Below are positions 1 through 64,000 of a stretch of 64,000 nt of DNA, piece after piece. The notes beneath the pieces were generated by a model. It made no database searches. It had not been told where the DNA came from and saw nothing but the letters and a program-made list of their open reading frames with translations. A program made the position numbers and the translations under genes. This stretch comes from Desulfovibrio sp. (GTDB lineage: Bacteria; Desulfobacterota; Desulfovibrionia; Desulfovibrionales; Desulfovibrionaceae). The stretch is from the NCBI GenBank assembly GCA_016208105.1, contig JACQYS010000022.1, positions 186,001 to 250,000 on the forward strand, read 5' to 3'. Each line of letters starts with the position of its first letter. The stretch's first letter is position 1.

Positions 1-3000
1 ACCCGGAAACAATCCCGGAGAGCCCCACCTGGGGCGCCACGATGCCGAGGCTCTGCTCTATTCCAGCCAAGGGAATAAGCGCCAAGCCCGGGAAGATGCC
101 CGTTACGAGGCACAGGCAGGAGAGAACCACGATGGGAACGCGCATGACGGGGCCCACTTCGGCGGCTTTTTCAGCTGCGGGCGAGAGTTGTCCGAAGAAG
201 GCCCCGTGCATGAACTTGAGGAAGTATGCCAGGGTGATCACGCTTGAGAGAATGGCCACTATGGCCAGTATCAGCTCGCCCTGCTCGATAAGGGCGTAGT
301 AGATGATGAGCTTGGAGTTGAACCCGTTGAACGGGGGCATGCCCGCAGCCGAGAACAGGGCGGCGCAGAAGCACAGCATGGTCACGGGCATCTTCTTGCC
401 CAATCCGCCCAGCTCTTCCAGGTTGTGGGCATGGGTGGCGAACATCAGCGCCCCGGCGCAGAGGAAGGCAAGGTTTTTGAAGAGCATGTGGTTGAAAAGG
501 TGCAGGAGGCCGCCGGTGACGCCAAGCGAAGTGCCCAGGCACACGCCCAGCACGATGTACCCCAGCTGGCTTACCGTGGAGTAGATGAGCATCTCCTTGA
601 TGCCGGTCTGCACCAATGCCTGAATGCCGGCGTACAGGATGGTGATGCCGCCGATCCAGGCGCCCACGTACATGGCCGCCTCAAGAGCCTGGGCGGATTC
701 GCCGCTCACACCCTGGGCCCACACGAAGCGGGCCAGCACCAGGCCAAACGGCGCGCTTTTTAAGAGCATGGCAGAGATGTAGCCGCTCACGGGCGTGGGG
801 GCCGTGGCCGGGTGCATCTGCCAGTCGATGCGGATGGGAAGCATGGCCGCCTTCATGAGCATGCCGATGCCCATCAGGCACATGCCGGGCATCCAGCTGG
901 CGGCGGGCAGGGTGGTGACGGCCCTGGTCACCGCGTCGAAGCTGAACCCGCCGGCGGCGTGGCCCATGCTGAGCACTCCCAGGAACAGGAGCGAGGCACC
1001 GGCGATGTTGAAGAGGAAGTACTTTGTTCCTTCCTTGAGCGCGGCCGGGTTTTCCTCGTGGATGATGGCAAAAAACAGCGGCCAGCTGCTCATGATCTCC
1101 CAGTAGCAGAAGAAGGGGATGAGCGAGCTGACCGACGCCATGCCCACAAGGCCGGCGATCATGGTCAAGAATACCGCGAAGAAGCGCCATGCGGTGTGGC
1201 TGTGGGACATGTAGCCCGTGGAGTAGGCCACGTTGCACGTGCCCAGGGCCAGCACCAGCAGGGCGAAGGTCCACTGCAGGCTGCCCCAGCTTCCTGCGGA
1301 GAAGAGCAGGGCCAGCAAAGCCAGAACGAGGCTCGCGGTGGCCGCTGTCCCGGCCTTCTTAAGGTCGGCCCGGAACCAGATGGCGGCCCCGGCGCCCAAA
1401 AGCGGCAGGAGCACCGGCAAGGGCCAGTTGATGGAGATGTCCGGCAGGGTTGCGGCACCGGCCGGGATGAGGGCCGTGGCGGCCGGGATGACCAAGGCTG
1501 TCCACTGGGCCGGAAACAGGCCGCTCACCACGGCCACGGCGGCCAGTAAGCCGATGCCCAGGCGCATGGTCAGCGGCAGTTCGGCAACCTCAGCGCCCTC
1601 GTATTTGGAGAAGAACAGAACCTTGATGAGACGCCCGTAGTAGACGCATCCCACCAGGCTGCCGATCAGGATGAGCGCCGCCACCCATGTCTGGCCGGCA
1701 TCCACGGCCGCCTGGAGCATGAGGAACTTGCTGAAGAACCCGCCCATAGGGGGCAGGCCCATGATGGAAACCAGGCCGATGGCCATGCACGCGCCGGTGA
1801 AGGGCATTGCCTTGCCGATGCCGTTAAGGCCCGTGATCCGCTGGGTCCCGGCGCGAAGGATGAACCCTCCGGCGGCCAGGAACAACAGGTCCTTCATTAC
1901 CGCATGGTTCACCACATGGGAGAGCGAACCAACCGTGGCCGCCCAGGTGCCGATGGAGAGAACCAGGCCGATCTCGCCGATCTGGGCCAGGGTGGAATAG
2001 GCCAGCATGCGCTTGATGTCCTGCTGGGACAGGGCCATCAGCTCGCCCAGCACGAACGTGACGGCGGCCATGACGGTCAGAAGCGTGAGCACCCACTGGC
2101 CGTAGCCGTTGGTGGATGTCTGGCTCATGAGGACGGGGACCACGAGGGCCACGCCCAGGACGCCCGATTTGGTCAGAAGACCGGACAGGGGGGCGGAGAT
2201 GGAGGACGGAGCAACAGGGTGGGCTGCGGGCAGCCACGAGTGCAGGGGGAAGAAACCGGCTTTGACTGTGAAGCCGGCCAGAAGCAGGAGCATAGTTCCG
2301 GCGGCAGCGGCCGGGCCGAAGGTCTGGAGCGCCGTGGAAAGCTGGGCGATCCCGGCGTGCGGGGCCGCTGCCTGCAGGGTCAAGAGGCCCAGCTGCATGG
2401 CGTAGGCGCCGCCAGCGCACATGATGAAGTACTTGGCGCCGGCCTTGAGGGCTTCCTGGGAGCGCTTGTGCACCACCAGCATGTAGGAGCTAAAGGTCAT
2501 GATCTCCCAGGAGGAGTAGAAGCCACCGAGGTCCTTGGCCGAAGCCAGGCCGATCAGGGTGGCGACCATGATGAACAGGAAAAAGAAGTAGTGGTCCGAA
2601 CCGGCTTTGCGCCCCATGTAGCCGATGGAGTAGACGACGATCACGCCGCCCGCCAGGGCGTAGAGCATGGTGAAGAGGTCCTGCACCGGGGCGAGTCCGG
2701 GAGCGGCCCAGGCAGCGGCAACAGTGGCCGCCGCTATGAGGATGGTCAGGATGTCGCGGCAGGCCGGGGCGTACCGTCCGGCCACGTACAGGACGAAGGC
2801 GCCCATGTAGGGGATGAGCGCTGCCAGGGACCAGCTTCCCTCAAGATCGGGAAGGGAGGCGCTGGCGCCCGAAGCGGACTTCTGCCAGGCCATGGACTGG
2901 CAGAGGTGCAGGATCGGCTCGGGGAAGAGGCAGAACAGAGCCAGAACGCCCGCGAGAATGGCCAGTCCGTATCCGGAAGAGGCCGGGCCGGGTTTAATAA

Positions 3001-3517
3001 CGGTGAGTGCGGAGGACTTCTCCATGCACACGGCGTGCACCAGGCGTATGGTGTACACGGCGGCCGCGATGCTGGCCGCGGCCAGGGCCAGGGCCACGAG
3101 GAAATGGCCGCCTTCCACTGTGGCGAAGAGGATGAGCGCCTTGCCGGGGGGGGCTTTGAAGGGGGTGAGCCCGATGGCTGTGAAAAGGGAGAATCCCAGC
3201 AATATGGCTGTTACGGGGTTGCGGCTTCCCGCCCCACGCAGCGCGTCAAGGCTGTAGCCGCCGGCCTGGGTGGCCAGGTTGCGCAGGCAGAGGTACCAGA
3301 TGGTCCGGGCCGCGCCTTGATAGAGCAGGTTGAGGAGGGCGCCGGTGGTTCCAGCCAGAGCGCCGGTGCTTATGCCAACGAGAATATATCCTGCTTGGGC
3401 AAGAGCCGAGTAGGCCATCAGGCGTCTGAGCTCGCCCAGGGACTTCAGTGCCCGGAATTCGCCCAGCAGCACAAGGGCCGCTCCGGCGACGAGTCCGAGT
3501 TGGGTGGACAGTTCCAT
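1..3517 (-). CDS. cooM: CooM, giant antiporter-like membrane subunit of CO-induced hydrogenase (partial, C-terminus off window)
   Basis: This single open frame of at least 1,172 codons starts at ATG 3517 behind an AAAGGAGG site (3523-3530) and runs off base 1 without a stop. It is polytopic and repeats the NuoL/M/N-MrpD fold. Residues 1 to about 220 look like only the C-terminal half of an antiporter unit (RRLMAYSALAQAGYILVG). Two full units follow, at about 230-690 and 700 to the end, each with a WEIM motif in a membrane helix, a Lys helix and a KRMLAYST/KEMLIYST motif. CooM of the CO-induced hydrogenases (Rhodospirillum, D. vulgaris) is a similarly large HycC/NuoL-like protein that pumps ions with CooKLXUHF. 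The CooA-like gene directly upstream supports the name. The rest of the hydrogenase should lie beyond base 1. An Ech- or Hyf-type relative is the alternative. Confidence 0.8.
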   Translation of the reverse strand, partial: MELSTQLGLVAGAALVLLGEFRALKSLGELRRLMAYSALAQAGYILVGISTGALAGTTGALLNLLYQGAARTIWYLCLRNLATQAGGYSLDALRGAGSRNPVTAILLGFSLFTAIGLTPFKAPPGKALILFATVEGGHFLVALALAAASIAAAVYTIRLVHAVCMEKSSALTVIKPGPASSGYGLAILAGVLALFCLFPEPILHLCQSMAWQKSASGASASLPDLEGSWSLAALIPYMGAFVLYVAGRYAPACRDILTILIAAATVAAAWAAPGLAPVQDLFTMLYALAGGVIVVYSIGYMGRKAGSDHYFFFLFIMVATLIGLASAKDLGGFYSSWEIMTFSSYMLVVHKRSQEALKAGAKYFIMCAGGAYAMQLGLLTLQAAAPHAGIAQLSTALQTFGPAAAAGTMLLLLAGFTVKAGFFPLHSWLPAAHPVAPSSISAPLSGLLTKSGVLGVALVVPVLMSQTSTNGYGQWVLTLLTVMAAVTFVLGELMALSQQDIKRMLAYSTLAQIGEIGLVLSIGTWAATVGSLSHVVNHAVMKDLLFLAAGGFILRAGTQRITGLNGIGKAMPFTGACMAIGLVSIMGLPPMGGFFSKFLMLQAAVDAGQTWVAALILIGSLVGCVYYGRLIKVLFFSKYEGAEVAELPLTMRLGIGLLAAVAVVSGLFPAQWTALVIPAATALIPAGAATLPDISINWPLPVLLPLLGAGAAIWFRADLKKAGTAATASLVLALLALLFSAGSWGSLQWTFALLVLALGTCNVAYSTGYMSHSHTAWRFFAVFLTMIAGLVGMASVSSLIPFFCYWEIMSSWPLFFAIIHEENPAALKEGTKYFLFNIAGASLLFLGVLSMGHAAGGFSFDAVTRAVTTLPAASWMPGMCLMGIGMLMKAAMLPIRIDWQMHPATAPTPVSGYISAMLLKSAPFGLVLARFVWAQGVSGESAQALEAAMYVGAWIGGITILYAGIQALVQTGIKEMLIYSTVSQLGYIVLGVCLGTSLGVTGGLLHLFNHMLFKNLAFLCAGALMFATHAHNLEELGGLGKKMPVTMLCFCAALFSAAGMPPFNGFNSKLIIYYALIEQGELILAIVAILSSVITLAYFLKFMHGAFFGQLSPAAEKAAEVGPVMRVPIVVLSCLCLVTGIFPGLALIPLAGIEQSLGIVAPQVGLSGIVSG

Positions 3518-3563
3518 GCAAGCCTCCTTTCGATAACCCGTAAGTTACCCGGAGGCCGGTTTC

Positions 3564-3579
3564 TGTCCGGCAGGCGACG
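3564..3579. promoter_or_regulatory. Candidate CooA-type box upstream of cooM
   Basis: The intergenic stretch between the regulator and cooM holds TGTCC-N6-CGACG, an imperfect palindrome. It matches the R. rubrum CooA consensus TGTCA-N6-CGACA at 8 of 10 fixed positions. Its centre is about 54 bp from the cooM ATG. A class II activator layout would put the transcription start almost on the Shine-Dalgarno site, which is tight, so this could be chance or a different promoter geometry. Confidence 0.4.
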
Positions 3580-3592
3580 TTTCTAGAAATAT

Positions 3593-4264
3593 TTACTCGG
3601 GGCAGGAATTGGCGATGACTTGTAAGTCTTCCATATCTTTAATTAAATATTCACCGCGCGCGAGTTTTTTCAAAATTCCGTCTTTTTCAAGATTCGAGAT
3701 GAGCGTGGACACTGTTTGTCTGGATGATCCGACGATCTTGGCGATGTTGTCCACTGTCAGGCCGACGTCGAGATAGGTTCCGGCTGCCGTTCTTTCTCCA
3801 TTGAGTACCGCTTGCTCGTAGAAAAATGCGGCAACGCGTTTGTCCGTGCAGTTGAAATACAGGTTCTCGATGATGGTGATGGCCCCGGACATCATTGTTC
3901 CGAGCGATGTAACCAGCGCGAAATTCAAGGATTGCAGTTCAGCGGCGAGCTTGAAAAATTTAAAGGACGGGCAGGTGAGGATGGAAGCATCCTCCAGGGC
4001 TTCCACATAGGCCCTGGTGTGGGTGCTGTAGACGTCGCCGGGACCCAGGATGGCCATGGAGAGCTCTTTTCCGTCAAGCCCGAGGTAAACCCGGAGCTTC
4101 CCTTCCTTCACGATAAAGATCAGGTCTTCCTTGTGGTAGGGCATGAAGATCAGGTGACGCTTGCGGAAACTGCGCTCGTTGAGCTGGGAGAGAAGCTCTT
4201 TGTTCTCTTCCTTCAAGAGTATTTCAAGCAGGCTCGTTCTTGCCTTCTGGTGTCGGCCGGACAT
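3593..4264 (-). CDS. cooA: CooA-like CRP/FNR-family CO-sensing transcription factor
   Basis: This 223-residue protein has an N-terminal cyclic-nucleotide-type beta-roll (GKLRVYLGLDGKELSMA, residues 55-71), a dimer helix and a C-terminal Crp-type helix-turn-helix with the recognition stretch GSSRQTVSTLI (179-189). It aligns well with R. rubrum CooA, including LRVYL, the GD(M/V)(F/Y) turn and GSSRQT. The ferrous haem ligand His77 of RrCooA corresponds to His82 here. The redox-switching Cys75 is replaced by Ser80, as in CooA homologues that bind haem without the Cys ligand. An AGGAGA site precedes ATG 4264. cooM begins 75 bp downstream on the same strand, so the likely target is cooM and the hydrogenase operon. 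CO binding itself is inferred from homology. Confidence 0.8.
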   Translation of the reverse strand: MSGRHQKARTSLLEILLKEENKELLSQLNERSFRKRHLIFMPYHKEDLIFIVKEGKLRVYLGLDGKELSMAILGPGDVYSTHTRAYVEALEDASILTCPSFKFFKLAAELQSLNFALVTSLGTMMSGAITIIENLYFNCTDKRVAAFFYEQAVLNGERTAAGTYLDVGLTVDNIAKIVGSSRQTVSTLISNLEKDGILKKLARGEYLIKDMEDLQVIANSCPE

Positions 4265-4634
4265 GCTGTCTCCTGTCTACGGCGCCAAGACGCAAGTAAA
4301 TGGGGTGGTCAGAAGGCGCATGCAAAGAAACGCCCGGTGCTTTCCGAGGGAAAGAGGTCTGGGGAAGAGGGCTTTGAGGAAGGCCCTGATGGGTCCGCTA
4401 CGCGGGCTCACCTGAAGGTCGCACGATAAGCGCAGTTCATACATCAGAATAAGATGCTGAAACTTGCAGTCAAAAAGAAAGCAAGCCCGGGTTTCTGGCC
4501 CCCCCAAAAACACGTGCCTTGAATGTCTAGAAGATCAGGTAAAGCATCTTAGAGTAATGGTCAATTCAGGAAAGATTCCGATTATATTTCAGGTGTATCT
4601 AGAACAGCCATGGCCGCCAGGGTGCCCGGCCTGG
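4265..4634. other. 370-bp intergenic region between thioesterase and cooA-like gene
   Basis: No convincing gene lies here. A 78-codon minus-strand frame (4277-4513) is rich in Cys, Phe and Leu and lacks a Shine-Dalgarno site. The part at about 4430-4610 is clearly richer in A+T than its surroundings and contains a perfect TATAAT on the minus strand (about 4577-4582) without a good -35 partner. It probably carries the regulator promoter and a long leader. I see no strong terminator for the thioesterase gene. Confidence 0.4.
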
Positions 4635-5114
4635 TCAGCCCGTCCGCTCGCGGCGCCGTTCCTCCTTGCGGACCGCGCGCCTCTGCTCGGCTTCATCGAA
4701 CCTGCGCCGGTCTTCAGGGGTTTCAAGAATAAGCGGCGGCAGTTTTCCTGGCTTTCCGGACTCGTCCATGGCCACGAAGGTCATGTAGGCGGTGGCCGCA
4801 TGCCGGGTTTCCCCGGTGAGCATATCCTCGGCCTCGACGCGTATCCCCACTTCCATGGACGTGGAACCAACGAAGTTCACGCAGGACTTGAGCACCATCA
4901 CCTCGCCCACCTTTACCGGGGCCAGGAAGTCCACCCGGTCCACGGACGCTGTGACCACCCGGGATCTGGCGTAGCGGGTGGCAACGATGCCGCCCACAAG
5001 GTCGATTTGGCGAAGTATTACCCCCCCGTGGACGTTTCCCGCGGGATTGGCGTCCTGGGGCAGCATGCGCACGGGCATGTCCGTGCGCGTGTCCGAAACC
5101 TTCACCCCGTCCAT
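4635..5114 (-). CDS. Acyl-CoA thioesterase, YciA/hot-dog family
   Basis: This 159-residue protein has the hot-dog signature NPAGNVHGGVILRQID (about 23-38), the HGG segment being the substrate-binding turn of YciA/BACH-type acyl-CoA hydrolases. The C-terminus is a basic, Arg/Glu-rich tail (PEDRRRFDEAEQRR onward). It hydrolyses acyl-CoA to free acid and CoA in the cytoplasm. The start has an AGGAGA site. It is the last gene after korC, 34 bp downstream, so it is probably co-transcribed with the 2-oxoacid oxidoreductase and may relieve CoA trapped as acyl-CoA product. The substrate is unknown. Confidence 0.8.
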   Translation of the reverse strand: MDGVKVSDTRTDMPVRMLPQDANPAGNVHGGVILRQIDLVGGIVATRYARSRVVTASVDRVDFLAPVKVGEVMVLKSCVNFVGSTSMEVGIRVEAEDMLTGETRHAATAYMTFVAMDESGKPGKLPPLILETPEDRRRFDEAEQRRAVRKEERRRERTG

Positions 5115-5148
5115 AGTTCTCTCCTCTTTGCCGCCACCTGGTCAGTGC

Positions 5149-5694
5149 TCAGAGCTTAACACCCGTTCCCAACGCCATGCCCAGTTCGAGCGCCTGCCGG
5201 TTCACATCCAGAAAAGCCGGCGGGATGCGCGTTTCCAAAACCTTGAGGATCGATTCGGGCCTGACTATCCTGGTGAGCCCCAGGAGCGCCCCCAGCATGC
5301 AGATATTGAGCACTATGGGCTGGGCCAGCTTCTCCAGCACGGACTCGTACAGGGGCAGCTCCACGTGCCGTGCGTCCACGCTACGCTGGGTGGTGACGTA
5401 GCGGGTGTCCGTAATGAGAAGGCCGCCGGGCCGTATTATGGGCGAATACTTGTTGTAGGCCTCCTGGGTCAGACACACCAGGACATTGGGCTGGAGGACT
5501 TTGGGATAGTGGATGGGCTCGTCGGATATGATGACGTCGGAGCGGGTTGCGCCTCCCCTGGCTTCCGGCCCGTACGACTGGGACTGTACAGCCACCAGCC
5601 CCTCGTGCAGCACGGCCGCCTCGGCCAGGATGATGGCGGCGGTGATGACGCCCTGGCCGCCCGAGCCGGAAAAAACCAATCTGCCTTTGTCCAT
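5149..5694 (-). CDS. korC: 2-oxoacid:ferredoxin oxidoreductase, gamma subunit
   Basis: This 181-residue protein begins with the gamma-domain glycine motif FSGSGGQGVITAA (8-20) and carries SYGPEARGGATRSDVIIS (about 40-57), both diagnostic of the CoA-interacting gamma subunit of KorABCD/VorABCD enzymes. It works with KorA, KorB and the ferredoxin KorD to convert a 2-oxoacid plus CoA to acyl-CoA, CO2 and reduced ferredoxin. A GAGGAG site lies 7 nt before the ATG. It is third of the four kor genes, 72 bp after korB. 2-oxoglutarate is the likeliest substrate by subunit type, but branched-chain 2-oxoacids cannot be excluded. Confidence 0.88.
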   Translation of the reverse strand: MDKGRLVFSGSGGQGVITAAIILAEAAVLHEGLVAVQSQSYGPEARGGATRSDVIISDEPIHYPKVLQPNVLVCLTQEAYNKYSPIIRPGGLLITDTRYVTTQRSVDARHVELPLYESVLEKLAQPIVLNICMLGALLGLTRIVRPESILKVLETRIPPAFLDVNRQALELGMALGTGVKL

Positions 5695-5766
5695 GTCAGA
5701 CTCCTCGCGTATGGGGACGCGCTAAATGCGTAAACAGCATTTCGGGCTCCCGGACGAGAACGCGCA

Positions 5767-6579
5767 TCATGCCTTGGCCTTCTTTTTCTGAGCCTTGTCC
5801 ATGATTTTGGCGTATTCCTCGCAATATTCCGGGGACTGCCGCTCCACGAAGATGCCCCGCTCGATGAGGTCCGGGTTTTCCTGTTTGGCCTTGGAACCTA
5901 TGGGCGTGGTGCCTGACTTGTAGCCCTCCATCATGGACACCGCGTCGCCCTGCTTGTTCTTGCGGCCGAAATAGGTGGGGCATTGGCTTAAGACCTCCAC
6001 CACGGAGAACCCCTTGTGGGAGATGGCCTTCATGAGCACCTTGGAGAGTTCCTTGACGTGGTAGCTGGTGGTGCGGGCCACGAAGGAAGCGCCGGCGGCC
6101 TGGGCCAGGGCGGCCACGTCGAACATCTGGTCGATGTTGCCCAGGGGGGCGGTGGTGGACAGGGTGCCCTCTCCGGAGAGAGGCGAGTACTGGCCGCCGG
6201 TCATACCGTAGACCCTGTTGTTCATGACGATGGCGGTGATGTCTATGTTTCGCCTGGCCGCGTGGATGAAGTGGTTGCCGCCGATGGCCAGGGCGTCGCC
6301 GTCGCCCATGGGCACGATGAGTTTGAGTTCCGGCCGGGAAAGCTTCACGCCCGTGGCAAAGGCCAAAGCCCGGCCGTGCAGGGTGTGCAGGGTGTGGAAG
6401 TCCACGTAGCCGGATATCCTGGAGGAGCAGCCGATGCCGGACACCATGACCACGCTGTTCTTGTTGATGCCAAGCCCGTCCAGGGCCCGTAACAGTCCGT
6501 TGAGCACGGTTCCGTGCCCGCATCCCGGACACCAGATGTGCGGGAAGAACCTGGAGCGGATGTATTTCTTGATGGACAT
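5767..6579 (-). CDS. korB: 2-oxoacid:ferredoxin oxidoreductase, beta (TPP-binding) subunit
   Basis: I place the start at ATG 6579 (MSIKKYIRSRFFPHIWCPGCGHG), 2 bp after the korA stop, giving 270 residues. An open frame extends upstream only as a shadow inside korA. CPGCGHG near the N-terminus and the GDGDALAIGGNHFIHAARRN stretch (about 92-111) are the thiamine diphosphate and Mg binding motifs of the beta subunit. The C-terminus is Lys-rich (AQKKKAKA). It forms the catalytic core with KorA in the cytoplasm. The tight spacing to korA indicates translational coupling. Confidence 0.9.
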   Translation of the reverse strand: MSIKKYIRSRFFPHIWCPGCGHGTVLNGLLRALDGLGINKNSVVMVSGIGCSSRISGYVDFHTLHTLHGRALAFATGVKLSRPELKLIVPMGDGDALAIGGNHFIHAARRNIDITAIVMNNRVYGMTGGQYSPLSGEGTLSTTAPLGNIDQMFDVAALAQAAGASFVARTTSYHVKELSKVLMKAISHKGFSVVEVLSQCPTYFGRKNKQGDAVSMMEGYKSGTTPIGSKAKQENPDLIERGIFVERQSPEYCEEYAKIMDKAQKKKAKA

Positions 6580-6581
6580 GC

Positions 6582-7730
6582 CTACACTCCCTTGCCCTGG
6601 ATGAGCCTCAGGATGTTCATGATGTCGTTTGGCGTGATGAAGACGCCGTCGTAGCGGTTCACCAGGTAAACCCGCCCAGGCTTGTCCACGGCCAGCTTCA
6701 CCTGGGCCATCACCTGGCCCATGTTCATCTCCACCACCACCACGTGCTTGGCCCTGGAGCACTTCTCGCGCACCACGGCCTCGGGGAAGGGCCAGAGGGT
6801 CTGGAGTTCCAGAAGCCCCAGCTTGTCGCCCAGGGCCCGGCGCTCCTCAACCAGGTGCAGGGCGGATCTGGCCGAGGAGCCGTAGGAGATGAGCACGCAC
6901 TCGGCGTCTTCCAGATGGAACTCCTTGTACTTGCAGATCTGGGCGGCGTTGTTGTCGATCTTGTCCACCAGGTGCCTCAAAAGCTCCCGGACCACGGTGG
7001 GGTTGTCCGTGGGAAAGCCCCACATGTCGTGGAAAAGGCCGGTGACGTTGTAGCGGTGCACGCCGCCGAAATCGGACATGGGCAGGCGGCCGTCTTCGCG
7101 GGGCAGGTAGGGGTGGTAGTTGACCCCGTCCTTCACGGAGGTGCGCAGCCTTCCCACCAGGGGGACCGCTCCGGGTTCGGGCATTTCGAGCTTTTCGCGC
7201 ATGTGCCCGACCACCTCGTCAAACAGAAGGATCACCGGGGTGCGGTAGGTCTCGGCCAGGTTGAAGGCCTCCACGGTGGTGGCGAACACGTCCTGGTTGT
7301 TGGAGGCGGTCATGCAGATGATGGCGTGGTCCCCGTGGGTTCCCCAGCGGGCCTGGTTCACGTCGCCCTGGCTCACGTGGGTGGGCAGGCCCGTGGATGG
7401 CCCCCCGCGCATCACGCTGACCACCACGCAGGGAATCTCGGCCATCACCGCATACCCCAGGGCTTCCTGCTTGAGCGAGAAGCCCGGTCCGCTGGTGGCG
7501 GTCATCACCTTGCAGCCGGTGAGCGAGGCGCCGATGATGGCGCACATGGAGGCTATTTCGTCCTCCATCTGTATGAACTTGCCGCCCTGCCTGGGCAGAC
7601 GGGCGGCCAGGTGCTCGGCGATCTCGGTGGACGGGGTGATGGGATAGCCCGCGAAGAATTCCAGGCCCGCGTAAAGGGCGCCTTCGACGCAGGCTTCGTT
7701 GCCTTGAACGAACTTGACCGTGGAACTCAT
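6582..7730 (-). CDS. korA: 2-oxoacid:ferredoxin oxidoreductase, alpha subunit
   Basis: Two in-frame ATGs are 6 bp apart. The second (7730) sits 6 nt behind GGAG and gives MSSTVKFVQGNEACVEGALY and 382 residues. FFAGYPITPSTEIAE (about 23-37) is the classic pyrimidine-domain motif of alpha subunits. MTATSGPGFSLKQEALGYAV and the conserved C-terminal transketolase-like domain II follow. It acts with KorB, KorC and KorD in ferredoxin-dependent oxidation or reductive synthesis of 2-oxoglutarate or related acids. The gene lies between the ferredoxin korD and korB in one minus-strand operon. Confidence 0.9.
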   Translation of the reverse strand: MSSTVKFVQGNEACVEGALYAGLEFFAGYPITPSTEIAEHLAARLPRQGGKFIQMEDEIASMCAIIGASLTGCKVMTATSGPGFSLKQEALGYAVMAEIPCVVVSVMRGGPSTGLPTHVSQGDVNQARWGTHGDHAIICMTASNNQDVFATTVEAFNLAETYRTPVILLFDEVVGHMREKLEMPEPGAVPLVGRLRTSVKDGVNYHPYLPREDGRLPMSDFGGVHRYNVTGLFHDMWGFPTDNPTVVRELLRHLVDKIDNNAAQICKYKEFHLEDAECVLISYGSSARSALHLVEERRALGDKLGLLELQTLWPFPEAVVREKCSRAKHVVVVEMNMGQVMAQVKLAVDKPGRVYLVNRYDGVFITPNDIMNILRLIQGKGV

Positions 7731-7796
7731 AACCATCTCCAGTGGGTGAGGCGTGGGCAGGGGGCGAAAGTGTGAACCGCTACTCGGCGCATGTGG

Positions 7797-8030
7797 TCAC
7801 CCGTTCTGCTTTTCGTCGTCCTGGGGCTCTTGTGTAACGACAGTGATGGCCAGGTCCGGGCAGCGCAGTTCGCACAGGCCGCAGGCCACGCAGTCCCAGG
7901 GCCGGGAAGCCACGGCCTTGTCCTGTGCGTCCAGGTCCAGAACCTTCTGGGGGCAGAAATGCACGCAGATGCGGCACCCCTTGCACCAGCCGCGGTCTAT
8001 CACCAGTTCCTTGAGCACGGGTTTTGTCAC
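7797..8030 (-). CDS. korD: Ferredoxin-like delta subunit of 2-oxoacid oxidoreductase
   Basis: This short protein has two 4Fe-4S motifs, CKGCRICVHFCP and CVACGLCELRCP, separated by about 26 residues, typical of KorD/VorD. A longer frame starts at 8090, but GTG 8030 lies 5 nt behind AAGGAAGG and gives a 77-residue protein beginning at TKPVLKELVIDRG, the usual length. The acidic tail (EPQDDEKQNG) is unremarkable. It passes electrons from the TPP site to soluble ferredoxin and is the first kor gene in transcription order, 66 bp after the transporter gene. Confidence 0.85.
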   Translation of the reverse strand: MTKPVLKELVIDRGWCKGCRICVHFCPQKVLDLDAQDKAVASRPWDCVACGLCELRCPDLAITVVTQEPQDDEKQNG

Positions 8031-8096
8031 GTGGTCCTTCCTTGGCTTGTATCCCGAAAACCTGAAATCCGTTCGCCGGACGGCCCTCAATGAAGC

Positions 8097-9581
8097 TTAG
8101 CGCACCAGGCCCAGCCAGTTCCAGTAGGTCATGCTCATGAGCACAATGCCCGCGTACGCGCACACCGTTATGGGAATGCCGGTGCGGATGAAGTCCTTGG
8201 CGTCAAAGGTGTCGGTACTGTAGGCCACCATGTTCTGCGGCGCGTTGACCGGCAATATGAAGCCGAAACTAACCACATACTGGAGAATCATGGTCATGCC
8301 AACGATGTTCAAACCAGGGGCCTTGAGGGCCTGCAGCACGGAGATGATGATGGGGATCATGGCCGCGGCCAGGCCGGTGGCGCTGGCGAACCCCAGATGA
8401 ATGATGATGAGGAACGCGGCCAGCACAGCCAGGACTCCCACCGCGGGCATGGCCTGAAGCCCGAAGGCGGAGACGATGTACTGGGCCAGCCAGTCCGCCG
8501 CCTTGGTGGTGAGAAGCGTCTGGCCAAGGCTAATGCCCACTCCGAAGAGCACGATGGTTCCCCAGGCGACCTTGGCCTGGGCCTGCTTCCAGCACATGAC
8601 CCCGATACCCGGCATGAGCATCACCGCGATGGCGGCCAGGGTGGTGGTGGACGTGTCCAGGCTGTGCAGGACTTTTTCCGTGGACCAGAAGAACAGGAGA
8701 GCAAGGGAGATGACCATGAGCTTCATCTCGCTTGGGCTCATGGGGCCCAACTTGGCCAGCTCGCGTTCGATGGTCTCATGGCCCCCGGGGATTTCCTTCA
8801 CCTCCGGGGGCAGCATCTTGATGAGGATAAAATAGAGCACCACGGACATCACCACGGCGAACGGAGCGGCGGCGATGAACCATTCGAGCCAGGTGATGGA
8901 ATAGCCCAGCTGCTTTTCGATGAAGTTCACCGCGATCATGTTCTGGGCGGCGGCGGTCTTGATGCCAACGTTCCAGATGGAGTCGGCCTGGGCCGTGGCG
9001 ATCATGAGCACGGCCGCGAAGCGGCTCCTCAGTTCCACTCCGAAAGCAACGATGATGCCCATGACGATGGGCACCATGCAGGAAACGCGGGCCGTGGTGG
9101 ACGGCACGAAGAAGCTAAGTATGAAGCCCACCAGGATGACCCCGGCCAGAATGCGGTTGGTCTTGGCGCCCACCTTGGAGAGGATCACCAGGGCCAGGCG
9201 TTTGTCCAGCCCGGTGAGCATCATGGCTGCGGAAATGAACATGGCTCCGCCCACCAGGGCGAAGGCCGTGTTGGAAAAACCGCTCAAGGCCATGCCCAGG
9301 GCCTTGGAGGTTCCCATGGCCACCTTGGGGTTGGCGAGGTCCGGGCCAAGGCCCAGGAAAAAGGCCACCAGTACCATGATAAGCGCCGAGCTTATGGAGT
9401 AGTTCACGGCCTCGGTCATCCAGATGATGACCGCAAAAACCAGGATGCCAAGCATCCTCTGACCGGCAACAGGCAGGCCAGCGGGCTGCGGCATGAACAT
9501 GATGGCCGACATGGCCAGCACGGCGGCTAAAAGTCCCAGGAATTTCCCCCTGGTCATGGGTTCAAGTACGGTGGTGGACAT
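8097..9581 (-). CDS. DASS/SLC13-family anion (dicarboxylate or sulfate) transporter
   Basis: This polytopic protein of about 494 residues starts at ATG 9581. An adjacent ATG at 9584 touches the GGGGAGG site and is less well spaced. Two DASS repeats are visible: SGFSNTAFALVGGAMF in the first half (SNT substrate motif) and a long C-terminal half ending LPVNAPQNMVAYST. FVPSTTARVSCMVPIV is another typical segment. The family couples Na+ to uptake of C4/C6 acids or sulfate. Its place directly ahead of korDABC suggests a dicarboxylate or 2-oxoacid, but in a sulfate reducer sulfate is possible too. Confidence 0.82.
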   Translation of the reverse strand: MSTTVLEPMTRGKFLGLLAAVLAMSAIMFMPQPAGLPVAGQRMLGILVFAVIIWMTEAVNYSISSALIMVLVAFFLGLGPDLANPKVAMGTSKALGMALSGFSNTAFALVGGAMFISAAMMLTGLDKRLALVILSKVGAKTNRILAGVILVGFILSFFVPSTTARVSCMVPIVMGIIVAFGVELRSRFAAVLMIATAQADSIWNVGIKTAAAQNMIAVNFIEKQLGYSITWLEWFIAAAPFAVVMSVVLYFILIKMLPPEVKEIPGGHETIERELAKLGPMSPSEMKLMVISLALLFFWSTEKVLHSLDTSTTTLAAIAVMLMPGIGVMCWKQAQAKVAWGTIVLFGVGISLGQTLLTTKAADWLAQYIVSAFGLQAMPAVGVLAVLAAFLIIIHLGFASATGLAAAMIPIIISVLQALKAPGLNIVGMTMILQYVVSFGFILPVNAPQNMVAYSTDTFDAKDFIRTGIPITVCAYAGIVLMSMTYWNWLGLVR

Positions 9582-9654
9582 CATACCTCCCCAGAATGCT
9601 TTCGTAAGGCTTCCCTCACGCCGGTTGGTTCCAGGCCATCCCTGGCCAAAGCCT

Positions 9655-11247
9655 CTAGTAACAGGCGACTGTGCCGTCTCCGCGCGGGTCCACGCCGCCT
9701 TCCAGGGTCCCGTCGGGCTTAAGAGCGATGGCCCCGGCATGGCCCATCATCGAATCAAAGGGCTTCACCACTTCCACTTCGTGTCCGGCCGCCCGAAGAG
9801 CGTCCAGCAGCTCCGGGTCGAAACGGTCTTCCATCTTCAAGGTGACGGCCTCGCCGCCCCAGGTTCGCCCCTGCACCCAGCGCGGCGCGGTGAGCGCTTC
9901 CTGAATCTGCTGGCCGAACAGGGCGTAGCGGGTGAAAAAGGCGCCTTGGGTCTGGGGCTGGCCTTCGCCGCCCATGGTGCCGTAGGCCAGGGTCCTGCCG
10001 TCCTCGAACAGGGCCATGGCCGGGTTCAAGGTGTGGTAGGGTTTTCTGCCGGGGGCAAGCAGGCGCGGGCCGTTGCCATCAAGCTCGAAGGCCACGCCCC
10101 TGTTTTGCATGGTGACTCCTGAACCCGGCAGCACCACCCCGGAGCCGTATTCGAAGAAGATGCTCTGGATGTAGCTGACGCTCATTCCCTGCGCATCCAC
10201 GGCCCCCAGCCACACGGTGTCCCCGGCGTCGGGTTTGCGGCCGGGCCAGGGCAGGGCGCGCTGCATGGATATGCCTGAAGCCAGATCATCCAGGACGCTG
10301 TCTTCAAGGAAGGATTGCGGGTTCTCGGTCATCTGGTCCGGGTCGCCCATGATGCGGTCGCGGATGGCGAAGGATTTCTTGGCTGCCTCCACCAGGGCGT
10401 GAATATGGTCGAATCCCTCGGCATGCTCCACGCCCAATCTGGCGAACAGGCCAAGGATGATAAGCGAAGCCATGCCCTGAGTCGGGGCGGGCAGGTTGAA
10501 GAGTTCCACCCCGGGCAGTTTCAAGCGCAAGGGGGAACGGCGTATCGCCTGCTGCCCGGCCAGGTCTTCGGCGCGAAGCGGCGACCCGGCCAGTTCCAGC
10601 TCGTGGGCCATCTCTCTTGCCAGGCAGCCCGTGTAGAAATCGCCAAGGCCCGCCTTGCAAAGTCTGGCGAAGGTGCCGGCCAGGGCGGGGAGCTGAAGCC
10701 GCGCCCCCTGGCGCATGGCTACTGATTCAGTGAGAAATTGGCCGGAAAAACCGGGCTGGTTTTCAAGCTCGGCTTTCTTGATGGCTGTAAGCTCTGCCTG
10801 GTGGGCGGTGACGGGAATTCCGCTTTCCGCCAGAAACCGGGCCTCTTCCAAGAGCCTTTCCAGAGGGAGCGGCTTGCTGGTCTGTGCGGCGAGCTTCAAG
10901 GCCTCGATCCAGCCGGAGACCGCTCCGGGCACGGTGATGGCCGCCAGAGGGCCGCGAAAGGGGATGGAGTGGTGTCCGGCCTTGCGGAAAAGCTCGGGCG
11001 TGGCCAGGCCAGCCGAGCGCCCGCAGGCGTCGATGGCCACGGGAACTCGTCCGGGCTGGCGGATGAGCCAGAATCCGTCGCCGCCAAGCCCGGTCATGTG
11101 CGGATAGGCGACGCACAGAACCGAAACCGCGGCGATGACCGCCTCCACGGCGTTGCCGCCCTCGCGCAGAATCTCAAGCCCGGCCCGGGAAGCCTGGTGG
11201 TGCGGTGTGACGACCATGCCCCGATAGGCTCGAGGAGTATTGAGCAT
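9655..11247 (-). CDS. Gamma-glutamyltransferase-like Ntn hydrolase without signal peptide
   Basis: This 530-residue protein has the GGT fold markers: EILREGGNAVEAVIAA (25-40), MTGLGGDGFWL (51-61) and the autoprocessing site in GDTVWLGAVDAQGMSVSYI, with Thr344 as predicted N-terminal nucleophile of the small subunit. A glycine-rich GTMGGEGQPQTQG lies further on. Classical GGTs are exported, but the N-terminus (MLNTPRAYRGMVVTPHHQ) has no signal sequence, as in the YwrD-like cytoplasmic branch. The start has AGGAGGG. It lies 141 bp after the ABC importer genes on the same strand, so a gamma-glutamyl or other amide compound imported by that system is a plausible substrate (inference). Confidence 0.8.
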   Translation of the reverse strand: MLNTPRAYRGMVVTPHHQASRAGLEILREGGNAVEAVIAAVSVLCVAYPHMTGLGGDGFWLIRQPGRVPVAIDACGRSAGLATPELFRKAGHHSIPFRGPLAAITVPGAVSGWIEALKLAAQTSKPLPLERLLEEARFLAESGIPVTAHQAELTAIKKAELENQPGFSGQFLTESVAMRQGARLQLPALAGTFARLCKAGLGDFYTGCLAREMAHELELAGSPLRAEDLAGQQAIRRSPLRLKLPGVELFNLPAPTQGMASLIILGLFARLGVEHAEGFDHIHALVEAAKKSFAIRDRIMGDPDQMTENPQSFLEDSVLDDLASGISMQRALPWPGRKPDAGDTVWLGAVDAQGMSVSYIQSIFFEYGSGVVLPGSGVTMQNRGVAFELDGNGPRLLAPGRKPYHTLNPAMALFEDGRTLAYGTMGGEGQPQTQGAFFTRYALFGQQIQEALTAPRWVQGRTWGGEAVTLKMEDRFDPELLDALRAAGHEVEVVKPFDSMMGHAGAIALKPDGTLEGGVDPRGDGTVACY

Positions 11248-11322
11248 GCGGTAGACCCTCCTAAGGGTTCACGTTTCGGGAGTGGTAAAGGCTTTCGGCT
11301 GGAAAAGCCAGCATATTGAACT

Positions 11323-11336
11323 GGTTGCAACAAAGC
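11323..11336. promoter_or_regulatory. Shared motif upstream of GGT-like gene (copy A)
   Basis: GGTTGCAACAAAGC, 76 bp upstream of the GGT-like ATG. A 12 of 14 match lies 63 bp upstream of the ABC binding-protein gene at 16364-16377. Similar placement suggests a common operator, but only two copies are seen. Confidence 0.35.
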
Positions 11337-11388
11337 GATACGTGTTCCCTGCGATATAGCCGCGTTGTCAGGCACTGGCGCCGCCGCG

Positions 11389-12459
11389 CTAGGCCGGGTC
11401 CTGGTGCGGATACCAATGGGGGCGCGCGAAGCTTAAGACGCAGGGCTCGCCCTGCTCGGGTCCCGGGGCGCGCCGGGTCTTCTGCACCCGGACCTCCTGG
11501 TCGCCCACGGTGATGGCGTAGTCCACTATTTCGCCAAGGAAGGTCCGGCGCTTCACCACGCCCCGAAGTCCTTCCCCGGACGTGAAGTCGATCTCCGAGG
11601 GCCTGCTGGCCAGCACGGCCCGTCCCATCGAAGCCAGTTCGCCTGTTGGTGCCAACCGTTCAACGCTGAACCCCTGGCCGACACCGTCCACATGCGCCAT
11701 GCCCGCCTCGTAGCGGACATCCAGGAAATTGGAGAGCCCGATGAAGCCGAACACGAACTTGTTCGCGGGCTGGGTGTAGATCTCAAGCGGGCTTCCCACC
11801 TGCTGCACAACCCCGTTCTTCATAACCAGGATGCGGTCCGACAGGGCCATGGCCTCGGCCTGGTCGTGGGTGACATAGATGATGGTGAAGCCGTAGATGC
11901 GCTGGAGGTCCTTTATCTCGAAGCGCATCTCCTCGCGAAGGTGCGGGTCAAGGCTTGAGAGGGGCTCGTCCAAGAGCATCACCCCGGGGTTGATGGCCAG
12001 AGCCCGGGCCAGGGCCACCCGCTGTTTGCCTCCGCCCGAGAGATCATCCGGGCTGCCATTGGCCGCCTCCAGCAGGTTGGTGTTGGCCAGCGCCTCGCGG
12101 GTCCTGCGTTCGATCTCCCCGGCGGCGAGTTTCTTGAGCCTCAAGGGAAAGGCCACGTTCTCGTATACCGAAAGGTGCGGCCACACCGCGAAGGCCTGGA
12201 AGACCATGCCGAACCCGCGTTTTTCCGGCGGCAGGTAGAAGTTTTTGGCCTTGGAGGAAACCAGCGTCCCCCCGGTGAGGATTTCTCCCTCGTCCAGGTC
12301 TTCGAAGCCGGCGATCATGCGCAGGGTGGTTGTCTTGCCGCAGCCGGAAGGCCCCAGCATGGAGAAGCATTCGCCGCTGGCGATGTCGAGGTCTAGGGCG
12401 TCCACCGCCACCACGGACCCGAACCGCTTCGTTACGCCTTTGAGTGTTACCTGGGACAT
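11389..12459 (-). CDS. ABC importer ATPase (second ATPase of the system)
   Basis: This 356-residue protein starts at ATG 12459 behind GGGAGAA, 11 bp after the permease stop. Walker A is GPSGCGKTT (about 36-44), Walker B and D-loop MLLDEPLSSLD, and the switch His is in VTHDQAEAM. A TOBE-type C-terminal domain follows. The signature reads LSGGGKQR instead of LSGGQQQR, so Gly-Lys replaces Gln-Gln right after the signature; the core LSGG is intact. The family energises FbpC/PotA/PhnT-like uptake of Fe3+, polyamines or phosphonates. It is clearly different from the ATPase at 14154-15239, so this operon encodes two ATPases for one fused permease. Confidence 0.85.
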   Translation of the reverse strand: MSQVTLKGVTKRFGSVVAVDALDLDIASGECFSMLGPSGCGKTTTLRMIAGFEDLDEGEILTGGTLVSSKAKNFYLPPEKRGFGMVFQAFAVWPHLSVYENVAFPLRLKKLAAGEIERRTREALANTNLLEAANGSPDDLSGGGKQRVALARALAINPGVMLLDEPLSSLDPHLREEMRFEIKDLQRIYGFTIIYVTHDQAEAMALSDRILVMKNGVVQQVGSPLEIYTQPANKFVFGFIGLSNFLDVRYEAGMAHVDGVGQGFSVERLAPTGELASMGRAVLASRPSEIDFTSGEGLRGVVKRRTFLGEIVDYAITVGDQEVRVQKTRRAPGPEQGEPCVLSFARPHWYPHQDPA

Positions 12460-12470
12460 GGCTTCTCCCG

Positions 12471-14153
12471 CTAGGCGGCGCGCGCGAAGCGCTTGATGAG
12501 AGTCTGGCCGGTGACGATGAGCATGAGCGCGATGCCCGCCAGGGCGGCGGAGTACACGGTCTCGCCGTCCTCGTTCAGGGTGTAGATGGCCACGCCGATG
12601 GTCCTGGTGGTGGGGCCGTACAAGAGGACCGAGACGGTCAGCTCGCGCAGGGCCGGCAGGAAGATGAGGAAAAACGCCGCCAGCATGCCCGGGCGCACCA
12701 GGGGCAGAACGATGTCGCGCAGGGCCTGCCACATGGTGGCCCCGCAGGCGCGGGCCGCCTCCACCAGGGAGTCGTGCACCTGCTCCAGGGCCGCCGAGTT
12801 GGCCTTGAGCGAGAAGGCCATGTACCGGGCGATGTAGGCCACCAGGATGATCCACACCGTGTTGTAGATGTTTATGCCGAACTTGCCGCTCCAGGCCAGG
12901 ATGACGCCCAGAGCGATGACCGACCCGGGCACTGAGAAGGGCAGCATGCCCAGAAACTCCAGTATGCCCTTACCCCGGACCTTCATCTTCACGATCACGT
13001 AGGAGATCATCACCCCGGCGAACATGGTGATCAGGGCGGCGGTCAGGCCCAGGGTGGCGCTGTTGAAGATGGCGTCTCGCGTCAGCTTCCAGTCGAAGAG
13101 GATGTACTTGTAGTTGGCCAGGGTGAGGTTTTCCCAGGTGAGGGGCAGGCCGTAGGTCTTGAGCCCTCCCACCAGGAAGATTGTGGCCGTGGGCAGCACG
13201 ATGGTCAGCCCGATGTAGAGAAAGCATAGGATGAGAAGCGGCATGCGTAGTCCGCGCAGCTTGAGCTCCATGGGCCTGAAGCTCTTGCCGGAGATGATCT
13301 GGTAGCGCCCGCGGCTCAAGACCTTGTTCTGGAGCCACATGATGAAGGCGGCGCAGAATACGAGAACAGAGGCCAGCACGGTGCCGGTGCGTATGGATTT
13401 GAAACTCCCGGCGCTCTGGTGGATTTTTTCGTAGATGAGCGTTGGAATGTTAAAGATGCCCACCTCGATGCCCAGCACCGCCACGGTGCCGAAGTGGGCC
13501 ATGGAATAGAGCATGATGAGAAGCGCCCCGGAGAGGATGCTTGGCATCACCAGCGGGATGGTGATCTTGCGGGTGATGGTGAAGAGGTCCGCCCCGGAGA
13601 TTCGCGCCGCCTCTTCCAGGGTCGGGTCCATGCGCTCAAGCGAACCGCACACCTGTATGAACACGAAGGGGAAGAGGTACATGGTTTCCACGGCCATGAT
13701 CCCGCCGAAGCTGTAGATGTCGAAGACCGCCCCATCCAGGCCGAAGACGTCCATGAGCATCCGGTTGATGTAGCCCGAACGCGGGGACAGGAGCATCTTC
13801 CAGGCCAGGGCTCCGATGAACGAGGGAAGCATGAACGGAACAAGGAAAAGCACCCGCATGGTGCCCTTGAATGGCAGGTCGGTCCTGGTGACCAGCCAGG
13901 CGAAGAAGGTGCCGATGATGGTGCTCATCACGGTCACGCCGGAAGCGATGTACACGGAGTTGAGCAGGGCCTTGTAGGTGTCCGGCTCGCCCAGCGTTTT
14001 GACCACGTCGGCCAGGTTGAAGGAGCCGTTCACCCAGAGGGCGTTGAAAAAGATGAGCAGCACCGGAACGGCCACCACGACCACCAAAATGGCCACGGAC
14101 AGGCCCAGGATCACTTCCGCCGTGCCGATGGAACGCGAATGTGCCGGGCGCAT
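12471..14153 (-). CDS. Fused double-domain ABC permease, Fe3+/2-aminoethylphosphonate type
   Basis: This 560-residue membrane protein consists of two tandem binding-protein-dependent permease domains, about 1-285 and 290-560. Each has the cytoplasmic EAA loop that docks an ATPase: EEAARISGADLFTITRKITI and VEAARACGATMWQALRDIVL. This arrangement matches FbpB-like and AEP-transport permeases. The ATG (14153) follows the stop of the upstream ATPase with no gap, and the next ATPase begins 11 bp downstream, so the block is one operon. The substrate cannot be read from sequence. Confidence 0.88.
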   Translation of the reverse strand: MRPAHSRSIGTAEVILGLSVAILVVVVAVPVLLIFFNALWVNGSFNLADVVKTLGEPDTYKALLNSVYIASGVTVMSTIIGTFFAWLVTRTDLPFKGTMRVLFLVPFMLPSFIGALAWKMLLSPRSGYINRMLMDVFGLDGAVFDIYSFGGIMAVETMYLFPFVFIQVCGSLERMDPTLEEAARISGADLFTITRKITIPLVMPSILSGALLIMLYSMAHFGTVAVLGIEVGIFNIPTLIYEKIHQSAGSFKSIRTGTVLASVLVFCAAFIMWLQNKVLSRGRYQIISGKSFRPMELKLRGLRMPLLILCFLYIGLTIVLPTATIFLVGGLKTYGLPLTWENLTLANYKYILFDWKLTRDAIFNSATLGLTAALITMFAGVMISYVIVKMKVRGKGILEFLGMLPFSVPGSVIALGVILAWSGKFGINIYNTVWIILVAYIARYMAFSLKANSAALEQVHDSLVEAARACGATMWQALRDIVLPLVRPGMLAAFFLIFLPALRELTVSVLLYGPTTRTIGVAIYTLNEDGETVYSAALAGIALMLIVTGQTLIKRFARAA

Positions 14154-15239
14154 CTATTTGCCCTCCGCGTGAAGGGCCTGGTCGAACCAGTGCAGCCCGT
14201 GGAAGCCGACAACGCACGGGTCGCCCTCGGCGAAAAGCAGTCCCTGGGACAGGGCGTGGTGCGTTTCCAGGTTGGTGCGCACCGGGTGCCCGTCCACTTC
14301 AATCAGAAAGTCGGTCACCGCGCCCAGAAAGCTTACCCGCTTCACCACCGCCTTGAGGCCCTCGCCCGTGCGTGAAAGGCGCACATCCGACGGCCTGAAT
14401 CCGGCCACAAGGTCCGCTGCTGTGATGTCTGGCGGTGTTCCGGGCATGGGCTGGCCGCTTCCGGCCACCTGGCAGGCCTGGCCGTCTCGGCGAACGGGCA
14501 GGAAGTTGGCCATGCCCAGGAAGCGGAACACGTAGCTGTCCGCGGGGTGTTCGTAGACCTCGGGGGGGCTGCCCACCTGGCGTATGGCACCGTGCTCGTC
14601 CATGATGGCCAGGCGGTCCGAGATGGCCAGGGCGATCTCCTGGTCGTGGGTGACGTAGAGGATGGTGATGCCCAGGGTGCGCTGGAGCTCCTTTATCTCG
14701 AAGCGCATCTCCTCGCGCAGGTGGGCGTCCAAGTTGCACAGGGGTTCGTCCAGCAAAAGGAGCGAAGGCTTGGCCGTGAGCGCCCTGGCCAGGGCCACCC
14801 GCTGCTGCTGCCCGCCCGAGAGCTGGGAGGGAAGGCGGTCCTCCATGCCGGTCAGGTTCACGTGGGCGATGGTCTCCCGGACCCGGTCCTTAAGCACCTG
14901 GCTCGGTACCTTGGCCAGTTTGAGAGGGTAGGCGATGTTGTCGAACACGCTCATATGCGGCCAGACGGCGTAGTCCTGGAACACCACGCCAAGGCCTCGT
15001 TCGTTGGGCGGCACGTTGGCGCTGCCGGAGGCGTCCGACACCACCTGGCCGTCAATGGCCACCTGGCCGTGGTCTGGTGTTTCGAATCCGGCGATGAGCC
15101 GCAAAAGCACGGTTTTCCCGCACCCGGAGGGGCCAAGCAGGGTGAAGCATTCCCCATGGTTCACCGTGAGCGAAAGGTCCTTCAGTACGGAATTTTGCCC
15201 GTAGCTCTTGCCGATGCCCGTCAATGAAATGGTGGCCAT
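14154..15239 (-). CDS. ABC importer ATPase (first ATPase of the system)
   Basis: This 361-residue protein has Walker A GPSGCGKTVLL, canonical signature LSGGQQQRVALARAL, Walker B LLLLDEPLCNLD, and a C-terminal TOBE-like domain. It starts MATISLTGIGKSYGQ, 66 bp after the binding-protein stop, and abuts the permease. It resembles the FbpC/AEP-transporter ATPases. With the second ATPase at 11389-12459 it probably forms a heterodimer on the two halves of the fused permease, although alternative homodimers are possible. Confidence 0.87.
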   Translation of the reverse strand: MATISLTGIGKSYGQNSVLKDLSLTVNHGECFTLLGPSGCGKTVLLRLIAGFETPDHGQVAIDGQVVSDASGSANVPPNERGLGVVFQDYAVWPHMSVFDNIAYPLKLAKVPSQVLKDRVRETIAHVNLTGMEDRLPSQLSGGQQQRVALARALTAKPSLLLLDEPLCNLDAHLREEMRFEIKELQRTLGITILYVTHDQEIALAISDRLAIMDEHGAIRQVGSPPEVYEHPADSYVFRFLGMANFLPVRRDGQACQVAGSGQPMPGTPPDITAADLVAGFRPSDVRLSRTGEGLKAVVKRVSFLGAVTDFLIEVDGHPVRTNLETHHALSQGLLFAEGDPCVVGFHGLHWFDQALHAEGK

Positions 15240-15305
15240 TGGTCCCGCCTGAATGCCCTGGTCCGGACCGTTGTCCGGACCAGAGCGGTTGCGGCTTGAG
15301 AAGGG

Positions 15306-16301
15306 CTATTTGCCCTGCATGATGTCCGTGAACTTCTTGACCGTGGCTTCCTTCTCCGAAATCATTTTCGGATAGTCCACTTTTATGGCGCGCTTGATTG
15401 CGTCCTCGGCGGAAGGGAGCTTGAACTTTTCCGGCACCTTCACGTCGGAGCGCACCGGCAGGGTTCCTTCCTCGGCGATGATGGCCTGACCCTCCTTGGA
15501 GAGCAGGAAGTCGAGGAACTTCTTGGCGGCCTCGATGTTGGGGGAATTCTTGAAAATGGCCACGGGGCTTGGGATCACGAGCATCTCGGGCGGATACACC
15601 AGGGAGATGGTGGCCCCTTTCTCGATCTTGTCGTTTGTTATGTAGTCCACCGCCAGGCTGGCGGACAGGTCGCCCGAGGCGGTGTCGTCCACCACCTGGC
15701 CCGAGCCTTTGCCCATCTTGGCGCCGTTGCTTTTAAGCTTCTGCATGTATTCCCAGCCGAAGTGGGAAACCAGGAGGGCCACACTCATGTACGAGGTGCC
15801 GGAAAGCGCCGGGTTGGCTATGCCGTAGGTCCCCTTGAATGTGGCCGGGTCGGTCAGGTCCTGCCAGGAGGCCGGAGCCTGCTTCACCAGGCGGGTGTTG
15901 TAGGCTATGCCCAGAGTCCCCAGCCTGGCCGGGGTGAATGAGCCGTCGAAATCGGCCAGGGGATTTAGGATGTTCTTGGTTTCAGGCGACACATAGCTGA
16001 CCAGGAGCCCCTGGTTCTTGAGCTCGTAGAAATCGGGCACTTCGCTGGTCCAGAGCATGTCCACCATGAGCTTGCCGGACTCCCGCTCCGCGGCGATCTT
16101 GGCCATGAGCTTGCCGGCACCGGCGGACTGGTAATCCATGTCGATGCCTGGATGCTTTTTGACGAAGGCTTTTTTGAGTTCTCCGATGAGGGATTCCTTC
16201 ATCGAAGTGTAGATGATGAGTTTTTCCCCTGCCAGGCTGGTACCGGCCAGGGAAGGAATAAGGAGCGTGGCAATGATCAGGGCGAGAAAGCGTTTTTTCA
16301 T
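15306..16301 (-). CDS. Periplasmic solute-binding protein, Fe3+/phosphonate-type cluster
   Basis: This 331-residue protein starts with a clear Sec signal peptide (MKKRFLALIIATLLIPSLAG, cleavage near SLAG-EK). The mature part begins LIIYTSMKESLIGELKKAF, the standard opening of AfuA/FbpA and 2-aminoethylphosphonate binding proteins. DMLWTSEVPDFYELK and LGTLGIAYNTRLV are further family landmarks. It delivers solute to the fused permease and is first in the operon. A 310-bp regulatory gap lies upstream. I see no obvious Tyr pair proving iron ligation, so the ligand stays open. Confidence 0.85.
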   Translation of the reverse strand: MKKRFLALIIATLLIPSLAGTSLAGEKLIIYTSMKESLIGELKKAFVKKHPGIDMDYQSAGAGKLMAKIAAERESGKLMVDMLWTSEVPDFYELKNQGLLVSYVSPETKNILNPLADFDGSFTPARLGTLGIAYNTRLVKQAPASWQDLTDPATFKGTYGIANPALSGTSYMSVALLVSHFGWEYMQKLKSNGAKMGKGSGQVVDDTASGDLSASLAVDYITNDKIEKGATISLVYPPEMLVIPSPVAIFKNSPNIEAAKKFLDFLLSKEGQAIIAEEGTLPVRSDVKVPEKFKLPSAEDAIKRAIKVDYPKMISEKEATVKKFTDIMQGK

Positions 16302-16363
16302 CCGAGGCTCTCCTATGTAGCCGTTTTACCGGTCGAAACAAACAGCTGTCGGCCGTCTAGCAC

Positions 16364-16377
16364 GGTTGTAACAATGC
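16364..16377. promoter_or_regulatory. Shared motif upstream of ABC binding-protein gene (copy B)
   Basis: GGTTGTAACAATGC, 63 bp upstream of the binding-protein ATG. It differs at two positions from GGTTGCAACAAAGC at 11323-11336 ahead of the GGT-like gene. It contains a GTT-N2-AAC core. Confidence 0.35.
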
Positions 16378-16477
16378 CCTGCGCATGTCGGATGCGTCAA
16401 GCGCCTGATGAAAAACGGCTCTGCCAAGGTCTATTTGCGCGAATACAAGTTGTGCGGGGCTTAGCCTCAAGGTAAAG

Positions 16478-16501
16478 ATGGACAGTGTCCATTTCGGGAC
16501 A
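16478..16501. promoter_or_regulatory. Nested palindromic operator-like sites upstream of glgP
   Basis: ATGGACA-G-TGTCCAT (16478-16492) is a perfect palindrome with 7-bp arms. The same TGTCC pairs again with a GGACA at 16497-16501 across 6 bp. Three half-sites thus alternate in 24 bp, as in a transcription-factor operator. It lies 111-134 bp upstream of the glgP start. The binding protein is unknown. Confidence 0.45.
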
Positions 16502-16611
16502 TGGCTCGCACAGGTCGGTGATGCGACTTGGATGTCGCCTGTCGTAGGGAATGTCGGCGCATAACGGCAGGGCCGTGAAAGGTCCGCATTTTTCGTGGAA
16601 AGGAGACGCTC

Positions 16612-19086
<2,475 letters not shown>

Positions 19087-19149
19087 GGCCGTGGGGACTC
19101 TTTGGGATGGCCAGGCCGAGGATTTCCCTCGGTCCAAACTGAGACAAAC

Positions 19150-19193
19150 GCCGCACAAAACGAGCAGGATTCGTTTTGTGCGGCTTATCTTTT
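19150..19193. terminator. Bidirectional rho-independent terminator, glgP / DUF2235 gene
   Basis: Perfect 14-bp arms (19150-19163 and 19171-19184, GCCGCACAAAACGA and its complement) with a 7-nt loop. A T-rich TTATCTTTT tail follows on the plus strand and TTTGTCTC on the minus strand. It sits between convergent stops. Confidence 0.85.
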
Positions 19194-20237
19194 CTAAGTT
19201 TGGTAATATCGGTGGAATTTGGGATGGTTTTCCAGCGCCTTGGGGCGATAGCCCAAGCCCGGTGCGTCAAATCGCTGAAAAACACTTCCGTGGAACTGGG
19301 CTTCAGCCGGGATAGCCCTGGGCCCAACCGGGCGGCCGTTCCATTTTCCGTTCACCACCTCGTCATGCTGCTCGCCCAGCGGATCAGGATTCAGATTCAG
19401 TTGGGACGGGATGAACTCCAACCCTAAATCCAGCTGCTCCATTTCCTGGAGCATCCATTCGACGGTCAGGTCCGCCAGGGTCTTGTCGGCATACCCGCCG
19501 CCAATGTCGCTGTGCACCCCGCAAAACCAGAGCTGCTTGATGCCGGTCCGGGCTTGCCAGAGACAGGGCGAATAATCCACCCGGGTTTCATCGATGGCCA
19601 GAGCCTGGCGGCCGAATTCCACCCGTGAACCAAGCGTTGGGCTGGCGAAGTCGAGGTTCTGGTGGTCCTGTTCATTGTCCACCGAGGAGGAGGGGATGCC
19701 AAGCGCGCCCACGGTGTCCCATACGCCAAGAAAGCGGATAGGCTTGTCGCTTGAAAGCGAAGGGGCGTTCGGGTCCAGTGGCCCTTGCCCCAGTTTGTAG
19801 CGCTTCCAGAGTTGCTCGGCAATTTTTCTGGCTCCCCACTTGCGCGTGTCCTCCGGCCGCATGAGGCCAACCGAGGAGATCATCCCCGCCAGGCTGCGGA
19901 CAGTGTAGGCCCCCCGCGAAAAGCCGAAGAGGTGAATCAGGTCGCCTTGTTCGAAAAGCTCTGAGAGGAGCAGAAAGCCATCAAGAACCTTTTTGTGCAC
20001 GCCGATGCCGAAGGCTGCTTCGGCAGGGTCCTTGATGTTCTCGTCGGTCCCCACGCCTTCGAGATAGAGGGCGATCTGGCTGAACCCGGTTCTGTACCGG
20101 TGATGCCCCACCTCGTGCGTCTCTTCGACATTGTTGGCCGGGCCTGCGTCGAAGGCCTCAAACAAGCGGTAGATGTTGGTTTCGCTCGAAGGGTCGTTCC
20201 AGGTGCCGTCAGCGAACAGCAGCAGTGATTTGCTCAT
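19194..20237 (-). CDS. DUF2235 alpha/beta-hydrolase (Tle1-like) protein
   Basis: This 347-residue protein opens with LLLFADGTWND (5-15), the DUF2235 N-terminal signature. It has the nucleophile elbow GFSRGA with Ser107, then GVWDTVGALG (likely Asp) and CGVHSDIGGGYAD (likely His). DUF2235 includes type VI secreted phospholipase Tle1 but also many housekeeping hydrolases. No signal peptide or membrane segment is visible, and no VgrG, immunity gene or T6SS part is nearby, so an effector role is not supported here. GGAGGATAT precedes the ATG. Confidence 0.8.
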   Translation of the reverse strand: MSKSLLLFADGTWNDPSSETNIYRLFEAFDAGPANNVEETHEVGHHRYRTGFSQIALYLEGVGTDENIKDPAEAAFGIGVHKKVLDGFLLLSELFEQGDLIHLFGFSRGAYTVRSLAGMISSVGLMRPEDTRKWGARKIAEQLWKRYKLGQGPLDPNAPSLSSDKPIRFLGVWDTVGALGIPSSSVDNEQDHQNLDFASPTLGSRVEFGRQALAIDETRVDYSPCLWQARTGIKQLWFCGVHSDIGGGYADKTLADLTVEWMLQEMEQLDLGLEFIPSQLNLNPDPLGEQHDEVVNGKWNGRPVGPRAIPAEAQFHGSVFQRFDAPGLGYRPKALENHPKFHRYYQT

Positions 20238-20332
20238 ATATCCTCCGCCAAATTACATAAGGTGAAGGTCAGTCCGTCTTGCCAATGCAAGAACGAGCTG
20301 CGGGAAAAGCGAGGCAGGTATTGAAAAGCCGG

Positions 20333-21742
20333 TCAGGGCAAGGCCTTGAAGGCCAGGGCGGCGGCGTCCAGCACGGGCATGGGCGCCAGGCCAAGGCCAA
20401 GCATGAAGAGCGCCGACAGGGCCACAGCCAGCCACCCCGTTGCCCCCGGGCCAGGCAGTGGCCCGGATGTTTCGCCTGGCTTGGCGTACATCGCTGCCAA
20501 CACCCGCAGGATATAGAACACTGAGACAATGGCCGTGGCGATGCCCAACACGGCCAGCCAGAGGTAGCCCGCGCTCAGGGCGGCCTTGAACACCACCAGC
20601 TTGCTCATGAAGCCCACCGTGGGCGGCAGCCCTCCCAGAGTAAGAAGGCTCAAGGCCAGAACAGCGGCCACGCCCTGGTTGGCGCGCCCCGCCCCGTGCA
20701 GGCTTTCAAGCAGGTCGGCGTCTTCGTCCAACGGCGAGAGAAGCCCCAGGCAGCCGAACACGGCCACGTCCATGATGCCAAGCGCCGCAGCGGCGAACAT
20801 GGCCGGGCCAGGGCCCGCGATGCTCACGGCCAGAAGTGCCAGCACAAGGTACCCCACGTGCGAGACGGACGAGTAGGCCAGCATGCGCTTGGCCCTGGGC
20901 TGGGTGAGCGCGCCCAATGTTCCGCCAAGCATGGAAAGAGCCGCCAGAACCCACAGGGCCGGTTCCAGAGCTTTCCAGGCCGGGGCCTCGGTCATGGCTA
21001 GGCGAAGAAGCGCGGCGAACACGGCCACCTTGGCCCCGCCGGAGAGGAACGCGGCAACCGGCGCGGGCGCGCCCTGGTACACGTCCGGGGTCCACAGATG
21101 CAGGGGGGCCAGGGAGAGCTTGAAGCCAAGCCCGACAAGAATGAACGCCATGCCCAGAAGGGCCGATCCCTGAGAGCCTGCTGCCGTAAGACTCGCGGAT
21201 ATCCCCATTTTTCCCGACGCGGCATAGACAAGGGCGATGCCGAAAAAGACCATGGCGGAAGCCACCGCGCCCAGCACGAAATACTTGATGGCCGCTTCCA
21301 GAGGCTGGTCCTTGTCCCTGCGCGCGGCAATGAGCACGTAGAGCGAGAGAGAGAGGATCTCCAGGGCTATGGCGAACATCACCCAGTCAGTGGATACGGC
21401 CAGCATCACCATGCCCAGCGCGGCTAAAAGCACCAGGGCGTGGAACTCGTCTCGCTCGAACCCCCGGCGCCTTGAGTATTCGCCCGCGAAAAGCTGGCAG
21501 AGAAACGTCAACCCGCACAAAAGCATGGTGAAGAAGCGGGCGTAAGGGCCGGCATCAACCAGGGTCTGTGTTGCATCAGGGACCATGAGCAGGGCGGACA
21601 GGCAGGCCAGGCCAGAGGAGGCCAGGGAAACCGATCTGAACAGCACGCTTTTTTGGGGTGCGAGCGCGCCGCACACGAAGACCAGAAGGGCCCCGGCACA
21701 GAGGATGAGCATGGGGAGATAGCTGGTAAGCAGTGCGTTCAT
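20333..21742 (-). CDS. nuoN: NADH-quinone oxidoreductase-type subunit N
   Basis: This 469-residue antiporter-like membrane subunit is the last gene of the nuo operon. It carries the subunit-N hallmarks: MFAIALEILSLSLYVLIAARR in an early helix (Glu of the proton path), PLHLWTPDVYQGAP (about 224-237), and KRMLAYSSVSHVGYLVLAL (about 297-315). LPPTVGFMSKLVVFKAAL marks the C-terminal half. It starts with AAGGAAACGATA before the ATG, 10 bp after nuoM. It forms one of three proton channels in the membrane arm. No clear terminator was found in the 95 bp after it. Confidence 0.93.
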   Translation of the reverse strand: MNALLTSYLPMLILCAGALLVFVCGALAPQKSVLFRSVSLASSGLACLSALLMVPDATQTLVDAGPYARFFTMLLCGLTFLCQLFAGEYSRRRGFERDEFHALVLLAALGMVMLAVSTDWVMFAIALEILSLSLYVLIAARRDKDQPLEAAIKYFVLGAVASAMVFFGIALVYAASGKMGISASLTAAGSQGSALLGMAFILVGLGFKLSLAPLHLWTPDVYQGAPAPVAAFLSGGAKVAVFAALLRLAMTEAPAWKALEPALWVLAALSMLGGTLGALTQPRAKRMLAYSSVSHVGYLVLALLAVSIAGPGPAMFAAAALGIMDVAVFGCLGLLSPLDEDADLLESLHGAGRANQGVAAVLALSLLTLGGLPPTVGFMSKLVVFKAALSAGYLWLAVLGIATAIVSVFYILRVLAAMYAKPGETSGPLPGPGATGWLAVALSALFMLGLGLAPMPVLDAAALAFKALP

Positions 21743-21752
21743 TATCGTTTCC

Positions 21753-23198
21753 TTACACCAGCAGGGCCCTAAGTGGCAGCTTGATCAGTTCGAGCACCGC
21801 CCACGGCGCCACGCCCAGAAACACCACGCATGCCGCCAGAGGCGCCAGGATAAGTGCTTCACGCGTGGTGATGTCCTGGTAGACGCTGCCGGTGGCGCTT
21901 TGGCCAAACAGAACGCTCTGGAGAAGCCGCAACACGTAGGCCAGGGTCAACACCAACCCTCCGAAGGCCAGGGATGCCGCCAGGGGGGCAGTTTTGTACG
22001 AACCCAGTAATATGAGCATCTCGCTTGCGAAGTTGCCAAGTCCGGGCAGTCCGGCCGAGGCCATGGCGAAAAGCAGGAAAAAACCGCTGAAGGTGGGCAT
22101 GGTTTTCCAAAGCCCCCCGAATTTTGCCATTTCGCGGGTTCCGGCCCTCTCCCCTAGCATGCCCACCATAACGAACAGCGCGCCCGTGGTCAGGGCGTGG
22201 TTCACCATGAGAAGCACCGAGCCTTCAAGCGTGGCTGTTTTCCACACGGCCAGGCCAAGCACCACCAGGCCCATGTGCCCCACGGATGAATAGGCCACCA
22301 GGCGCTTGGCATCGGTCTGGGCGAAGGCCACCCAGGACGCGTAGACCAGCCCGCCAGCGCCCAGGGCCGCCAGTATCCACCAGTATTCGGCCGAGGCCTG
22401 GGGGAACAGCGGGATGGCCCAGCGGGCCAGGGCGTAGGAGCCGGTTTTCAGGAGCACTCCGGCCAGGAGCAGGCTGCCCGCCGTGGGGGCCTGGGTGTGG
22501 GCGTCGGGAAGCCAGGTGTGGAAGGGGACGATGGGGGTTTTTATGGCAAAGGCCAGAAGGAAAGCCGCCAGCAGCCAGGCCTGTGCCCCCGGTGCCACGG
22601 GCGATGCCAGGAGCGCGTCAAGGGCGAAGGTGTAGGTGCCGGTCAAGGCGCCGTGGGCCAGATAGAGCCAGATGGCCGCCAGCAGCATGAAAAGTCCGCC
22701 CGCTATGGAGAAGAGGAAGAACTTGAAGGCCGCGCGGCGTTTGTCCTCATGGCCCCAGATGCCTATGATGAAGAACATTGGGACCAGCTGGGCCTCCCAG
22801 AAAATAAGAAACAGAAGCAGGTCCCGGGCCAGGAACACGCCCAGGGCAGTGGTGGACACGCCGAACACCAGGGCGTGGTAGGCGCCGACCTTCTCATTGA
22901 TCTCCTTCCAGGAAACCAGCACGGCGATGACGGTCAGGAAGGAGGTCATCAGGGCCAGAATGCCGCTTAAGCCGTCCATCTCCAGGGTGTAACGGGCCCC
23001 AAGTCCCGCGATCCAGGTGAAGTCTTCGCGCAGAGGCAGGGGCAGGCTCATGGCCCAGGCCGTGAGGACAAGATGAACAAGCGCGGCGGCCAGGCTGAAT
23101 TTTCGGCAGGCTTCGGGACGCTTGCCAAGGAGCAAGGCACCCACGGCGAAGGCCAGGGGCAGAAAGGTTATGGCCGTGAGCAGGAGGCAGACGTTCAT
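21753..23198 (-). CDS. nuoM: NADH-quinone oxidoreductase-type subunit M
   Basis: This 481-residue polytopic protein has the subunit-M hallmarks LFLIFWEAQLVPMFFIIGIWG (Glu in helix 5) and PFHTWLPDAHTQAPTAGS, plus a Lys helix GVLLKTGSYALAR and KRLVAYSSVGHMGLVVLG. It pumps protons as part of the complex I membrane arm. AAGGAG lies before ATG 23198. It is 34 bp after nuoL and 10 bp before nuoN. Nothing in its sequence departs from the family. Confidence 0.94.
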   Translation of the reverse strand: MNVCLLLTAITFLPLAFAVGALLLGKRPEACRKFSLAAALVHLVLTAWAMSLPLPLREDFTWIAGLGARYTLEMDGLSGILALMTSFLTVIAVLVSWKEINEKVGAYHALVFGVSTTALGVFLARDLLLFLIFWEAQLVPMFFIIGIWGHEDKRRAAFKFFLFSIAGGLFMLLAAIWLYLAHGALTGTYTFALDALLASPVAPGAQAWLLAAFLLAFAIKTPIVPFHTWLPDAHTQAPTAGSLLLAGVLLKTGSYALARWAIPLFPQASAEYWWILAALGAGGLVYASWVAFAQTDAKRLVAYSSVGHMGLVVLGLAVWKTATLEGSVLLMVNHALTTGALFVMVGMLGERAGTREMAKFGGLWKTMPTFSGFFLLFAMASAGLPGLGNFASEMLILLGSYKTAPLAASLAFGGLVLTLAYVLRLLQSVLFGQSATGSVYQDITTREALILAPLAACVVFLGVAPWAVLELIKLPLRALLV

Positions 23199-23232
23199 GC
23201 GTTCACTCTCCTTGTCGCGGACAGACGGGCGC

Positions 23233-25131
23233 TCATCTGATCCCTCCGGCCAACACGGCCAGCAGCAGGGCCAGGCCGGTTACCAGCATGGTCAGGTACA
23301 GGGTCACCTTACCAGTGGCCCAGGGCCTGACCGCGTCCGAGGCCCAGGCGAAAAGCCTGCCAGATCCCATGACAGCGCCGTCCACCACGCCTTGGTCCAC
23401 CCCCTTCCAGATGACGGTGCTGAGCGCTTGGTAGGGCTTGACGAACACGGCACGGTACAGGGCGTCCAGGCCGAGACCTCCCCTGAACACACCGAGCGGG
23501 CCGTCCTCGCGGGCGATCAGGGCCTGGGCCCCAGGCCTGCGGGCGGGCGAGTAGAGCAGCCAGGCCAGGCCAAGTCCCAGGAGCCCGGCGCCAAGATCGA
23601 TGAGTTCCGCGGTGGAACCGTGGGAACTGTGCGCCTCGTGCACCTGGGGCGCTGCCCCGGGCACGGACGCGAGGACGTGCTCCAGCCAGCCCCCCCCGGC
23701 CCAGTTGCCGGGAAGATTGATCACCCCGGCCACCAGGGCCAACACGGCCAGGGGCCAGAGAACCCGAGCCATGCCCGTGGGCAGCACGGCGGGCTTGTGG
23801 GTGAAGGGTTTGGCCGGTTCGCCCGTGAAGGCCAAAAATACCAGACGGAAGGTGTAGAAGGAGGTGATCACCGCTCCGGCAGCCGCCAAAACGAACAGGG
23901 CCTGATAGATTGGGCTTGGCTGTCCGAGCACGGATTCCAGCACCCGGCCCTTGCTGAAGAACCCGGCCGTGGGCGGAAGCGATGCCAGGTCCAAAGCGCC
24001 GATAAGAAACAGCCAGAAGATTTCCGGGCGGGCCTTGCGCAGAAAGCCACCCATATTGAGTACGTCCTGCTCCTCGTGCAGCACCTGGATCACGCATCCG
24101 GCGGCCAGGAAGAGCAGGGACTTGAAAAAAGCGTGGCAGAGCAGGTGAAACATGGAGCCGGTGATGTCGCCGGCGCCCAGGGCCAGGAGCATGTACCCCA
24201 CCTGGCTTATGGTGGACCAGGCCAGAATGCGCTTGATGTCCCGCTGGCTCATGGCGGCCAGGCAACCCCAGAAGGCGGTGAGCCCTCCCACGCAGGCCAC
24301 GGTCAGCATGACGTCCGGGGAAATGGCCAGAAGCGGGAACAGGCGCATGAGCAGGTACACCCCGGCCGTGACCATGGTGGCCGCGTGGATGAGCGCCGAG
24401 ACCGGTGTGGGACCGGCCATGGCGTCCGGCAGCCAGACCAGAAGCGGCAGCTGGGCGGACTTGCCCGTGGCCGCGAACAGGAACAAAAGCCCCAGGGCCA
24501 GGGCCGCGCGCGTAGACAGGGTGATGACCCGCTCGTCGATCACGCTTATGGAAAGCGTTCCCATGTTCGTGACCAGCACGGCCATGGCGGCCACGAAGGC
24601 CACGTCCCCTATGCGCGTCAGTATGAAGGCCTTCTGCCCGGCTACCCCCCGGAAACTCTCCTGGTACCAGTGGCCGATGAGGGCGTAGGAGCAAAAGCCC
24701 ACTCCCTCCCAGCCCAGGAACAAAAAGAGCAGGTTGTCCGCCAGCACGATCACCAGCATGCTGAACACGAACAGGTTCAGATAGCAGAAGTAGCGGACAT
24801 AGCCCTCCTCGCCGCGCATGTACCAGACGGAATGCACGTGGATGATGAACGACACGAAGGTGACCATCACGGCCATGATAAGAGACAGCGGGTCGATGAG
24901 CACGTCGATGGATGCCGTAACCGGCCCGGCCGAGAACCACGGGGCCAGGGTGAGCACCTCGCGCCCGCCGGGGAAGGTGAACCATGCGGTGACGGCCGCG
25001 ATGCAGGAGGCCAGAATGGCGGAGCAGGCCAGGACCTCGCAGGTCCGCCTGGGGAGGTTTCTGCCAGTGATGATGAGGATCAGGCCGCCAATGAGCGGGG
25101 GGGCGAGGGTGAGAAAGGCGAGCGTCTTCAC
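23233..25131 (-). CDS. nuoL: NADH-quinone oxidoreductase-type subunit L
   Basis: This 632-residue protein reads MKTLAFLTLAPPLIGG with a GTG start (25131) behind AAAGG, 4 bp after the nuoK stop. LFLFLGWEGVGFCSYALIG, LLVWLPDAMAGPTPVSALIHAATMVTAGVYL and KRILAWSTISQVGYMLLALG are the L-subunit markers. The C-terminal part has extra helices and should include the long lateral helix. It is the distal proton-pumping subunit. Length is normal for NuoL. Confidence 0.94.
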   Translation of the reverse strand: MKTLAFLTLAPPLIGGLILIITGRNLPRRTCEVLACSAILASCIAAVTAWFTFPGGREVLTLAPWFSAGPVTASIDVLIDPLSLIMAVMVTFVSFIIHVHSVWYMRGEEGYVRYFCYLNLFVFSMLVIVLADNLLFLFLGWEGVGFCSYALIGHWYQESFRGVAGQKAFILTRIGDVAFVAAMAVLVTNMGTLSISVIDERVITLSTRAALALGLLFLFAATGKSAQLPLLVWLPDAMAGPTPVSALIHAATMVTAGVYLLMRLFPLLAISPDVMLTVACVGGLTAFWGCLAAMSQRDIKRILAWSTISQVGYMLLALGAGDITGSMFHLLCHAFFKSLLFLAAGCVIQVLHEEQDVLNMGGFLRKARPEIFWLFLIGALDLASLPPTAGFFSKGRVLESVLGQPSPIYQALFVLAAAGAVITSFYTFRLVFLAFTGEPAKPFTHKPAVLPTGMARVLWPLAVLALVAGVINLPGNWAGGGWLEHVLASVPGAAPQVHEAHSSHGSTAELIDLGAGLLGLGLAWLLYSPARRPGAQALIAREDGPLGVFRGGLGLDALYRAVFVKPYQALSTVIWKGVDQGVVDGAVMGSGRLFAWASDAVRPWATGKVTLYLTMLVTGLALLLAVLAGGIR

Positions 25132-25135
25132 GTTA

Positions 25136-25441
25136 TCAACCTTTCATGCTGGAGTAGCTGCCAGAATCCAGCGTGCCGATTCGTTTGCGGGCATGGACGA
25201 AAAGCGCCAGGCCCACCGAGGCCTCGGCCGCGGTGAGCGCCATGAGAAAGAGGGTGAAGGCCTGGCCCTCCATGGCCTGCCAGTGGAGCGACGCACCCAC
25301 CAGGGCCACGGAGCAGGCGTTGAGCATCACCTCGACGCCAAGGAGGATCATGATCAGGTTGCGCCTGGCCAGGGCGCAGAAGGCACCCATGGCAAAGAGG
25401 ATGAGCGCCAGGGCCAGAACGTGGTCAAGCGGCGCGATCAC
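25136..25441 (-). CDS. nuoK: NADH-quinone oxidoreductase-type subunit K
   Basis: This 101-residue, three-helix protein has the Glu-bearing helices RRNLIMILLGVEVMLNACSVAL and LTAAEASVGLALFVHARKR, typical of NuoK. The start is GTG 25441, which overlaps the nuoJ TGA as GTGA and has GAGGAG upstream inside nuoJ. This gives the standard length; a longer open frame upstream is the shadow of nuoJ. It couples quinone-site chemistry to the pumping subunits. Confidence 0.93.
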   Translation of the reverse strand: MIAPLDHVLALALILFAMGAFCALARRNLIMILLGVEVMLNACSVALVGASLHWQAMEGQAFTLFLMALTAAEASVGLALFVHARKRIGTLDSGSYSSMKG

Positions 25442-25962
25442 GGTTTGGTCTCCTCGCCAGGCTGTTTGGACTTGAAGTCGCGCACCAAAAACATGGCCCC
25501 GGCCAGGGCCACGAAAAAGAGCACCGAGATGGCCTCCACCGCCGGCCAGTAGTTCTGGTACACGTAATGGCCCAGTTCGCGAGCGGTGGCCTTGGCCATG
25601 GCCATGGGAGCGGTCTCGTGCGGCGGCGACCAGATGAGAACCAGCCCGGCGGCAGCGGCCACGGCACCGAGCACACCAGGCCCGATCCAGCTCATGACGC
25701 CCCAGTCCCTGGGCTTGGGCTCCTCGCGCCCAAGAAGCATGATGATGAAAAGAAACAGCACCATGACTGCTCCGGCCGGAATCATGATCTGCAACACAGC
25801 GGGCAGCGGCGCGCCGAAGAGGCCAAAGAGCACCGCCGTGGCGAAAAAGGACACCACCAGATAGATGACGGCATGCACGGGCTGCTTCCTGGTAACGGCC
25901 AGGCCCGTGGCCAGGGCGATCACCCCGGCCAGGGCGTAGAATATTGTCTGGGGAACGTTCAT
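25438..25962 (-). CDS. nuoJ: NADH-quinone oxidoreductase-type subunit J
   Basis: This 174-residue protein has five predicted helices. ATAVLFGLFGAPLPAVLQIMIPAGAVMVLFLFIIMLL (about 41-77) is the conserved J region that includes the pi-bulge helix. The soluble C-terminus ends VRDFKSKQPGEETKP. The ATG (25962) is preceded by GAGGGGAGAAGCCGC and overlaps the stop of a possible 21-codon leader frame. The stop overlaps nuoK. It lies in the quinone-proximal membrane arm. Confidence 0.92.
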   Translation of the reverse strand: MNVPQTIFYALAGVIALATGLAVTRKQPVHAVIYLVVSFFATAVLFGLFGAPLPAVLQIMIPAGAVMVLFLFIIMLLGREEPKPRDWGVMSWIGPGVLGAVAAAAGLVLIWSPPHETAPMAMAKATARELGHYVYQNYWPAVEAISVLFFVALAGAMFLVRDFKSKQPGEETKP

Positions 25963-26024
25963 GCGGCTTCTCCCCTCGCGTGTGCTTTACGGCCATTCAT
26001 GCAGCGTATCATGTTCTGTCCCAT
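25959..26024 (-). CDS. Possible 21-residue leader peptide between nuoI and nuoJ
   Basis: The nuoI-nuoJ gap is longer than the other gaps in the operon (71 bp) and contains a tiny frame (MGQNMIRCMNGRKAHARGEAA). It starts with ATG 26024 behind TAAGGAAACCTC and ends in an ATGA overlap with the nuoJ start. This could couple nuoJ translation to upstream translation. It may equally be chance, as the peptide has no known relative that I recognise. Confidence 0.25.
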   Translation of the reverse strand: MGQNMIRCMNGRKAHARGEAA

Positions 26025-26033
26025 GAGGTTTCC

Positions 26034-26588
26034 TTAGGGGAAGTTGGTCTTGGGGTTCGCCGCAGGATGTTCGTTGTCATGGGTTCCTGGCTCGCGGCCC
26101 ACGGCCACGCCGGCATGCTTGTAGAAGTCGTAGTCCGGGTCCTTGCCTCCATGGTCCACCAGAAGCTGGTGTTTCTCGTAGATAAGCTTCAGCGGGTCGT
26201 CTTCGCTCATCTCGAAGTCGGGAGTAAGCTGGATGGCCAGGGTGGGGCAGGCTTCCTCGCACAGGCCGCAGAAAATGCAGCGCCCGAAATTGATCCTGAA
26301 CCACTCGGCGTAACGGCGTCCGTCCTGGCGAACGGCGGACTGCATGGAAATGCAGCTCACCGGGCAGGCGGCGGAGCAGAGCTGGCAGGCCACGCAGCGC
26401 TCCTCCTTGTCGGGGCTGCGGGTAAGCACGATGCGCCCCCTGGCCCTGGGGGGAAGCTCGCGCTTGTACTCCGGGTACTGCTCCGTAATGGGCTTTCGGA
26501 ACAGGTGCTTGAGCGTCACCCAGAAGGGTTCCATCAGGCCGGTGGTGCCCTGGACCATGTTTTTTAAAAAGCCGTTTCGTTCGTCCAT
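26034..26588 (-). CDS. nuoI: NADH-quinone oxidoreductase-type subunit I (2x[4Fe-4S])
   Basis: The protein has two clusters, CVACQLCSAACPVSC and CIFCGLCEEACP, the N6a/N6b sites of complex I subunit I. It is about 184 residues from ATG 26588 (MDERNGFLKN). A TTG 15 bp upstream is also open but lies inside nuoH and has no better ribosome site. It hands electrons from the NuoG side to cluster N2 in the NuoB domain. It lies 4 bp after nuoH. The C-terminal tail (GREPGTHDNEHPAANPKTNFP) is longer than the minimal family. Confidence 0.92.
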   Translation of the reverse strand: MDERNGFLKNMVQGTTGLMEPFWVTLKHLFRKPITEQYPEYKRELPPRARGRIVLTRSPDKEERCVACQLCSAACPVSCISMQSAVRQDGRRYAEWFRINFGRCIFCGLCEEACPTLAIQLTPDFEMSEDDPLKLIYEKHQLLVDHGGKDPDYDFYKHAGVAVGREPGTHDNEHPAANPKTNFP

Positions 26589-26592
26589 GGCT

Positions 26593-27585
26593 CTATCCCG
26601 CAAGGAGCATCACCGCTCCGGTGGCCAGAATGTTCACAAGGGCCAGGGGGGCCAGCCACACCCAGCACAGGCGCATGAGCTGGTCAGGCCGCAGCCTGGG
26701 AAGGGTGGCCCGAATCCAGATGAGCAGGATGGGCATGATGGAGGTCTTAATGAGCATCCACACTATGGGCGGCAGCACGGGCCCGCTCCAGCCGCCCATG
26801 AAGAACACGGCGGCCAAAGCGCCCAGAAAGATCATGTTCACGTACTCGCCCAAGAAGAACAGGGCGAAGCGCATGCCGCTGTATTCCATGTGGTAGCCGG
26901 CCTGGAGCTCGTTCTCGGCCTCGGCCAGGTCGAACGGGGTCCTTTTTATCTCGGCCAGGGCGCTTACAAAAAACAGAATGAAGGCCACAGGCTGATACAC
27001 GATGAAAGGCATGCTCGCCTGGGCGTTCACTATGTCCACAAGGCTCATGGATTTGGCCATCATCACCACGGGCACCAGGGTAAGCCCCAGGGGAAGCTCG
27101 TAGCTGATCATCTGGCCAACGCCGCGCACCGCGCCCAAGAGGCTGTACTTGCTGTTGGAGGCCCAGCCGCCGAGCGCCAGGGAATAAACCCCGACAGAAG
27201 ACAGGGCCAGAACGAACAGCACGCCCACGTCCAGGTCGGAGATGACCATGGGCACCTTCTGGCCCATGATGGTAAGCTCGGTGCCGAAGGGGACCACGGC
27301 AAAGGCCAGGAGCGTGGTCATGGGCAGCACGGCCGGGATGATGAAGAAGAGGAATTTGTCCGCACCGGCAGGGACCAGATCCTCCTTGAGGAGCATCTTG
27401 GCGCCGTCTGCCAGGGGCTGCAGAAGCCCGAAGGGCCCCACCCGGTTTGGCCCGTAGCGCAGCTGGAAGCGCCCCAGGAGCTTTCGTTCCACAAGCACCA
27501 GATAGGCGGCTCCGGCCATGACCACGGCCAGCACCAGCACAAGCTTGACCAGAAGAACGGCGAATCCGGCGAGCCACAGGGTCAT
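26593..27585 (-). CDS. nuoH: NADH-quinone oxidoreductase-type subunit H
   Basis: This 330-residue protein starts at ATG 27585, overlapping the nuoG TGA (ATGA). Key segments are ERKLLGRFQLRYGPNRVGPFG with PLADGAKMLLKED (about 33-70), a quinone-chamber loop. SALAEIKRTPFDLAEAENEL follows and is the conserved E-channel region. About eight helices are predicted. It anchors the peripheral arm and forms the quinone entry. An open frame continues upstream of the ATG but is a shadow inside nuoG. Confidence 0.94.
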   Translation of the reverse strand: MTLWLAGFAVLLVKLVLVLAVVMAGAAYLVLVERKLLGRFQLRYGPNRVGPFGLLQPLADGAKMLLKEDLVPAGADKFLFFIIPAVLPMTTLLAFAVVPFGTELTIMGQKVPMVISDLDVGVLFVLALSSVGVYSLALGGWASNSKYSLLGAVRGVGQMISYELPLGLTLVPVVMMAKSMSLVDIVNAQASMPFIVYQPVAFILFFVSALAEIKRTPFDLAEAENELQAGYHMEYSGMRFALFFLGEYVNMIFLGALAAVFFMGGWSGPVLPPIVWMLIKTSIMPILLIWIRATLPRLRPDQLMRLCWVWLAPLALVNILATGAVMLLAG

Positions 27586-30074
27586 GAGGGCGTCTCCCCG
27601 GATTTGTCCGCCTGTTTGCTCAAAAGCGCCAACTCGATGGTGTACCCGTTGGCCACGGCGTGCCTCCAGCCGCTGTCCGGGCGCCTGGGCAGGACCACGG
27701 TTTCCCGGGCCATGTTGTCCACCATGCGCAGGTAGCAGCTGGCTGGCCCGGAGCCGCAGGACAAAAGGACCGCATCCTCGTCGCGAAGCGCGATGGTGCT
27801 GGCGTCCTTGGTGTGGAGAACCATTTGTGGAGATGGTGCCAGGCTTTTGAGGATAGTGCCGTAGCTCGAGAGCTCTTCGGTTCCGAAAGCCTGCTCGGTG
27901 ATGATGAGATCCGCCCCGAGGTCCGGCGGAACGGGCGAGGGGCGGGCACCTAGCGTAGCGCCGGGAGCCGCGTCCGGGATGACCAGGACGTTGTCGTGCG
28001 GCCAACGGTCGGGAGAAAGGCCAGTGAGGGCCGGACATGCGGCAACCACCCCGTTCCAGGGGCGATACCCCTCCCCAAAACCGCAGCCGAGCGCGCCGGC
28101 CAACCCGGCCAGGATCGCCCAGCATGGTTCGGGCTGGGAACCGGGAATCCCGGGGGAGTACGTCCTCGGGGGATGGCCGCTCTGGAGGGTCTGGCCCATG
28201 GGCGTGCCGCCAGAAAAAGCGGGACTGGCGTGTTGGAGGCGTCCCTCCTGGTTTAAGAAGCTGCCCCCCGCCTCGAAAACGGTCTGGCTGGGCAGGAAAA
28301 TGTGGGATTGCCAGCGTGTGGCCGAGGCCAGGTAGTCCACGCAGACCAGGAGATCGAGCTTGTGGATGGCCGCCTGGATGCGGGCGTGATCCGCGAAGCG
28401 GGCAACAGGGTCGGACTCCACGCACAGAAGGGCCTTGATCCGCCCGGAGTCGATTCCGGCCAGCACGTCGTCGAAGCTCGCCGTGGGGTCCCCATTCATA
28501 AGGGCTGCGCCGTAGGCGTTGGCTCCGGCCAGCACCGGGAAGAACCCGGCCCGTCCCCTGCGCCCGTCCAAAAATTTCGCCGCACCCGCGGCCAGGGCCG
28601 GAGTGGAGAGCCTCACGATGTCTGATCCGCATACGATTACCGGGAAGGCGCTTTCAGCAAGACGTACGGCAAACTCTTCCCACCCGGGAACAGCTGCCGG
28701 GTCGGGCATATGCTGGCTAAGCGAATCAAGGAAACCGGCGTCCCCGGCTGCGGGTTCGGGGAAGGCCCGGCGCAGGATGGCCCCGAAAGCGGCTTCCATG
28801 TGGTGCTTGCGGGCCGGGATGTGCAGAAACTCAAGCGGCATCTCCACCGGCCTGGGGTCTATCACGGCCACGGCCGCGCCGTTTCGCGCCGCCTGGCGGA
28901 TGGCCAGGGCCAGCATGGGCGCTTCCGAGAGCGGGGCTGCGCCCACCACCAGGATGCAGTCCGACCCGGCAATGCCTCCCATGGAGACGTGCAGGTCCTT
29001 GCCCAGACCGGCCACGGCCGAGAGCATGTTCTGTTTGCGGTGGCTTCCGGTGGTGAACTCGGGCGCGGTCCAGCCGGCCTTGGCGGCCAAAAGCTTCAGC
29101 GCGCCCTGGCTCTCCAGGGACTGCCTGGAGGAACCGAGGCAGGCCACGGTGCCGGGGCCGTGCTGGGCAACCAGCTTCTGGATGCGCGCGGCGGCTTCCG
29201 CGAGAGCTTTCTCCAGCGGAGCGTTCGCTCCGTCGATCTGGGCTTGGCGGGGGCGGTCCGGCAGGTTGGCGTACTCGTAGCCGTGGCGTCCCCGGTCGCA
29301 CAGGAAATATCCGTTCACATCAGGATGCGGCCTGGCCTCGATCTTTATCACCGCGCGGTAGCGGGCGGAAATCTCGTTGTTGCAGCCCAGGCTGCAGCTC
29401 AGGCACACTGAGGGGCTTCGCTCCAGGTCCCAGTGGCGGGCCTTGTGGCGCGAGGGCTTGTCCGTGAACACCCCGGTGGGGCAGACCTCCACCAGGTTGC
29501 CCGCGAACGGGCTCTGGAGCGGGCCCTCGGCATACCGGCCGTAGGTCACGTCACCGGCGATGCGCATGGGGCCGAAGTCGCGGTATCCAGCGAAGTCCTG
29601 GTAGTAGCGGGCGCAGCGGTAGCAGTGGATGCAGCGGTTCATCTCCTGCACCACCAGTGGGCCGAGCTCCTGGTTGCGGTAGGTGCGCTTTTTGCCCTTG
29701 AACGCGCGCAGGCCGTGGCCGCAGGAGATGGTGGTGTCCTGGAGCAGGCAGTGTCCGCCTTCGTCGCACACCGGGCAGTCGTGCGGGTGGTGCAGCATGA
29801 GGAGCTCGGCAATGTGCCTGCGAAACTCCAGGGCCTCGGGGTGGCCCGTGTCCACCACCATTTTGTCCTTGGCCTTCACCATGCAGCTCATCTGCAAACC
29901 CTTCACCGGGCCGTCCGTGAACATCACCGCGCACATGCGACACGATCCGGCCGGGCCCAGGGCCGGGTGGAAACAGAAGCGCGGGATCATGATGCCCACC
30001 TGCTGCGCGGCCTCGATGACCGTGGTCCCTTCCGGAACCGAGAGTCGAAGTCCGTCTATGATCAGATCGGGCAT
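27582..30074 (-). CDS. nuoG: NADH-quinone oxidoreductase-type subunit G (multi-FeS)
   Basis: This 830-residue protein begins MPDLIIDGLRLSVPEG at ATG 30074, overlapping the nuoF end by 13 bp. The N-terminal 2Fe-2S site uses Cys34, Cys45, Cys48 and Cys64. The His-Cys3 cluster is His96, Cys100, Cys103 and Cys109, and a further 4Fe-4S is Cys148, Cys151, Cys154 plus the Cys of EVCPTG. A third motif, CLSCSLGC (about 220-227), opens the molybdopterin-oxidoreductase-like domain, which is degenerate and has no cofactor motif I trust. It wires electrons from NuoE/F to NuoI. The C-terminal 250 residues are poorly conserved. Confidence 0.92.
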   Translation of the reverse strand: MPDLIIDGLRLSVPEGTTVIEAAQQVGIMIPRFCFHPALGPAGSCRMCAVMFTDGPVKGLQMSCMVKAKDKMVVDTGHPEALEFRRHIAELLMLHHPHDCPVCDEGGHCLLQDTTISCGHGLRAFKGKKRTYRNQELGPLVVQEMNRCIHCYRCARYYQDFAGYRDFGPMRIAGDVTYGRYAEGPLQSPFAGNLVEVCPTGVFTDKPSRHKARHWDLERSPSVCLSCSLGCNNEISARYRAVIKIEARPHPDVNGYFLCDRGRHGYEYANLPDRPRQAQIDGANAPLEKALAEAAARIQKLVAQHGPGTVACLGSSRQSLESQGALKLLAAKAGWTAPEFTTGSHRKQNMLSAVAGLGKDLHVSMGGIAGSDCILVVGAAPLSEAPMLALAIRQAARNGAAVAVIDPRPVEMPLEFLHIPARKHHMEAAFGAILRRAFPEPAAGDAGFLDSLSQHMPDPAAVPGWEEFAVRLAESAFPVIVCGSDIVRLSTPALAAGAAKFLDGRRGRAGFFPVLAGANAYGAALMNGDPTASFDDVLAGIDSGRIKALLCVESDPVARFADHARIQAAIHKLDLLVCVDYLASATRWQSHIFLPSQTVFEAGGSFLNQEGRLQHASPAFSGGTPMGQTLQSGHPPRTYSPGIPGSQPEPCWAILAGLAGALGCGFGEGYRPWNGVVAACPALTGLSPDRWPHDNVLVIPDAAPGATLGARPSPVPPDLGADLIITEQAFGTEELSSYGTILKSLAPSPQMVLHTKDASTIALRDEDAVLLSCGSGPASCYLRMVDNMARETVVLPRRPDSGWRHAVANGYTIELALLSKQADKSGETPS

Positions 30075-31456
30075 GACACGATCCGCCTGGGTTTGGGTCT
30101 GGGGCGCGCGCCGGGGCAGCTGCCCTCGGGCGCTCCGGGCCAGGTGGTGATGATGGCGTGGCGGTCGCCCTGCCAGGGCAGGGCCGGCTGGGAGCTGAAG
30201 GGGCATCCCTTGCCATCCAGGTGGGCCATGATCTCGTCCATGAAGTAGTCCAGCAGCCCCAGCACCGGCGCGGCCGCGCCAGGAGCGAAGGCGCAGTTGG
30301 CGTGTTCGGCGTGTTCGGCGGTACGGCGCAGGGTGGCCACGTCCTCCTGGGTGGCCGTGCCGGCCTCGATGCGCTCCAGCACGTCCAGTATCAGGGGCAG
30401 GCCGTCCCGGCAGGGCGTGCACCAGCCGCAGGACTCGCGGGCGAAGTAGTGCATCATGTTGAGCGTGGCCGCCACCAGGCAGGTGTCCTGGTCGAAGACG
30501 ATCACCGCGCCCGTGCCCAGGCGGAAGCCGTTGTCGCGAAGCGTCTGGAAGTCCAGGGGGAGGTCCAGGTACTTCTCGGACATGAACGTGGTGGAGGTGC
30601 CTCCGGGCAGGGCGGCCTTGAACTTCTTGCCGGGCGGCATGCCCCCGGCGTGGTCGAAGACCACCTGGCGCAGCGTGGTGCCCGAAGGCAGCTCGAAGCA
30701 GTCGGGCTTGGCCACCATGCCGCTCACCGCATAGAGCTTGGCCCCGTCCCCGCCGGGGGTGGCCGCGAGGTCCTTGAACCACTGGGAGCCGTTGCGGATG
30801 ATGCCCGGCACGCTGGCCAGAGTCTCCACGTTGTTGACGATGGTGGGCTTGTCCCACAGGCCCCGCACCGAGGAGCGGTACCCGGTCTCGATGGGGTTTG
30901 GGCGCACGCCCATGACGGCGCGCTGCTGGGCTCCCGATTCGCCGCAGATGTAGCGGCCGCCGCTTCGGTGCACGATGATGTCGAAGCTGAAATCCGTTCC
31001 CAGGATGTTCTTGCCCAATAGATTGGCGGCGCGAGCCTCCTCGATCTCGATGGTCAGCAGTTCCGCCTCGATCTCGTAGGAAGGGCGGATGAAAATAACG
31101 CCCTTGTCGCCGCCCACGGCGTAGGCGGCCAGGGTCATGCCTTCGATGATGAGATGGGGGTCGGCGTTTATGATGATCCGGTCCTTGAAGGTGCCGGGCT
31201 CCATCTCGTCGGCGTTGCACAGGATGTACCTGGGGTGGGGGCTGTCCGCAGGCACGCCGCCCCACTTGCGTCCGGCCGGGAAACCCGCGCCGCCGCGCCC
31301 GCGAAGGCCGGAATCCAGCACTTCCTTGACCACCTCTCCCGGAGTCATGGAGGTGAGGGCCTTGGAAAGACCCTCGTAGCCGCCGATGGCGCGGTATTCG
31401 TCCAGATGGACGTGGTGGCGCTTGCCGCGGTTTTTAAAAAGAACCAGTTCGTCCAT
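30062..31456 (-). CDS. nuoF: NuoF-like flavoprotein with altered nucleotide-site motif
   Basis: This 464-residue protein keeps the FMN loop LRGRGGAGFPAGRKW (51-65), NADEMEPGTFKDR and the N3 cluster motif ESCGWCTPCR. The block normally reading CGEETALLNSLEG is here CGESGAQQRAVMG. It has the same length and re-enters the consensus at GLWDKPTIVNNVETL, so this is divergence and not a frameshift. The second Glu and the following Thr-Ala-Leu pattern line the FMN/NADH pocket in known NuoF. Loss suggests altered NADH use or a different electron donor, although FMN and FeS parts look intact. It starts 3 bp after nuoE. The C-terminal 40 residues are a Pro/Arg-rich extension. Confidence 0.88.
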   Translation of the reverse strand: MDELVLFKNRGKRHHVHLDEYRAIGGYEGLSKALTSMTPGEVVKEVLDSGLRGRGGAGFPAGRKWGGVPADSPHPRYILCNADEMEPGTFKDRIIINADPHLIIEGMTLAAYAVGGDKGVIFIRPSYEIEAELLTIEIEEARAANLLGKNILGTDFSFDIIVHRSGGRYICGESGAQQRAVMGVRPNPIETGYRSSVRGLWDKPTIVNNVETLASVPGIIRNGSQWFKDLAATPGGDGAKLYAVSGMVAKPDCFELPSGTTLRQVVFDHAGGMPPGKKFKAALPGGTSTTFMSEKYLDLPLDFQTLRDNGFRLGTGAVIVFDQDTCLVAATLNMMHYFARESCGWCTPCRDGLPLILDVLERIEAGTATQEDVATLRRTAEHAEHANCAFAPGAAAPVLGLLDYFMDEIMAHLDGKGCPFSSQPALPWQGDRHAIITTWPGAPEGSCPGARPRPKPRRIVSCPI

Positions 31457-31459
31457 GGC

Positions 31460-31954
31460 CTACCTGCACACCACGATTTCTTCGCCGTGTTCGCGCAGCC
31501 TGGCGAGGATCGAGTCGATTTTTTCGTTGGTGAGCCTGCCGTAGTATTTGCCGTTGACCAGCATGCCCGGGGCGTTCTGGCAGTCGCCGATGCAGGCCGT
31601 GGGCAGGATGGAGAACATGCCGTCCGGCGTGGTCTGCCCCACCTCGATTCCCAGCACGTTCTGGAGATGGCGGAACACGCCGTCCACCCGGTGCATCCAG
31701 CACACCACGCCGTCGCACACGTGGATGACGTAGCGCCCCACAGGCTCCCGGTAGAAGAAGTCATAGAAGGTGACCAGCTCGTCCACCTCCAGCGGGGTCA
31801 TGCCCAGGCGGCTGGCCGCCTCCTCGATGGCCTCGTCGCAGAGGTACCCGTAGTGGTTCTGCAGCGCGTAGAGAACGTCCACGGCCATCTCGCGGGCGTG
31901 GTCCGCGTGGGCGATCATCTCGCGCAGACTTTGGTCCAGTTCCTCGGGCAGCAT
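31460..31954 (-). CDS. nuoE: NADH-quinone oxidoreductase-type subunit E (2Fe-2S)
   Basis: This 164-residue thioredoxin-like protein has a 2Fe-2S site from CDGVVC and CIGDC, matching the C-x4-C and C-x3-C pattern of NuoE/HndA proteins. An N-terminal helical bundle (LYALQNHYGYLCDEAIEEAASRL) precedes it. It accompanies NuoF in the electron-input module. AAGGAG lies 11 nt before ATG 31954, 16 bp after the nuoBCD stop. With NuoF changed, this module may still bind a flavodoxin or ferredoxin-like partner (inference). Confidence 0.92.
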   Translation of the reverse strand: MLPEELDQSLREMIAHADHAREMAVDVLYALQNHYGYLCDEAIEEAASRLGMTPLEVDELVTFYDFFYREPVGRYVIHVCDGVVCWMHRVDGVFRHLQNVLGIEVGQTTPDGMFSILPTACIGDCQNAPGMLVNGKYYGRLTNEKIDSILARLREHGEEIVVCR

Positions 31955-31970
31955 GCGGGACGCGTCTCCT

Positions 31971-34379
31971 TCACCTGTCGATATCGGGCAGAATGTAGTC
32001 GATGGAGGCCAGGGTGGCCACCAGGTCCGGGATGGTATGCCCCGGCACGAAATGTTTGAGCACCTGCACGTTGGCGTAGCCTGGCGAGCGGATGTGCAGC
32101 CGGTAGGGCGAGGAAAGTCCGTCGCTCACCACGTAGTAGCCCTGTTCGCCTCGCGGCGACTCCGTGACATGGTATGCTTCGCCCCGGGGCACGTTGGGCC
32201 CCCTGGACACGTTGACGAAATGATGGATCAGGCTCTCGATGTCTTTGAGCGTATCCTTCTTTTCCGGCACGCTGTAGCGGTAGTCCTCGGTGATGTGCCG
32301 TCCCGGGGGCATGTCGCGCGCTGCCTGTTCGATGATGCGAAGGCTCTGGCGCATCTCCTCCATGCGCACCCGGTAGCGCGAGAAGCAGTCGCCGCCGTGC
32401 TCGATGGGAACGTCGAAGTCGAAGGCCTCGTAGGCGCCGTAGGGCATCTTCTTGCGCAGGTCCCACTCCAGGCCGCAGGCCCGCAGGTTGGGTCCGGTGA
32501 CGCCCCATTCCATGGCGTCCTTCAAAGCAAGCGGGGTGACCCCCTTGGTGCGGGCCAGAAAGATGGGGTTTCGGTCGAAAAGAGCCTCGTATTCCTTGAT
32601 GCGCGAGGGGAACACCTTGACGAAGGCGTCCACTTTCTCGCGCCATCCCTCGGGCAGGTCCTGGGCCACTCCCCCGATGCGCAGCCAGGACGGGTGCAGC
32701 CTGCCGCCGGTGACGCTCTCGATGAGGTCCAGAATCATCTCGCGTTCGCGGAAGGTGTAGAAGATGGCGCTCATCATGCCCAGGTCCTGCACGAAGGTGC
32801 CGAACCAGAGCAGGTGGTTTGAAAGGCGGAAGAACTCACAGAGCATGATCCGTATGTATTCCGCCCTGTCCGGGACATGGATGCCCGCCAGCTTCTCCAC
32901 GGCCGTGACGTAGGAGAGGTTGTTGGCGAGCCCGGCCAGGTAGTCCACCCGGTCAGTGTAGGGGATGAACTGGTGCCAGGACTGGTGCTCGGCGATCTTC
33001 TCCACCCCCCGGTGGTGGTAGCCGATCTCGATGTCCATATCCCGGATCATCTCGCCGTGCAGGGCCAGGACGTAGCGGAGCACCCCGTGGGTTCCGTAGT
33101 GGTGGGGCCCGAAGTTGAGGAGCATCTCCTCCTCGTCCCCGGAGGTGCCCAAAAGCTCGGCCGCGTCCACCGGCTCCAGGGCGGGCAGGTCGGCCCGGGT
33201 GAAGGGGGGCATGGTGGTGGCCCGGCGCGGGTGGGCCTTCAACAGCGGGTGGCCTGGCCAGTTGGCGTGCAGGATCAGGGGGCGCAGGCGCTGGTGACCG
33301 GAAAAGTCGATGCCGAACATGTCGTGCACTTCGCGTTCGTACCAGTCGGCGCTGGCCCATATGCCGGTGACGCTGTCGATTTCGGGAGCCGCGCCCTGGA
33401 GAGGCACCTTGACGCGCAATCGGGAGGCCTTTCGGAAATTGAGCAGGGTGTAGACCAGGTGGAAGTCCGGATAGCCCTGGGAGGCCTGGCGGGCGGATTC
33501 GTCAATCGCTGTCAGGTCCTCCAGGCGCGCGTACGGAGAGTTTGGCCTGGTCTTCAAGTACTCCAGGACGTCCCGGGCCTTCCCGGCGGGAACGCGCAGG
33601 GTGGGCATGTCCGAAACCGGCTCGACCATCTCGATGCCTGGGCTCCCCTCGTCCTGGCCGAAACGCTCCTGAAGCTCGGCGGCCAGGCTTCTGTCCGGTT
33701 CGGAAATCTCGATGCGCGCGGCCGGCGGGGTCCACATCAGGCGGGAGCGGTTGCCCGCAAAATCCGGGGGCGTGGCCGAGGTGCCCCGTACGGCGGTGCC
33801 CGCGAAACCGGGGCCGCGCGTGTCCATGCTCTTGGTGGCGCCTTCCACGAGTTCCTCGGTGCGCCCGCCCTGGCTGCCGCCGGAAAGCCCGAATATGGGC
33901 CGGGTGGGGCGTTCCAGCTTCACGCGCTGCTGCAGGGCCATGAGCCCGTGCAGGAGGGCCTCTGGTTTGGGCGGACAGCCGGGCACGTAGATGTCCACCG
34001 GCAGAATCTGGTCCACCCCCTGCACCACGGAGTAGACGTCGTACATGCCGCCGGTGTTGGAGCACGAGCCCATTGAGATCACCCACCTGGGCTCGGCCAT
34101 CTGCTCATAGAGCCTTAAGACCACCGGGGCCACCTTCTTGAAGATGGTGCCGGAAACGATGAGCACGTCTGACTGGCGCGGCGAGCCGCGAAACACTTCC
34201 GACCCGAAGCGGGCGATGTCGTAGCGGGCGGTGAAGGCGGTGGCTTCCTCAACAAAACAGCAGGAAAGGCCGAAAAAGAACGGCCACAGGCTGTTGGCGC
34301 GGCACCAGTCCACGGCAAGGTCGACGCTGGAAGGCGCCGTGAGGCCGGGCAGGTCTATTGTCTGGTGGCCGTGCCCCAT
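31971..34379 (-). CDS. nuoBCD: Fused NuoB-NuoC-NuoD subunit
   Basis: One uninterrupted frame of 802 residues encodes three normally separate subunits. The B part (1 to about 160) holds the N2 cluster ligands Cys40, Cys41, Cys106 and Cys135. A Gly/Ala/Pro-rich linker follows (about 165-235). The C part (about 250-395) has [21 protein letters not shown], and the D part (about 415-802) ends [11 protein letters not shown]. The usual D-subunit GPQHP(A/S)xHG reads GPHHYGTHG here. The start at ATG 34379 overlaps nuoA by 25 bp. C-D fusion is well known; a three-way fusion is much rarer. It forms the quinone-binding interface and last cluster of complex I. Confidence 0.92.
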
Positions 34380-34768
34380 TGGAGCCCTCCCTTGAGCCAA
34401 AGATACCAGAGGCTGAGCAGTAGCACGCCGATGAACACGCAGATGCCGATGAAGCTCACGGCGCTCAAGGTGTCGAAGGAAACGGCCCAGGTGTAGATGA
34501 AGGCGGTTTCCACGTCGAAGATCAAAAAGACCATGGCCACCAGGGAAAATGGCGCGGGATAGCGGAACATGGGCTCCGGGGTGGGGATGACGCCGCACTC
34601 GTAAGGCCTGTCCTTTTCCGGGCTTCTCCTTGTGGGATTCACAATCCGGGTCAGAACCAGCAGGGCCGCCAAAAGCCCTCCCACCAGGACCGCGAAAACC
34701 AAGAGGCTCAGTCCTCCGGGTTCCCACGGGGACAATGCGAAGTTCAGTGACGGGTCGACCGGTGTCAT
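34355..34768 (-). CDS. nuoA: NADH-quinone oxidoreductase-type subunit A
   Basis: This 137-residue, three-helix protein starts at ATG 34768 ([15 protein letters not shown]). The conserved [11 protein letters not shown] loop (about 56-66) with its Cys and [16 protein letters not shown] (Asp/Glu helix) identify subunit A. It is the first gene of the nuo operon. A longer upstream frame lacks family similarity. The ribosome site is weak (AAGG). The stop lies within the start region of nuoBCD. Confidence 0.92.
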
Positions 34769-35051
34769 GCGCTGTACCCTTGGTTCGCTTAAAAGGCGCG
34801 GGCGCCAAAGCGTCCGCAAGAGAAGGTATCTTCCCCACCTTAGCGTATTCTGAAGCAGAGAGTAAAGAAAAAGAACGGGTTGAACCGTGCTCACGCGAAT
34901 TTGGCCGCCCTCGCCCGCGGGCTCGCAGGTGCCAGTTGAGGATGCACGCATGTTGGTTTGCAGGGCGAGGGAATGAATTCATCTGCCACTTTTTTTCGCG
35001 AAAATTTCACCGGAACTCTTCCTCACTTCGGGGCTGGTCAATCGTTACCCG

Positions 35052-35149
35052 CAACAATTGTTTACGCCGCAACAAACGTTGCTTTCCGCATTTATCTCCG
35101 GTGCGGCCAGCATTCCCGGCGGCACCACGTTTTGTGTCAACAAATGTTG
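35052..35149. repeat. Three CAAC-N4-GTTG inverted-repeat sites
   Basis: Copies lie at 35052-35063 (CAACAATTGTTT, one mismatch), 35070-35081 (CAACAAACGTTG) and 35138-35149 (CAACAAATGTTG). The first two start 18 bp apart and also share CCGCAACAA as a direct repeat. They lie about 110, 180 and 200 bp upstream of the expected sigma-54 start, the usual distance for enhancer sites. Confidence 0.6.
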
Positions 35150-35228
35150 CTCGGGAAAGAGTGGGTCGTTTTAGTGGTCTATTTTGCCAATATGCTGAAA
35201 TTAAACGTTTTATTTAGCTTTTAACGGC

Positions 35229-35246
35229 TGGCACGGCCCCTGCTTT
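35229..35246 (+). promoter_or_regulatory. Sigma-54 (-24/-12) promoter of the sqr-like operon
   Basis: TGGCAC-GGCCC-CTGCTTT matches the sigma-54 consensus TGGCAC-N5-TTGCW, with the invariant GG and GC exactly 10 bp apart. It points to the flavoprotein gene at 35336, giving a leader of about 80 nt. Sigma-54 promoters need an NtrC-type activator; one is encoded at 42049-43455. Confidence 0.75.
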
Positions 35247-35335
35247 AGAGGGGAAACGTGGAATGGGGACTCCCCAAGGACGCTTGGGGGACACTGAAAA
35301 CCTAGGTTTCAAAACACGAGAGGAGCCGTTAGGAC

Positions 35336-36571
35336 ATGAAAAAGCTTCTTATTCTTGGTGCCGGCGCCGGCGGTTGCATAATCGCCAACAAAATGCGCCA
35401 GAAGCTGGACGAGAAAGAGTGGAAGATCACCATCATCGATCGCAACACTGTTAACCACTACCAGCCCGGTTGGCTCTTCGTGCCCTTCGGCATCTACGAC
35501 ATCAAGGACTGCATCCGTCCCCTGTCGAGCTTCATTCCCGCTGGCGTTGAATTCATCAACGAAGAGATCACCAACATCGACCCTGTCGGCAAGGTGGTCA
35601 CCACCACCAACTCCAAGGTCGACTACGACTGGATCGTGGTTGCCACCGGTTGCAGCATCATGCCCGACGAGATCGAAGGCATGATGGACGGCTGGAAGAA
35701 GAACATCCACGACTTCTACACCCCCAATGGGGCGGTGGACCTCTGCCACAAGCTGGCCCGGTTCGAGAAAGGCAAGATCTGCCTGAACATTGCCGAAATG
35801 CCCATCAAGTGCCCGGTCGCCCCCCTGGAATTCCTGTTCCTGGCCGACTGGTTCTTCATGACCGAGGGCACCCGCCACAACATCGAGATCGAGCTGGTGA
35901 CCCCGCTCACCGGCGCCTTTACCAAGCCCGTGGCCGCCGCCGCCCTGGGCAAGATCTGCGAAGAGAAGAACATCAAGATCGTTCCCAACTTCGAAATCGC
36001 GGCCGTTGACGCCGAGCGCGGCGTGATGGAATCCATGAAGGGCGACGAAGTGGAGTTCGACCTCCTGGTGGCCATTCCGCCCAACTTCGGCTCCCAGGTG
36101 ATCATCGATTCCGACATCGGCGATCCCATGGGCTACATGAAGACCGACCACTACACCTTGAAGTCTCCCGACTACGAGAACATGTACATCCTGGGCGACG
36201 CCACCAACGTGCCCACCTCCAAGGCCGGTTCCGTGACCCACTTCGAGGCGGATGTTCTCACCGAGAATCTGCACCGCGACATCGAGGGTCTGGCCCCGCG
36301 CCCCGAGTTCGACGGCCACTCCAACTGCTTCATCGTCACCGGCTACGAGAAAGCCGCTCTCATCGACTTCAACTACAAAGTCGAGCCTCTGCCGGGCAAG
36401 TATCCGTTCCCGGGCATCGGACCCTTCGGCCTGCTGGAAGAGTCCTACATGAACTACTGGGGCAAGATGATGTTCAAGTGGGTCTACTTCAATCTCATGC
36501 TCAAAGGTAAGGACCTGCCCCTCGAACCTCAGATGTTCATGGCCGGCAAAAAACGCCCCGGCGGCTTCTAG
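35336..36571 (+). CDS. Sulfide:quinone oxidoreductase-like FAD protein
   Basis: This 411-residue flavoprotein has the FAD Rossmann motif LLILGAGAGGCIIANKM (4-20), WIVVATGCSI (about 100-109), an active-site-like Cys in MPIKCPVAPLEF (about 155-166) and the second FAD motif MYILGDATNVPTSKAG (about 285-300). This is the pattern of the SQR/FCC family. I do not see the full set of redox Cys of a canonical type I SQR, so the substrate could be another sulfur species. It sits behind the sigma-54 promoter and ahead of a DUF1641 gene. The C-terminus (MFKWVYFNLMLKGKDLPLEPQ) resembles the amphipathic membrane-binding end of SQRs. Confidence 0.8.
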   Translation: MKKLLILGAGAGGCIIANKMRQKLDEKEWKITIIDRNTVNHYQPGWLFVPFGIYDIKDCIRPLSSFIPAGVEFINEEITNIDPVGKVVTTTNSKVDYDWIVVATGCSIMPDEIEGMMDGWKKNIHDFYTPNGAVDLCHKLARFEKGKICLNIAEMPIKCPVAPLEFLFLADWFFMTEGTRHNIEIELVTPLTGAFTKPVAAAALGKICEEKNIKIVPNFEIAAVDAERGVMESMKGDEVEFDLLVAIPPNFGSQVIIDSDIGDPMGYMKTDHYTLKSPDYENMYILGDATNVPTSKAGSVTHFEADVLTENLHRDIEGLAPRPEFDGHSNCFIVTGYEKAALIDFNYKVEPLPGKYPFPGIGPFGLLEESYMNYWGKMMFKWVYFNLMLKGKDLPLEPQMFMAGKKRPGGF

Positions 36572-36582
36572 GAGAAGTGACC

Positions 36583-37230
36583 ATGAGCAAAGAGGACCTC
36601 ATTTTAGAAAAACTCGGCAAGATAGAAGCCGAGCTGGCTGTCGCGAGGGAAGCCAGAGAGCCCATGGACGACCTGATCCGGGATCTGAACCCGATCATGA
36701 AGCAGGCTCTCTACGCCCTCATCAAGGAATTCAAGGACGTGGAGGACAGCTTCCAGCTGGAAGACCTCCTGCCTCTCGTCAAGAAGATCCTTGTGAACGT
36801 CAAAAACATCACCTGGGCTCTCGAAGCCCTCGAGACCATCATCGACATGTGGCACACCATGGAGCCGATGATGAAGTCCGCCCTGCACAACACCGTGCGC
36901 TACCTGGGAACCCTGGAGCAGAAGGGCGTGTTCAGGACCTACGAGGCAATGCTCGAAGTTCGCGGCAAAATCGCCCAGCACTACGGCCCCGAAGACATCG
37001 AGGCCATGGGCGACAGCTTCGTGGTTCTCATTGGCCTGCTCAAGAAGATGAGCGACCCCAAGATGCTCGAGCTCTTGGAAAAGCTCACGGACATGCCCGC
37101 CAACATGGAATTGGCCAACGCCAAGCCTGTGGGAATGTTCGGTGTGGTGGGCGCCCTGTCCAACCCCGAGGTGAAGGACGGCATCGGCGTGGCCATGGAA
37201 ATGGTCAAGGCCCTGGGCAAGCTGAAATAA
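36583..37230 (+). CDS. DUF1641 protein, partner of the SQR-like enzyme
   Basis: The start is ATG 36583, 8 nt behind AGGAG; a GTG at 36577 is in frame but poorly placed. The 215-residue product is almost all alpha-helical. It has an N-terminal coiled-coil-like part (EDLILEKLGKIEAELAVARE) and the DUF1641 signature near the C-terminus (KPVGMFGVVGALSNPEVKDGIGVAM). DUF1641 genes commonly neighbour SQR-like or FdhD/formate dehydrogenase genes, but the function is unknown. It lies 11 bp after the flavoprotein stop and is surely co-transcribed. A regulatory or assembly role is only inferred. Confidence 0.82.
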   Translation: MSKEDLILEKLGKIEAELAVAREAREPMDDLIRDLNPIMKQALYALIKEFKDVEDSFQLEDLLPLVKKILVNVKNITWALEALETIIDMWHTMEPMMKSALHNTVRYLGTLEQKGVFRTYEAMLEVRGKIAQHYGPEDIEAMGDSFVVLIGLLKKMSDPKMLELLEKLTDMPANMELANAKPVGMFGVVGALSNPEVKDGIGVAMEMVKALGKLK

Positions 37231-37267
37231 CCAATAAAGCGGCCTAGCCGCAAACCGCGAGGTAACT

Positions 37268-37624
37268 ATGGCCAAGAAGATCCTCATAATCGACGACGAC
37301 CCCGAGATCATTTCGTATCTCAAGGACGTCTTTGAAGAGGCCGGCTATGAAACCGTGGGCGCCAAGAACGGCGTCGAGGGCCTGGAAATGGCCCAGGTCC
37401 ACAAACCCGATCTCATCACCCTGGACATGGACATGCCCGCCCGCGGCGGCACCCTGTTCTATGTGAAGCTTCGCCAGGAACCGCAGCTGGCCGAGATCCC
37501 GGTTATCGTGATCAGCGGCGTGGGCCCCCGCCCGCCGGTTCTGACCAAGAACGTCCCGGTGATCACCAAGCCCGTGGACGTTGAGAAGACCCTGAAGATG
37601 GTCAAGGAAATGATCGCCGGCTAG
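37268..37624 (+). CDS. Stand-alone CheY-like response-regulator receiver
   Basis: This 118-residue single receiver domain has the acidic pocket IDDD (Asp10, Asp11), phospho-acceptor Asp53 in LITLDMDMP, the switch Ser in VIVISGVG and Lys in VITKPVD. It has no output domain. It follows the DUF1641 gene by 37 bp and is closed by a terminator, so it belongs to the sqr-like operon. A likely role is phosphorelay or protein-protein control of the flavoprotein/DUF1641 pair or of the kinases just downstream. Confidence 0.88.
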   Translation: MAKKILIIDDDPEIISYLKDVFEEAGYETVGAKNGVEGLEMAQVHKPDLITLDMDMPARGGTLFYVKLRQEPQLAEIPVIVISGVGPRPPVLTKNVPVITKPVDVEKTLKMVKEMIAG

Positions 37625-37670
37625 TCGTCCGGAACTGACACCGGCTTGTTGTCCGGTGAGACGATATCGC

Positions 37671-37712
37671 AAAGGCGCGGGCTTTCCCTTACGGGGCCCG
37701 CGCCTTTGTCCT
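37671..37712 (+). terminator. Rho-independent terminator of the sqr-like operon
   Basis: AAAGGCGCGGGC (37671-37682) pairs perfectly with 37696-37707 across a 13-nt loop and ends in TTTGTCCTT. It lies 47 bp after the receiver gene. Confidence 0.85.
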
Positions 37713-37820
37713 TCTCGGGGATGGCTGGTGAGGACGTGTTGCCGCATGCTGTTTAGAAGGATACAGAGAAGAAAAATCTGAACGCGATTGCGGTCTTCAC
37801 GCGCTTTAAGGAGTGGCTTC

Positions 37821-39737
37821 ATGGGCGAGAAAGTGATGCTGGTCGACGACGAGGACGCCATCCGGGAAATCCTCGGGCTCTCCATCGCCGACCTGGGCTA
37901 TGATGTCCAGACAGCGGCCAACGGCGAGGAAGCCCTGGAGGCGCTCGAAGTTTTCGTTCCATCCATCGTGCTGACAGACATCAAGATGCCGGGCATGGAC
38001 GGCATCGAGCTCCTAAAGCGCATCAAGGAAATAAGTCCCGACATCGAAGTGATCATGATCTCCGGTCATGGAGACATGGACCTGGCCGTGAAGAGCCTTC
38101 AGTACGAAGCCCTGGATTTCATCACCAAGCCCATCCGCGACGAGCTTCTGATAAACGCGCTCAAGCGCGCCGCCGAAAAGATCGGCATGCGCCGCCAACT
38201 GCGCGAGCACACCCAGAACCTGGAGCGCATCGTCAAGGAGAAGTCCGCAAAGCTTGTGGAACTGGAGCGCCAGCTGGCCGTGGGCCAGGTGGTGGAGGGT
38301 CTTTCCACGGCCATGCGCTGCCTGGTGGAAACCTTCGACGAGGGCATGGGCTATTTCAACCAGCTGCCCTGCTTTATATCCATCCACAACCGCTATCTGG
38401 AAGTGGTGGCCGTGAACCAGCTCTATGAGGATCGCCTGGGCAACATGACTGGAAAAAATTCCTGGGAGGTCTATTCCCAGCGACAGGGCAGCGGCAACGC
38501 CTGCCCCGTGGCCAAGACCATCGAATCCGGTAAGGCCCAGCGCAGCCCGGAAATTCTCATGGGCAAGGACGGGAGCGAAGTCCCTGTCATTGTCCATACA
38601 GCGCCGATCATGAGCAACGACGGACAAGTCGAGATGGTCATCGAACTGTCCGTGGACGTTACGGAAGTGAACAGGCTCCAGGAGGAACTGCGGGCCACCC
38701 GCGAAAAGTTCCACCGGCTTTTCGATTCCGTGCCGTGCTACATCGAGGTGGTGGACCGCGAGCACAACATAGTGGAGGCCAACCGCCGCTTCCGGCAGGA
38801 TTTCGGCGAGTGCCGGGGCAGCAAGTGTTTCACTACGTTCACCCACCGTGAGGATCCCTGCCAGGAGTGCCCCATCTCGCTCACCTTCGAGGACGGGGAG
38901 TCCCACCAGTGGGAGACCGTGGTCACCACCAAGGACGGCTCGCAGCGTATCGTGCTCATCCAGACCGCTCCGGTGCATGACGACAAAGGCCAGATAGAGC
39001 AGGTGATGGAGATATCCACGGACATCACCCAGATCCGCCAGCTCCAGGACCACCTGGCCTCGCTTGGGCTCATGCTCGGCTCCATGTCCCACGGCGTGAA
39101 GGGCCTGCTCACCTCCTTGGACGGCGGAGTGTACAAGGTGGAGGCCGGATTCAAGCGTGACGACGCCGAACGCCTGCGCGACGGCTGGGCCATTGTGAAA
39201 GACAAGATCAGCCGCATCCGCCGGATGGTTCTGGACATTCTCTATTACGCCAAATCTCGTGAAACCGAGCTCGCGCAAGTGGACCTTGGCGCGTTCGCCA
39301 AGGACCTGGCCGCCATCATCGAACCCAAGGCGCAGCAGAGGAAGGTGGGGTTCAGGCTGGAGGCGGGCGAAGATCTCGGCGAGACCGGCCTGGACGAAAC
39401 CGCCATGTCCGCCGCTCTGGTGAACCTTCTGGAAAACGCCGTGGACGCCTGCGCCGAGGACGACACCAAGCCGGAACACCACGTGGTGTTCAAGGTGACG
39501 GCCGATGCCGACACGGTGCGCTTCGAGGTTGCCGACGACGGCATGGGAATGGACCAGGAAACCAGGGAGAAGATGTTCACCCTGTTCTTTTCTTCCAAGG
39601 GGTCGCGCGGCACTGGGCTGGGGCTTTTCATCTCCAACCAGGTCATCGAGCGCCACGGGGGCACCATAGACGTTCAGTCGGAACTGGGCACGGGGACGTC
39701 CATAATCGTCACCATGCCCCGTACCCGGGCTTCATGA
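37821..39737 (+). CDS. Receiver-PAS-PAS-histidine kinase hybrid (cytoplasmic)
   Basis: The start is ATG 37821 behind AAGGAG; the open frame 33 bp further upstream has no site. The 638-residue protein has an N-terminal receiver (Asp53 in VLTDIKMPGMDG) and a short coiled coil (LREHTQNLERIVKEKSAKLV). Two PAS domains follow, about 165-290 and 300-415. The second contains a Cys cluster, KCFTTFTHREDPCQECP. The HisKA-like region has His424 (GSMSHGVKGLL), and the HATPase has N (LLENAVDAC), DDGMGMD and GSRGTGLGLFIS boxes. It has no membrane segment. It may receive phosphate from another kinase and pass it on. Confidence 0.88.
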   Translation: MGEKVMLVDDEDAIREILGLSIADLGYDVQTAANGEEALEALEVFVPSIVLTDIKMPGMDGIELLKRIKEISPDIEVIMISGHGDMDLAVKSLQYEALDFITKPIRDELLINALKRAAEKIGMRRQLREHTQNLERIVKEKSAKLVELERQLAVGQVVEGLSTAMRCLVETFDEGMGYFNQLPCFISIHNRYLEVVAVNQLYEDRLGNMTGKNSWEVYSQRQGSGNACPVAKTIESGKAQRSPEILMGKDGSEVPVIVHTAPIMSNDGQVEMVIELSVDVTEVNRLQEELRATREKFHRLFDSVPCYIEVVDREHNIVEANRRFRQDFGECRGSKCFTTFTHREDPCQECPISLTFEDGESHQWETVVTTKDGSQRIVLIQTAPVHDDKGQIEQVMEISTDITQIRQLQDHLASLGLMLGSMSHGVKGLLTSLDGGVYKVEAGFKRDDAERLRDGWAIVKDKISRIRRMVLDILYYAKSRETELAQVDLGAFAKDLAAIIEPKAQQRKVGFRLEAGEDLGETGLDETAMSAALVNLLENAVDACAEDDTKPEHHVVFKVTADADTVRFEVADDGMGMDQETREKMFTLFFSSKGSRGTGLGLFISNQVIERHGGTIDVQSELGTGTSIIVTMPRTRAS

Positions 39738-39753
39738 GGCAGGGAGAAGGCGG

Positions 39754-42048
39754 ATGAAAGGGCTTCTCGAATCGTTTCGCAGCAGGCTGGTCTTAAAGAT
39801 CACCTTTCCCATCGCCTTCATTTTGTTCGCGAGCATCTTTCTGTGGTCCTTCTATCACGTGCAGTACCAGAAGGAGGCCACGGTCGAGAACCTCATCATG
39901 GGCGCGGACCGCGTGGCCAGCACGGTGAAGCTGGGCCTGCACTACGCCATGATGCTCAACTCCCGCGAAGACATCCAGGCCATCGTCAACAACTACAGCA
40001 AGCTTCAGGAAATCCGCAACGTCCGCATCATCAACAAGGCCGGGGAGGTGATGTTCGCCACCTCGCCGGATCAGACCCGCGTGGTCATCACCCGCAGGGA
40101 CCCCTTGTGCCAGGCCTGCCACCAGGGCCTCGAAGCCAGGCTTCAGCCGAGCCTGACCGACGCCATCTACAAGGACTCCGAGGAGAACGGAGAACGGGTT
40201 CTCAGGCTTGTGACCCCGATCTTGAACGAACAGGGATGCTCGGACCCCTCGGGCTGCCACTTCCACAAGGCCGGGGAAAAAATACTGGGAGTTTTGGACC
40301 TGGCGTTTTCCCTGTCCGGCGCGGATGAACTCATAAGCGAGAGCAGGCAGCACACGCTCTACCTGGCATTCATCCAGTTCATCGTCACCTTCGCCACCCT
40401 GGCCGTGCTGTTCCTGGCTCTGGTGAAGCGGCCGATCAACTCCATAATACACGACGCCAGGCTCATCGCCCAGGGCAAGGCCCTCAAACGCCAGAGCGTG
40501 AAAAGCGACGACGAGATCGGCCAGCTGGCCGAGGCCATCTACCAGATGGGCTCGGACCTCATGGCCAAGAACAACCAGCTCTCGCTGCAGAAGAATCTCT
40601 ACCAGGACCTGTTCGAGGGAGTGCCGTGCGTTATCACGGTGCAGGACCGCGATTTCAGGCTCCTGCGCTTCAACAAGACCTTCGAGGAACGCTTCAACGC
40701 GCGTCTCGGGGAATTCTGCTTCAAGGCCTACAAGGGCCGCGACTCCAAGTGTCCGGACTGCCCGGTGGAAAAAACCTTCAATACCGGCAGGTTCCAGACC
40801 ACCGAGGAGTCCGGCTGCTATCGGGACGGCTCCATGGCGCACTGGATAGTGAACACGGCCCCCATCTATGATTCCGAGGGGAATCTGGTGGCGGCCATGG
40901 AGATGTGCCTGGACATCACCGAACGCAAGGATCTGGAGCGGGAGCTCAAGCGTTCGGAAAAGAAGTACATGGCCATCTTCAACAACATACCTAACGCCGT
41001 GTTCGTGCTCGACCAGGAAGACTTCACCATCCGCGACTGCAACATGAGCGCCGTTCACCTCTACGGCTGGACCAAGTCCGAACTGTCCAGGATGAGCTTT
41101 CTGGACCTGTTCGCGGATGTCGAGAAGGCGGCCTTCGTAAAGACGCTCAAGAAGAACAAGGATATCGACCAGGTCAAGCACATCACCAAGGACGGCCGGG
41201 AGTTCTTTGTCTCCATCAATTCCTCGCCGACCGAGTACAATAAGCGCAAGGTTTTCCTGGTGACCGTGGGCGACATCTCCAACCGCCTGGAAACGGAGCA
41301 GCAGCTCATTCAGGCCAGCAAGATGGCTACCCTGGGCGAGATGGCCACGGGCGTGGCCCATGAGATCAACCAGCCCCTGGCCGTCATCCAGACCAGCGTG
41401 GACCTCATAAAGCGCAGCCTCAGCCGCGGGGAGCTTCCGGCCGAGGCTTTGCTCAGGCGCGTCACCGAGTTGGTTGTTCAACAAGTGGAGCGAGCCACCA
41501 AGATCATCAGCCACATGCGCGAATTCGGCCGCAAATCCGACATCCAGCTGGATGAGGTGGCCTTAAACGACGTGCTCAAGCGATCCTTCGACTTTTTCAG
41601 CCAGCAGCTGGCGCTGAGAAGCATCGAGGTGGTCTGGGAACTCGATGAGAAGCTTCCTTTGGTCCGCTGCGAGTCAAACCGCATGGAGCAGGTGTTCATA
41701 AACTTCTTCATCAACGCCCGGGACGCCATCGAGGAGCGCGCCGCGAAACCGGACGGCAGGCAGGTGCCGAAACGCATCACCATAAAGACCATGCACAACA
41801 ACGAGTTCGTCACCGTACGCATATCGGACACCGGCACGGGCGTGCCCGAAGCCGCCATGATGCGTATTTTCGAGCCGTTTTTTACCACCAAGCAGGTGGG
41901 CAAGGGAACTGGGCTCGGGCTCTCCATCAGCTACGGCATCGTCAAGGAGTGCGGGGGGACCATAAACGTGGTGAACAACGAGGACGGCGGCGCGAGCTTC
42001 TACGTGCGCCTGCCCATCCCGGGGGAAAGACCTGGGGGCGGAGAGTAA
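39754..42048 (+). CDS. Membrane histidine kinase with periplasmic c-type haem motif
   Basis: The protein has 764 residues. TM1 (about 17-34) and TM2 (about 203-224) bracket a periplasmic domain of about 170 residues holding a CxxCH haem-c motif, Cys119-Cys122-His123, and a second C-x5-CH (Cys162, Cys168, His169). HAMP (about 225-275), two PAS domains (about 285-400 and 405-520; the first has DSKCPDCP), HisKA with His536 (GVAHEINQPLAV) and a complete HATPase follow. Periplasmic c-haem sensing domains are known, for example in the chemoreceptor DcrA of Desulfovibrio; here the output is a kinase. It likely senses redox state, O2 or NO. The ATG follows AGGGAGAAGG, 16 bp after the hybrid kinase stop. 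Confidence 0.88.
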   Translation: MKGLLESFRSRLVLKITFPIAFILFASIFLWSFYHVQYQKEATVENLIMGADRVASTVKLGLHYAMMLNSREDIQAIVNNYSKLQEIRNVRIINKAGEVMFATSPDQTRVVITRRDPLCQACHQGLEARLQPSLTDAIYKDSEENGERVLRLVTPILNEQGCSDPSGCHFHKAGEKILGVLDLAFSLSGADELISESRQHTLYLAFIQFIVTFATLAVLFLALVKRPINSIIHDARLIAQGKALKRQSVKSDDEIGQLAEAIYQMGSDLMAKNNQLSLQKNLYQDLFEGVPCVITVQDRDFRLLRFNKTFEERFNARLGEFCFKAYKGRDSKCPDCPVEKTFNTGRFQTTEESGCYRDGSMAHWIVNTAPIYDSEGNLVAAMEMCLDITERKDLERELKRSEKKYMAIFNNIPNAVFVLDQEDFTIRDCNMSAVHLYGWTKSELSRMSFLDLFADVEKAAFVKTLKKNKDIDQVKHITKDGREFFVSINSSPTEYNKRKVFLVTVGDISNRLETEQQLIQASKMATLGEMATGVAHEINQPLAVIQTSVDLIKRSLSRGELPAEALLRRVTELVVQQVERATKIISHMREFGRKSDIQLDEVALNDVLKRSFDFFSQQLALRSIEVVWELDEKLPLVRCESNRMEQVFINFFINARDAIEERAAKPDGRQVPKRITIKTMHNNEFVTVRISDTGTGVPEAAMMRIFEPFFTTKQVGKGTGLGLSISYGIVKECGGTINVVNNEDGGASFYVRLPIPGERPGGGE

Positions 42049-43455
42049 CTAGCCTGTTTTCTTGCGTTTCTTTGTCAGCAAACGCCTGTTCAGCGCCTGA
42101 CGCGTAATTCCAAGCATTTTGGCGGCCACGCTCTGGTTGCCGCCCGCCCGTTCCAGGGCTTCGTTAATCACCCGCTCCTCGGCCTGCTTGAGGGTCATCA
42201 CCCCGTGCTCCATCTCGCCAAGCACCGCAGGGAAAAGCTCCGGCCGGACGCTCCCGCGCACCGACCCCACCCAATCCTTGAAGGGCTCCATGGACAGGAC
42301 CGCCCCTTCGCTTAGGGCCACGGCGTTGAAAATCATGGCTTCGAGTTCGCGCACGTTGCCCGGGAACCTATGCCCGGCAAGAAGCGGCGCCAGTTGCGCA
42401 GGGGCCTGGGGCGTGGGTTTTCCCAGTCGGTCCGCCGCCTTCTCCAGGAAGTGTTCCGTTAGAAGCTCCAGGTCGTCCATGCGTTCGCGAAGGGCCGGGA
42501 TGGCCACATAGTGCGTGCGCAGCCGGAAGAAGAGGTCGCGCCGGAACGTGCCCTGTTCGATCATCTCTTCCAGGGCCTGGTTGGTGGCAACGATGATGCG
42601 CGCTTCCACGGGTTTTAAGGTGTCTGAACCCAGGGGGTAGTATTCGCGCTCCTGGATCAGGCGCAGGAGCTTGAGCTGGGAGGCCTTGGCCAGGTCGCCT
42701 ATCTCGTCCAGAAAGAGCGTGCCCCCGGTGGCCTCCTCGATGAGTCCGCGCCGGCCGATGTTCGCCCCGGTGAAGGCTCCTTTCTTGTGCCCGAAGAGCG
42801 TGTCCGAGAACATGGCGTCATCCAAACCCGCCACGTTCACGCCCACGAATTTTCCCGAGCGGCCGCTTTGGTCGTGGATGGCCCTGGCCACGAGCTCCTT
42901 GCCCACCCCGGTTTCGCCAGTGACCAAAACCGGTTCATCCGATCCGGCCACAGCCTGTACATAGGCCAGGAGGGATTTCATGCGGGCGTTGCCCGTGACG
43001 ATGCGAGCCAAGGCGTTCTCGCTGGGCTCTTGCTGTAATTGGCTGGGCGGATTCTCCGGGCGCGCGGCGGGGCTTGCCTCCAGGGCATGGCGCACCGCGG
43101 ACAAGAGGTGGGCCCGGTCCACGGGTTTGACCAGGTAATCCACCGATCCCGCCCGCATGCAGCGCACGGCCGTCTCAACTTCGTTGAAACCGGTGACGAT
43201 GATGACCGGAAGGCCCGGGTGCTCGTTCTTAATGTAGCTGAGCACCTCTTCCCCGCGCATCTGGGGCATGCACAGGTCGAGCATGACCAGGGACACCTGC
43301 TGGCGGCTCAGGATGTTCTTCACCTCGAGAGGATTCTGGCAGCGGATTGTGTTTGTCAGGCCGGAATAACGCAGGTTCAGGTCGTAGCTTTGCAGGGCCT
43401 GCTCTTCGTCGTCCACGAGAAGGATCGGGTGCTTGGGTATGAGTGCCGTGCCCAT
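42049..43455 (-). CDS. NtrC-family sigma-54-dependent response regulator
   Basis: This 468-residue protein starts at ATG 43455, 9 nt behind AGGAG; a TTG three codons upstream is less likely. The receiver has Asp60 in LVMLDLCMP. The AAA+ domain has Walker A GETGVGKE (180-187) and the sigma-54 contact loop GAFTGA (226-231). A Fis-type helix-turn-helix ends the protein (NQSVAAKMLGITRQALNRRL). It activates sigma-54 promoters after phosphorylation. Its stop touches that of the c-haem kinase gene (convergent, zero gap), and its own kinase lies directly upstream. The sigma-54 promoter at 35229 is the obvious candidate target. Confidence 0.92.
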   Translation of the reverse strand: MGTALIPKHPILLVDDEEQALQSYDLNLRYSGLTNTIRCQNPLEVKNILSRQQVSLVMLDLCMPQMRGEEVLSYIKNEHPGLPVIIVTGFNEVETAVRCMRAGSVDYLVKPVDRAHLLSAVRHALEASPAARPENPPSQLQQEPSENALARIVTGNARMKSLLAYVQAVAGSDEPVLVTGETGVGKELVARAIHDQSGRSGKFVGVNVAGLDDAMFSDTLFGHKKGAFTGANIGRRGLIEEATGGTLFLDEIGDLAKASQLKLLRLIQEREYYPLGSDTLKPVEARIIVATNQALEEMIEQGTFRRDLFFRLRTHYVAIPALRERMDDLELLTEHFLEKAADRLGKPTPQAPAQLAPLLAGHRFPGNVRELEAMIFNAVALSEGAVLSMEPFKDWVGSVRGSVRPELFPAVLGEMEHGVMTLKQAEERVINEALERAGGNQSVAAKMLGITRQALNRRLLTKKRKKTG

Positions 43456-43456
43456 G

Positions 43457-45007
43457 TCAGGCAATCTCCTGCATTATGGCGGGAAGAACCACGGTGGCGG
43501 TGGTCCCGGCGCCCCGGACGGATTCGATCAGGAGCTGGCCGCCGTGCTCCCGGGCGATGGAGAGCGAGATCGAGAGACCAAGTCCGGTTCCGCCTTGTTC
43601 GCGTTTGGTGGAGTAGAACGGTTCGGTGATCTTGGGCAGGTCCTCCGGGCGGATGCCCTCCCCCTGGTCCCGGACCACTATGCGAACGCTGGCCGAAGGT
43701 TCGTGGAAGAGAGTTTCAATTTCGATTCCCTGGTGCGGGCCGACCAAAGCGTGGCAGGAGTTCTGCACCAGATTGACCACGATCTGTTCCAGGCGCTGCC
43801 TGCGCCCCCGCACCAAAGGAAGGCCGTTGCCGTAGCGCACGGCGAACCGGGTGGTGTGCAGCCCGATGGTTTTGCTCATGAGAAGCACCGCGGACTGCAC
43901 CACATCGTTGACCGGAAGCATCTCGAAACCGCTCTCCGCGTCCTGGCGGGAAAAGTTCTTGAGTTCTCGCACGAAATCCCGAATGCGCTCGGACCCCTCG
44001 ATGATGCCCGTGAGGAGCTGGGGCACGTGCCGGGAGATGTCCGAAACGGGAATCCCGCCCAGCATGCCGTCGTCCGTGTCCCTGGCGATGGTCTCCAGGC
44101 TTGGGGCCACTGTTCTCCAGAGGTCGAGCACCAGGGGGGCGTTCAACATGATGAAGTTGTTGGGGTTGCTGATCTCATGCGCCACCTCGGAAACCAGGGT
44201 GCCAAGCGAGACCAGCCTGTCGGCGTGAATGAACTGCGATTCCGTTACCTTCTGGCCGGTCACGTCGATGCCCGCCACCTGGTAGTCCTTGATGTGCCCG
44301 GTTTTGTAGAAAAAACCCTGTATGATCCAGCGCATCCAAACGGGAGGAGAATCAGGGTTCGCGCTCACTTCCTGGTGCTCCAACTCCGCCATGGGGTTCT
44401 CCGGGGTGATGGAGGACACGGCCTGGCTGAAGCGCTCGCGAAGGGCCGGTTCCAGAAGAAGAAGAAAATCCTCGCCGACCATTTCCGTCCGCGTTCTGCC
44501 AAAGGATCGGGCAATGGCCGTGTTGGCGTATGTCAGGCTCCAGTTGGGCAGGAAGCAGCAGATGAGGTCGGGGCGGGTTTCAACGATGGACTGGTAGAGG
44601 TTCTTGCGGTTCACCAGGCCTTCTATGGCCACCTTGTAGCGGGTCACGTCGTCAATTATGAGCCTTGCCCACCTTCCATGCCCCTCGAACTCCATATGGT
44701 CAACGCGCACGCGAACCCAGGCCAGGCTGCCGTCGGCCTTGGCTATGGGTTTTTCCATGTCGAACCAGATACCCTCGTTGGCCAGAAAATCCTCGATGCT
44801 GTCGTGGATGCCCACGCAAAAAACACTCAGGACGTCTGAAAACGTCATGAGCTCCAGGTCGCTCGCGGTGCATTCCGTCAAGGCGAAGAACTCGTCGTTG
44901 GCGTAGGCCACGTTCTGGTCCGGCCCGGCCAAAACCACGGCCGAAGGCAGTCCCGAGTATGAGGCCGCGAGTGCGTGCGTTTGGAGGCCTGGAAATTTGA
45001 CGTACAT
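43457..45007 (-). CDS. PAS-PAS histidine kinase paired with the NtrC-type regulator
   Basis: The chosen start is ATG 45007 (MYVKFPGLQTHALAA), giving 516 residues; a GTG at 45124 is also open and adds 39 residues without family support. It has two PAS domains (about 20-140 and 150-260), HisKA with His277 (LVSEVAHEISNPNNF) and a HATPase with NLVQNSCHAL, DQGEGI and GGTGLGLSIS. No membrane segment is apparent, so it is cytoplasmic. Its TGA is followed by the regulator ATG after one base, a classic coupled pair. Confidence 0.85.
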   Translation of the reverse strand: MYVKFPGLQTHALAASYSGLPSAVVLAGPDQNVAYANDEFFALTECTASDLELMTFSDVLSVFCVGIHDSIEDFLANEGIWFDMEKPIAKADGSLAWVRVRVDHMEFEGHGRWARLIIDDVTRYKVAIEGLVNRKNLYQSIVETRPDLICCFLPNWSLTYANTAIARSFGRTRTEMVGEDFLLLLEPALRERFSQAVSSITPENPMAELEHQEVSANPDSPPVWMRWIIQGFFYKTGHIKDYQVAGIDVTGQKVTESQFIHADRLVSLGTLVSEVAHEISNPNNFIMLNAPLVLDLWRTVAPSLETIARDTDDGMLGGIPVSDISRHVPQLLTGIIEGSERIRDFVRELKNFSRQDAESGFEMLPVNDVVQSAVLLMSKTIGLHTTRFAVRYGNGLPLVRGRRQRLEQIVVNLVQNSCHALVGPHQGIEIETLFHEPSASVRIVVRDQGEGIRPEDLPKITEPFYSTKREQGGTGLGLSISLSIAREHGGQLLIESVRGAGTTATVVLPAIMQEIA

Positions 45008-45227
45008 GGCCGGGCCCGTTCCTGGTCTGTATGGCTGCGATCCGACCCGGACAAGACCTTTCCGGGCGGGTATGTGGCTCGTATCTTCTACGAGTTTTCT
45101 TTGCAAGTCGTCGTTAAAAAACACAATCGAATGGCACTCCTGCTGTGGATGCCTTGCAAAGCGGAACTTTATTCCATACGACAGTTTCTACCAGCACTCC
45201 CCGCAAACAAAGCCCAGGAGCTTCCGC

Positions 45228-45896
45228 ATGTTTTTTACTCGATTCATGGCCAACGTGACAGGCCGAAAGCGCCTTCCGGGACTGCTTGAGCATTATGAAC
45301 CGGTGGCCAAGGGTGTCATGGTGGTGGAAGCCGCCTTGAAGGAATATGCCAATAACGGGCTTGGCGTGGCTTTTCAGGCCCTTGCGGTGGAGATCGACAC
45401 GCTGGAGGGCCAGGCCGACAAGATCAAGCGCCGCATCCGCCGCCTCCCAAGGGATTTCTTCATGGAGGTGGACAAGACCCTGTTTCTCAACTTCACCCGC
45501 AGCCAGGACAACATCCTGGATTCGGCGCAGGACGCCTTGAACTGGCTCGGCATGCGCCAGATGGTGTTGCCCAAGGAACTTCTGACATCGGCCCGGGCCT
45601 TGACCCGGGAAGCCTGCCGTTCGGTTGAGCTTTTGAAACCGGCCATCCAGGGGACGATGGACCTGGTTTACGGGCAAACCAAGGACAGGACCGCTGTCAA
45701 GGACAACTACCATACGGTCCGCGTGCAGCACAGCAAGGTCTCGCGATCCTCCCGGAAACTCTTGCGCGAGTGCTTGGCGGAGGAGGGGGACTTCAAGAAC
45801 ATCTATCAGTTCGTCAAATTCATCGAGCATGTCCACGAAATGAGCCACAACGCCGAAGGCGCCGCCGACGTTCTCCGTGCCATGATTGCCAGGTAG
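45228..45896 (+). CDS. DUF47 (PhoU-like) protein without adjacent Pit partner
   Basis: The start is ATG 45228, 8 nt behind AGGAG, giving 222 residues of helical DUF47/TIGR00153 type. EIDTLEGQADKIKRRIRRLP (about 54-73) matches the E-x-x-AD helix used for metal/phosphate sensing in PhoU-like folds. DUF47 proteins usually pair with Pit transporters. This one has none and stands between a kinase and an efflux operon; a second DUF47 gene at 52061 does have its Pit. The role here is unclear. Confidence 0.8.
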   Translation: MFFTRFMANVTGRKRLPGLLEHYEPVAKGVMVVEAALKEYANNGLGVAFQALAVEIDTLEGQADKIKRRIRRLPRDFFMEVDKTLFLNFTRSQDNILDSAQDALNWLGMRQMVLPKELLTSARALTREACRSVELLKPAIQGTMDLVYGQTKDRTAVKDNYHTVRVQHSKVSRSSRKLLRECLAEEGDFKNIYQFVKFIEHVHEMSHNAEGAADVLRAMIAR

Positions 45897-45935
45897 ACCG
45901 CCTTTCCCCCGTTCTTTCAGCCGCGTTCAAGACTC

Positions 45936-45941
45936 TTGACA
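45936..45941 (+). promoter_or_regulatory. -35 element of the RND efflux operon
   Basis: A perfect TTGACA. The expected -10 window (about 45958-45964) falls inside the palindromic operator and is a poor match to TATAAT, which fits a repressed or activator-assisted promoter. Confidence 0.5.
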
Positions 45942-45957
45942 CCGGCCTTTTCGAACA

Positions 45958-45977
45958 TTAGTTAGCTATCTAACTAA
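45958..45977. promoter_or_regulatory. Perfect palindrome, likely MarR operator
   Basis: TTAGTTAG-CTAT-CTAACTAA has 8-bp perfect arms. The core TTAG-N4-CTAA is the SlyA/MarR-type recognition pattern. It overlaps the -10 region 16 bp after TTGACA and lies 65 bp upstream of the MFP gene. The operon ends with a MarR gene, so autorepression is likely. Confidence 0.72.
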
Positions 45978-46042
45978 CGGCTACGGACGTTGAAACTCGC
46001 CTGACAAGCTGCGGTGTTCGTATTATTCCGGAGGAATTCCAC

Positions 46043-47260
46043 ATGTCTGCATACTATCAGCTGCGCCAGCGGCGCGGGATGATTTTGTCGGTCTGTCTCA
46101 CAGGCCTTTTCGCCCTGTCCGCCTTGTCCGGTTGCGGCAAGGAAAGTGCCGGGCAACCTCCCGCGGGAGGCATGCCGCCCATGCCGGTGGTTGTGAAGAC
46201 CATGACCAAGGCGGATATCCCCCTTGATATTGAATACATGGGCCAAGTCACTGGTTCTCGCGAGGTGGAGGTCCGGGCCCGCGTGGGCGGCATATTGCTT
46301 CGGCGCAGCTATGTGGAAGGCTCGCAGGTCCGCCAGGGAGATCTCATGTTCGAGATCGACCCCGAACCGTTCAAGGCCGCTCTCGAGCAGGCCCAGGGTG
46401 CTCTCGGCCAGTCCGAAGCGCGCCTGCAGCGGGCCACGCGCGACCTGGCCCGCATGCGCAAGCTCCGCCAGGAGGACGTCATCAGCCAGAAGGACAATGA
46501 CGACGCCCAGACCGAGTTCGAAGCCGCCTCGGCCGAGGTGCGGACCTCCCAGGCCAAGGTGCGCGAGGCCCGCATCAACCTGGGTTACACCCGGGTGGAG
46601 GCCCCCATCACCGGCGTCACCAGCAAGGAAACACGCTCCGAGGGGAGCCTGGTGGGAACCGGGACCGATTCCAGCCTGCTGACCGTGGTGAATCGCATCG
46701 ACCCTGTGTACGTGAATTTCTCCATTTCCAACGCCGATGCCAGCAAGTACCGCAAGGACAGGGCTTCCGGGCGCATGGCCTTCGAAAACGGCCGGGATTT
46801 CGAGGTGCGCCTGCTGCTTTCCGACGGAACCGTGTTTCCCCATTCCGGACACATCAATTTCATGGACACCCAGGTGGACACCCAGACCGGGGTGGTCAAG
46901 GTGCGGGCCGAAGTTCCCAATCCCAAAGGCGAGCTCATGCCCGGCCAGTTTGTTCGGGCCAAGCTGGCCGGTTCGGTGCTCAAGGAGGCCATGTCCATCC
47001 CTCAGGGGGCGGTGCTGCAGACACAGCAGGGCACCATGATCTGGGTGGTGAACGACAAGAACGTAGTGGAGCCGCGCATCGTCACCCTGGGGCCCACCCT
47101 GGGGAACTCCTACCTTGTCGAGGGCGGCGTTAACCCCGGGGAACGAGTGGTGGTCGAAGGCGTCATCAAGGTACAGCCCGGCGCCACCGTGAACCCCAGG
47201 GAAGCGGGCGCGCAGCCGGCCACGGCCGCACCGGCCGCACCGGCCGGGCAGGCCGGATAA
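46043..47260 (+). CDS. RND efflux membrane-fusion (adaptor) lipoprotein, AcrA/MexE type
   Basis: This 405-residue protein has a signal peptide with lipobox LSGC (Cys31), so it is anchored to the inner membrane and faces the periplasm. The biotinyl-lipoyl halves (REVEVRARVGGILLRRSYVEG and RVEAPITGVTS) flank an alpha-helical hairpin (about 105-170, rich in AxxQ heptads). A beta-barrel domain follows. It bridges the RND pump to an outer-membrane channel. GGAGGAATTCCAC precedes the ATG. No TolC-like gene is in the operon, so the channel must be encoded elsewhere. The C-terminus is Ala/Pro-rich. Confidence 0.92.
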   Translation: MSAYYQLRQRRGMILSVCLTGLFALSALSGCGKESAGQPPAGGMPPMPVVVKTMTKADIPLDIEYMGQVTGSREVEVRARVGGILLRRSYVEGSQVRQGDLMFEIDPEPFKAALEQAQGALGQSEARLQRATRDLARMRKLRQEDVISQKDNDDAQTEFEAASAEVRTSQAKVREARINLGYTRVEAPITGVTSKETRSEGSLVGTGTDSSLLTVVNRIDPVYVNFSISNADASKYRKDRASGRMAFENGRDFEVRLLLSDGTVFPHSGHINFMDTQVDTQTGVVKVRAEVPNPKGELMPGQFVRAKLAGSVLKEAMSIPQGAVLQTQQGTMIWVVNDKNVVEPRIVTLGPTLGNSYLVEGGVNPGERVVVEGVIKVQPGATVNPREAGAQPATAAPAAPAGQAG

Positions 47261-47410
47261 CAGCCTGTTGAAAAATTCCCGCTGGCGGCGTTGCCGCAAA
47301 AAAGTCAAACCTTCGCGTATGTCAAATACGCTTCAGCCTTGACTTTTTTCTGCGCCTTGCCAGCCGGTTTTTTGAACAGGCTTAAGAAGATCGACTTTTA
47401 CAACAGGCTG
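47261..47410. repeat. Inverted-repeat (MITE/REP-like) element between MFP and RND genes
   Basis: CAGCCTGTTG (47261-47270) is repeated as its exact complement at 47401-47410, and a nested copy, GAACAGGCT, lies at 47374-47382. Within these ends two long imperfect arms (about 47262-47308 and 47337-47382) fold on each other, around a small GCGTAT hairpin. The AGCCTGTTGAAAAA-type end resembles dispersed elements I recall from related genomes. It begins at the base after the MFP stop. No transposase is present. Confidence 0.7.
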
Positions 47411-47430
47411 ATAAGGGTAAGGAAACAGGC

Positions 47431-50400
47431 ATGCTGTCACGTTTTTTCCTCAGTCGTCCCATCCTCTCCACGGTCATCTCGCTGGTTATCGTCATGGCCG
47501 GTCTGGTGGCCATGAATGCGCTTCCCATCGCCCAGTACCCGAACATCATTCCACCCGAGGTCCAAGTCAGGGCCTCCTACCCCGGAGCCAGTCCCGAGGT
47601 GATAGCCCAGACCGTGGCCGCTCCTCTCGAGCAGCAGATAAACGGCGTGGACAAGATGCTCTACATGCGCTCGACCAGCGCGGGCGACGGCTCCATAACC
47701 ATCTCCGTGGTCTTCGCCGTGGGCACGGATCCGGACCAGGCCACCATCAACGTGAACAACCGGGTGCAGTCCGGACTCACCTCGCTTCCGGAAGAGGTCC
47801 GCAGGCAGGGGGTGAACGTCAGCAAGAGATCCTCGAACTTCCTGCAGGTTTTGACCATAGACTCCCCGGACGGCCGGTATGACACGATCTACATGAACAA
47901 CTACGCCCTGGTGAACGTCCTGGACGAGCTCAAGCGCCTCCCGGGCGTGGGCGAAGCCGTGATCTTCGGTAACCAGGATTACTCCATGCGCATCTGGCTG
48001 CGCCCGGACAAGCTGGCCCAGCTGAAGCTCACTCCCGGGGACGTGGCCAAGGCGATCACCCAGCAGAACGCCCAGTACGCGGCCGGGCGCATAGGCCAGG
48101 AACCCACCGCCCAGCGGGTGGACGTGAACTACATGGTCACCACCAAGGGCCGGCTGAACACCCCTGAGGAGTTCGAGAACATCATCCTGCTCTCCGAGCC
48201 GGATGGATCGTCCTTGCGTTTGAAGGACGTGGCCCGGGTGGAACTCGGCGCCAAGGACTACAACTTCTCCGGCAAGCACAACGGCAAGCCCACCGTGCCC
48301 ATGGGTGTCTTCCTGGCTCCCGGAGCCAACGCCCTTGATACGGCGGATGCGGTGAAGGCCAAGATGGACGAGCTGTCCAAGCGTTTTCCGGCTGGCATCA
48401 CCTATTCCACGGTGTACGACACCACGAAGTTCGTCCGGGTCTCCATCGTCGAGGTGGTGAAGACGCTGTGCGAGGCCATGCTTCTGGTGTTTCTGGTGGT
48501 GTATCTCTTCCTGCAGAACTTCCGGGCCACGCTCATTCCTTTCCTGGCCGTGCCGGTATCCATCATCGGCAGCTTCGCCGGGATGTACGCCCTCGGGTTC
48601 TCCATCAACACCCTGACGCTGTTCGGCATGGTGCTGGCCATCGGCATCGTGGTGGACGACGCCATCGTGGTGCTTGAGAACGTGGAGCGCATCATGCGAA
48701 CAGAACACCTGCCGCCGCCCTTGGCCACGGCCAAGGCCATGGAGGAGGTTACCGGGCCCATCATCGCCATCGTGCTGGTCCTGTGCGCAGTGTTCGTTCC
48801 GGTGGCCTTCATGGGCGGCCTTACCGGAGAGCTCTACAAGCAGTTCGCCATCACCATCGCGGTGTCCGTGGTCATCTCCGGCATCGTGGCCCTGACCTTG
48901 ACCCCGGCCCTGTGTTCCCTGCTGCTGCCGGATACCCACCACGACCCGCGCGGGTTCTTCAGGGTCTTCAACGGCTGGTTCGATTCCTTCACCAACAGCT
49001 ATGTGGGCGGAGTGCGTTTCCTGCTGGTAAAGCCCGTAGTTGCCGTGGGGCTGTTCGCCCTGTTGTGCGCCGCCACGTTCGGCCTGTTCAAGCTTGTCCC
49101 GAGCGCCATGCTACCTGACGAGGACCAGGGCTTCGTCATCGCGGCCACCATCCTTCCGGACGGCGCCTCCCTGTCCCGCAGCCGGGATATCTGCGCCATC
49201 CTGGACGACATGACCAGCAAGGACCCCTCCGTGGCTGAAACAGCCACCTTCGCGGGCTACGACGCGCTCACCGGGGCGAACAGGTCCAACTACGGTACCT
49301 CTTTTATTACCCTCAAGCCCTGGGAGGAGCGCAAGGCGCCGGGACTAAGCTCGTTTGATTTCGTGAAACGGGCTTTTGGCCTGGGCATGGCAATTCCCAG
49401 CGGCATGGTCCTGGCCTTCAACCCGCCGCCAATCAGCGGCATGAGCACCACGGGCGGCTTCGAGGGCTACATCCAGAGCAGGGGCGAGGGCGACAGCAAG
49501 GCGCTGGCCGCCATGACCGCCAAGGTGATAGCCGCGGCGGGCAAGCGCCCGGAACTGGCCCGGGTGTCCACGACGTTCGGGGCCAACGTGCCCCAGCTGC
49601 ACGTGGAGCTGGACCGCGACAAGGCCCTGGCCCAGGGCGTGAGCGTGGGCAGCGTGTTCGAGGTGATGCAGTCCACCTTCGGCGCCTACTACGTTAACGA
49701 TTTCAATAAATTCGGACGCACCTTCCGGGTCACCTTGCAGTCGGAGGCCGACTATCGCGACAGGCCCGAGGCATTGCGCGACGTGTACGTGCGCACGGCC
49801 AAAGGCGATATGGTGCCGTTGCCGGCCCTGGTGAAGGTGGTTCAGTCCAGCGGCCCCGAGGTGATGGAGCGCTTCAACGTGTTCCCCGCGGCCAAGATCA
49901 TGGGGTCTCCGGCCCCGGGCTTCAGCTCCGGCCAGGCCATGGACGCCATGGAGGCCGTGGCCAAAGAAGTGCTGCCCGCCGAGTACAGCCTGGCCTGGTC
50001 CGGCTCCTCGTTTCAGGAAAAAGCGGCGGGGGGCTCGTCCACCCTCGTGTTCTTGCTGGGCATCATCATGGTCTTCATGATCCTGGCGGCCCAGTACGAG
50101 AAGTGGTCCTTGCCCATCGCGGTGGTGCTGGCCGTTCCCTTCGCCATCTTCGGCGCCATCCTGGCCACCTGGGCCAGGGGGCTCACCAACGACATCTACT
50201 TCCAGGTGGCCCTGGTGACGCTTATCGGCCTGGCGGCCAAGAACGCCATCCTCATCGTCGAGTTCGCCGTGCTGCGCCACAAGGAGGGCCGTTCCCTGGC
50301 CCAGGCGGCGGAAGAGGCGGCGCGGCTTCGCTTCAGGCCCATCATCATGACCTCGCTGGCCTTCGTTCTTGGCTGCGTGCCCCTGGCGCTCAGTTCGGGC

Positions 50401-50556
50401 GCGGGCGCCAACAGCAGGCACGCCATCGGTACCGGAGTCATCGGCGGCATGCTCGGCGCCACGTTTCTGGCCCCGCTCTTCATTCCTGTTTTCTTCAAGC
50501 TCATCATGGGCGCGGGACAAATGCTGAAACGCAAGACCAAGGCTTCGCAGGCATGA
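47431..50556 (+). CDS. RND multidrug efflux pump, HAE1 family (AcrB/MexF type)
   Basis: This 1,041-residue pump has the usual 12 helices and two large periplasmic loops. The proton relay is visible: Asp-Asp in GIVVDDAIVVLENVERIM (about 405-422) and Lys in LIGLAAKNAILIVEFAVL (about 930-947). The N-terminus MLSRFFLSRPILSTVISLVI is standard. It exports amphipathic compounds with the adaptor upstream. The ATG follows AAGGAAACAGGC, 20 bp after the inverted-repeat element. The substrate range is unknown. Confidence 0.93.
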   Translation: MLSRFFLSRPILSTVISLVIVMAGLVAMNALPIAQYPNIIPPEVQVRASYPGASPEVIAQTVAAPLEQQINGVDKMLYMRSTSAGDGSITISVVFAVGTDPDQATINVNNRVQSGLTSLPEEVRRQGVNVSKRSSNFLQVLTIDSPDGRYDTIYMNNYALVNVLDELKRLPGVGEAVIFGNQDYSMRIWLRPDKLAQLKLTPGDVAKAITQQNAQYAAGRIGQEPTAQRVDVNYMVTTKGRLNTPEEFENIILLSEPDGSSLRLKDVARVELGAKDYNFSGKHNGKPTVPMGVFLAPGANALDTADAVKAKMDELSKRFPAGITYSTVYDTTKFVRVSIVEVVKTLCEAMLLVFLVVYLFLQNFRATLIPFLAVPVSIIGSFAGMYALGFSINTLTLFGMVLAIGIVVDDAIVVLENVERIMRTEHLPPPLATAKAMEEVTGPIIAIVLVLCAVFVPVAFMGGLTGELYKQFAITIAVSVVISGIVALTLTPALCSLLLPDTHHDPRGFFRVFNGWFDSFTNSYVGGVRFLLVKPVVAVGLFALLCAATFGLFKLVPSAMLPDEDQGFVIAATILPDGASLSRSRDICAILDDMTSKDPSVAETATFAGYDALTGANRSNYGTSFITLKPWEERKAPGLSSFDFVKRAFGLGMAIPSGMVLAFNPPPISGMSTTGGFEGYIQSRGEGDSKALAAMTAKVIAAAGKRPELARVSTTFGANVPQLHVELDRDKALAQGVSVGSVFEVMQSTFGAYYVNDFNKFGRTFRVTLQSEADYRDRPEALRDVYVRTAKGDMVPLPALVKVVQSSGPEVMERFNVFPAAKIMGSPAPGFSSGQAMDAMEAVAKEVLPAEYSLAWSGSSFQEKAAGGSSTLVFLLGIIMVFMILAAQYEKWSLPIAVVLAVPFAIFGAILATWARGLTNDIYFQVALVTLIGLAAKNAILIVEFAVLRHKEGRSLAQAAEEAARLRFRPIIMTSLAFVLGCVPLALSSGAGANSRHAIGTGVIGGMLGATFLAPLFIPVFFKLIMGAGQMLKRKTKASQA

Positions 50557-51050
50557 ACAGAAAACCTCCACACGTGATCCGAAGGGAGGGCACAGAAGGC
50601 TTTGCCCTCACCGTGCACGAGGTGGCCAAGGCTTTTCGCGCCCGCATAGACGAACGCTTTCGCCCTCTTGGGCTTTCAAAATCGACCTTGAGCGTGATCG
50701 GGGCTTTGGCGTGCAACCAGAAACCGATGAGCCAACGGGAACTGGCTGAGGCCATATTCGTCGAGGGGCCCAGTCTGGTCCGGCTGCTGGACCGCCTGGA
50801 GGCCACGGGGTGGGTGAAGCGGGAGGCCGTTCCTGGTGACCGGAGGATGAAACATGTCCTCCTGACGGAGAAGGCCGAGCCTTATCTGGAAGAACTGATC
50901 CGTACGGCCATCGGCCTTGAGAAAGAAATACTTGAGGACGTTCCTGAAGAGCACATCCAGCTGACCCACAGGGTGCTCTTGCATGTCCGGGACCGGCTTT
51001 CCAGGGTAACCCCTGATATGGGGTCACCCTCCGACCAGGCGGGTGAGTAG
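50553..51050 (+). CDS. MarR-family transcriptional regulator of the efflux operon
   Basis: This 165-residue protein overlaps the pump stop as ATGA (ATG 50553). The winged helix-turn-helix is visible in KPMSQRELAEAIFVEGPSLVRLLDRLEATGWVKRE, with the wing DRRMKHVLLTEKAEPYLEEL. It is translationally coupled to the pump gene. The 20-bp palindrome at 45958 contains the MarR/SlyA pattern TTAG-N4-CTAA over the operon promoter, so the simplest model is ligand-relieved self-repression of the whole operon. The inducer is unknown. Confidence 0.88.
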   Translation: MNRKPPHVIRREGTEGFALTVHEVAKAFRARIDERFRPLGLSKSTLSVIGALACNQKPMSQRELAEAIFVEGPSLVRLLDRLEATGWVKREAVPGDRRMKHVLLTEKAEPYLEELIRTAIGLEKEILEDVPEEHIQLTHRVLLHVRDRLSRVTPDMGSPSDQAGE

Positions 51051-51057
51051 TCCCTCC

Positions 51058-52068
51058 CTATCTGTTCAGCCCGAGAAGCTCGAGCCCCCAGAAAAACAGC
51101 GCCGCCACCAGTCCGGAAGCCGGGATGGTGAGCACCCAGGCGACCACCAGATTCCCAGCCACACCCCAGCGCACCGCCGAGAACCGCTTCGAGGCGCCCA
51201 CCCCGATGACCGTGGTGGAGATGGTGTGGGTGGTGCTTATCGGCGCGCCCATGGATGAAGCAGCCATGATGACCGCCGACGCCGCGGTCTCGGCCGCGAA
51301 TCCGTGCACGGGCTCGAGCTTGAATATCTTGTGGCCCATGGTCTTCACTATCTTCCATCCGCCCATGGCCGTGCCCATGCCCATGGCCAGCGCGCACGTG
51401 ACTTTCACCCATGTGGGGATGCTGACGTCCGGCTGCACCTGAAAGATCACCAGGGCCAGGGTGATGATGCCCATGGTCTTTTGGGCGTCGTTGAGCCCGT
51501 GGCTGGTGGCCATGAAGGCCGAGGACAGTATCTGGAGTTTCTTGAAGGCCGTGTTCACGGTTTTGGGATGCGCTTTCACGAACATCCAGGTGAGCAGCAC
51601 CATGAGGAAGTACCCGCCTAGAAAACCGGCCACCGGGGAGAGCACGAGAGGAAGCAGGACCTTTTTGGCGATGGACGCATAGCTCGGCGCGTCCCACCCT
51701 TTGAAGGCGATGGCCGCGCCGATCAGTCCCCCAACCAGGGCGTGGGACGAGGACGACGGGATGCCCAGGTACCAGGTGAGAATGTTCCAGAAGATGGCCC
51801 CAAAAAGGGCGGCCAGCACCAGTATCTTGCAGCCCGAAACCATGTCCGGACCGACGATGCCGCTGCCCACGGTCTGGGCCACTTCCGTGCCCAGAAAAGC
51901 CCCGAAGAGGTTGAGCGCGGCGGCCATGAGCACCGCCACCTTGGGCGAAAGCACCTTGGTGGACACGATGGTGGCGATGGCGTTGGCCGAGTCGTGCGCG
52001 CCGTTGGTGAAGTCGAACACAAGGGCGATGATCACGATGAAAATGAGCAGCAGGGGGAGTTCAAGCAT
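51058..52068 (-). CDS. pit: Pit-family inorganic phosphate transporter
   Basis: This 336-residue membrane protein has the PiT signatures DFTNGAHDSANAIATIVSTK (about 19-38) and MATSHGLNDAQKTMGII (about 192-208). Such proteins take up phosphate, often as a metal-phosphate, with a cation gradient. The start overlaps the DUF47 gene by 8 bp and its stop lies 7 bp from the convergent MarR stop. A DUF47-Pit pair is a standard transporter/regulator unit. Confidence 0.92.
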   Translation of the reverse strand: MLELPLLLIFIVIIALVFDFTNGAHDSANAIATIVSTKVLSPKVAVLMAAALNLFGAFLGTEVAQTVGSGIVGPDMVSGCKILVLAALFGAIFWNILTWYLGIPSSSSHALVGGLIGAAIAFKGWDAPSYASIAKKVLLPLVLSPVAGFLGGYFLMVLLTWMFVKAHPKTVNTAFKKLQILSSAFMATSHGLNDAQKTMGIITLALVIFQVQPDVSIPTWVKVTCALAMGMGTAMGGWKIVKTMGHKIFKLEPVHGFAAETAASAVIMAASSMGAPISTTHTISTTVIGVGASKRFSAVRWGVAGNLVVAWVLTIPASGLVAALFFWGLELLGLNR

Positions 52069-52729
52069 GTTTGAGCATGACCCCTTCGAGAACGTCGCTT
52101 AGGCGCTCGGCCCGGTCTACGGCCAGCTCGATGCGGCCGTAGATGTGGTTCCACTTGATGATGTGCAGCACGGTGTCGACGCTCTCCTCCTTTTGGGCCT
52201 TGGCTTCGTAGAGTTCGCCCAGGCCGACCAGAAGAAGCATTTCGCATTCGTACTTGTGGGCCTTGATGGTCTCGATGTGTTCGTTGGCCGGCTTGTTCTT
52301 GGAGAGCTTGTCCAGCACCTGCCCGGCCTCCTCGATCATGATTTTGAGCGAGCGCACCAGCCTGCGCGCGGGGTAGAGAATCGCTCCGCACTCCATGAAG
52401 CCGATACGGGTGGCCGTGACCTTTATGATGTTGATCAGGGCTTCCTGGGTGATGTTGATCTGGTGGATGTCTTCGCGGTCAATGGGGGTGATGAAGGTCG
52501 AGGAGAGCTCCGTGGCGATGTTTCGCGAAATGGTGTTGGCCTCCGCCTCGATGATGTTGATGCGGATGCAGCGCTCATCAATATCGTCTTGGGTGAGGCA
52601 GCGGTCGTTGGCGTCCTCCACGGAATGGAACAGCTCGTAGAGGATGGTCACCGCCTTGATGAGCTTGCGGTTCTGGTCCTTGAAAAGGTCGAAGAACTTG
52701 ACGTCCTTCGGGAAGAGATTGAATCCCAT
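52061..52729 (-). CDS. DUF47 (PhoU-like) regulator of Pit transporter
   Basis: This 222-residue all-helical protein of the DUF47 family begins MGFNLFPKDVKFFDLFKDQ. INIIEAEANTISRNIATEL is the E-x-x-A(D/N) metal/phosphate helix seen in PhoU-like folds. It overlaps pit and is expected to modulate its activity. AGGAGCATCC precedes the ATG. The upstream neighbour is a PhoR-like sensor protein lacking its ATPase domain. Confidence 0.88.
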   Translation of the reverse strand: MGFNLFPKDVKFFDLFKDQNRKLIKAVTILYELFHSVEDANDRCLTQDDIDERCIRINIIEAEANTISRNIATELSSTFITPIDREDIHQINITQEALINIIKVTATRIGFMECGAILYPARRLVRSLKIMIEEAGQVLDKLSKNKPANEHIETIKAHKYECEMLLLVGLGELYEAKAQKEESVDTVLHIIKWNHIYGRIELAVDRAERLSDVLEGVMLKHA

Positions 52730-52755
52730 GGATGCTCCTAGGGCGTATGGTTCGC

Positions 52756-54078
52756 TTAGTGTTTCCCCGGCGCGGCGCCGGATTGGGGTGTGGCGGTGTC
52801 TAAAAGTCCGGTGACCACTCCGCTCATGTCCTGGCTCTTCTTCAGGATGGTGGAGAGCATGGAGCGGGCCTGCGCCTCGTCCTTGGGCGGAGAATCGAGC
52901 AGGGTGGCCGCGTAGCCCTGGATGCTGGTCAGGGGCGTGCGCAACTGGTGCGAGGCGTTGATGACGAATTCACGCAGGATGTGCTCCGCGGTCTTGATGG
53001 CGGTAACGTCGTGAATAACCAGGATAAGGCGGTTTTTCCCCTTTGCGGTGGCATAGGGAACGAGGTCCACGTCGGCATCCTTGCCGCCGGCCAGCCTGGC
53101 CTGGAAGCGGCGCGGCGCTGTGGCGCGTGTTGCCAGGGCGTCCCGGGCCGCTTCATAGACTCCAAGCCCAAGGCCGGATTCCAAAACATTGCGGCCGATG
53201 CAGGAAGCGGCCGGTGTGTCCAGAAGCTGTTCCAGGGCGGCGTTGTGGGCCAGGATGACGCCGTCCTGGTCGAGCACGGCCACGGCGTCCGTCATCTTTG
53301 CGAGCACGGCCTCGAACTGGCTGCGGGTGTCGACCAGGTGGCGATGGCTCTTGCGGGCCTGCTTGGCCAAGACGTTGATGGAATCCATCAGGGGCTTGAA
53401 TTCCGAACCCGGACAGACGCGGATCTTGTCAGGCGATTCTTCCCGGCCAAGTTCGTCCACCACCTGGCTGAAGGAACGCAGCATTCCCTGGGTGCGCCGG
53501 ATGAGAAACACTCCCAGGGCAGTCGCGCATGCGGCCATGAGGGCGATCACCGCCAGGAAACGCGTCCGGGATTCGCTCAATATGCTCTGAACGGTTGAAT
53601 AGGGCACGGCGATGCGCAGGACTCCGTCCGGAAGCCCGGCCGTGCCCTGCATCCGGGCGGCCATGTAGAGCATTTCCGTCTGCAGGGTGCTGCTGTAACG
53701 GGTGGCTTTGCCGAACCCGGATTTTACCGCGTCGATGACCTCGGGCCGGTCGGAGTGGTCCTCCATTTTTTCCGCCTCGGCCGCAGGGAGGTCCGATTCG
53801 GCGAGAACCTTGCCGCCCGAGATGTACGTGACGCGAGTGTCCAGCTTCTTGGAGATTTCGCCGAGCAGGTCGCGCAGTTGGCCTGTTCCGGAATAGGGGG
53901 CTTTGTCGGCCACGAGCCATTGGACAACGCTCAGGGTTTTCGCCTCGCGGGCCTCGAATTCCTGGAGCAGCTCCGAGCCGGCCTTGTAGCTGGTCTGGTA
54001 GAATATGAAAACCGCGGCGCAAAAGAGCAGCGCCAGAGAAAGAACCAGCAACCGGGTGAAATACGAACGGTTTTCCAA
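52756..54078 (-). CDS. PhoR-like sensor with HisKA but no ATPase domain
   Basis: The start is TTG 54078, 6 nt behind AGGAGG, giving 440 residues. TM1 (about 8-28) and TM2 (about 172-192) flank a periplasmic domain. A HAMP-like linker and a PAS domain (about 245-355) follow. The HisKA helix has His377 in NASHQLRTPLTSIQGYAATL, and the protein ends 63 residues later at ATPQSGAAPGKH. The N, G1 and G2 boxes of the HATPase domain are absent. The next gene starts 26 bp downstream, so there is no room for a frameshifted remainder. It could act as a phosphatase-less phospho-acceptor, a ligand-sensing partner of another kinase, or be a decayed gene. It abuts DUF47-pit. Confidence 0.82.
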   Translation of the reverse strand: MENRSYFTRLLVLSLALLFCAAVFIFYQTSYKAGSELLQEFEAREAKTLSVVQWLVADKAPYSGTGQLRDLLGEISKKLDTRVTYISGGKVLAESDLPAAEAEKMEDHSDRPEVIDAVKSGFGKATRYSSTLQTEMLYMAARMQGTAGLPDGVLRIAVPYSTVQSILSESRTRFLAVIALMAACATALGVFLIRRTQGMLRSFSQVVDELGREESPDKIRVCPGSEFKPLMDSINVLAKQARKSHRHLVDTRSQFEAVLAKMTDAVAVLDQDGVILAHNAALEQLLDTPAASCIGRNVLESGLGLGVYEAARDALATRATAPRRFQARLAGGKDADVDLVPYATAKGKNRLILVIHDVTAIKTAEHILREFVINASHQLRTPLTSIQGYAATLLDSPPKDEAQARSMLSTILKKSQDMSGVVTGLLDTATPQSGAAPGKH

Positions 54079-54174
54079 GGAGCACCTCCTGGCGGGCCTT
54101 GCCACACCAAGTACGTAACCGCTTTATGGTTCGACCGTAAAGGGCAGGGGCTTAGTAGCAGGAAGGGCAAAAGC

Positions 54175-54207
54175 TGAAAAGCCCCGGCGGCGTATGCCGC
54201 CGGGGCT
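54175..54207 (-). terminator. Rho-independent terminator after USP gene
   Basis: AGCCCCGGCGGC (54180-54191) pairs perfectly with 54196-54207 over a 4-nt loop. On the minus strand it is followed by TTTTCAGCTTTT. It lies 3 bp after the USP stop. Confidence 0.8.
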
Positions 54208-54210
54208 GGG

Positions 54211-54648
54211 TTATTGGGTGGAGGGTTTGACCAGATAGAGCGAACAGGGAAGCTTGCCCAGGATGTCCTTGGCCGTGTCGCGCACCACGGCCAGGCCGCG
54301 CTTGAAGGGATGGGCCATGACCAGGACGGAATACTCCCCGGCCTGGGCCTCCTTGATGATTTCGTCGCGCACCCGCCCGGCCACGGTCTTGACGTTGACG
54401 TCTAAGCCGTCAGCCCTGGCGAGCAGCAGTTTGGGAATGGCCTCGGCCTCCTTGAGGTCCTCCTCCCCGGCGTACTCGATGTAGCCTCCACGGGAGTTTG
54501 ACCCCGAGAGCCAGTCATGGCCGATGTAGTCGCTCCAGGTGGCGTCGAGCACGAAAAGCGCGGTGAGGCTCCCCCCGGTGTCCCGGGCGATCCTCACCGC
54601 CTCGTCCATGGCCTGCGTCGATTCGTCCAAAGCAAGAAGAACGCGCAT
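54211..54648 (-). CDS. Universal stress protein (UspA-like), downstream of transporter module
   Basis: This 145-residue USP begins MRVLLALDESTQAMDEAVRIA at ATG 54648, overlapping the stop of the upstream gene (TAATG). VLVMAHPFKRGLAVVRDTAKDIL replaces the usual nucleotide loop G-x2-G-x9-G-S/T; HPFKRG has no clear match, so ATP binding is doubtful. An insertion (WSDYIGHDWLSGSNSRGGYIEYAG) makes the middle unlike UspA. It is last of the three-gene set with the YeiH-like transporter and ends at a strong terminator. Confidence 0.8.
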   Translation of the reverse strand: MRVLLALDESTQAMDEAVRIARDTGGSLTALFVLDATWSDYIGHDWLSGSNSRGGYIEYAGEEDLKEAEAIPKLLLARADGLDVNVKTVAGRVRDEIIKEAQAGEYSVLVMAHPFKRGLAVVRDTAKDILGKLPCSLYLVKPSTQ

Positions 54649-55046
54649 TACGGCAGCGTGCCCTTCTCGTGTTCCACGGTCAACAGCGCGTTGCCGCGTT
54701 TGAATGAATCGCCCGGCTTCTTCTGAAGTTCCACTACCTTGCCCGGCACTTTGGATTTGAAGGTCTCCGTGGCCTTGGATTCCTGAATCTTTCCTTCCAC
54801 GAATTTTTTCTTCACGGTCTCGTAGGTGTAGATGGCTTGGCCCTGTTTGACGATGTCGCCCACGGCCACCTTCATTTCCGTGAGCTTGCCGTCCACGGGA
54901 GCCTTTATGACCACCTTGTCGATAAAGTAGGCCATGTAGATCAGCACGCACGCGGTGGCCAGGGCGGCGAACACGCAGGCCCCCACGTCCTCGTGGCGGT
55001 CGCTGCGGAATACTGTGAGCTTTTTGCTCTTGTCTTCTGCGGACAT
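54648..55046 (-). CDS. Membrane-anchored biotinyl/lipoyl-like protein
   Basis: This 132-residue protein has one N-terminal transmembrane helix (about 22-42). Two half-motifs of a biotinyl/lipoyl barrel follow: VIKAPVDGKLTEMKVAVGDI (46-65) and SKVPGKVVELQKKPGDSFKR (98-117). ETVKK (76-80) falls where a modifiable Lys sits in biotin or lipoyl carriers (Lys79), but the usual MKM or DKA context is missing, so modification is uncertain. GGAGGAAAGAGCA precedes the ATG. It lies between a YeiH-type transporter and a USP and may be an accessory of that transporter (inference). Confidence 0.7.
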   Translation of the reverse strand: MSAEDKSKKLTVFRSDRHEDVGACVFAALATACVLIYMAYFIDKVVIKAPVDGKLTEMKVAVGDIVKQGQAIYTYETVKKKFVEGKIQESKATETFKSKVPGKVVELQKKPGDSFKRGNALLTVEHEKGTLP

Positions 55047-55062
55047 TGCTCTTTCCTCCCGG

Positions 55063-56175
55063 TTACGGAGCGACAGCTGGTATGATGGTCAGGGCCATGA
55101 TCAGGGCCAGGATGTACTTGACCGTACCGGCGGTGAGGCCGACGATGAGGGGCTTGCCCCCGGCGGCTTTTATTTCGCCGAAGTCGATGTAGGCCCCGAG
55201 ACCCACCATGCCGATGCCGAAGATCCACTGCATCAGGGTGCGCAGCAGATGGGTGGTTTCTGAACCTTCCTGGCCTAAAAGCCCGAACGAGGACAGAGCG
55301 GTCATGCCCACGAAGCCCAGGACGAAGATGGGGAACTTGGACTTCAAAATCTGCCAGAGGCTCACGTTCTGGACCTCGGCATCGTCCTTGTTTCCGCTCC
55401 AATACCAGATGGTGATCACGAAAACCACGAAGGGTATGATGATCACGCGCATCACGTTCCATAACTCGCCGTAGGCCACCGCGGTGCCCGGAGCCACCAC
55501 CGGATTGAAGGCCAGGCAGGAGGCCAGCACCTGGCCTGAGTTCAGGATGCCGGTGCCTACCCAGACGCCGTACTGGTAGTCGGAAAGGTGCAGCATGTTG
55601 CCCAGGTAGGGGCTTATGAACATGGTCATGACGCCGAAGCCGAGAATGGTGGCGATGGCCAGGGCCACCTCGGCGGGCTTGGCCCGTACGCCCGGGCTGG
55701 TGGCCACGGCCGCTGACACGCCGCACACGCCGCAGGCCGCGCACATCACCCCGATCAGTGAACGGTCCATCTTGAGCACCTTGCCCAGCCACATGACGAA
55801 GATCACGGTGCCGAACACGAAGGCGGAAATGAGAAAGGCCGCCATGCCTCCGAGCTTGGCCAGGCCGGACAGGGTGTAGATTGAGCCCAGCATGATAACG
55901 CCGGTTTTGATGAACAGGCGCGTGGTTCTGAAACCTTCCGCGAGAAACTCCGGTATCGTGCCTCTGAAAAGCACGTTCCTGTAGAGCACTCCCATGATGA
56001 TGGAGATGATGATGTAGTTCAAGTTGAGAACGCGGCCGAAGAATTGCTTGAAGCCGAACACCTCAAGGGGCTTCAACGCTTCCTCGGCCCAGTTGGCGAA
56101 CAGGAACGTGCCCACCATGAGGGCCAGCCCCGGCACGATGGCCGCAAGCTTGCCCACGATGCCTCTGTCTTCCAT
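55063..56175 (-). CDS. UPF0324/YeiH-family (putative sulfate exporter-like) membrane transporter
   Basis: This 370-residue protein has about ten helices. The family signature AACGVCGVSAAVATSPGVRAK (about 147-167) and a later GTGILNSGQVLAS segment identify UPF0324. The family is annotated as putative sulfate exporters on weak evidence. In a sulfate- or sulfite-reducing cell a sulfur oxyanion is plausible. It is first of a three-gene unit with the biotinyl-like protein and a USP. The ribosome site is GGGGGGATC before the ATG. Confidence 0.82.
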   Translation of the reverse strand: MEDRGIVGKLAAIVPGLALMVGTFLFANWAEEALKPLEVFGFKQFFGRVLNLNYIIISIIMGVLYRNVLFRGTIPEFLAEGFRTTRLFIKTGVIMLGSIYTLSGLAKLGGMAAFLISAFVFGTVIFVMWLGKVLKMDRSLIGVMCAACGVCGVSAAVATSPGVRAKPAEVALAIATILGFGVMTMFISPYLGNMLHLSDYQYGVWVGTGILNSGQVLASCLAFNPVVAPGTAVAYGELWNVMRVIIIPFVVFVITIWYWSGNKDDAEVQNVSLWQILKSKFPIFVLGFVGMTALSSFGLLGQEGSETTHLLRTLMQWIFGIGMVGLGAYIDFGEIKAAGGKPLIVGLTAGTVKYILALIMALTIIPAVAP

Positions 56176-56298
56176 GATCCCCCCAATCTTAGGACTTGAA
56201 ACAGCCAGTTAGAATCCGGATGCCCAAATCGGGCGCCGCAAACCCACTTCCGCCGGTTCCTACGTATACAAATGGCTGGAGGAGCACGGCGGTTACAG

Positions 56299-56721
56299 CT
56301 ATTTTACGATGAGGACGTTCGCCTCGGCGTATTCAGCGACCTTGGAGGACACGGAGCCCAGGAACATCTTCATGGCCCCATGCTTGCCGAAGCTGCCAAG
56401 AACGATCATGTCGGCCTTCGTTTCCTTGGCCGCCTCCACGATTTTTTCCGCCGGGCGACCATTCTTGATGATGATTTCCGCCTTGATTCCCTTGGCCGCC
56501 ATCGCCTCCGAGACTTTTTTCATCTGCCCCCTGGCCTCTGTGGCCAGGCTGTTGGCAACCAGGCCGCATTCCTCTTCGGAGAGCTCCTCGGTCGACAGGC
56601 ACAGGTCGGGAATTACTGTGACTATCTCGAGTTTCCCCCCGAACTTTGCGGCCATCTGGCTGGCGACGTCCAAAGCCTTGGATGCCTGGGGCGAGCCATC
56701 ATGCGCCACGAGTACATTCAT
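56299..56721 (-). CDS. Universal stress protein (UspA-like)
   Basis: This 140-residue protein starts at ATG 56721, 8 nt behind GGAGGG; a GTG five codons earlier overlaps the site. It begins MNVLVAHDGSPQASKALDVA and has the nucleotide-binding loop MIVLGSFGKHGAMKMFLGSVSSKV, a fair match to G-x2-G-x9-G-S, so ATP/AMP binding is likely. It stands 123 bp upstream of the YeiH-like gene on the same strand and is clearly a different USP subtype from the one at 54211. Confidence 0.88.
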   Translation of the reverse strand: MNVLVAHDGSPQASKALDVASQMAAKFGGKLEIVTVIPDLCLSTEELSEEECGLVANSLATEARGQMKKVSEAMAAKGIKAEIIIKNGRPAEKIVEAAKETKADMIVLGSFGKHGAMKMFLGSVSSKVAEYAEANVLIVK

Positions 56722-56923
56722 CGATACACCCTCCACTTGAAGTTAGGCGCCGGTTCCGGGAGCAACGGAAAGCTCCGCCCTGCCGGAAACGACGAAAAGG
56801 GCATCGTGATGCAAAGGCGATTCAGTTCTGATTACAATGACGCTAGCATCAAAACGCTAGGAACGCGAGCGAATTTGTGAAGATTTCCAATGGAGGAACA
56901 AGGGCAAGCGCAAGGCGGGCCCC

Positions 56924-58324
56924 TCAGGCTTTCCTGGGCCGCCAGCGCCACACGAGCCAGAGGAGAGGAGCAAGAGCCAGAACCTCGGCCGCTTCACGGG
57001 GGGCCGAAAGGCCAACGCCCCACCAGATGGCGCCGGCCAGGCTCACGCATCCTGCGGCGAGCAGCAGGTTTCGGGCGTTCATGAAGCCGATTTTCAGCTG
57101 GCAGTAGCCCACGGTGCAGACCGCCACCAGACCCTTGGTGAGAACGATGGCCAGGGCTGAACCCCACAGGGGCGCGCCCGGGATAAGGACCCAGCAGAGA
57201 ACAACCCCTGCCGCGAGCCCTCCCGTGTAGATGGCCAGGAGGAGGCGTTCGCGTCCCAGGGCCAGCATCATGTATGCGGCCAGATTGTGCAGAAAGGCTA
57301 TCAGTATGGAAGGCGTCAGCCAGGCCGCCACCCAGGCATGGGGAGCATAGGCGGCGCCGAAGATGAGCGGCAGGATGCGGTCTGTTTCCATGGCCAGCAC
57401 AGCCATGACGGGAAGGCTGACCGCAGTGAGCGTTCTGGCGGAATTTTGGGCCAGGGCCTGAAATCCCTGTTTGTCCGTGCGCCAGAGTTTCACCAGGAGC
57501 GGATAGATGACGCCTGAAAGAAGGAGCGAAGCCACCAGGTTCGAGGCCCCGTCCACCAGCTCCCAGGCCACTCCGTACGCGCCCACGGCCTCGGCGCCGC
57601 CAAAGCGTTGCAGGAAAAAGACGTTGGCCTTGTTGTAGCCGATGGCGGCCAGGGCCATGCCCACGAAAACCAGTCCGCCCACGGCGGTGCGCCAGGCGCG
57701 CGCCATTCCTCTTCGGCCCAGGGAGATGCTGACCGTTTCGCTGCCCCGCAGGGTGAACCAGGCGCTTCCGCAGAGGTTGCACAGGTTTTCCACCACCTTG
57801 AAGAGCCCGAAGCTCCAGGCGGGCCAGCCGAGAGTCAGCGCGGTCAGGGCGTACCCGTAGCCCAGGGCGGCCGATGCGGAGCGCACGTAGGCCTCCAGGT
57901 CCTGCCGATGCTGTACCCGCAGAGCCACGAAAAAGGACCCGGCCAGAGGCTCCAGGCCGCATCCGAGGCAGATGCCCAGCGACATCCACAAAAGGCCGCC
58001 GGAATAGCCCTGGATCAGGCAAAAAAACAGCACGCCCACCATCCCGGCCGCGAGAAGGGCGGCCTTGATGAGTCCGTATTGGGCCAGCACCTGCCCCTTG
58101 TCGCCCCAGGTGCGGCTTAGGGCCACCACCATGGGCTGGTTGAGCCCGAACTCGCCCAGAAAAAGAATGAACTGGGCCAGGGAAAAGGCCAGCACGAACT
58201 CGCCGTAGGTGGCGGCGCTCGCCCGGGCCAGCACGATGATGAGGACCGTGTGCAGCCCGTCCCGCACCCACTGGGCCGTGGCCAGGTGCAGGAATTTGCT
58301 GAGTATGGAGCGCTGGGTTTTCAT
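56924..58324 (-). CDS. Polysaccharide flippase, Wzx/MOP family
   Basis: This membrane protein of about 466 residues has 12-14 predicted helices and starts at MKTQRSILSKFLHLATAQWV. An upstream extension to 58399 is open but collides with the divergent gene start. ILFLGEFGLNQPMVVALSR and GAYGVAWELVDGASNLVASL are typical of lipid-linked oligosaccharide flippases. It moves an undecaprenyl-linked glycan across the inner membrane. Two glycosyltransferase genes lie next door, with no polymerase or ligase. The ribosome site is not evident, so the start is uncertain. Confidence 0.8.
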   Translation of the reverse strand: MKTQRSILSKFLHLATAQWVRDGLHTVLIIVLARASAATYGEFVLAFSLAQFILFLGEFGLNQPMVVALSRTWGDKGQVLAQYGLIKAALLAAGMVGVLFFCLIQGYSGGLLWMSLGICLGCGLEPLAGSFFVALRVQHRQDLEAYVRSASAALGYGYALTALTLGWPAWSFGLFKVVENLCNLCGSAWFTLRGSETVSISLGRRGMARAWRTAVGGLVFVGMALAAIGYNKANVFFLQRFGGAEAVGAYGVAWELVDGASNLVASLLLSGVIYPLLVKLWRTDKQGFQALAQNSARTLTAVSLPVMAVLAMETDRILPLIFGAAYAPHAWVAAWLTPSILIAFLHNLAAYMMLALGRERLLLAIYTGGLAAGVVLCWVLIPGAPLWGSALAIVLTKGLVAVCTVGYCQLKIGFMNARNLLLAAGCVSLAGAIWWGVGLSAPREAAEVLALAPLLWLVWRWRPRKA

Positions 58325-58401
58325 GAATGCTTTTTCATGGCGGGCCGGGGTGATTTGCCGTAAACGGGCCCTGCCGGAGAAGGGAGTCATTTCATACAAT
58401 C

Positions 58402-59478
58402 ATGCGTCCTATCAAGACAGTCCTTTTACTCCAGGATCTCCACCTCGGGGGAACCCAGAGGCACGCCCTCGAACTGGCCAAGCGTCTTGATCCATCGCGC
58501 TTCGAAACCGAAGTATGGACGCTCATGGGCGGAGAAGCCTTTCTGCCCAAGGCCGTGGAGTACGGCCTGCGGGTCCGCCAGCTCTCCCGGGCGCCTTCGG
58601 TGGGACCCGCCGGTCTGTGGGGCCTGTGGCAAGAACTGCGAAGCTTCCGGCCGGATGCCCTGCTGGCCCTCACCGTGGTGCCGAACATCTGGGGGAGAGT
58701 GCTCGGCCGCCTGGCCCGGGTGCCTGCCGTGGTGGCCAACTGCCGGGGGGGAGACGACTTGTGGCGCCAGCACGAAGCCGTGCTCAAAAACTTGGCCCAT
58801 CACCACATCTGCAACGCCAAGGCCCTCAAAACCGCTCTCGTAAACCGCTACAAGCTCAGCCAGGACCGCATCGACGTCATTCCCACCGGCGTGGACACGG
58901 CGCACTTCGCCCCCAGGCCGGAAGATCGCGATGAAGAATGCGTTCTTCTCTGCATGGCCCGGCTCTCGCCCATCAAGGACCACGAGACCCTCATCAAGGC
59001 CTTTGAAATGGTTCATCCCAAGCACCCCAAGGCCCGCCTCAGGCTGGTGGGCGACGGCGAACTGCGCGATCAGCTGGCCAGGCGCATGGCGTCAAGCCCG
59101 GCCCGGCAGGCCATGGAGCTTCTGCCCGGAACAACCGATCCCGCGAGCCAATATGCCAGGGCCAGCGCCGTGGTGTTGAGTTCCGCCAACGAGGGAATGC
59201 CAAACGTGCTCCTGGAGGCCATGGCCATGGGGCTGGCCTGCGTGGGAACAGCGGTGGGCGGCGTGCCCGAGGTCATCCGGCACGGCCGCACCGGATTCGT
59301 GGTGCAGAAGAGAGCCCCTCAGGCCTTGGCCCAAGCCCTGGACGAGCTTCTCGGAAACGAAGCCTTGCGCCAGCGCTTCGGGGAACAGGGCAGGCAGGTC
59401 GCCCTTGCGGAACATTCCCTGGAAAGCGTGGCTGAGAGACACGCGGGGATCATCGAGCGTCTGGTTCTTGGAGATTGA
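58402..59478 (+). CDS. GT4-family glycosyltransferase
   Basis: This 358-residue protein has the N-terminal acceptor loop LLLQDLHLGGTQRHALELAK (8-27) and the C-terminal donor-site motif SSANEGMPNVLLEAMAMG, the E-x7-E signature of retaining GT4 enzymes. It is cytoplasmic and transfers a sugar from a nucleotide-sugar. It is divergent from the flippase and is followed by a stack of hairpins. Sugar and acceptor cannot be read from sequence. Confidence 0.88.
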   Translation: MRPIKTVLLLQDLHLGGTQRHALELAKRLDPSRFETEVWTLMGGEAFLPKAVEYGLRVRQLSRAPSVGPAGLWGLWQELRSFRPDALLALTVVPNIWGRVLGRLARVPAVVANCRGGDDLWRQHEAVLKNLAHHHICNAKALKTALVNRYKLSQDRIDVIPTGVDTAHFAPRPEDRDEECVLLCMARLSPIKDHETLIKAFEMVHPKHPKARLRLVGDGELRDQLARRMASSPARQAMELLPGTTDPASQYARASAVVLSSANEGMPNVLLEAMAMGLACVGTAVGGVPEVIRHGRTGFVVQKRAPQALAQALDELLGNEALRQRFGEQGRQVALAEHSLESVAERHAGIIERLVLGD

Positions 59479-59508
59479 TTTTTCAGCGGGGAGGAAGGCC
59501 TCCGGCGG

Positions 59509-59640
59509 CCAAAGGGCCAGTGGCCCTTTGGAATCCCAAATAGCTTTGCGCCCGCCACCGGCATACCGGTGGCGGGCGCAAAGCATATAGAGGGTCCAGG
59601 GGGATCATCCCCCTGGCGGGGTTCGGGGTGGAGCCCCGGT
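59509..59640. terminator. Stack of perfect hairpins between convergent glycosyltransferase genes
   Basis: Hairpin 1 is CCAAAGGGCC/AGT (59509-59531). Hairpin 2 has 19-bp perfect arms GCTTTGCGCCCGCCACCGG with loop CATA (59543-59584). Hairpin 3 is a CCAGGGGGAT palindrome (59596-59616), and a weaker CGGGG/CCCCG stem follows. No long T-run is present, so mRNA-end protection or repeat-element origin is as likely as pure termination. Confidence 0.7.
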
Positions 59641-59641
59641 C

Positions 59642-60859
59642 TTAAGTTGGGTCGGTTCCGGAAATGAGCTTGTAGAACGTCCGTGAATTGCGGTCGGTAT
59701 TGTAGAAATCAAGCACTCGGAGCTTGCCGTTTTCGGCCATGCGTACGGCATTCTCACGGTCTTCGGCCAGCTTGACGATGGCGTCGGCCAGGGCTTCGCA
59801 ATTCTTCTGCTGGATGAGGTAGCCGGTCTCGCCGTCGGTGACGACTTCCTTGATGCCCCCCACGTCGGTCGCGATGACGGGCACGCGGCTGACCAGGGCT
59901 TCCATGATCACGGTGGGCAGGCCGTCCCGGTCGCCTGTGGAGCCTATGCGGCTTGGCATCACGAAGATGTCGTGCCTGCGGATGAGTTCCGGCACGTCCT
60001 TGTGGAGAATGAACCCGGGGAAGTCCACCTTGTCCTCAATGCCAAGCCGCTTGGCCTGGGCGCGCAGGGCGCTCTCAATTCTTCCCGATCCGGCCAGGGT
60101 GACACGGAAATCCACGCCGCGCTTTTTGAGAATCGCGCAGGCGTCCAGAAGCACGTCCAGTCCCTTGGTCTTCACGAAGCGGGCGATGGCCAGCAGGCGG
60201 TATGGTGGCCTCATGGGCACTTCGGCCGGTTCAGGTATGTCCCAGGAGAGCATGTTGCGCACGAGAATGACCCGGTCTTTTTTCTCCCAGGTGAACTGGC
60301 GCACGTATTCGAGATTGAAGGCGGCGTCGGTGCGCACGAAGTCCGCCGCGGCGATCTTTTCCTCAAGAGCGCCGTCCGGGGGGTAGATGTCTCCTGCCCG
60401 GCCGGTGAAGCTGAAGGGGATATTGGTAAGGAGCGAAGCGGTCCATGCGGCCGTGGCCGGTCCGTTCGCCCATCCCGCGTGGATATGGGTGATGCCTTCT
60501 TCCAGGAATTTTCGAGCGAGCAGGCACCCGGCCAGAAACGCCCAGGAATTTTCGCCGGTCTGCTCCAGATCGCGCCAGAAACGTCCGAGAACCGTTTTCG
60601 AGGTCTTTATGAAAAGCTCGGGATGGTTTTTCCACCACCAACGGACGGCGCAAAGACATTGGGCAATGCTTCGGGTTCCCAAACGCTCAACCGGGGAACA
60701 TTTGGCCTCCATGTCCGCGCCGATGTGCTTGGAAAGCTTGCCGTATAGGGTGTATACCTTGACGGGCATGCCGAGGGCGCGCAGGGCCGCGACTTCCCCA
60801 ACGACGAATGTTTCTGAAGGCTTAGGATACCAGAGGGTTACGTATGCAGCTTTTGTCAT
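59642..60859 (-). CDS. GT4-family glycosyltransferase (colanic-acid type)
   Basis: This 405-residue protein begins MTKAAYVTLWYPKPSETFVV; PxxSETF is the hallmark of WcaL/AmsK-like glycosyltransferases. ITHIHAGWANGPATAAW and FSFTGRAGDIYPPDG are in the acceptor domain. DGLPTVIMEALVSRVPVIATDVGG is the donor E-x7-E motif. It acts in the cytoplasm in exopolysaccharide or O-antigen synthesis. No ribosome site is clear before ATG 60859. It converges with the GT at 58402. Confidence 0.87.
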   Translation of the reverse strand: MTKAAYVTLWYPKPSETFVVGEVAALRALGMPVKVYTLYGKLSKHIGADMEAKCSPVERLGTRSIAQCLCAVRWWWKNHPELFIKTSKTVLGRFWRDLEQTGENSWAFLAGCLLARKFLEEGITHIHAGWANGPATAAWTASLLTNIPFSFTGRAGDIYPPDGALEEKIAAADFVRTDAAFNLEYVRQFTWEKKDRVILVRNMLSWDIPEPAEVPMRPPYRLLAIARFVKTKGLDVLLDACAILKKRGVDFRVTLAGSGRIESALRAQAKRLGIEDKVDFPGFILHKDVPELIRRHDIFVMPSRIGSTGDRDGLPTVIMEALVSRVPVIATDVGGIKEVVTDGETGYLIQQKNCEALADAIVKLAEDRENAVRMAENGKLRVLDFYNTDRNSRTFYKLISGTDPT

Positions 60860-60963
60860 AGTGGATAGTAGGGAAGGTGTCCGAACGAAGTTTCGTCCGG
60901 GGAGGGTACAGGTAGCATTCCAAACGATTCACCTCAACACACTTTTGAACCAGGAATCCCATA

Positions 60964-61812
60964 ATGAGCGACGCAAATCGCCTTTTTGGCGCTCACGAAT
61001 CCGTTGCGGGCGGTCTGCACACGGCCTTTGAGCGCATTGCGAAGGTCGGCGGCACGGCCCTGCAGATTTTTACGCGCAATCAACGCCAATGGAATGCGGC
61101 GCCGGTCGGCTCCAACGAATCCCTGGCTTTTGCCGAGGCCTGGAAGCGGTGGGGGGAGTATCCCGTTGCCAGCCACGCCTCCTATCTCCTCAATCCCGCT
61201 TCTCCCAGCGAAGATCTCAGGCAACGCTCCGCCGCCGCCCTGGCCGGGGAGCTCGAGCGCTGCCGGGAACTGAACATCCCCTGGGTGGTGCTTCATCCCG
61301 GAGCTCGTCTGGAATCTTCAACCGAAGAGGCCCTGGAGAGGGCGGCACGCACCCTGGATGAAGCGTTCGGATCGAGCGGAGGAGACGGTCCCTTGGTTCT
61401 TTTGGAGAACACGGCCGGACAGGGCTCCGGCCTTGGCTCCGACTTCGGAGACTTGGCCGCGATACTGGCCCTTTCCAAGAACAGCCATCGCCTCGGCCTG
61501 TGCCTGGACACATGCCACGCCTTTGCCGCCGGGTACGATGTGAGAACCCGGGCCGGGCTCGACGCGGCGCTTTCTCAACTCGATACCGGACGGCTGAAGC
61601 TTGTGCACGTCAACGACTCCAAGGGCGACTTGGGCTCCCGGCTGGACCGGCACGAGCACATCGGCAAGGGAGCCATCGGGCTGGAGGGATTCAGCAATAT
61701 TCTGAATCATCCGGTATTGGCCAAATTGCCCATGGTCCTTGAAACCCACAAGGAGAAGGACCTCAAGGAGGACATGGAGAATCTTGAAGTTCTGAGACAG
61801 CTTGCGGGTTGA
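60964..61812 (+). CDS. nfo: Endonuclease IV (AP endonuclease)
   Basis: This 282-residue protein starts LFGAHESVAGGLHTAFERIA (8-27) and has the Zn-ligand motifs LVLLENTAGQGSGLGSDF (Glu), LGLCLDTCHAFAAGYD (Asp/His), LVHVNDSKGDLGSRLDRHEHIGKG (His/Asp/His) and MVLETHKEKD (Glu), all as in EndoIV. It incises DNA at abasic sites and oxidised 3' ends in the cytoplasm. AGGAATCCCATA precedes the ATG. It stands alone on the strand and is followed 77 bp later by an AMIN-domain gene. Confidence 0.95.
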   Translation: MSDANRLFGAHESVAGGLHTAFERIAKVGGTALQIFTRNQRQWNAAPVGSNESLAFAEAWKRWGEYPVASHASYLLNPASPSEDLRQRSAAALAGELERCRELNIPWVVLHPGARLESSTEEALERAARTLDEAFGSSGGDGPLVLLENTAGQGSGLGSDFGDLAAILALSKNSHRLGLCLDTCHAFAAGYDVRTRAGLDAALSQLDTGRLKLVHVNDSKGDLGSRLDRHEHIGKGAIGLEGFSNILNHPVLAKLPMVLETHKEKDLKEDMENLEVLRQLAG

Positions 61813-61889
61813 GGGGAACGTGGATTAGGCTGACTTCCTCTGGAACTGCCATTTATTGTTTTACATCCCAGACCGGGGGCACGCGCGAC

Positions 61890-62864
61890 ATGACTGATAA
61901 GAACAAGGTTTTTATTTTGAAGGTGGTCCTGGTCGTTGTGGCTGTGGCTTTGGGGTTTTCGCTCAACATGCTTTCTGTTCGCTCGCCGTTTATCAGTCCA
62001 GGACCTCAGCAGGTAACTTCCCAGCAAGGCGGCAAGCAGGACGCTCAATCAGAACAGTCTGCCGGCAAACAGGAGGAGCAGGCTCCAGCTCCCGTGTCCG
62101 GAGAGAAACCGGAATCCGTTTCCAGGCCAGAGGAGAAGATTGCCGCGCCCCAGGAGCCGATGCCGGCTCCGGCCGATTCCCAGGTGGTTGCCGCCGCGCC
62201 CGCAGCTGCGCCGGCGTCCTCGGATGGCGATTTGCCAAAGGAGCGCGCCTCGGAGAAGGATGAAGCGAAGCCGGCTTCAGCCGCTGCGGAAGCGAAGCAA
62301 AAGGACCACCCAGCGTTGGCTGGAGTGTCTGACCCAGGAACGGACAAGACCGGGGGAATGGATAAAGCGGGGAAAACCGGGGCCGGGGCTGGCCAACCTG
62401 GTACGGCGGGAACCGAGGCCAAAGAAACCAAGCAGGCCAAGCCTGAGAAGAAAAAAACCGGAGCTCAGGAAAAAACTGTTTCGGAAGCTACGGACAAGCA
62501 GACGGACAAGGCCGTGCCCGCCAAGGGCGGCAAGGTAGTGGACGTCACCGCTCAGGACAACCCGGGCGAGTTCGTGCTGACCATAACCACGGATGGTCCC
62601 GTTGAACGGGTGACTTCCTTTTACGCCAAGGACCCCGCCCGTCTTGCCGTGGACATCTGGGGCGTCTGGCAGCCGGGCGTTCCAGGAGTGATCGCGGTGG
62701 GCGGCCCGATCATGGAGCGAATACGGATCGGATCGCACCCGGACAAGCTGCGGCTGGTCGTGGATTACCGCGACAAGGAGTCCTCCGGGTTTTCCGAACC
62801 GGTGGTGGAGAAGACGGACAAGGGCGTGGTGGTCCGCGTGCCCAAGAGCAAGAAACCCCAATAG
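61890..62864 (+). CDS. Membrane-anchored AMIN-domain protein
   Basis: The start is ATG 61890, giving 324 residues. It has one N-terminal transmembrane helix (VFILKVVLVVVAVALGFSLN, about 7-26) and a disordered Ala/Pro/Lys/Glu-rich linker (about 35-215). The C-terminal AMIN domain (about 220-320) has VVDVTAQDNPGEFVLTITT and LAVDIWGVWQPG. AMIN domains localise proteins in the periplasm by binding envelope components. No amidase or secretin domain follows. Codon use in the linker is biased to GCN/AAR but the GC matches the region. Confidence 0.8.
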   Translation: MTDKNKVFILKVVLVVVAVALGFSLNMLSVRSPFISPGPQQVTSQQGGKQDAQSEQSAGKQEEQAPAPVSGEKPESVSRPEEKIAAPQEPMPAPADSQVVAAAPAAAPASSDGDLPKERASEKDEAKPASAAAEAKQKDHPALAGVSDPGTDKTGGMDKAGKTGAGAGQPGTAGTEAKETKQAKPEKKKTGAQEKTVSEATDKQTDKAVPAKGGKVVDVTAQDNPGEFVLTITTDGPVERVTSFYAKDPARLAVDIWGVWQPGVPGVIAVGGPIMERIRIGSHPDKLRLVVDYRDKESSGFSEPVVEKTDKGVVVRVPKSKKPQ

Positions 62865-62900
62865 CGCTTTACGAGCGCTTCGGTGCGGCGCAATTGTTTC

Positions 62901-62926
62901 AGGGCATGGCGGCTTGGCCATGCCCT
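62901..62926. terminator. Hairpin terminator between AMIN and FlxA-like genes
   Basis: AGGGCATGGC (62901-62910) pairs perfectly with 62917-62926 across a 6-nt loop. It lies between convergent genes and is followed by a weak TGTGGTAACTTG tract, so efficiency is uncertain. Confidence 0.55.
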
Positions 62927-62939
62927 TGTGGTAACTTGT

Positions 62940-63389
62940 CTAAACCTTGCCGGCTGAGGATTTACCAGTCCCGGCAAGCGAGGAGCCGCCTGCCGACCCG
63001 CTTGCCGAGGACGACTGGGCCGTCAGCTGCGCGAGTTGCTGGGTCAAGGCGGCCAGCTGGGTCTGCAAACCCTTCACCACGGCCTGCTTGGTATTGTCCG
63101 GAAGGCTGCTCTGCTCCACCTCGGCAATCTTTTTCTCCAGTTCCTCGATCTGCTTCTTGAGCTTGGTCACGGGGTCGCTGTCTTCGGATTCCGACTCGCT
63201 GGCCGTTCCGGTGTTCTTGCCCAGTATCTTGGAGAGTTCCTTGGCGGCCGCCGACAATGTGACCGTGTCGCTTGAGGCTGCTGTGGAGGAACTGGCCTGG
63301 CTGGCCGAGGCAGTGGTGCCCGCCTGGTCAGTCTTGGTCACCGCCTGCACGGCCTGGTAGCCGCTCAACGCCGCGATTGAAGAATCCAT
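62940..63389 (-). CDS. FlxA-like small coiled-coil protein
   Basis: The start is ATG 63389 behind AGGAGTGCACC, giving 149 residues. The N-terminus (MDSSIAALSGYQAVQAVTKT) resembles FlxA-like/FliK-linked proteins with an early Tyr. A Ser/Ala/Thr-rich stretch (about 20-70) leads to a strong coiled coil (KLKKQIEELEKKIAEVEQS, about 75-95), then QTQLAALTQQLAQLTAQ and a Ser/Gly-rich tail. There is no signal peptide. Function is unknown; FlxA-like genes are often under flagellar control but no flagellar gene is near. Confidence 0.6.
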   Translation of the reverse strand: MDSSIAALSGYQAVQAVTKTDQAGTTASASQASSSTAASSDTVTLSAAAKELSKILGKNTGTASESESEDSDPVTKLKKQIEELEKKIAEVEQSSLPDNTKQAVVKGLQTQLAALTQQLAQLTAQSSSASGSAGGSSLAGTGKSSAGKV

Positions 63390-63518
63390 GGTGCACTCCT
63401 GGAAAGCGTGTCCCGGAAAAAAATTCCCGCTCGGGTGAGAAAGCAAGGACTGTTCCGGGGCGACTCAGGCACAGAGGAGTGAAATGGATGCTTTACGGCT
63501 GGGCAAGGCTTAAGAGGG

Positions 63519-63836
63519 TTAATCCGGGAACAACCGCAGCCCGGCCACTCCCGCTACGATGAGGGCGATGCAGGCCAGCCGGGGCAGGGCGGCCGATTCG
63601 CCGTATGCGATCATGCCCACCAAAACTGTCCCGAGGGTGCCGATTCCGGTCCACACCGCATAGGCCGTGCCGATGGGAAGGTGTTTCGCGGCGATCCCCA
63701 ACAGTCCCATGCTGGCAATCATGCTGACCACCACGATAATGGTGGGCCAAAGCCTGGTGAAGCCCCCGGTTGACTTGAGCCCGACTGCCCAAACAATCTC
63801 GAAGAGTGCGGCAAGAATAAGCACGGCCCATTCCAT
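63519..63836 (-). CDS. gdx: Guanidinium exporter Gdx (SugE-type SMR protein)
   Basis: This 105-residue, four-helix SMR protein begins MEWAVLILAALFEIVWAVGLK, with the essential Glu13. KHLPIGTAYAVWTGIGTLGT (about 51-70) is the SugE/Gdx subgroup signature, distinguishing it from EmrE-type drug exporters. It exchanges guanidinium for protons. The upstream guanidine-II riboswitch supports this. AAGGAG lies right after the second riboswitch hairpin. Confidence 0.93.
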   Translation of the reverse strand: MEWAVLILAALFEIVWAVGLKSTGGFTRLWPTIIVVVSMIASMGLLGIAAKHLPIGTAYAVWTGIGTLGTVLVGMIAYGESAALPRLACIALIVAGVAGLRLFPD

Positions 63837-63856
63837 GAGTGCGCTCCTTGGTTATT

Positions 63857-63907
63857 TGGGGTCGTCCCCTGTGAAAGCCGGAAGCGGGTAAGCCGGGTCG
63901 TCCCGGT
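63857..63907 (-). ncRNA. Guanidine-II (mini-ykkC) riboswitch controlling gdx
   Basis: On the minus strand two small hairpins each close on the ACGA tetraloop that defines the class: CCGGG-ACGA-CCCGG (63893-63906) and GGGG-ACGA-CCCC (63858-63869), joined by 23 nt. The second stem lies just before the Shine-Dalgarno site AAGGAG. The two loops pair and bind guanidinium, which frees the ribosome site. Position and partner gene fit exactly. Confidence 0.92.
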
Positions 63908-63958
63908 CGCCGAGGCGGGCCAATCAGATTGAAAAACGACGGGCTGCGAATTCACCAA

Positions 63959-63985
63959 AGCAAAAGGCCGGAAAGACTCCGGCCT
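63959..63985 (-). terminator. Rho-independent terminator of a gene upstream of the window end
   Basis: AGGCCGGA (63965-63972) pairs with TCCGGCCT (63978-63985) over a 5-nt loop. Read on the minus strand it ends in TTTTGCTTT. It should terminate a minus-strand gene beyond base 64000 and separates it from the gdx leader. Confidence 0.7.
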
Positions 63986-64000
63986 ATGCTGTAAAAAAAT

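Follow-up and report, generated by a model that had tools for sequence, protein, structure and literature searches.

The locus studied here raises the question of what switches an operon headed by a sulfide:quinone reductase (SQR) gene, and whether the same switch serves the nuo genes on its other side. The DNA analysed, a stretch of 64 kb that we call the window, had received a preliminary description, according to which a sigma-54 promoter with three upstream CAAC-N4-GTTG sites lies between the two operons and answers to an NtrC-type protein encoded nearby. We consider it very probable that a sigma-54 promoter serves an SQR-DUF1641-receiver-HK1-HK2 operon and is controlled by the kinase HK3 together with the NtrC-type activator (Table 1). 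This explanation rests on sequence, conservation, synteny and phylogenetic pairing, which are presented in turn below.

Table 1. Features of the SQR region, with positions in the window
Feature	Position	Strand	Remarks
Upstream activator site 1 (putative), CAACAATTGTTT	35052-35063	+	one mismatch; first of tandem pair
Upstream activator site 2 (putative), CAACAAACGTTG	35070-35081	+	exact CAAC-N4-GTTG; 18 bp from site 1
Upstream activator site 3 (putative), CAACAAATGTTG	35138-35149	+	exact CAAC-N4-GTTG; about -111
IHF-like site, TTTCAGCATATTG	35188-35200	-	one mismatch to WATCARN4TTR; between site 3 and promoter
-24/-12 sigma-54 promoter element, TGGCACGGCCCCTGCT	35229-35244	+	one mismatch to TGGCACN5TTGCW
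Leader hairpin, candidate CsrA-type site	35271-35290	+	GGA at loop; 7 genus genomes
Type III sulfide:quinone reductase (SQR) gene	35336-36571	+	NCBIfam NF049943
DUF1641 protein gene	36577-37230	+	PF07849
Stand-alone receiver protein gene	37268-37624	+	PF00072
Receiver-PAS histidine kinase gene HK1	37788-39737	+	domains, synteny
PAS histidine kinase gene HK2	39754-42048	+	domains, synteny
NtrC-type sigma-54 activator gene, proposed activator	42049-43464	-	receiver, AAA+, Fis-type HTH
PAS histidine kinase gene HK3	43457-45124	-	overlaps and lies upstream of activator gene; first ~25-50 codons doubtful

The product of the first operon gene scores 656.5 bits against NCBIfam NF049943 (type III SQR, selenoprotein subtype; cut-off 525), and its best solved matches are sulfide:quinone oxidoreductase entries. 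Two of its cysteines line up with Cys201 and Cys379, the catalytic cysteines of human SQR: IKCPVAP is matched there by VKCAGAP, and SNCFIVTG by TSCPLVTG. The order SQR-DUF1641-receiver-HK1-HK2 recurs in most of the loci compared, with or without the motif described below, and spacing and orientation indicate that the five genes are probably co-transcribed. A domain search found no persulfide dioxygenase among them. As a separate observation, NCBI names this SQR family a selenoprotein subtype, and no stop was reported within the match, here or in strong homologues; we found no literature on a selenoprotein SQR in Desulfovibrio.

The near-consensus promoter element anticipated in the preliminary description was recovered. 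Its GG and GC are spaced as in TGGCACN5TTGCW. It ends 91 bp before the SQR gene start and is the only single-mismatch match among the 22 found in the window at ≤2 mismatches, a count that by itself shows no enrichment (38.6 expected). Of the three repeats described as CAAC-N4-GTTG, two are exact (sites 2 and 3) and the third (site 1) has one mismatch; their proposed distances of about -110, -180 and -200 hold, with centres at about -111, -179 and -197 relative to an assumed start near 35254. Enhancers usually lie at distances of this order. The two exact repeats are the only ones in the 64 kb (0.97 expected), and 29 of 100 shuffles reach this number, so that the count alone is not significant. 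Sites 1 and 2 form the sole pair in the window with members 16–20 bp apart and at most one mismatch each, against 0.02 such pairs expected per mononucleotide-shuffled window. Since motif counts in a single genome are not significant, we placed the weight of evidence on conservation.

SQR homologues were drawn from 59 relatives and 199 family members (SQR is encoded in 61 of the latter, at E ≤ 1e-120), and for 75 homologues we read the upstream DNA. This set includes second copies and omits two weak hits (L051, L052), a G165 hit that starts at a contig end, and 22 named loci. A relaxed rule called for a -24/-12 element at ≤2 mismatches and at least two sites at ≤1 mismatch, 60–290 bp upstream of the element; a strict rule called in addition for one exact site. 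Under the relaxed rule, which was set after G030, G166, G175 and G190 had been seen (these four lack an exact site and pass this rule only), the architecture was found in 16 of 75 upstream regions versus 3 of 4500 dinucleotide shuffles. Under the strict rule the figures were 12/75 and 1/4500. The repeats thus recur upstream of some SQR homologues, as the preliminary description had proposed to check. The 16 motif-bearing genomes comprise all seven of the window's genus, g1 (G000–G006), and nine from four other genera (G011, G015, G020, G030, G166, G175, G183, G190 and G197). Among the named loci, the architecture was seen in none of the 17 scanned; those outside the 17 are L009, L010, L012 and L030, which match contigs of G006, G001, G054 and G047, and L022, which has 27 bp upstream.

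In all 16 genomes the -24/-12 element has at most two mismatches. The distance from site 1 to site 2 is 17–19 bp in 15 of them; G015 and G175 have the tandem only with a 2-mismatch member, and G020 has one tandem site alone at ≤1 mismatch. Site 3 follows site 2 by 68–79 bp (127 in G011) and precedes the -24 GG by 70–98 bp. From 47 sites at ≤1 mismatch, the consensus is approximately (T/G)CAAC-N4-GTTG(C/A). In 14 of the 16 genomes the interval from the last site to the promoter contains an IHF-like sequence (≤1 mismatch), compared with a shuffled mean of 1.6 and a maximum of 5 in 300 rounds. A search of 11 motif-bearing genomes for exact tandem pairs gave three, one apiece in G001, G006 and G011 and each at the SQR promoter, with none for the reversed-pattern control; the other eight genomes, our own included, lack an exact tandem because at least one site is mismatched or missing. 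The elements could in principle be chance matches, and the single-window counts of both motifs, near or below expectation, would allow this, but the arrangement is kept in 16 genomes despite diverged flanks, and we regard chance as next to negligible. Separately, locus L034 (G002) has a possible fourth site, with one mismatch, at about -365 from SQR.

Which protein would bind these sites? The NtrC-type protein has a receiver at its N-terminus (PF00072, 1.8e-24), followed by AAA+ and Fis-type HTH domains in Pfam, and GAFTGA is present in the translation; an rpoN gene is present in the genome. The activators of the first 11 motif-bearing genomes all fell on one side of a branch (11/11; support 100/99), and several of these genomes also carry a paralogue, about 50% identical, which stands apart from that branch. 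In a tree of 57 rows, the activators of 15 out of 15 motif-bearing genomes grouped with support 0.999, without motif-negative members at the cut-offs used. The sixteenth genome, G190, has a fragment of the activator (contig C181) that shares 96% identity with its G030 counterpart across 168 residues. Motif-negative genomes in the activator search amounted to 9/20 at a cut-off of 1e-100 and 41/46 at 1e-115, the 41 including G165, without upstream sequence in which to judge the motif, and G218, with 117 bp only. Because E-value cuts were applied and part of the candidates scored, weak activator orthologues in motif-negative genomes could have been missed.

Gene position points in the same direction. 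By coordinates, SQR is directly preceded by the activator gene in six genomes (G011, G015, G020, G175, G183 and G197), at gaps of about 276–661 bp. The activator gene lies downstream of HK2, about 7–10 kb from the SQR start, in G000, G002 and G005, about 20 kb from SQR in G030 and G166, and on a separate contig from SQR in G001, G003, G004 and G006. The proposal that this nearby protein regulates the SQR operon is therefore supported, as its clade tracks the motif and its gene adjoins SQR in six genomes, and we conclude that it is likely the activator of the SQR-DUF1641-receiver operon. It might instead be that the promoter is genuine but the repeats are operators for a different protein, such as a repressor, and that the NtrC-type pair is co-inherited for other reasons. 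A palindromic CAAC-N4-GTTG by itself names no protein, which leaves room for such a regulator; yet the activator clade is paired with the motif in 16/16 genomes (one via a fragment), has no member in motif-negative genomes at the cut-offs used and includes the six genes next to SQR, and the sites at -111 to -197 fall in the usual enhancer range. We judge this alternative improbable.

The activator's partner is probably HK3: all 14 relatives compared have an HK3 homologue at their activator locus (39–73% identity, with matches beginning at residue 23 or later). The activator could also receive its main input from HK1, HK2 or the lone receiver, in which case the operon would form a feedback loop; these three share one conserved block. 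However, that block also occurs at motif-negative loci without an activator gene in the stretch read (e.g. L068, L069 and L071), whereas HK3 is found with the activator both in the window and in the 14 relatives; we therefore hold a feedback loop to be unlikely. Cys189 and Cys457 of HK3 were considered as redox sensors. They are identical in 15/15 rows, yet we do not take this as evidence, because cysteines at such positions are common in PAS and N-box motifs. A redox signal for the circuit is possible.

In the mechanism that we propose, sigma-54 RNA polymerase would transcribe the operon from SQR to HK2, and the two-component pair encoded at 42049-45124 would control the promoter. Once phosphorylated, the activator would occupy the tandem (about -197/-179) as well as site 3 near -111. 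The AT-rich spacer may be bent by IHF or a similar protein, and opening of the -24/-12 complex would then fall to the ATPase of the activator, so that the direction of control would be activation.

The regulon may comprise the SQR promoter only. The pattern YCAACN4GTTGM occurs at 15 places in the genome versus 31 for the reversed control, and the single site is not enriched. None of the 14 places away from SQR has a neighbour 16–20 bp off, none has a -24/-12 element placed as at SQR, and 13 of them lie inside mechanical ORFs of at least 100 aa. That these other exact sites are without the architecture suggests a one-promoter regulon, as judged on exact sites. Autoregulation of the HK3-activator pair was considered and is not supported: positions 44901-46200 of the window are without tandem sites and contain a single one-mismatch site at 45981, together with a 2-mismatch -24/-12-like match at 46136 (-), about 1 kb from HK3. 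Five other activator loci (L091–L095) have no tandem sites either, and three of them have single one-mismatch matches.

The preliminary description had named nuo as a possible second target. A switch acting on the divergent nuo operon as well would accord with the position of the sites between nuo and SQR in the genome studied. Still, nuo adjoins the SQR region in just four of the seven genus genomes (G000, G003, G005 and G006) and was not found within 6 kb upstream in G001, G002 and G004, so the sites persist without it; in six genomes from other genera the activator gene takes that position. Towards nuo there is no -24/-12-like element at ≤2 mismatches, and three appear at 3 mismatches. Co-control of nuo is thus not supported and appears highly improbable. 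The nuo genes offer an observation of their own: NuoB, NuoC and NuoD domains lie in one uninterrupted frame at window positions 31971-34360 (-; start approximate). This frame, which is likewise matched in one piece in G003, G005 and G006, looks like a NuoBCD fusion.

The circuit had been presented as one that could not be matched to a described system. This is right in part, but FisR, a sigma-54 activator of sqr operons, is a close parallel, the closest that we found. The regulatory domain at the N-terminus of FisR is not known to be a receiver, and by this description FisR is set apart from the activator studied here, which has a receiver and an adjoining kinase gene. The operon differs as well, with no persulfide dioxygenase among its five genes and an SQR of type III, and so does the host, one of the sulfate-reducing relatives of Desulfovibrio. 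The enhancers through which NtrC acts at glnA combine tandem upstream sites, a receiver-type activator and a -24/-12 promoter; this is the layout seen here, with another site sequence and another target. For Acinetobacter baumannii, PMC7315123 describes activation by FisR of an operon for sulfide oxidation that includes sqr; the paper cites the same control for Cupriavidus pinatubonensis, and according to it the sensing cysteines known in Cupriavidus are not conserved in the A. baumannii protein. The likeness, on that account, is a sigma-54 activator with AAA+ and DNA-binding domains and an operon that contains a sulfide:quinone oxidoreductase (PMC7315123).

Among the sigma-54 regulons of D. 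vulgaris Hildenborough, most comprise one to four operons, and activator genes are often co-localised with the promoter, an arrangement conserved across relatives, as stated in sections of Kazakov et al. (2015, PMC4641369). Their co-localisation argument is of the same kind as ours (PMC4641369), and together with regulons of one to four operons it means that the kind of system is already known. The main text of that paper, motif-logo figures apart, contains no CAAC, GTTG, sulfide, quinone or DUF1641 (PMC4641369). Titles and abstract openings among the matches listed in our literature searches did not describe the circuit, and none was found on two-component or sigma54 control of SQR in sulfate-reducing hosts. 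In our reading, the system is a new sigma-54 two-component regulon of a single operon, with an outcome analogous to that of sqr control by FisR. It would give an otherwise anonymous sigma-54 activator a proposed promoter, DNA site and target, and a known switch would make it possible to test why sulfide makers keep, and tightly gate, a sulfide-oxidising enzyme.

A second layer of control may act on the leader of the SQR transcript. The leader hairpin, with its GGA at the loop, resembles a CsrA site, and a csrA gene is present in the genome. Across the seven genus genomes (six distinct rows), 97.9% of cells are paired; two pairs are changed on both sides, a number reached by 111 of 500 shuffles, and one pair is broken in G002. 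The fold z-score is only -1.4, and an Rfam search of the SQR leader returned no match up to E = 5. As CsrA-type control, the hairpin is suggestive only.

How the sigma-54 arrangement arose can be approached through the SQR loci that lack it. A tblastn search (E ≤ 1e-4) of the 1.5 kb preceding SQR detected an Rrf2-like frame at 30 of 59 motif-negative loci, which include ten second SQR copies and one locus with 117 bp upstream only, versus 0 of 16 motif-bearing loci. The four such frames given to Pfam all match PF02082. The other 29 of the 59 have neither arrangement in the stretch read. Among named loci, 10 of 17 have an Rrf2-like frame, several of them titled Desulfobacterales or Desulfobacula. 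Rrf2-family regulators thus resemble our activator in standing upstream of the same SQR gene in related genomes, but they belong to another family and were undetected at all 16 motif-bearing loci. Across relatives, two unrelated types of regulator are thus found ahead of this one sulfide-oxidising gene. A literature search for Rrf2 control of sqr in sulfate-reducing hosts led to work on Acidithiobacillus.

In the SQR tree (FastTree, 60 rows), the motif rows do not form a clean clade; the smallest clade that holds them has 19 rows, three of them without the motif, with support 0.469. A single gain of the sigma-54 arrangement is plausible. At that support of 0.469, the SQR tree is compatible with one origin followed by change in the L011/G117/G072 lineage, the direction of change being our interpretation. 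More tentatively, and with the odds somewhat against it, one branch may have moved SQR control from a local Rrf2-type regulator to a sigma-54 phosphorelay and added CsrA-type control of the leader. If true, this would mean that a sulfate reducer uses kinase signalling to time the return of sulfide into the quinone pool.

Individual loci depart from these two arrangements. At L068 (G010), the 1.5 kb upstream of SQR yielded neither regulator, and a pyridine-nucleotide oxidoreductase-rhodanese fusion is encoded upstream of SQR. L030 and L072 each have two consecutive Rrf2-like frames upstream of SQR, one of those in L072 being confirmed by Pfam.
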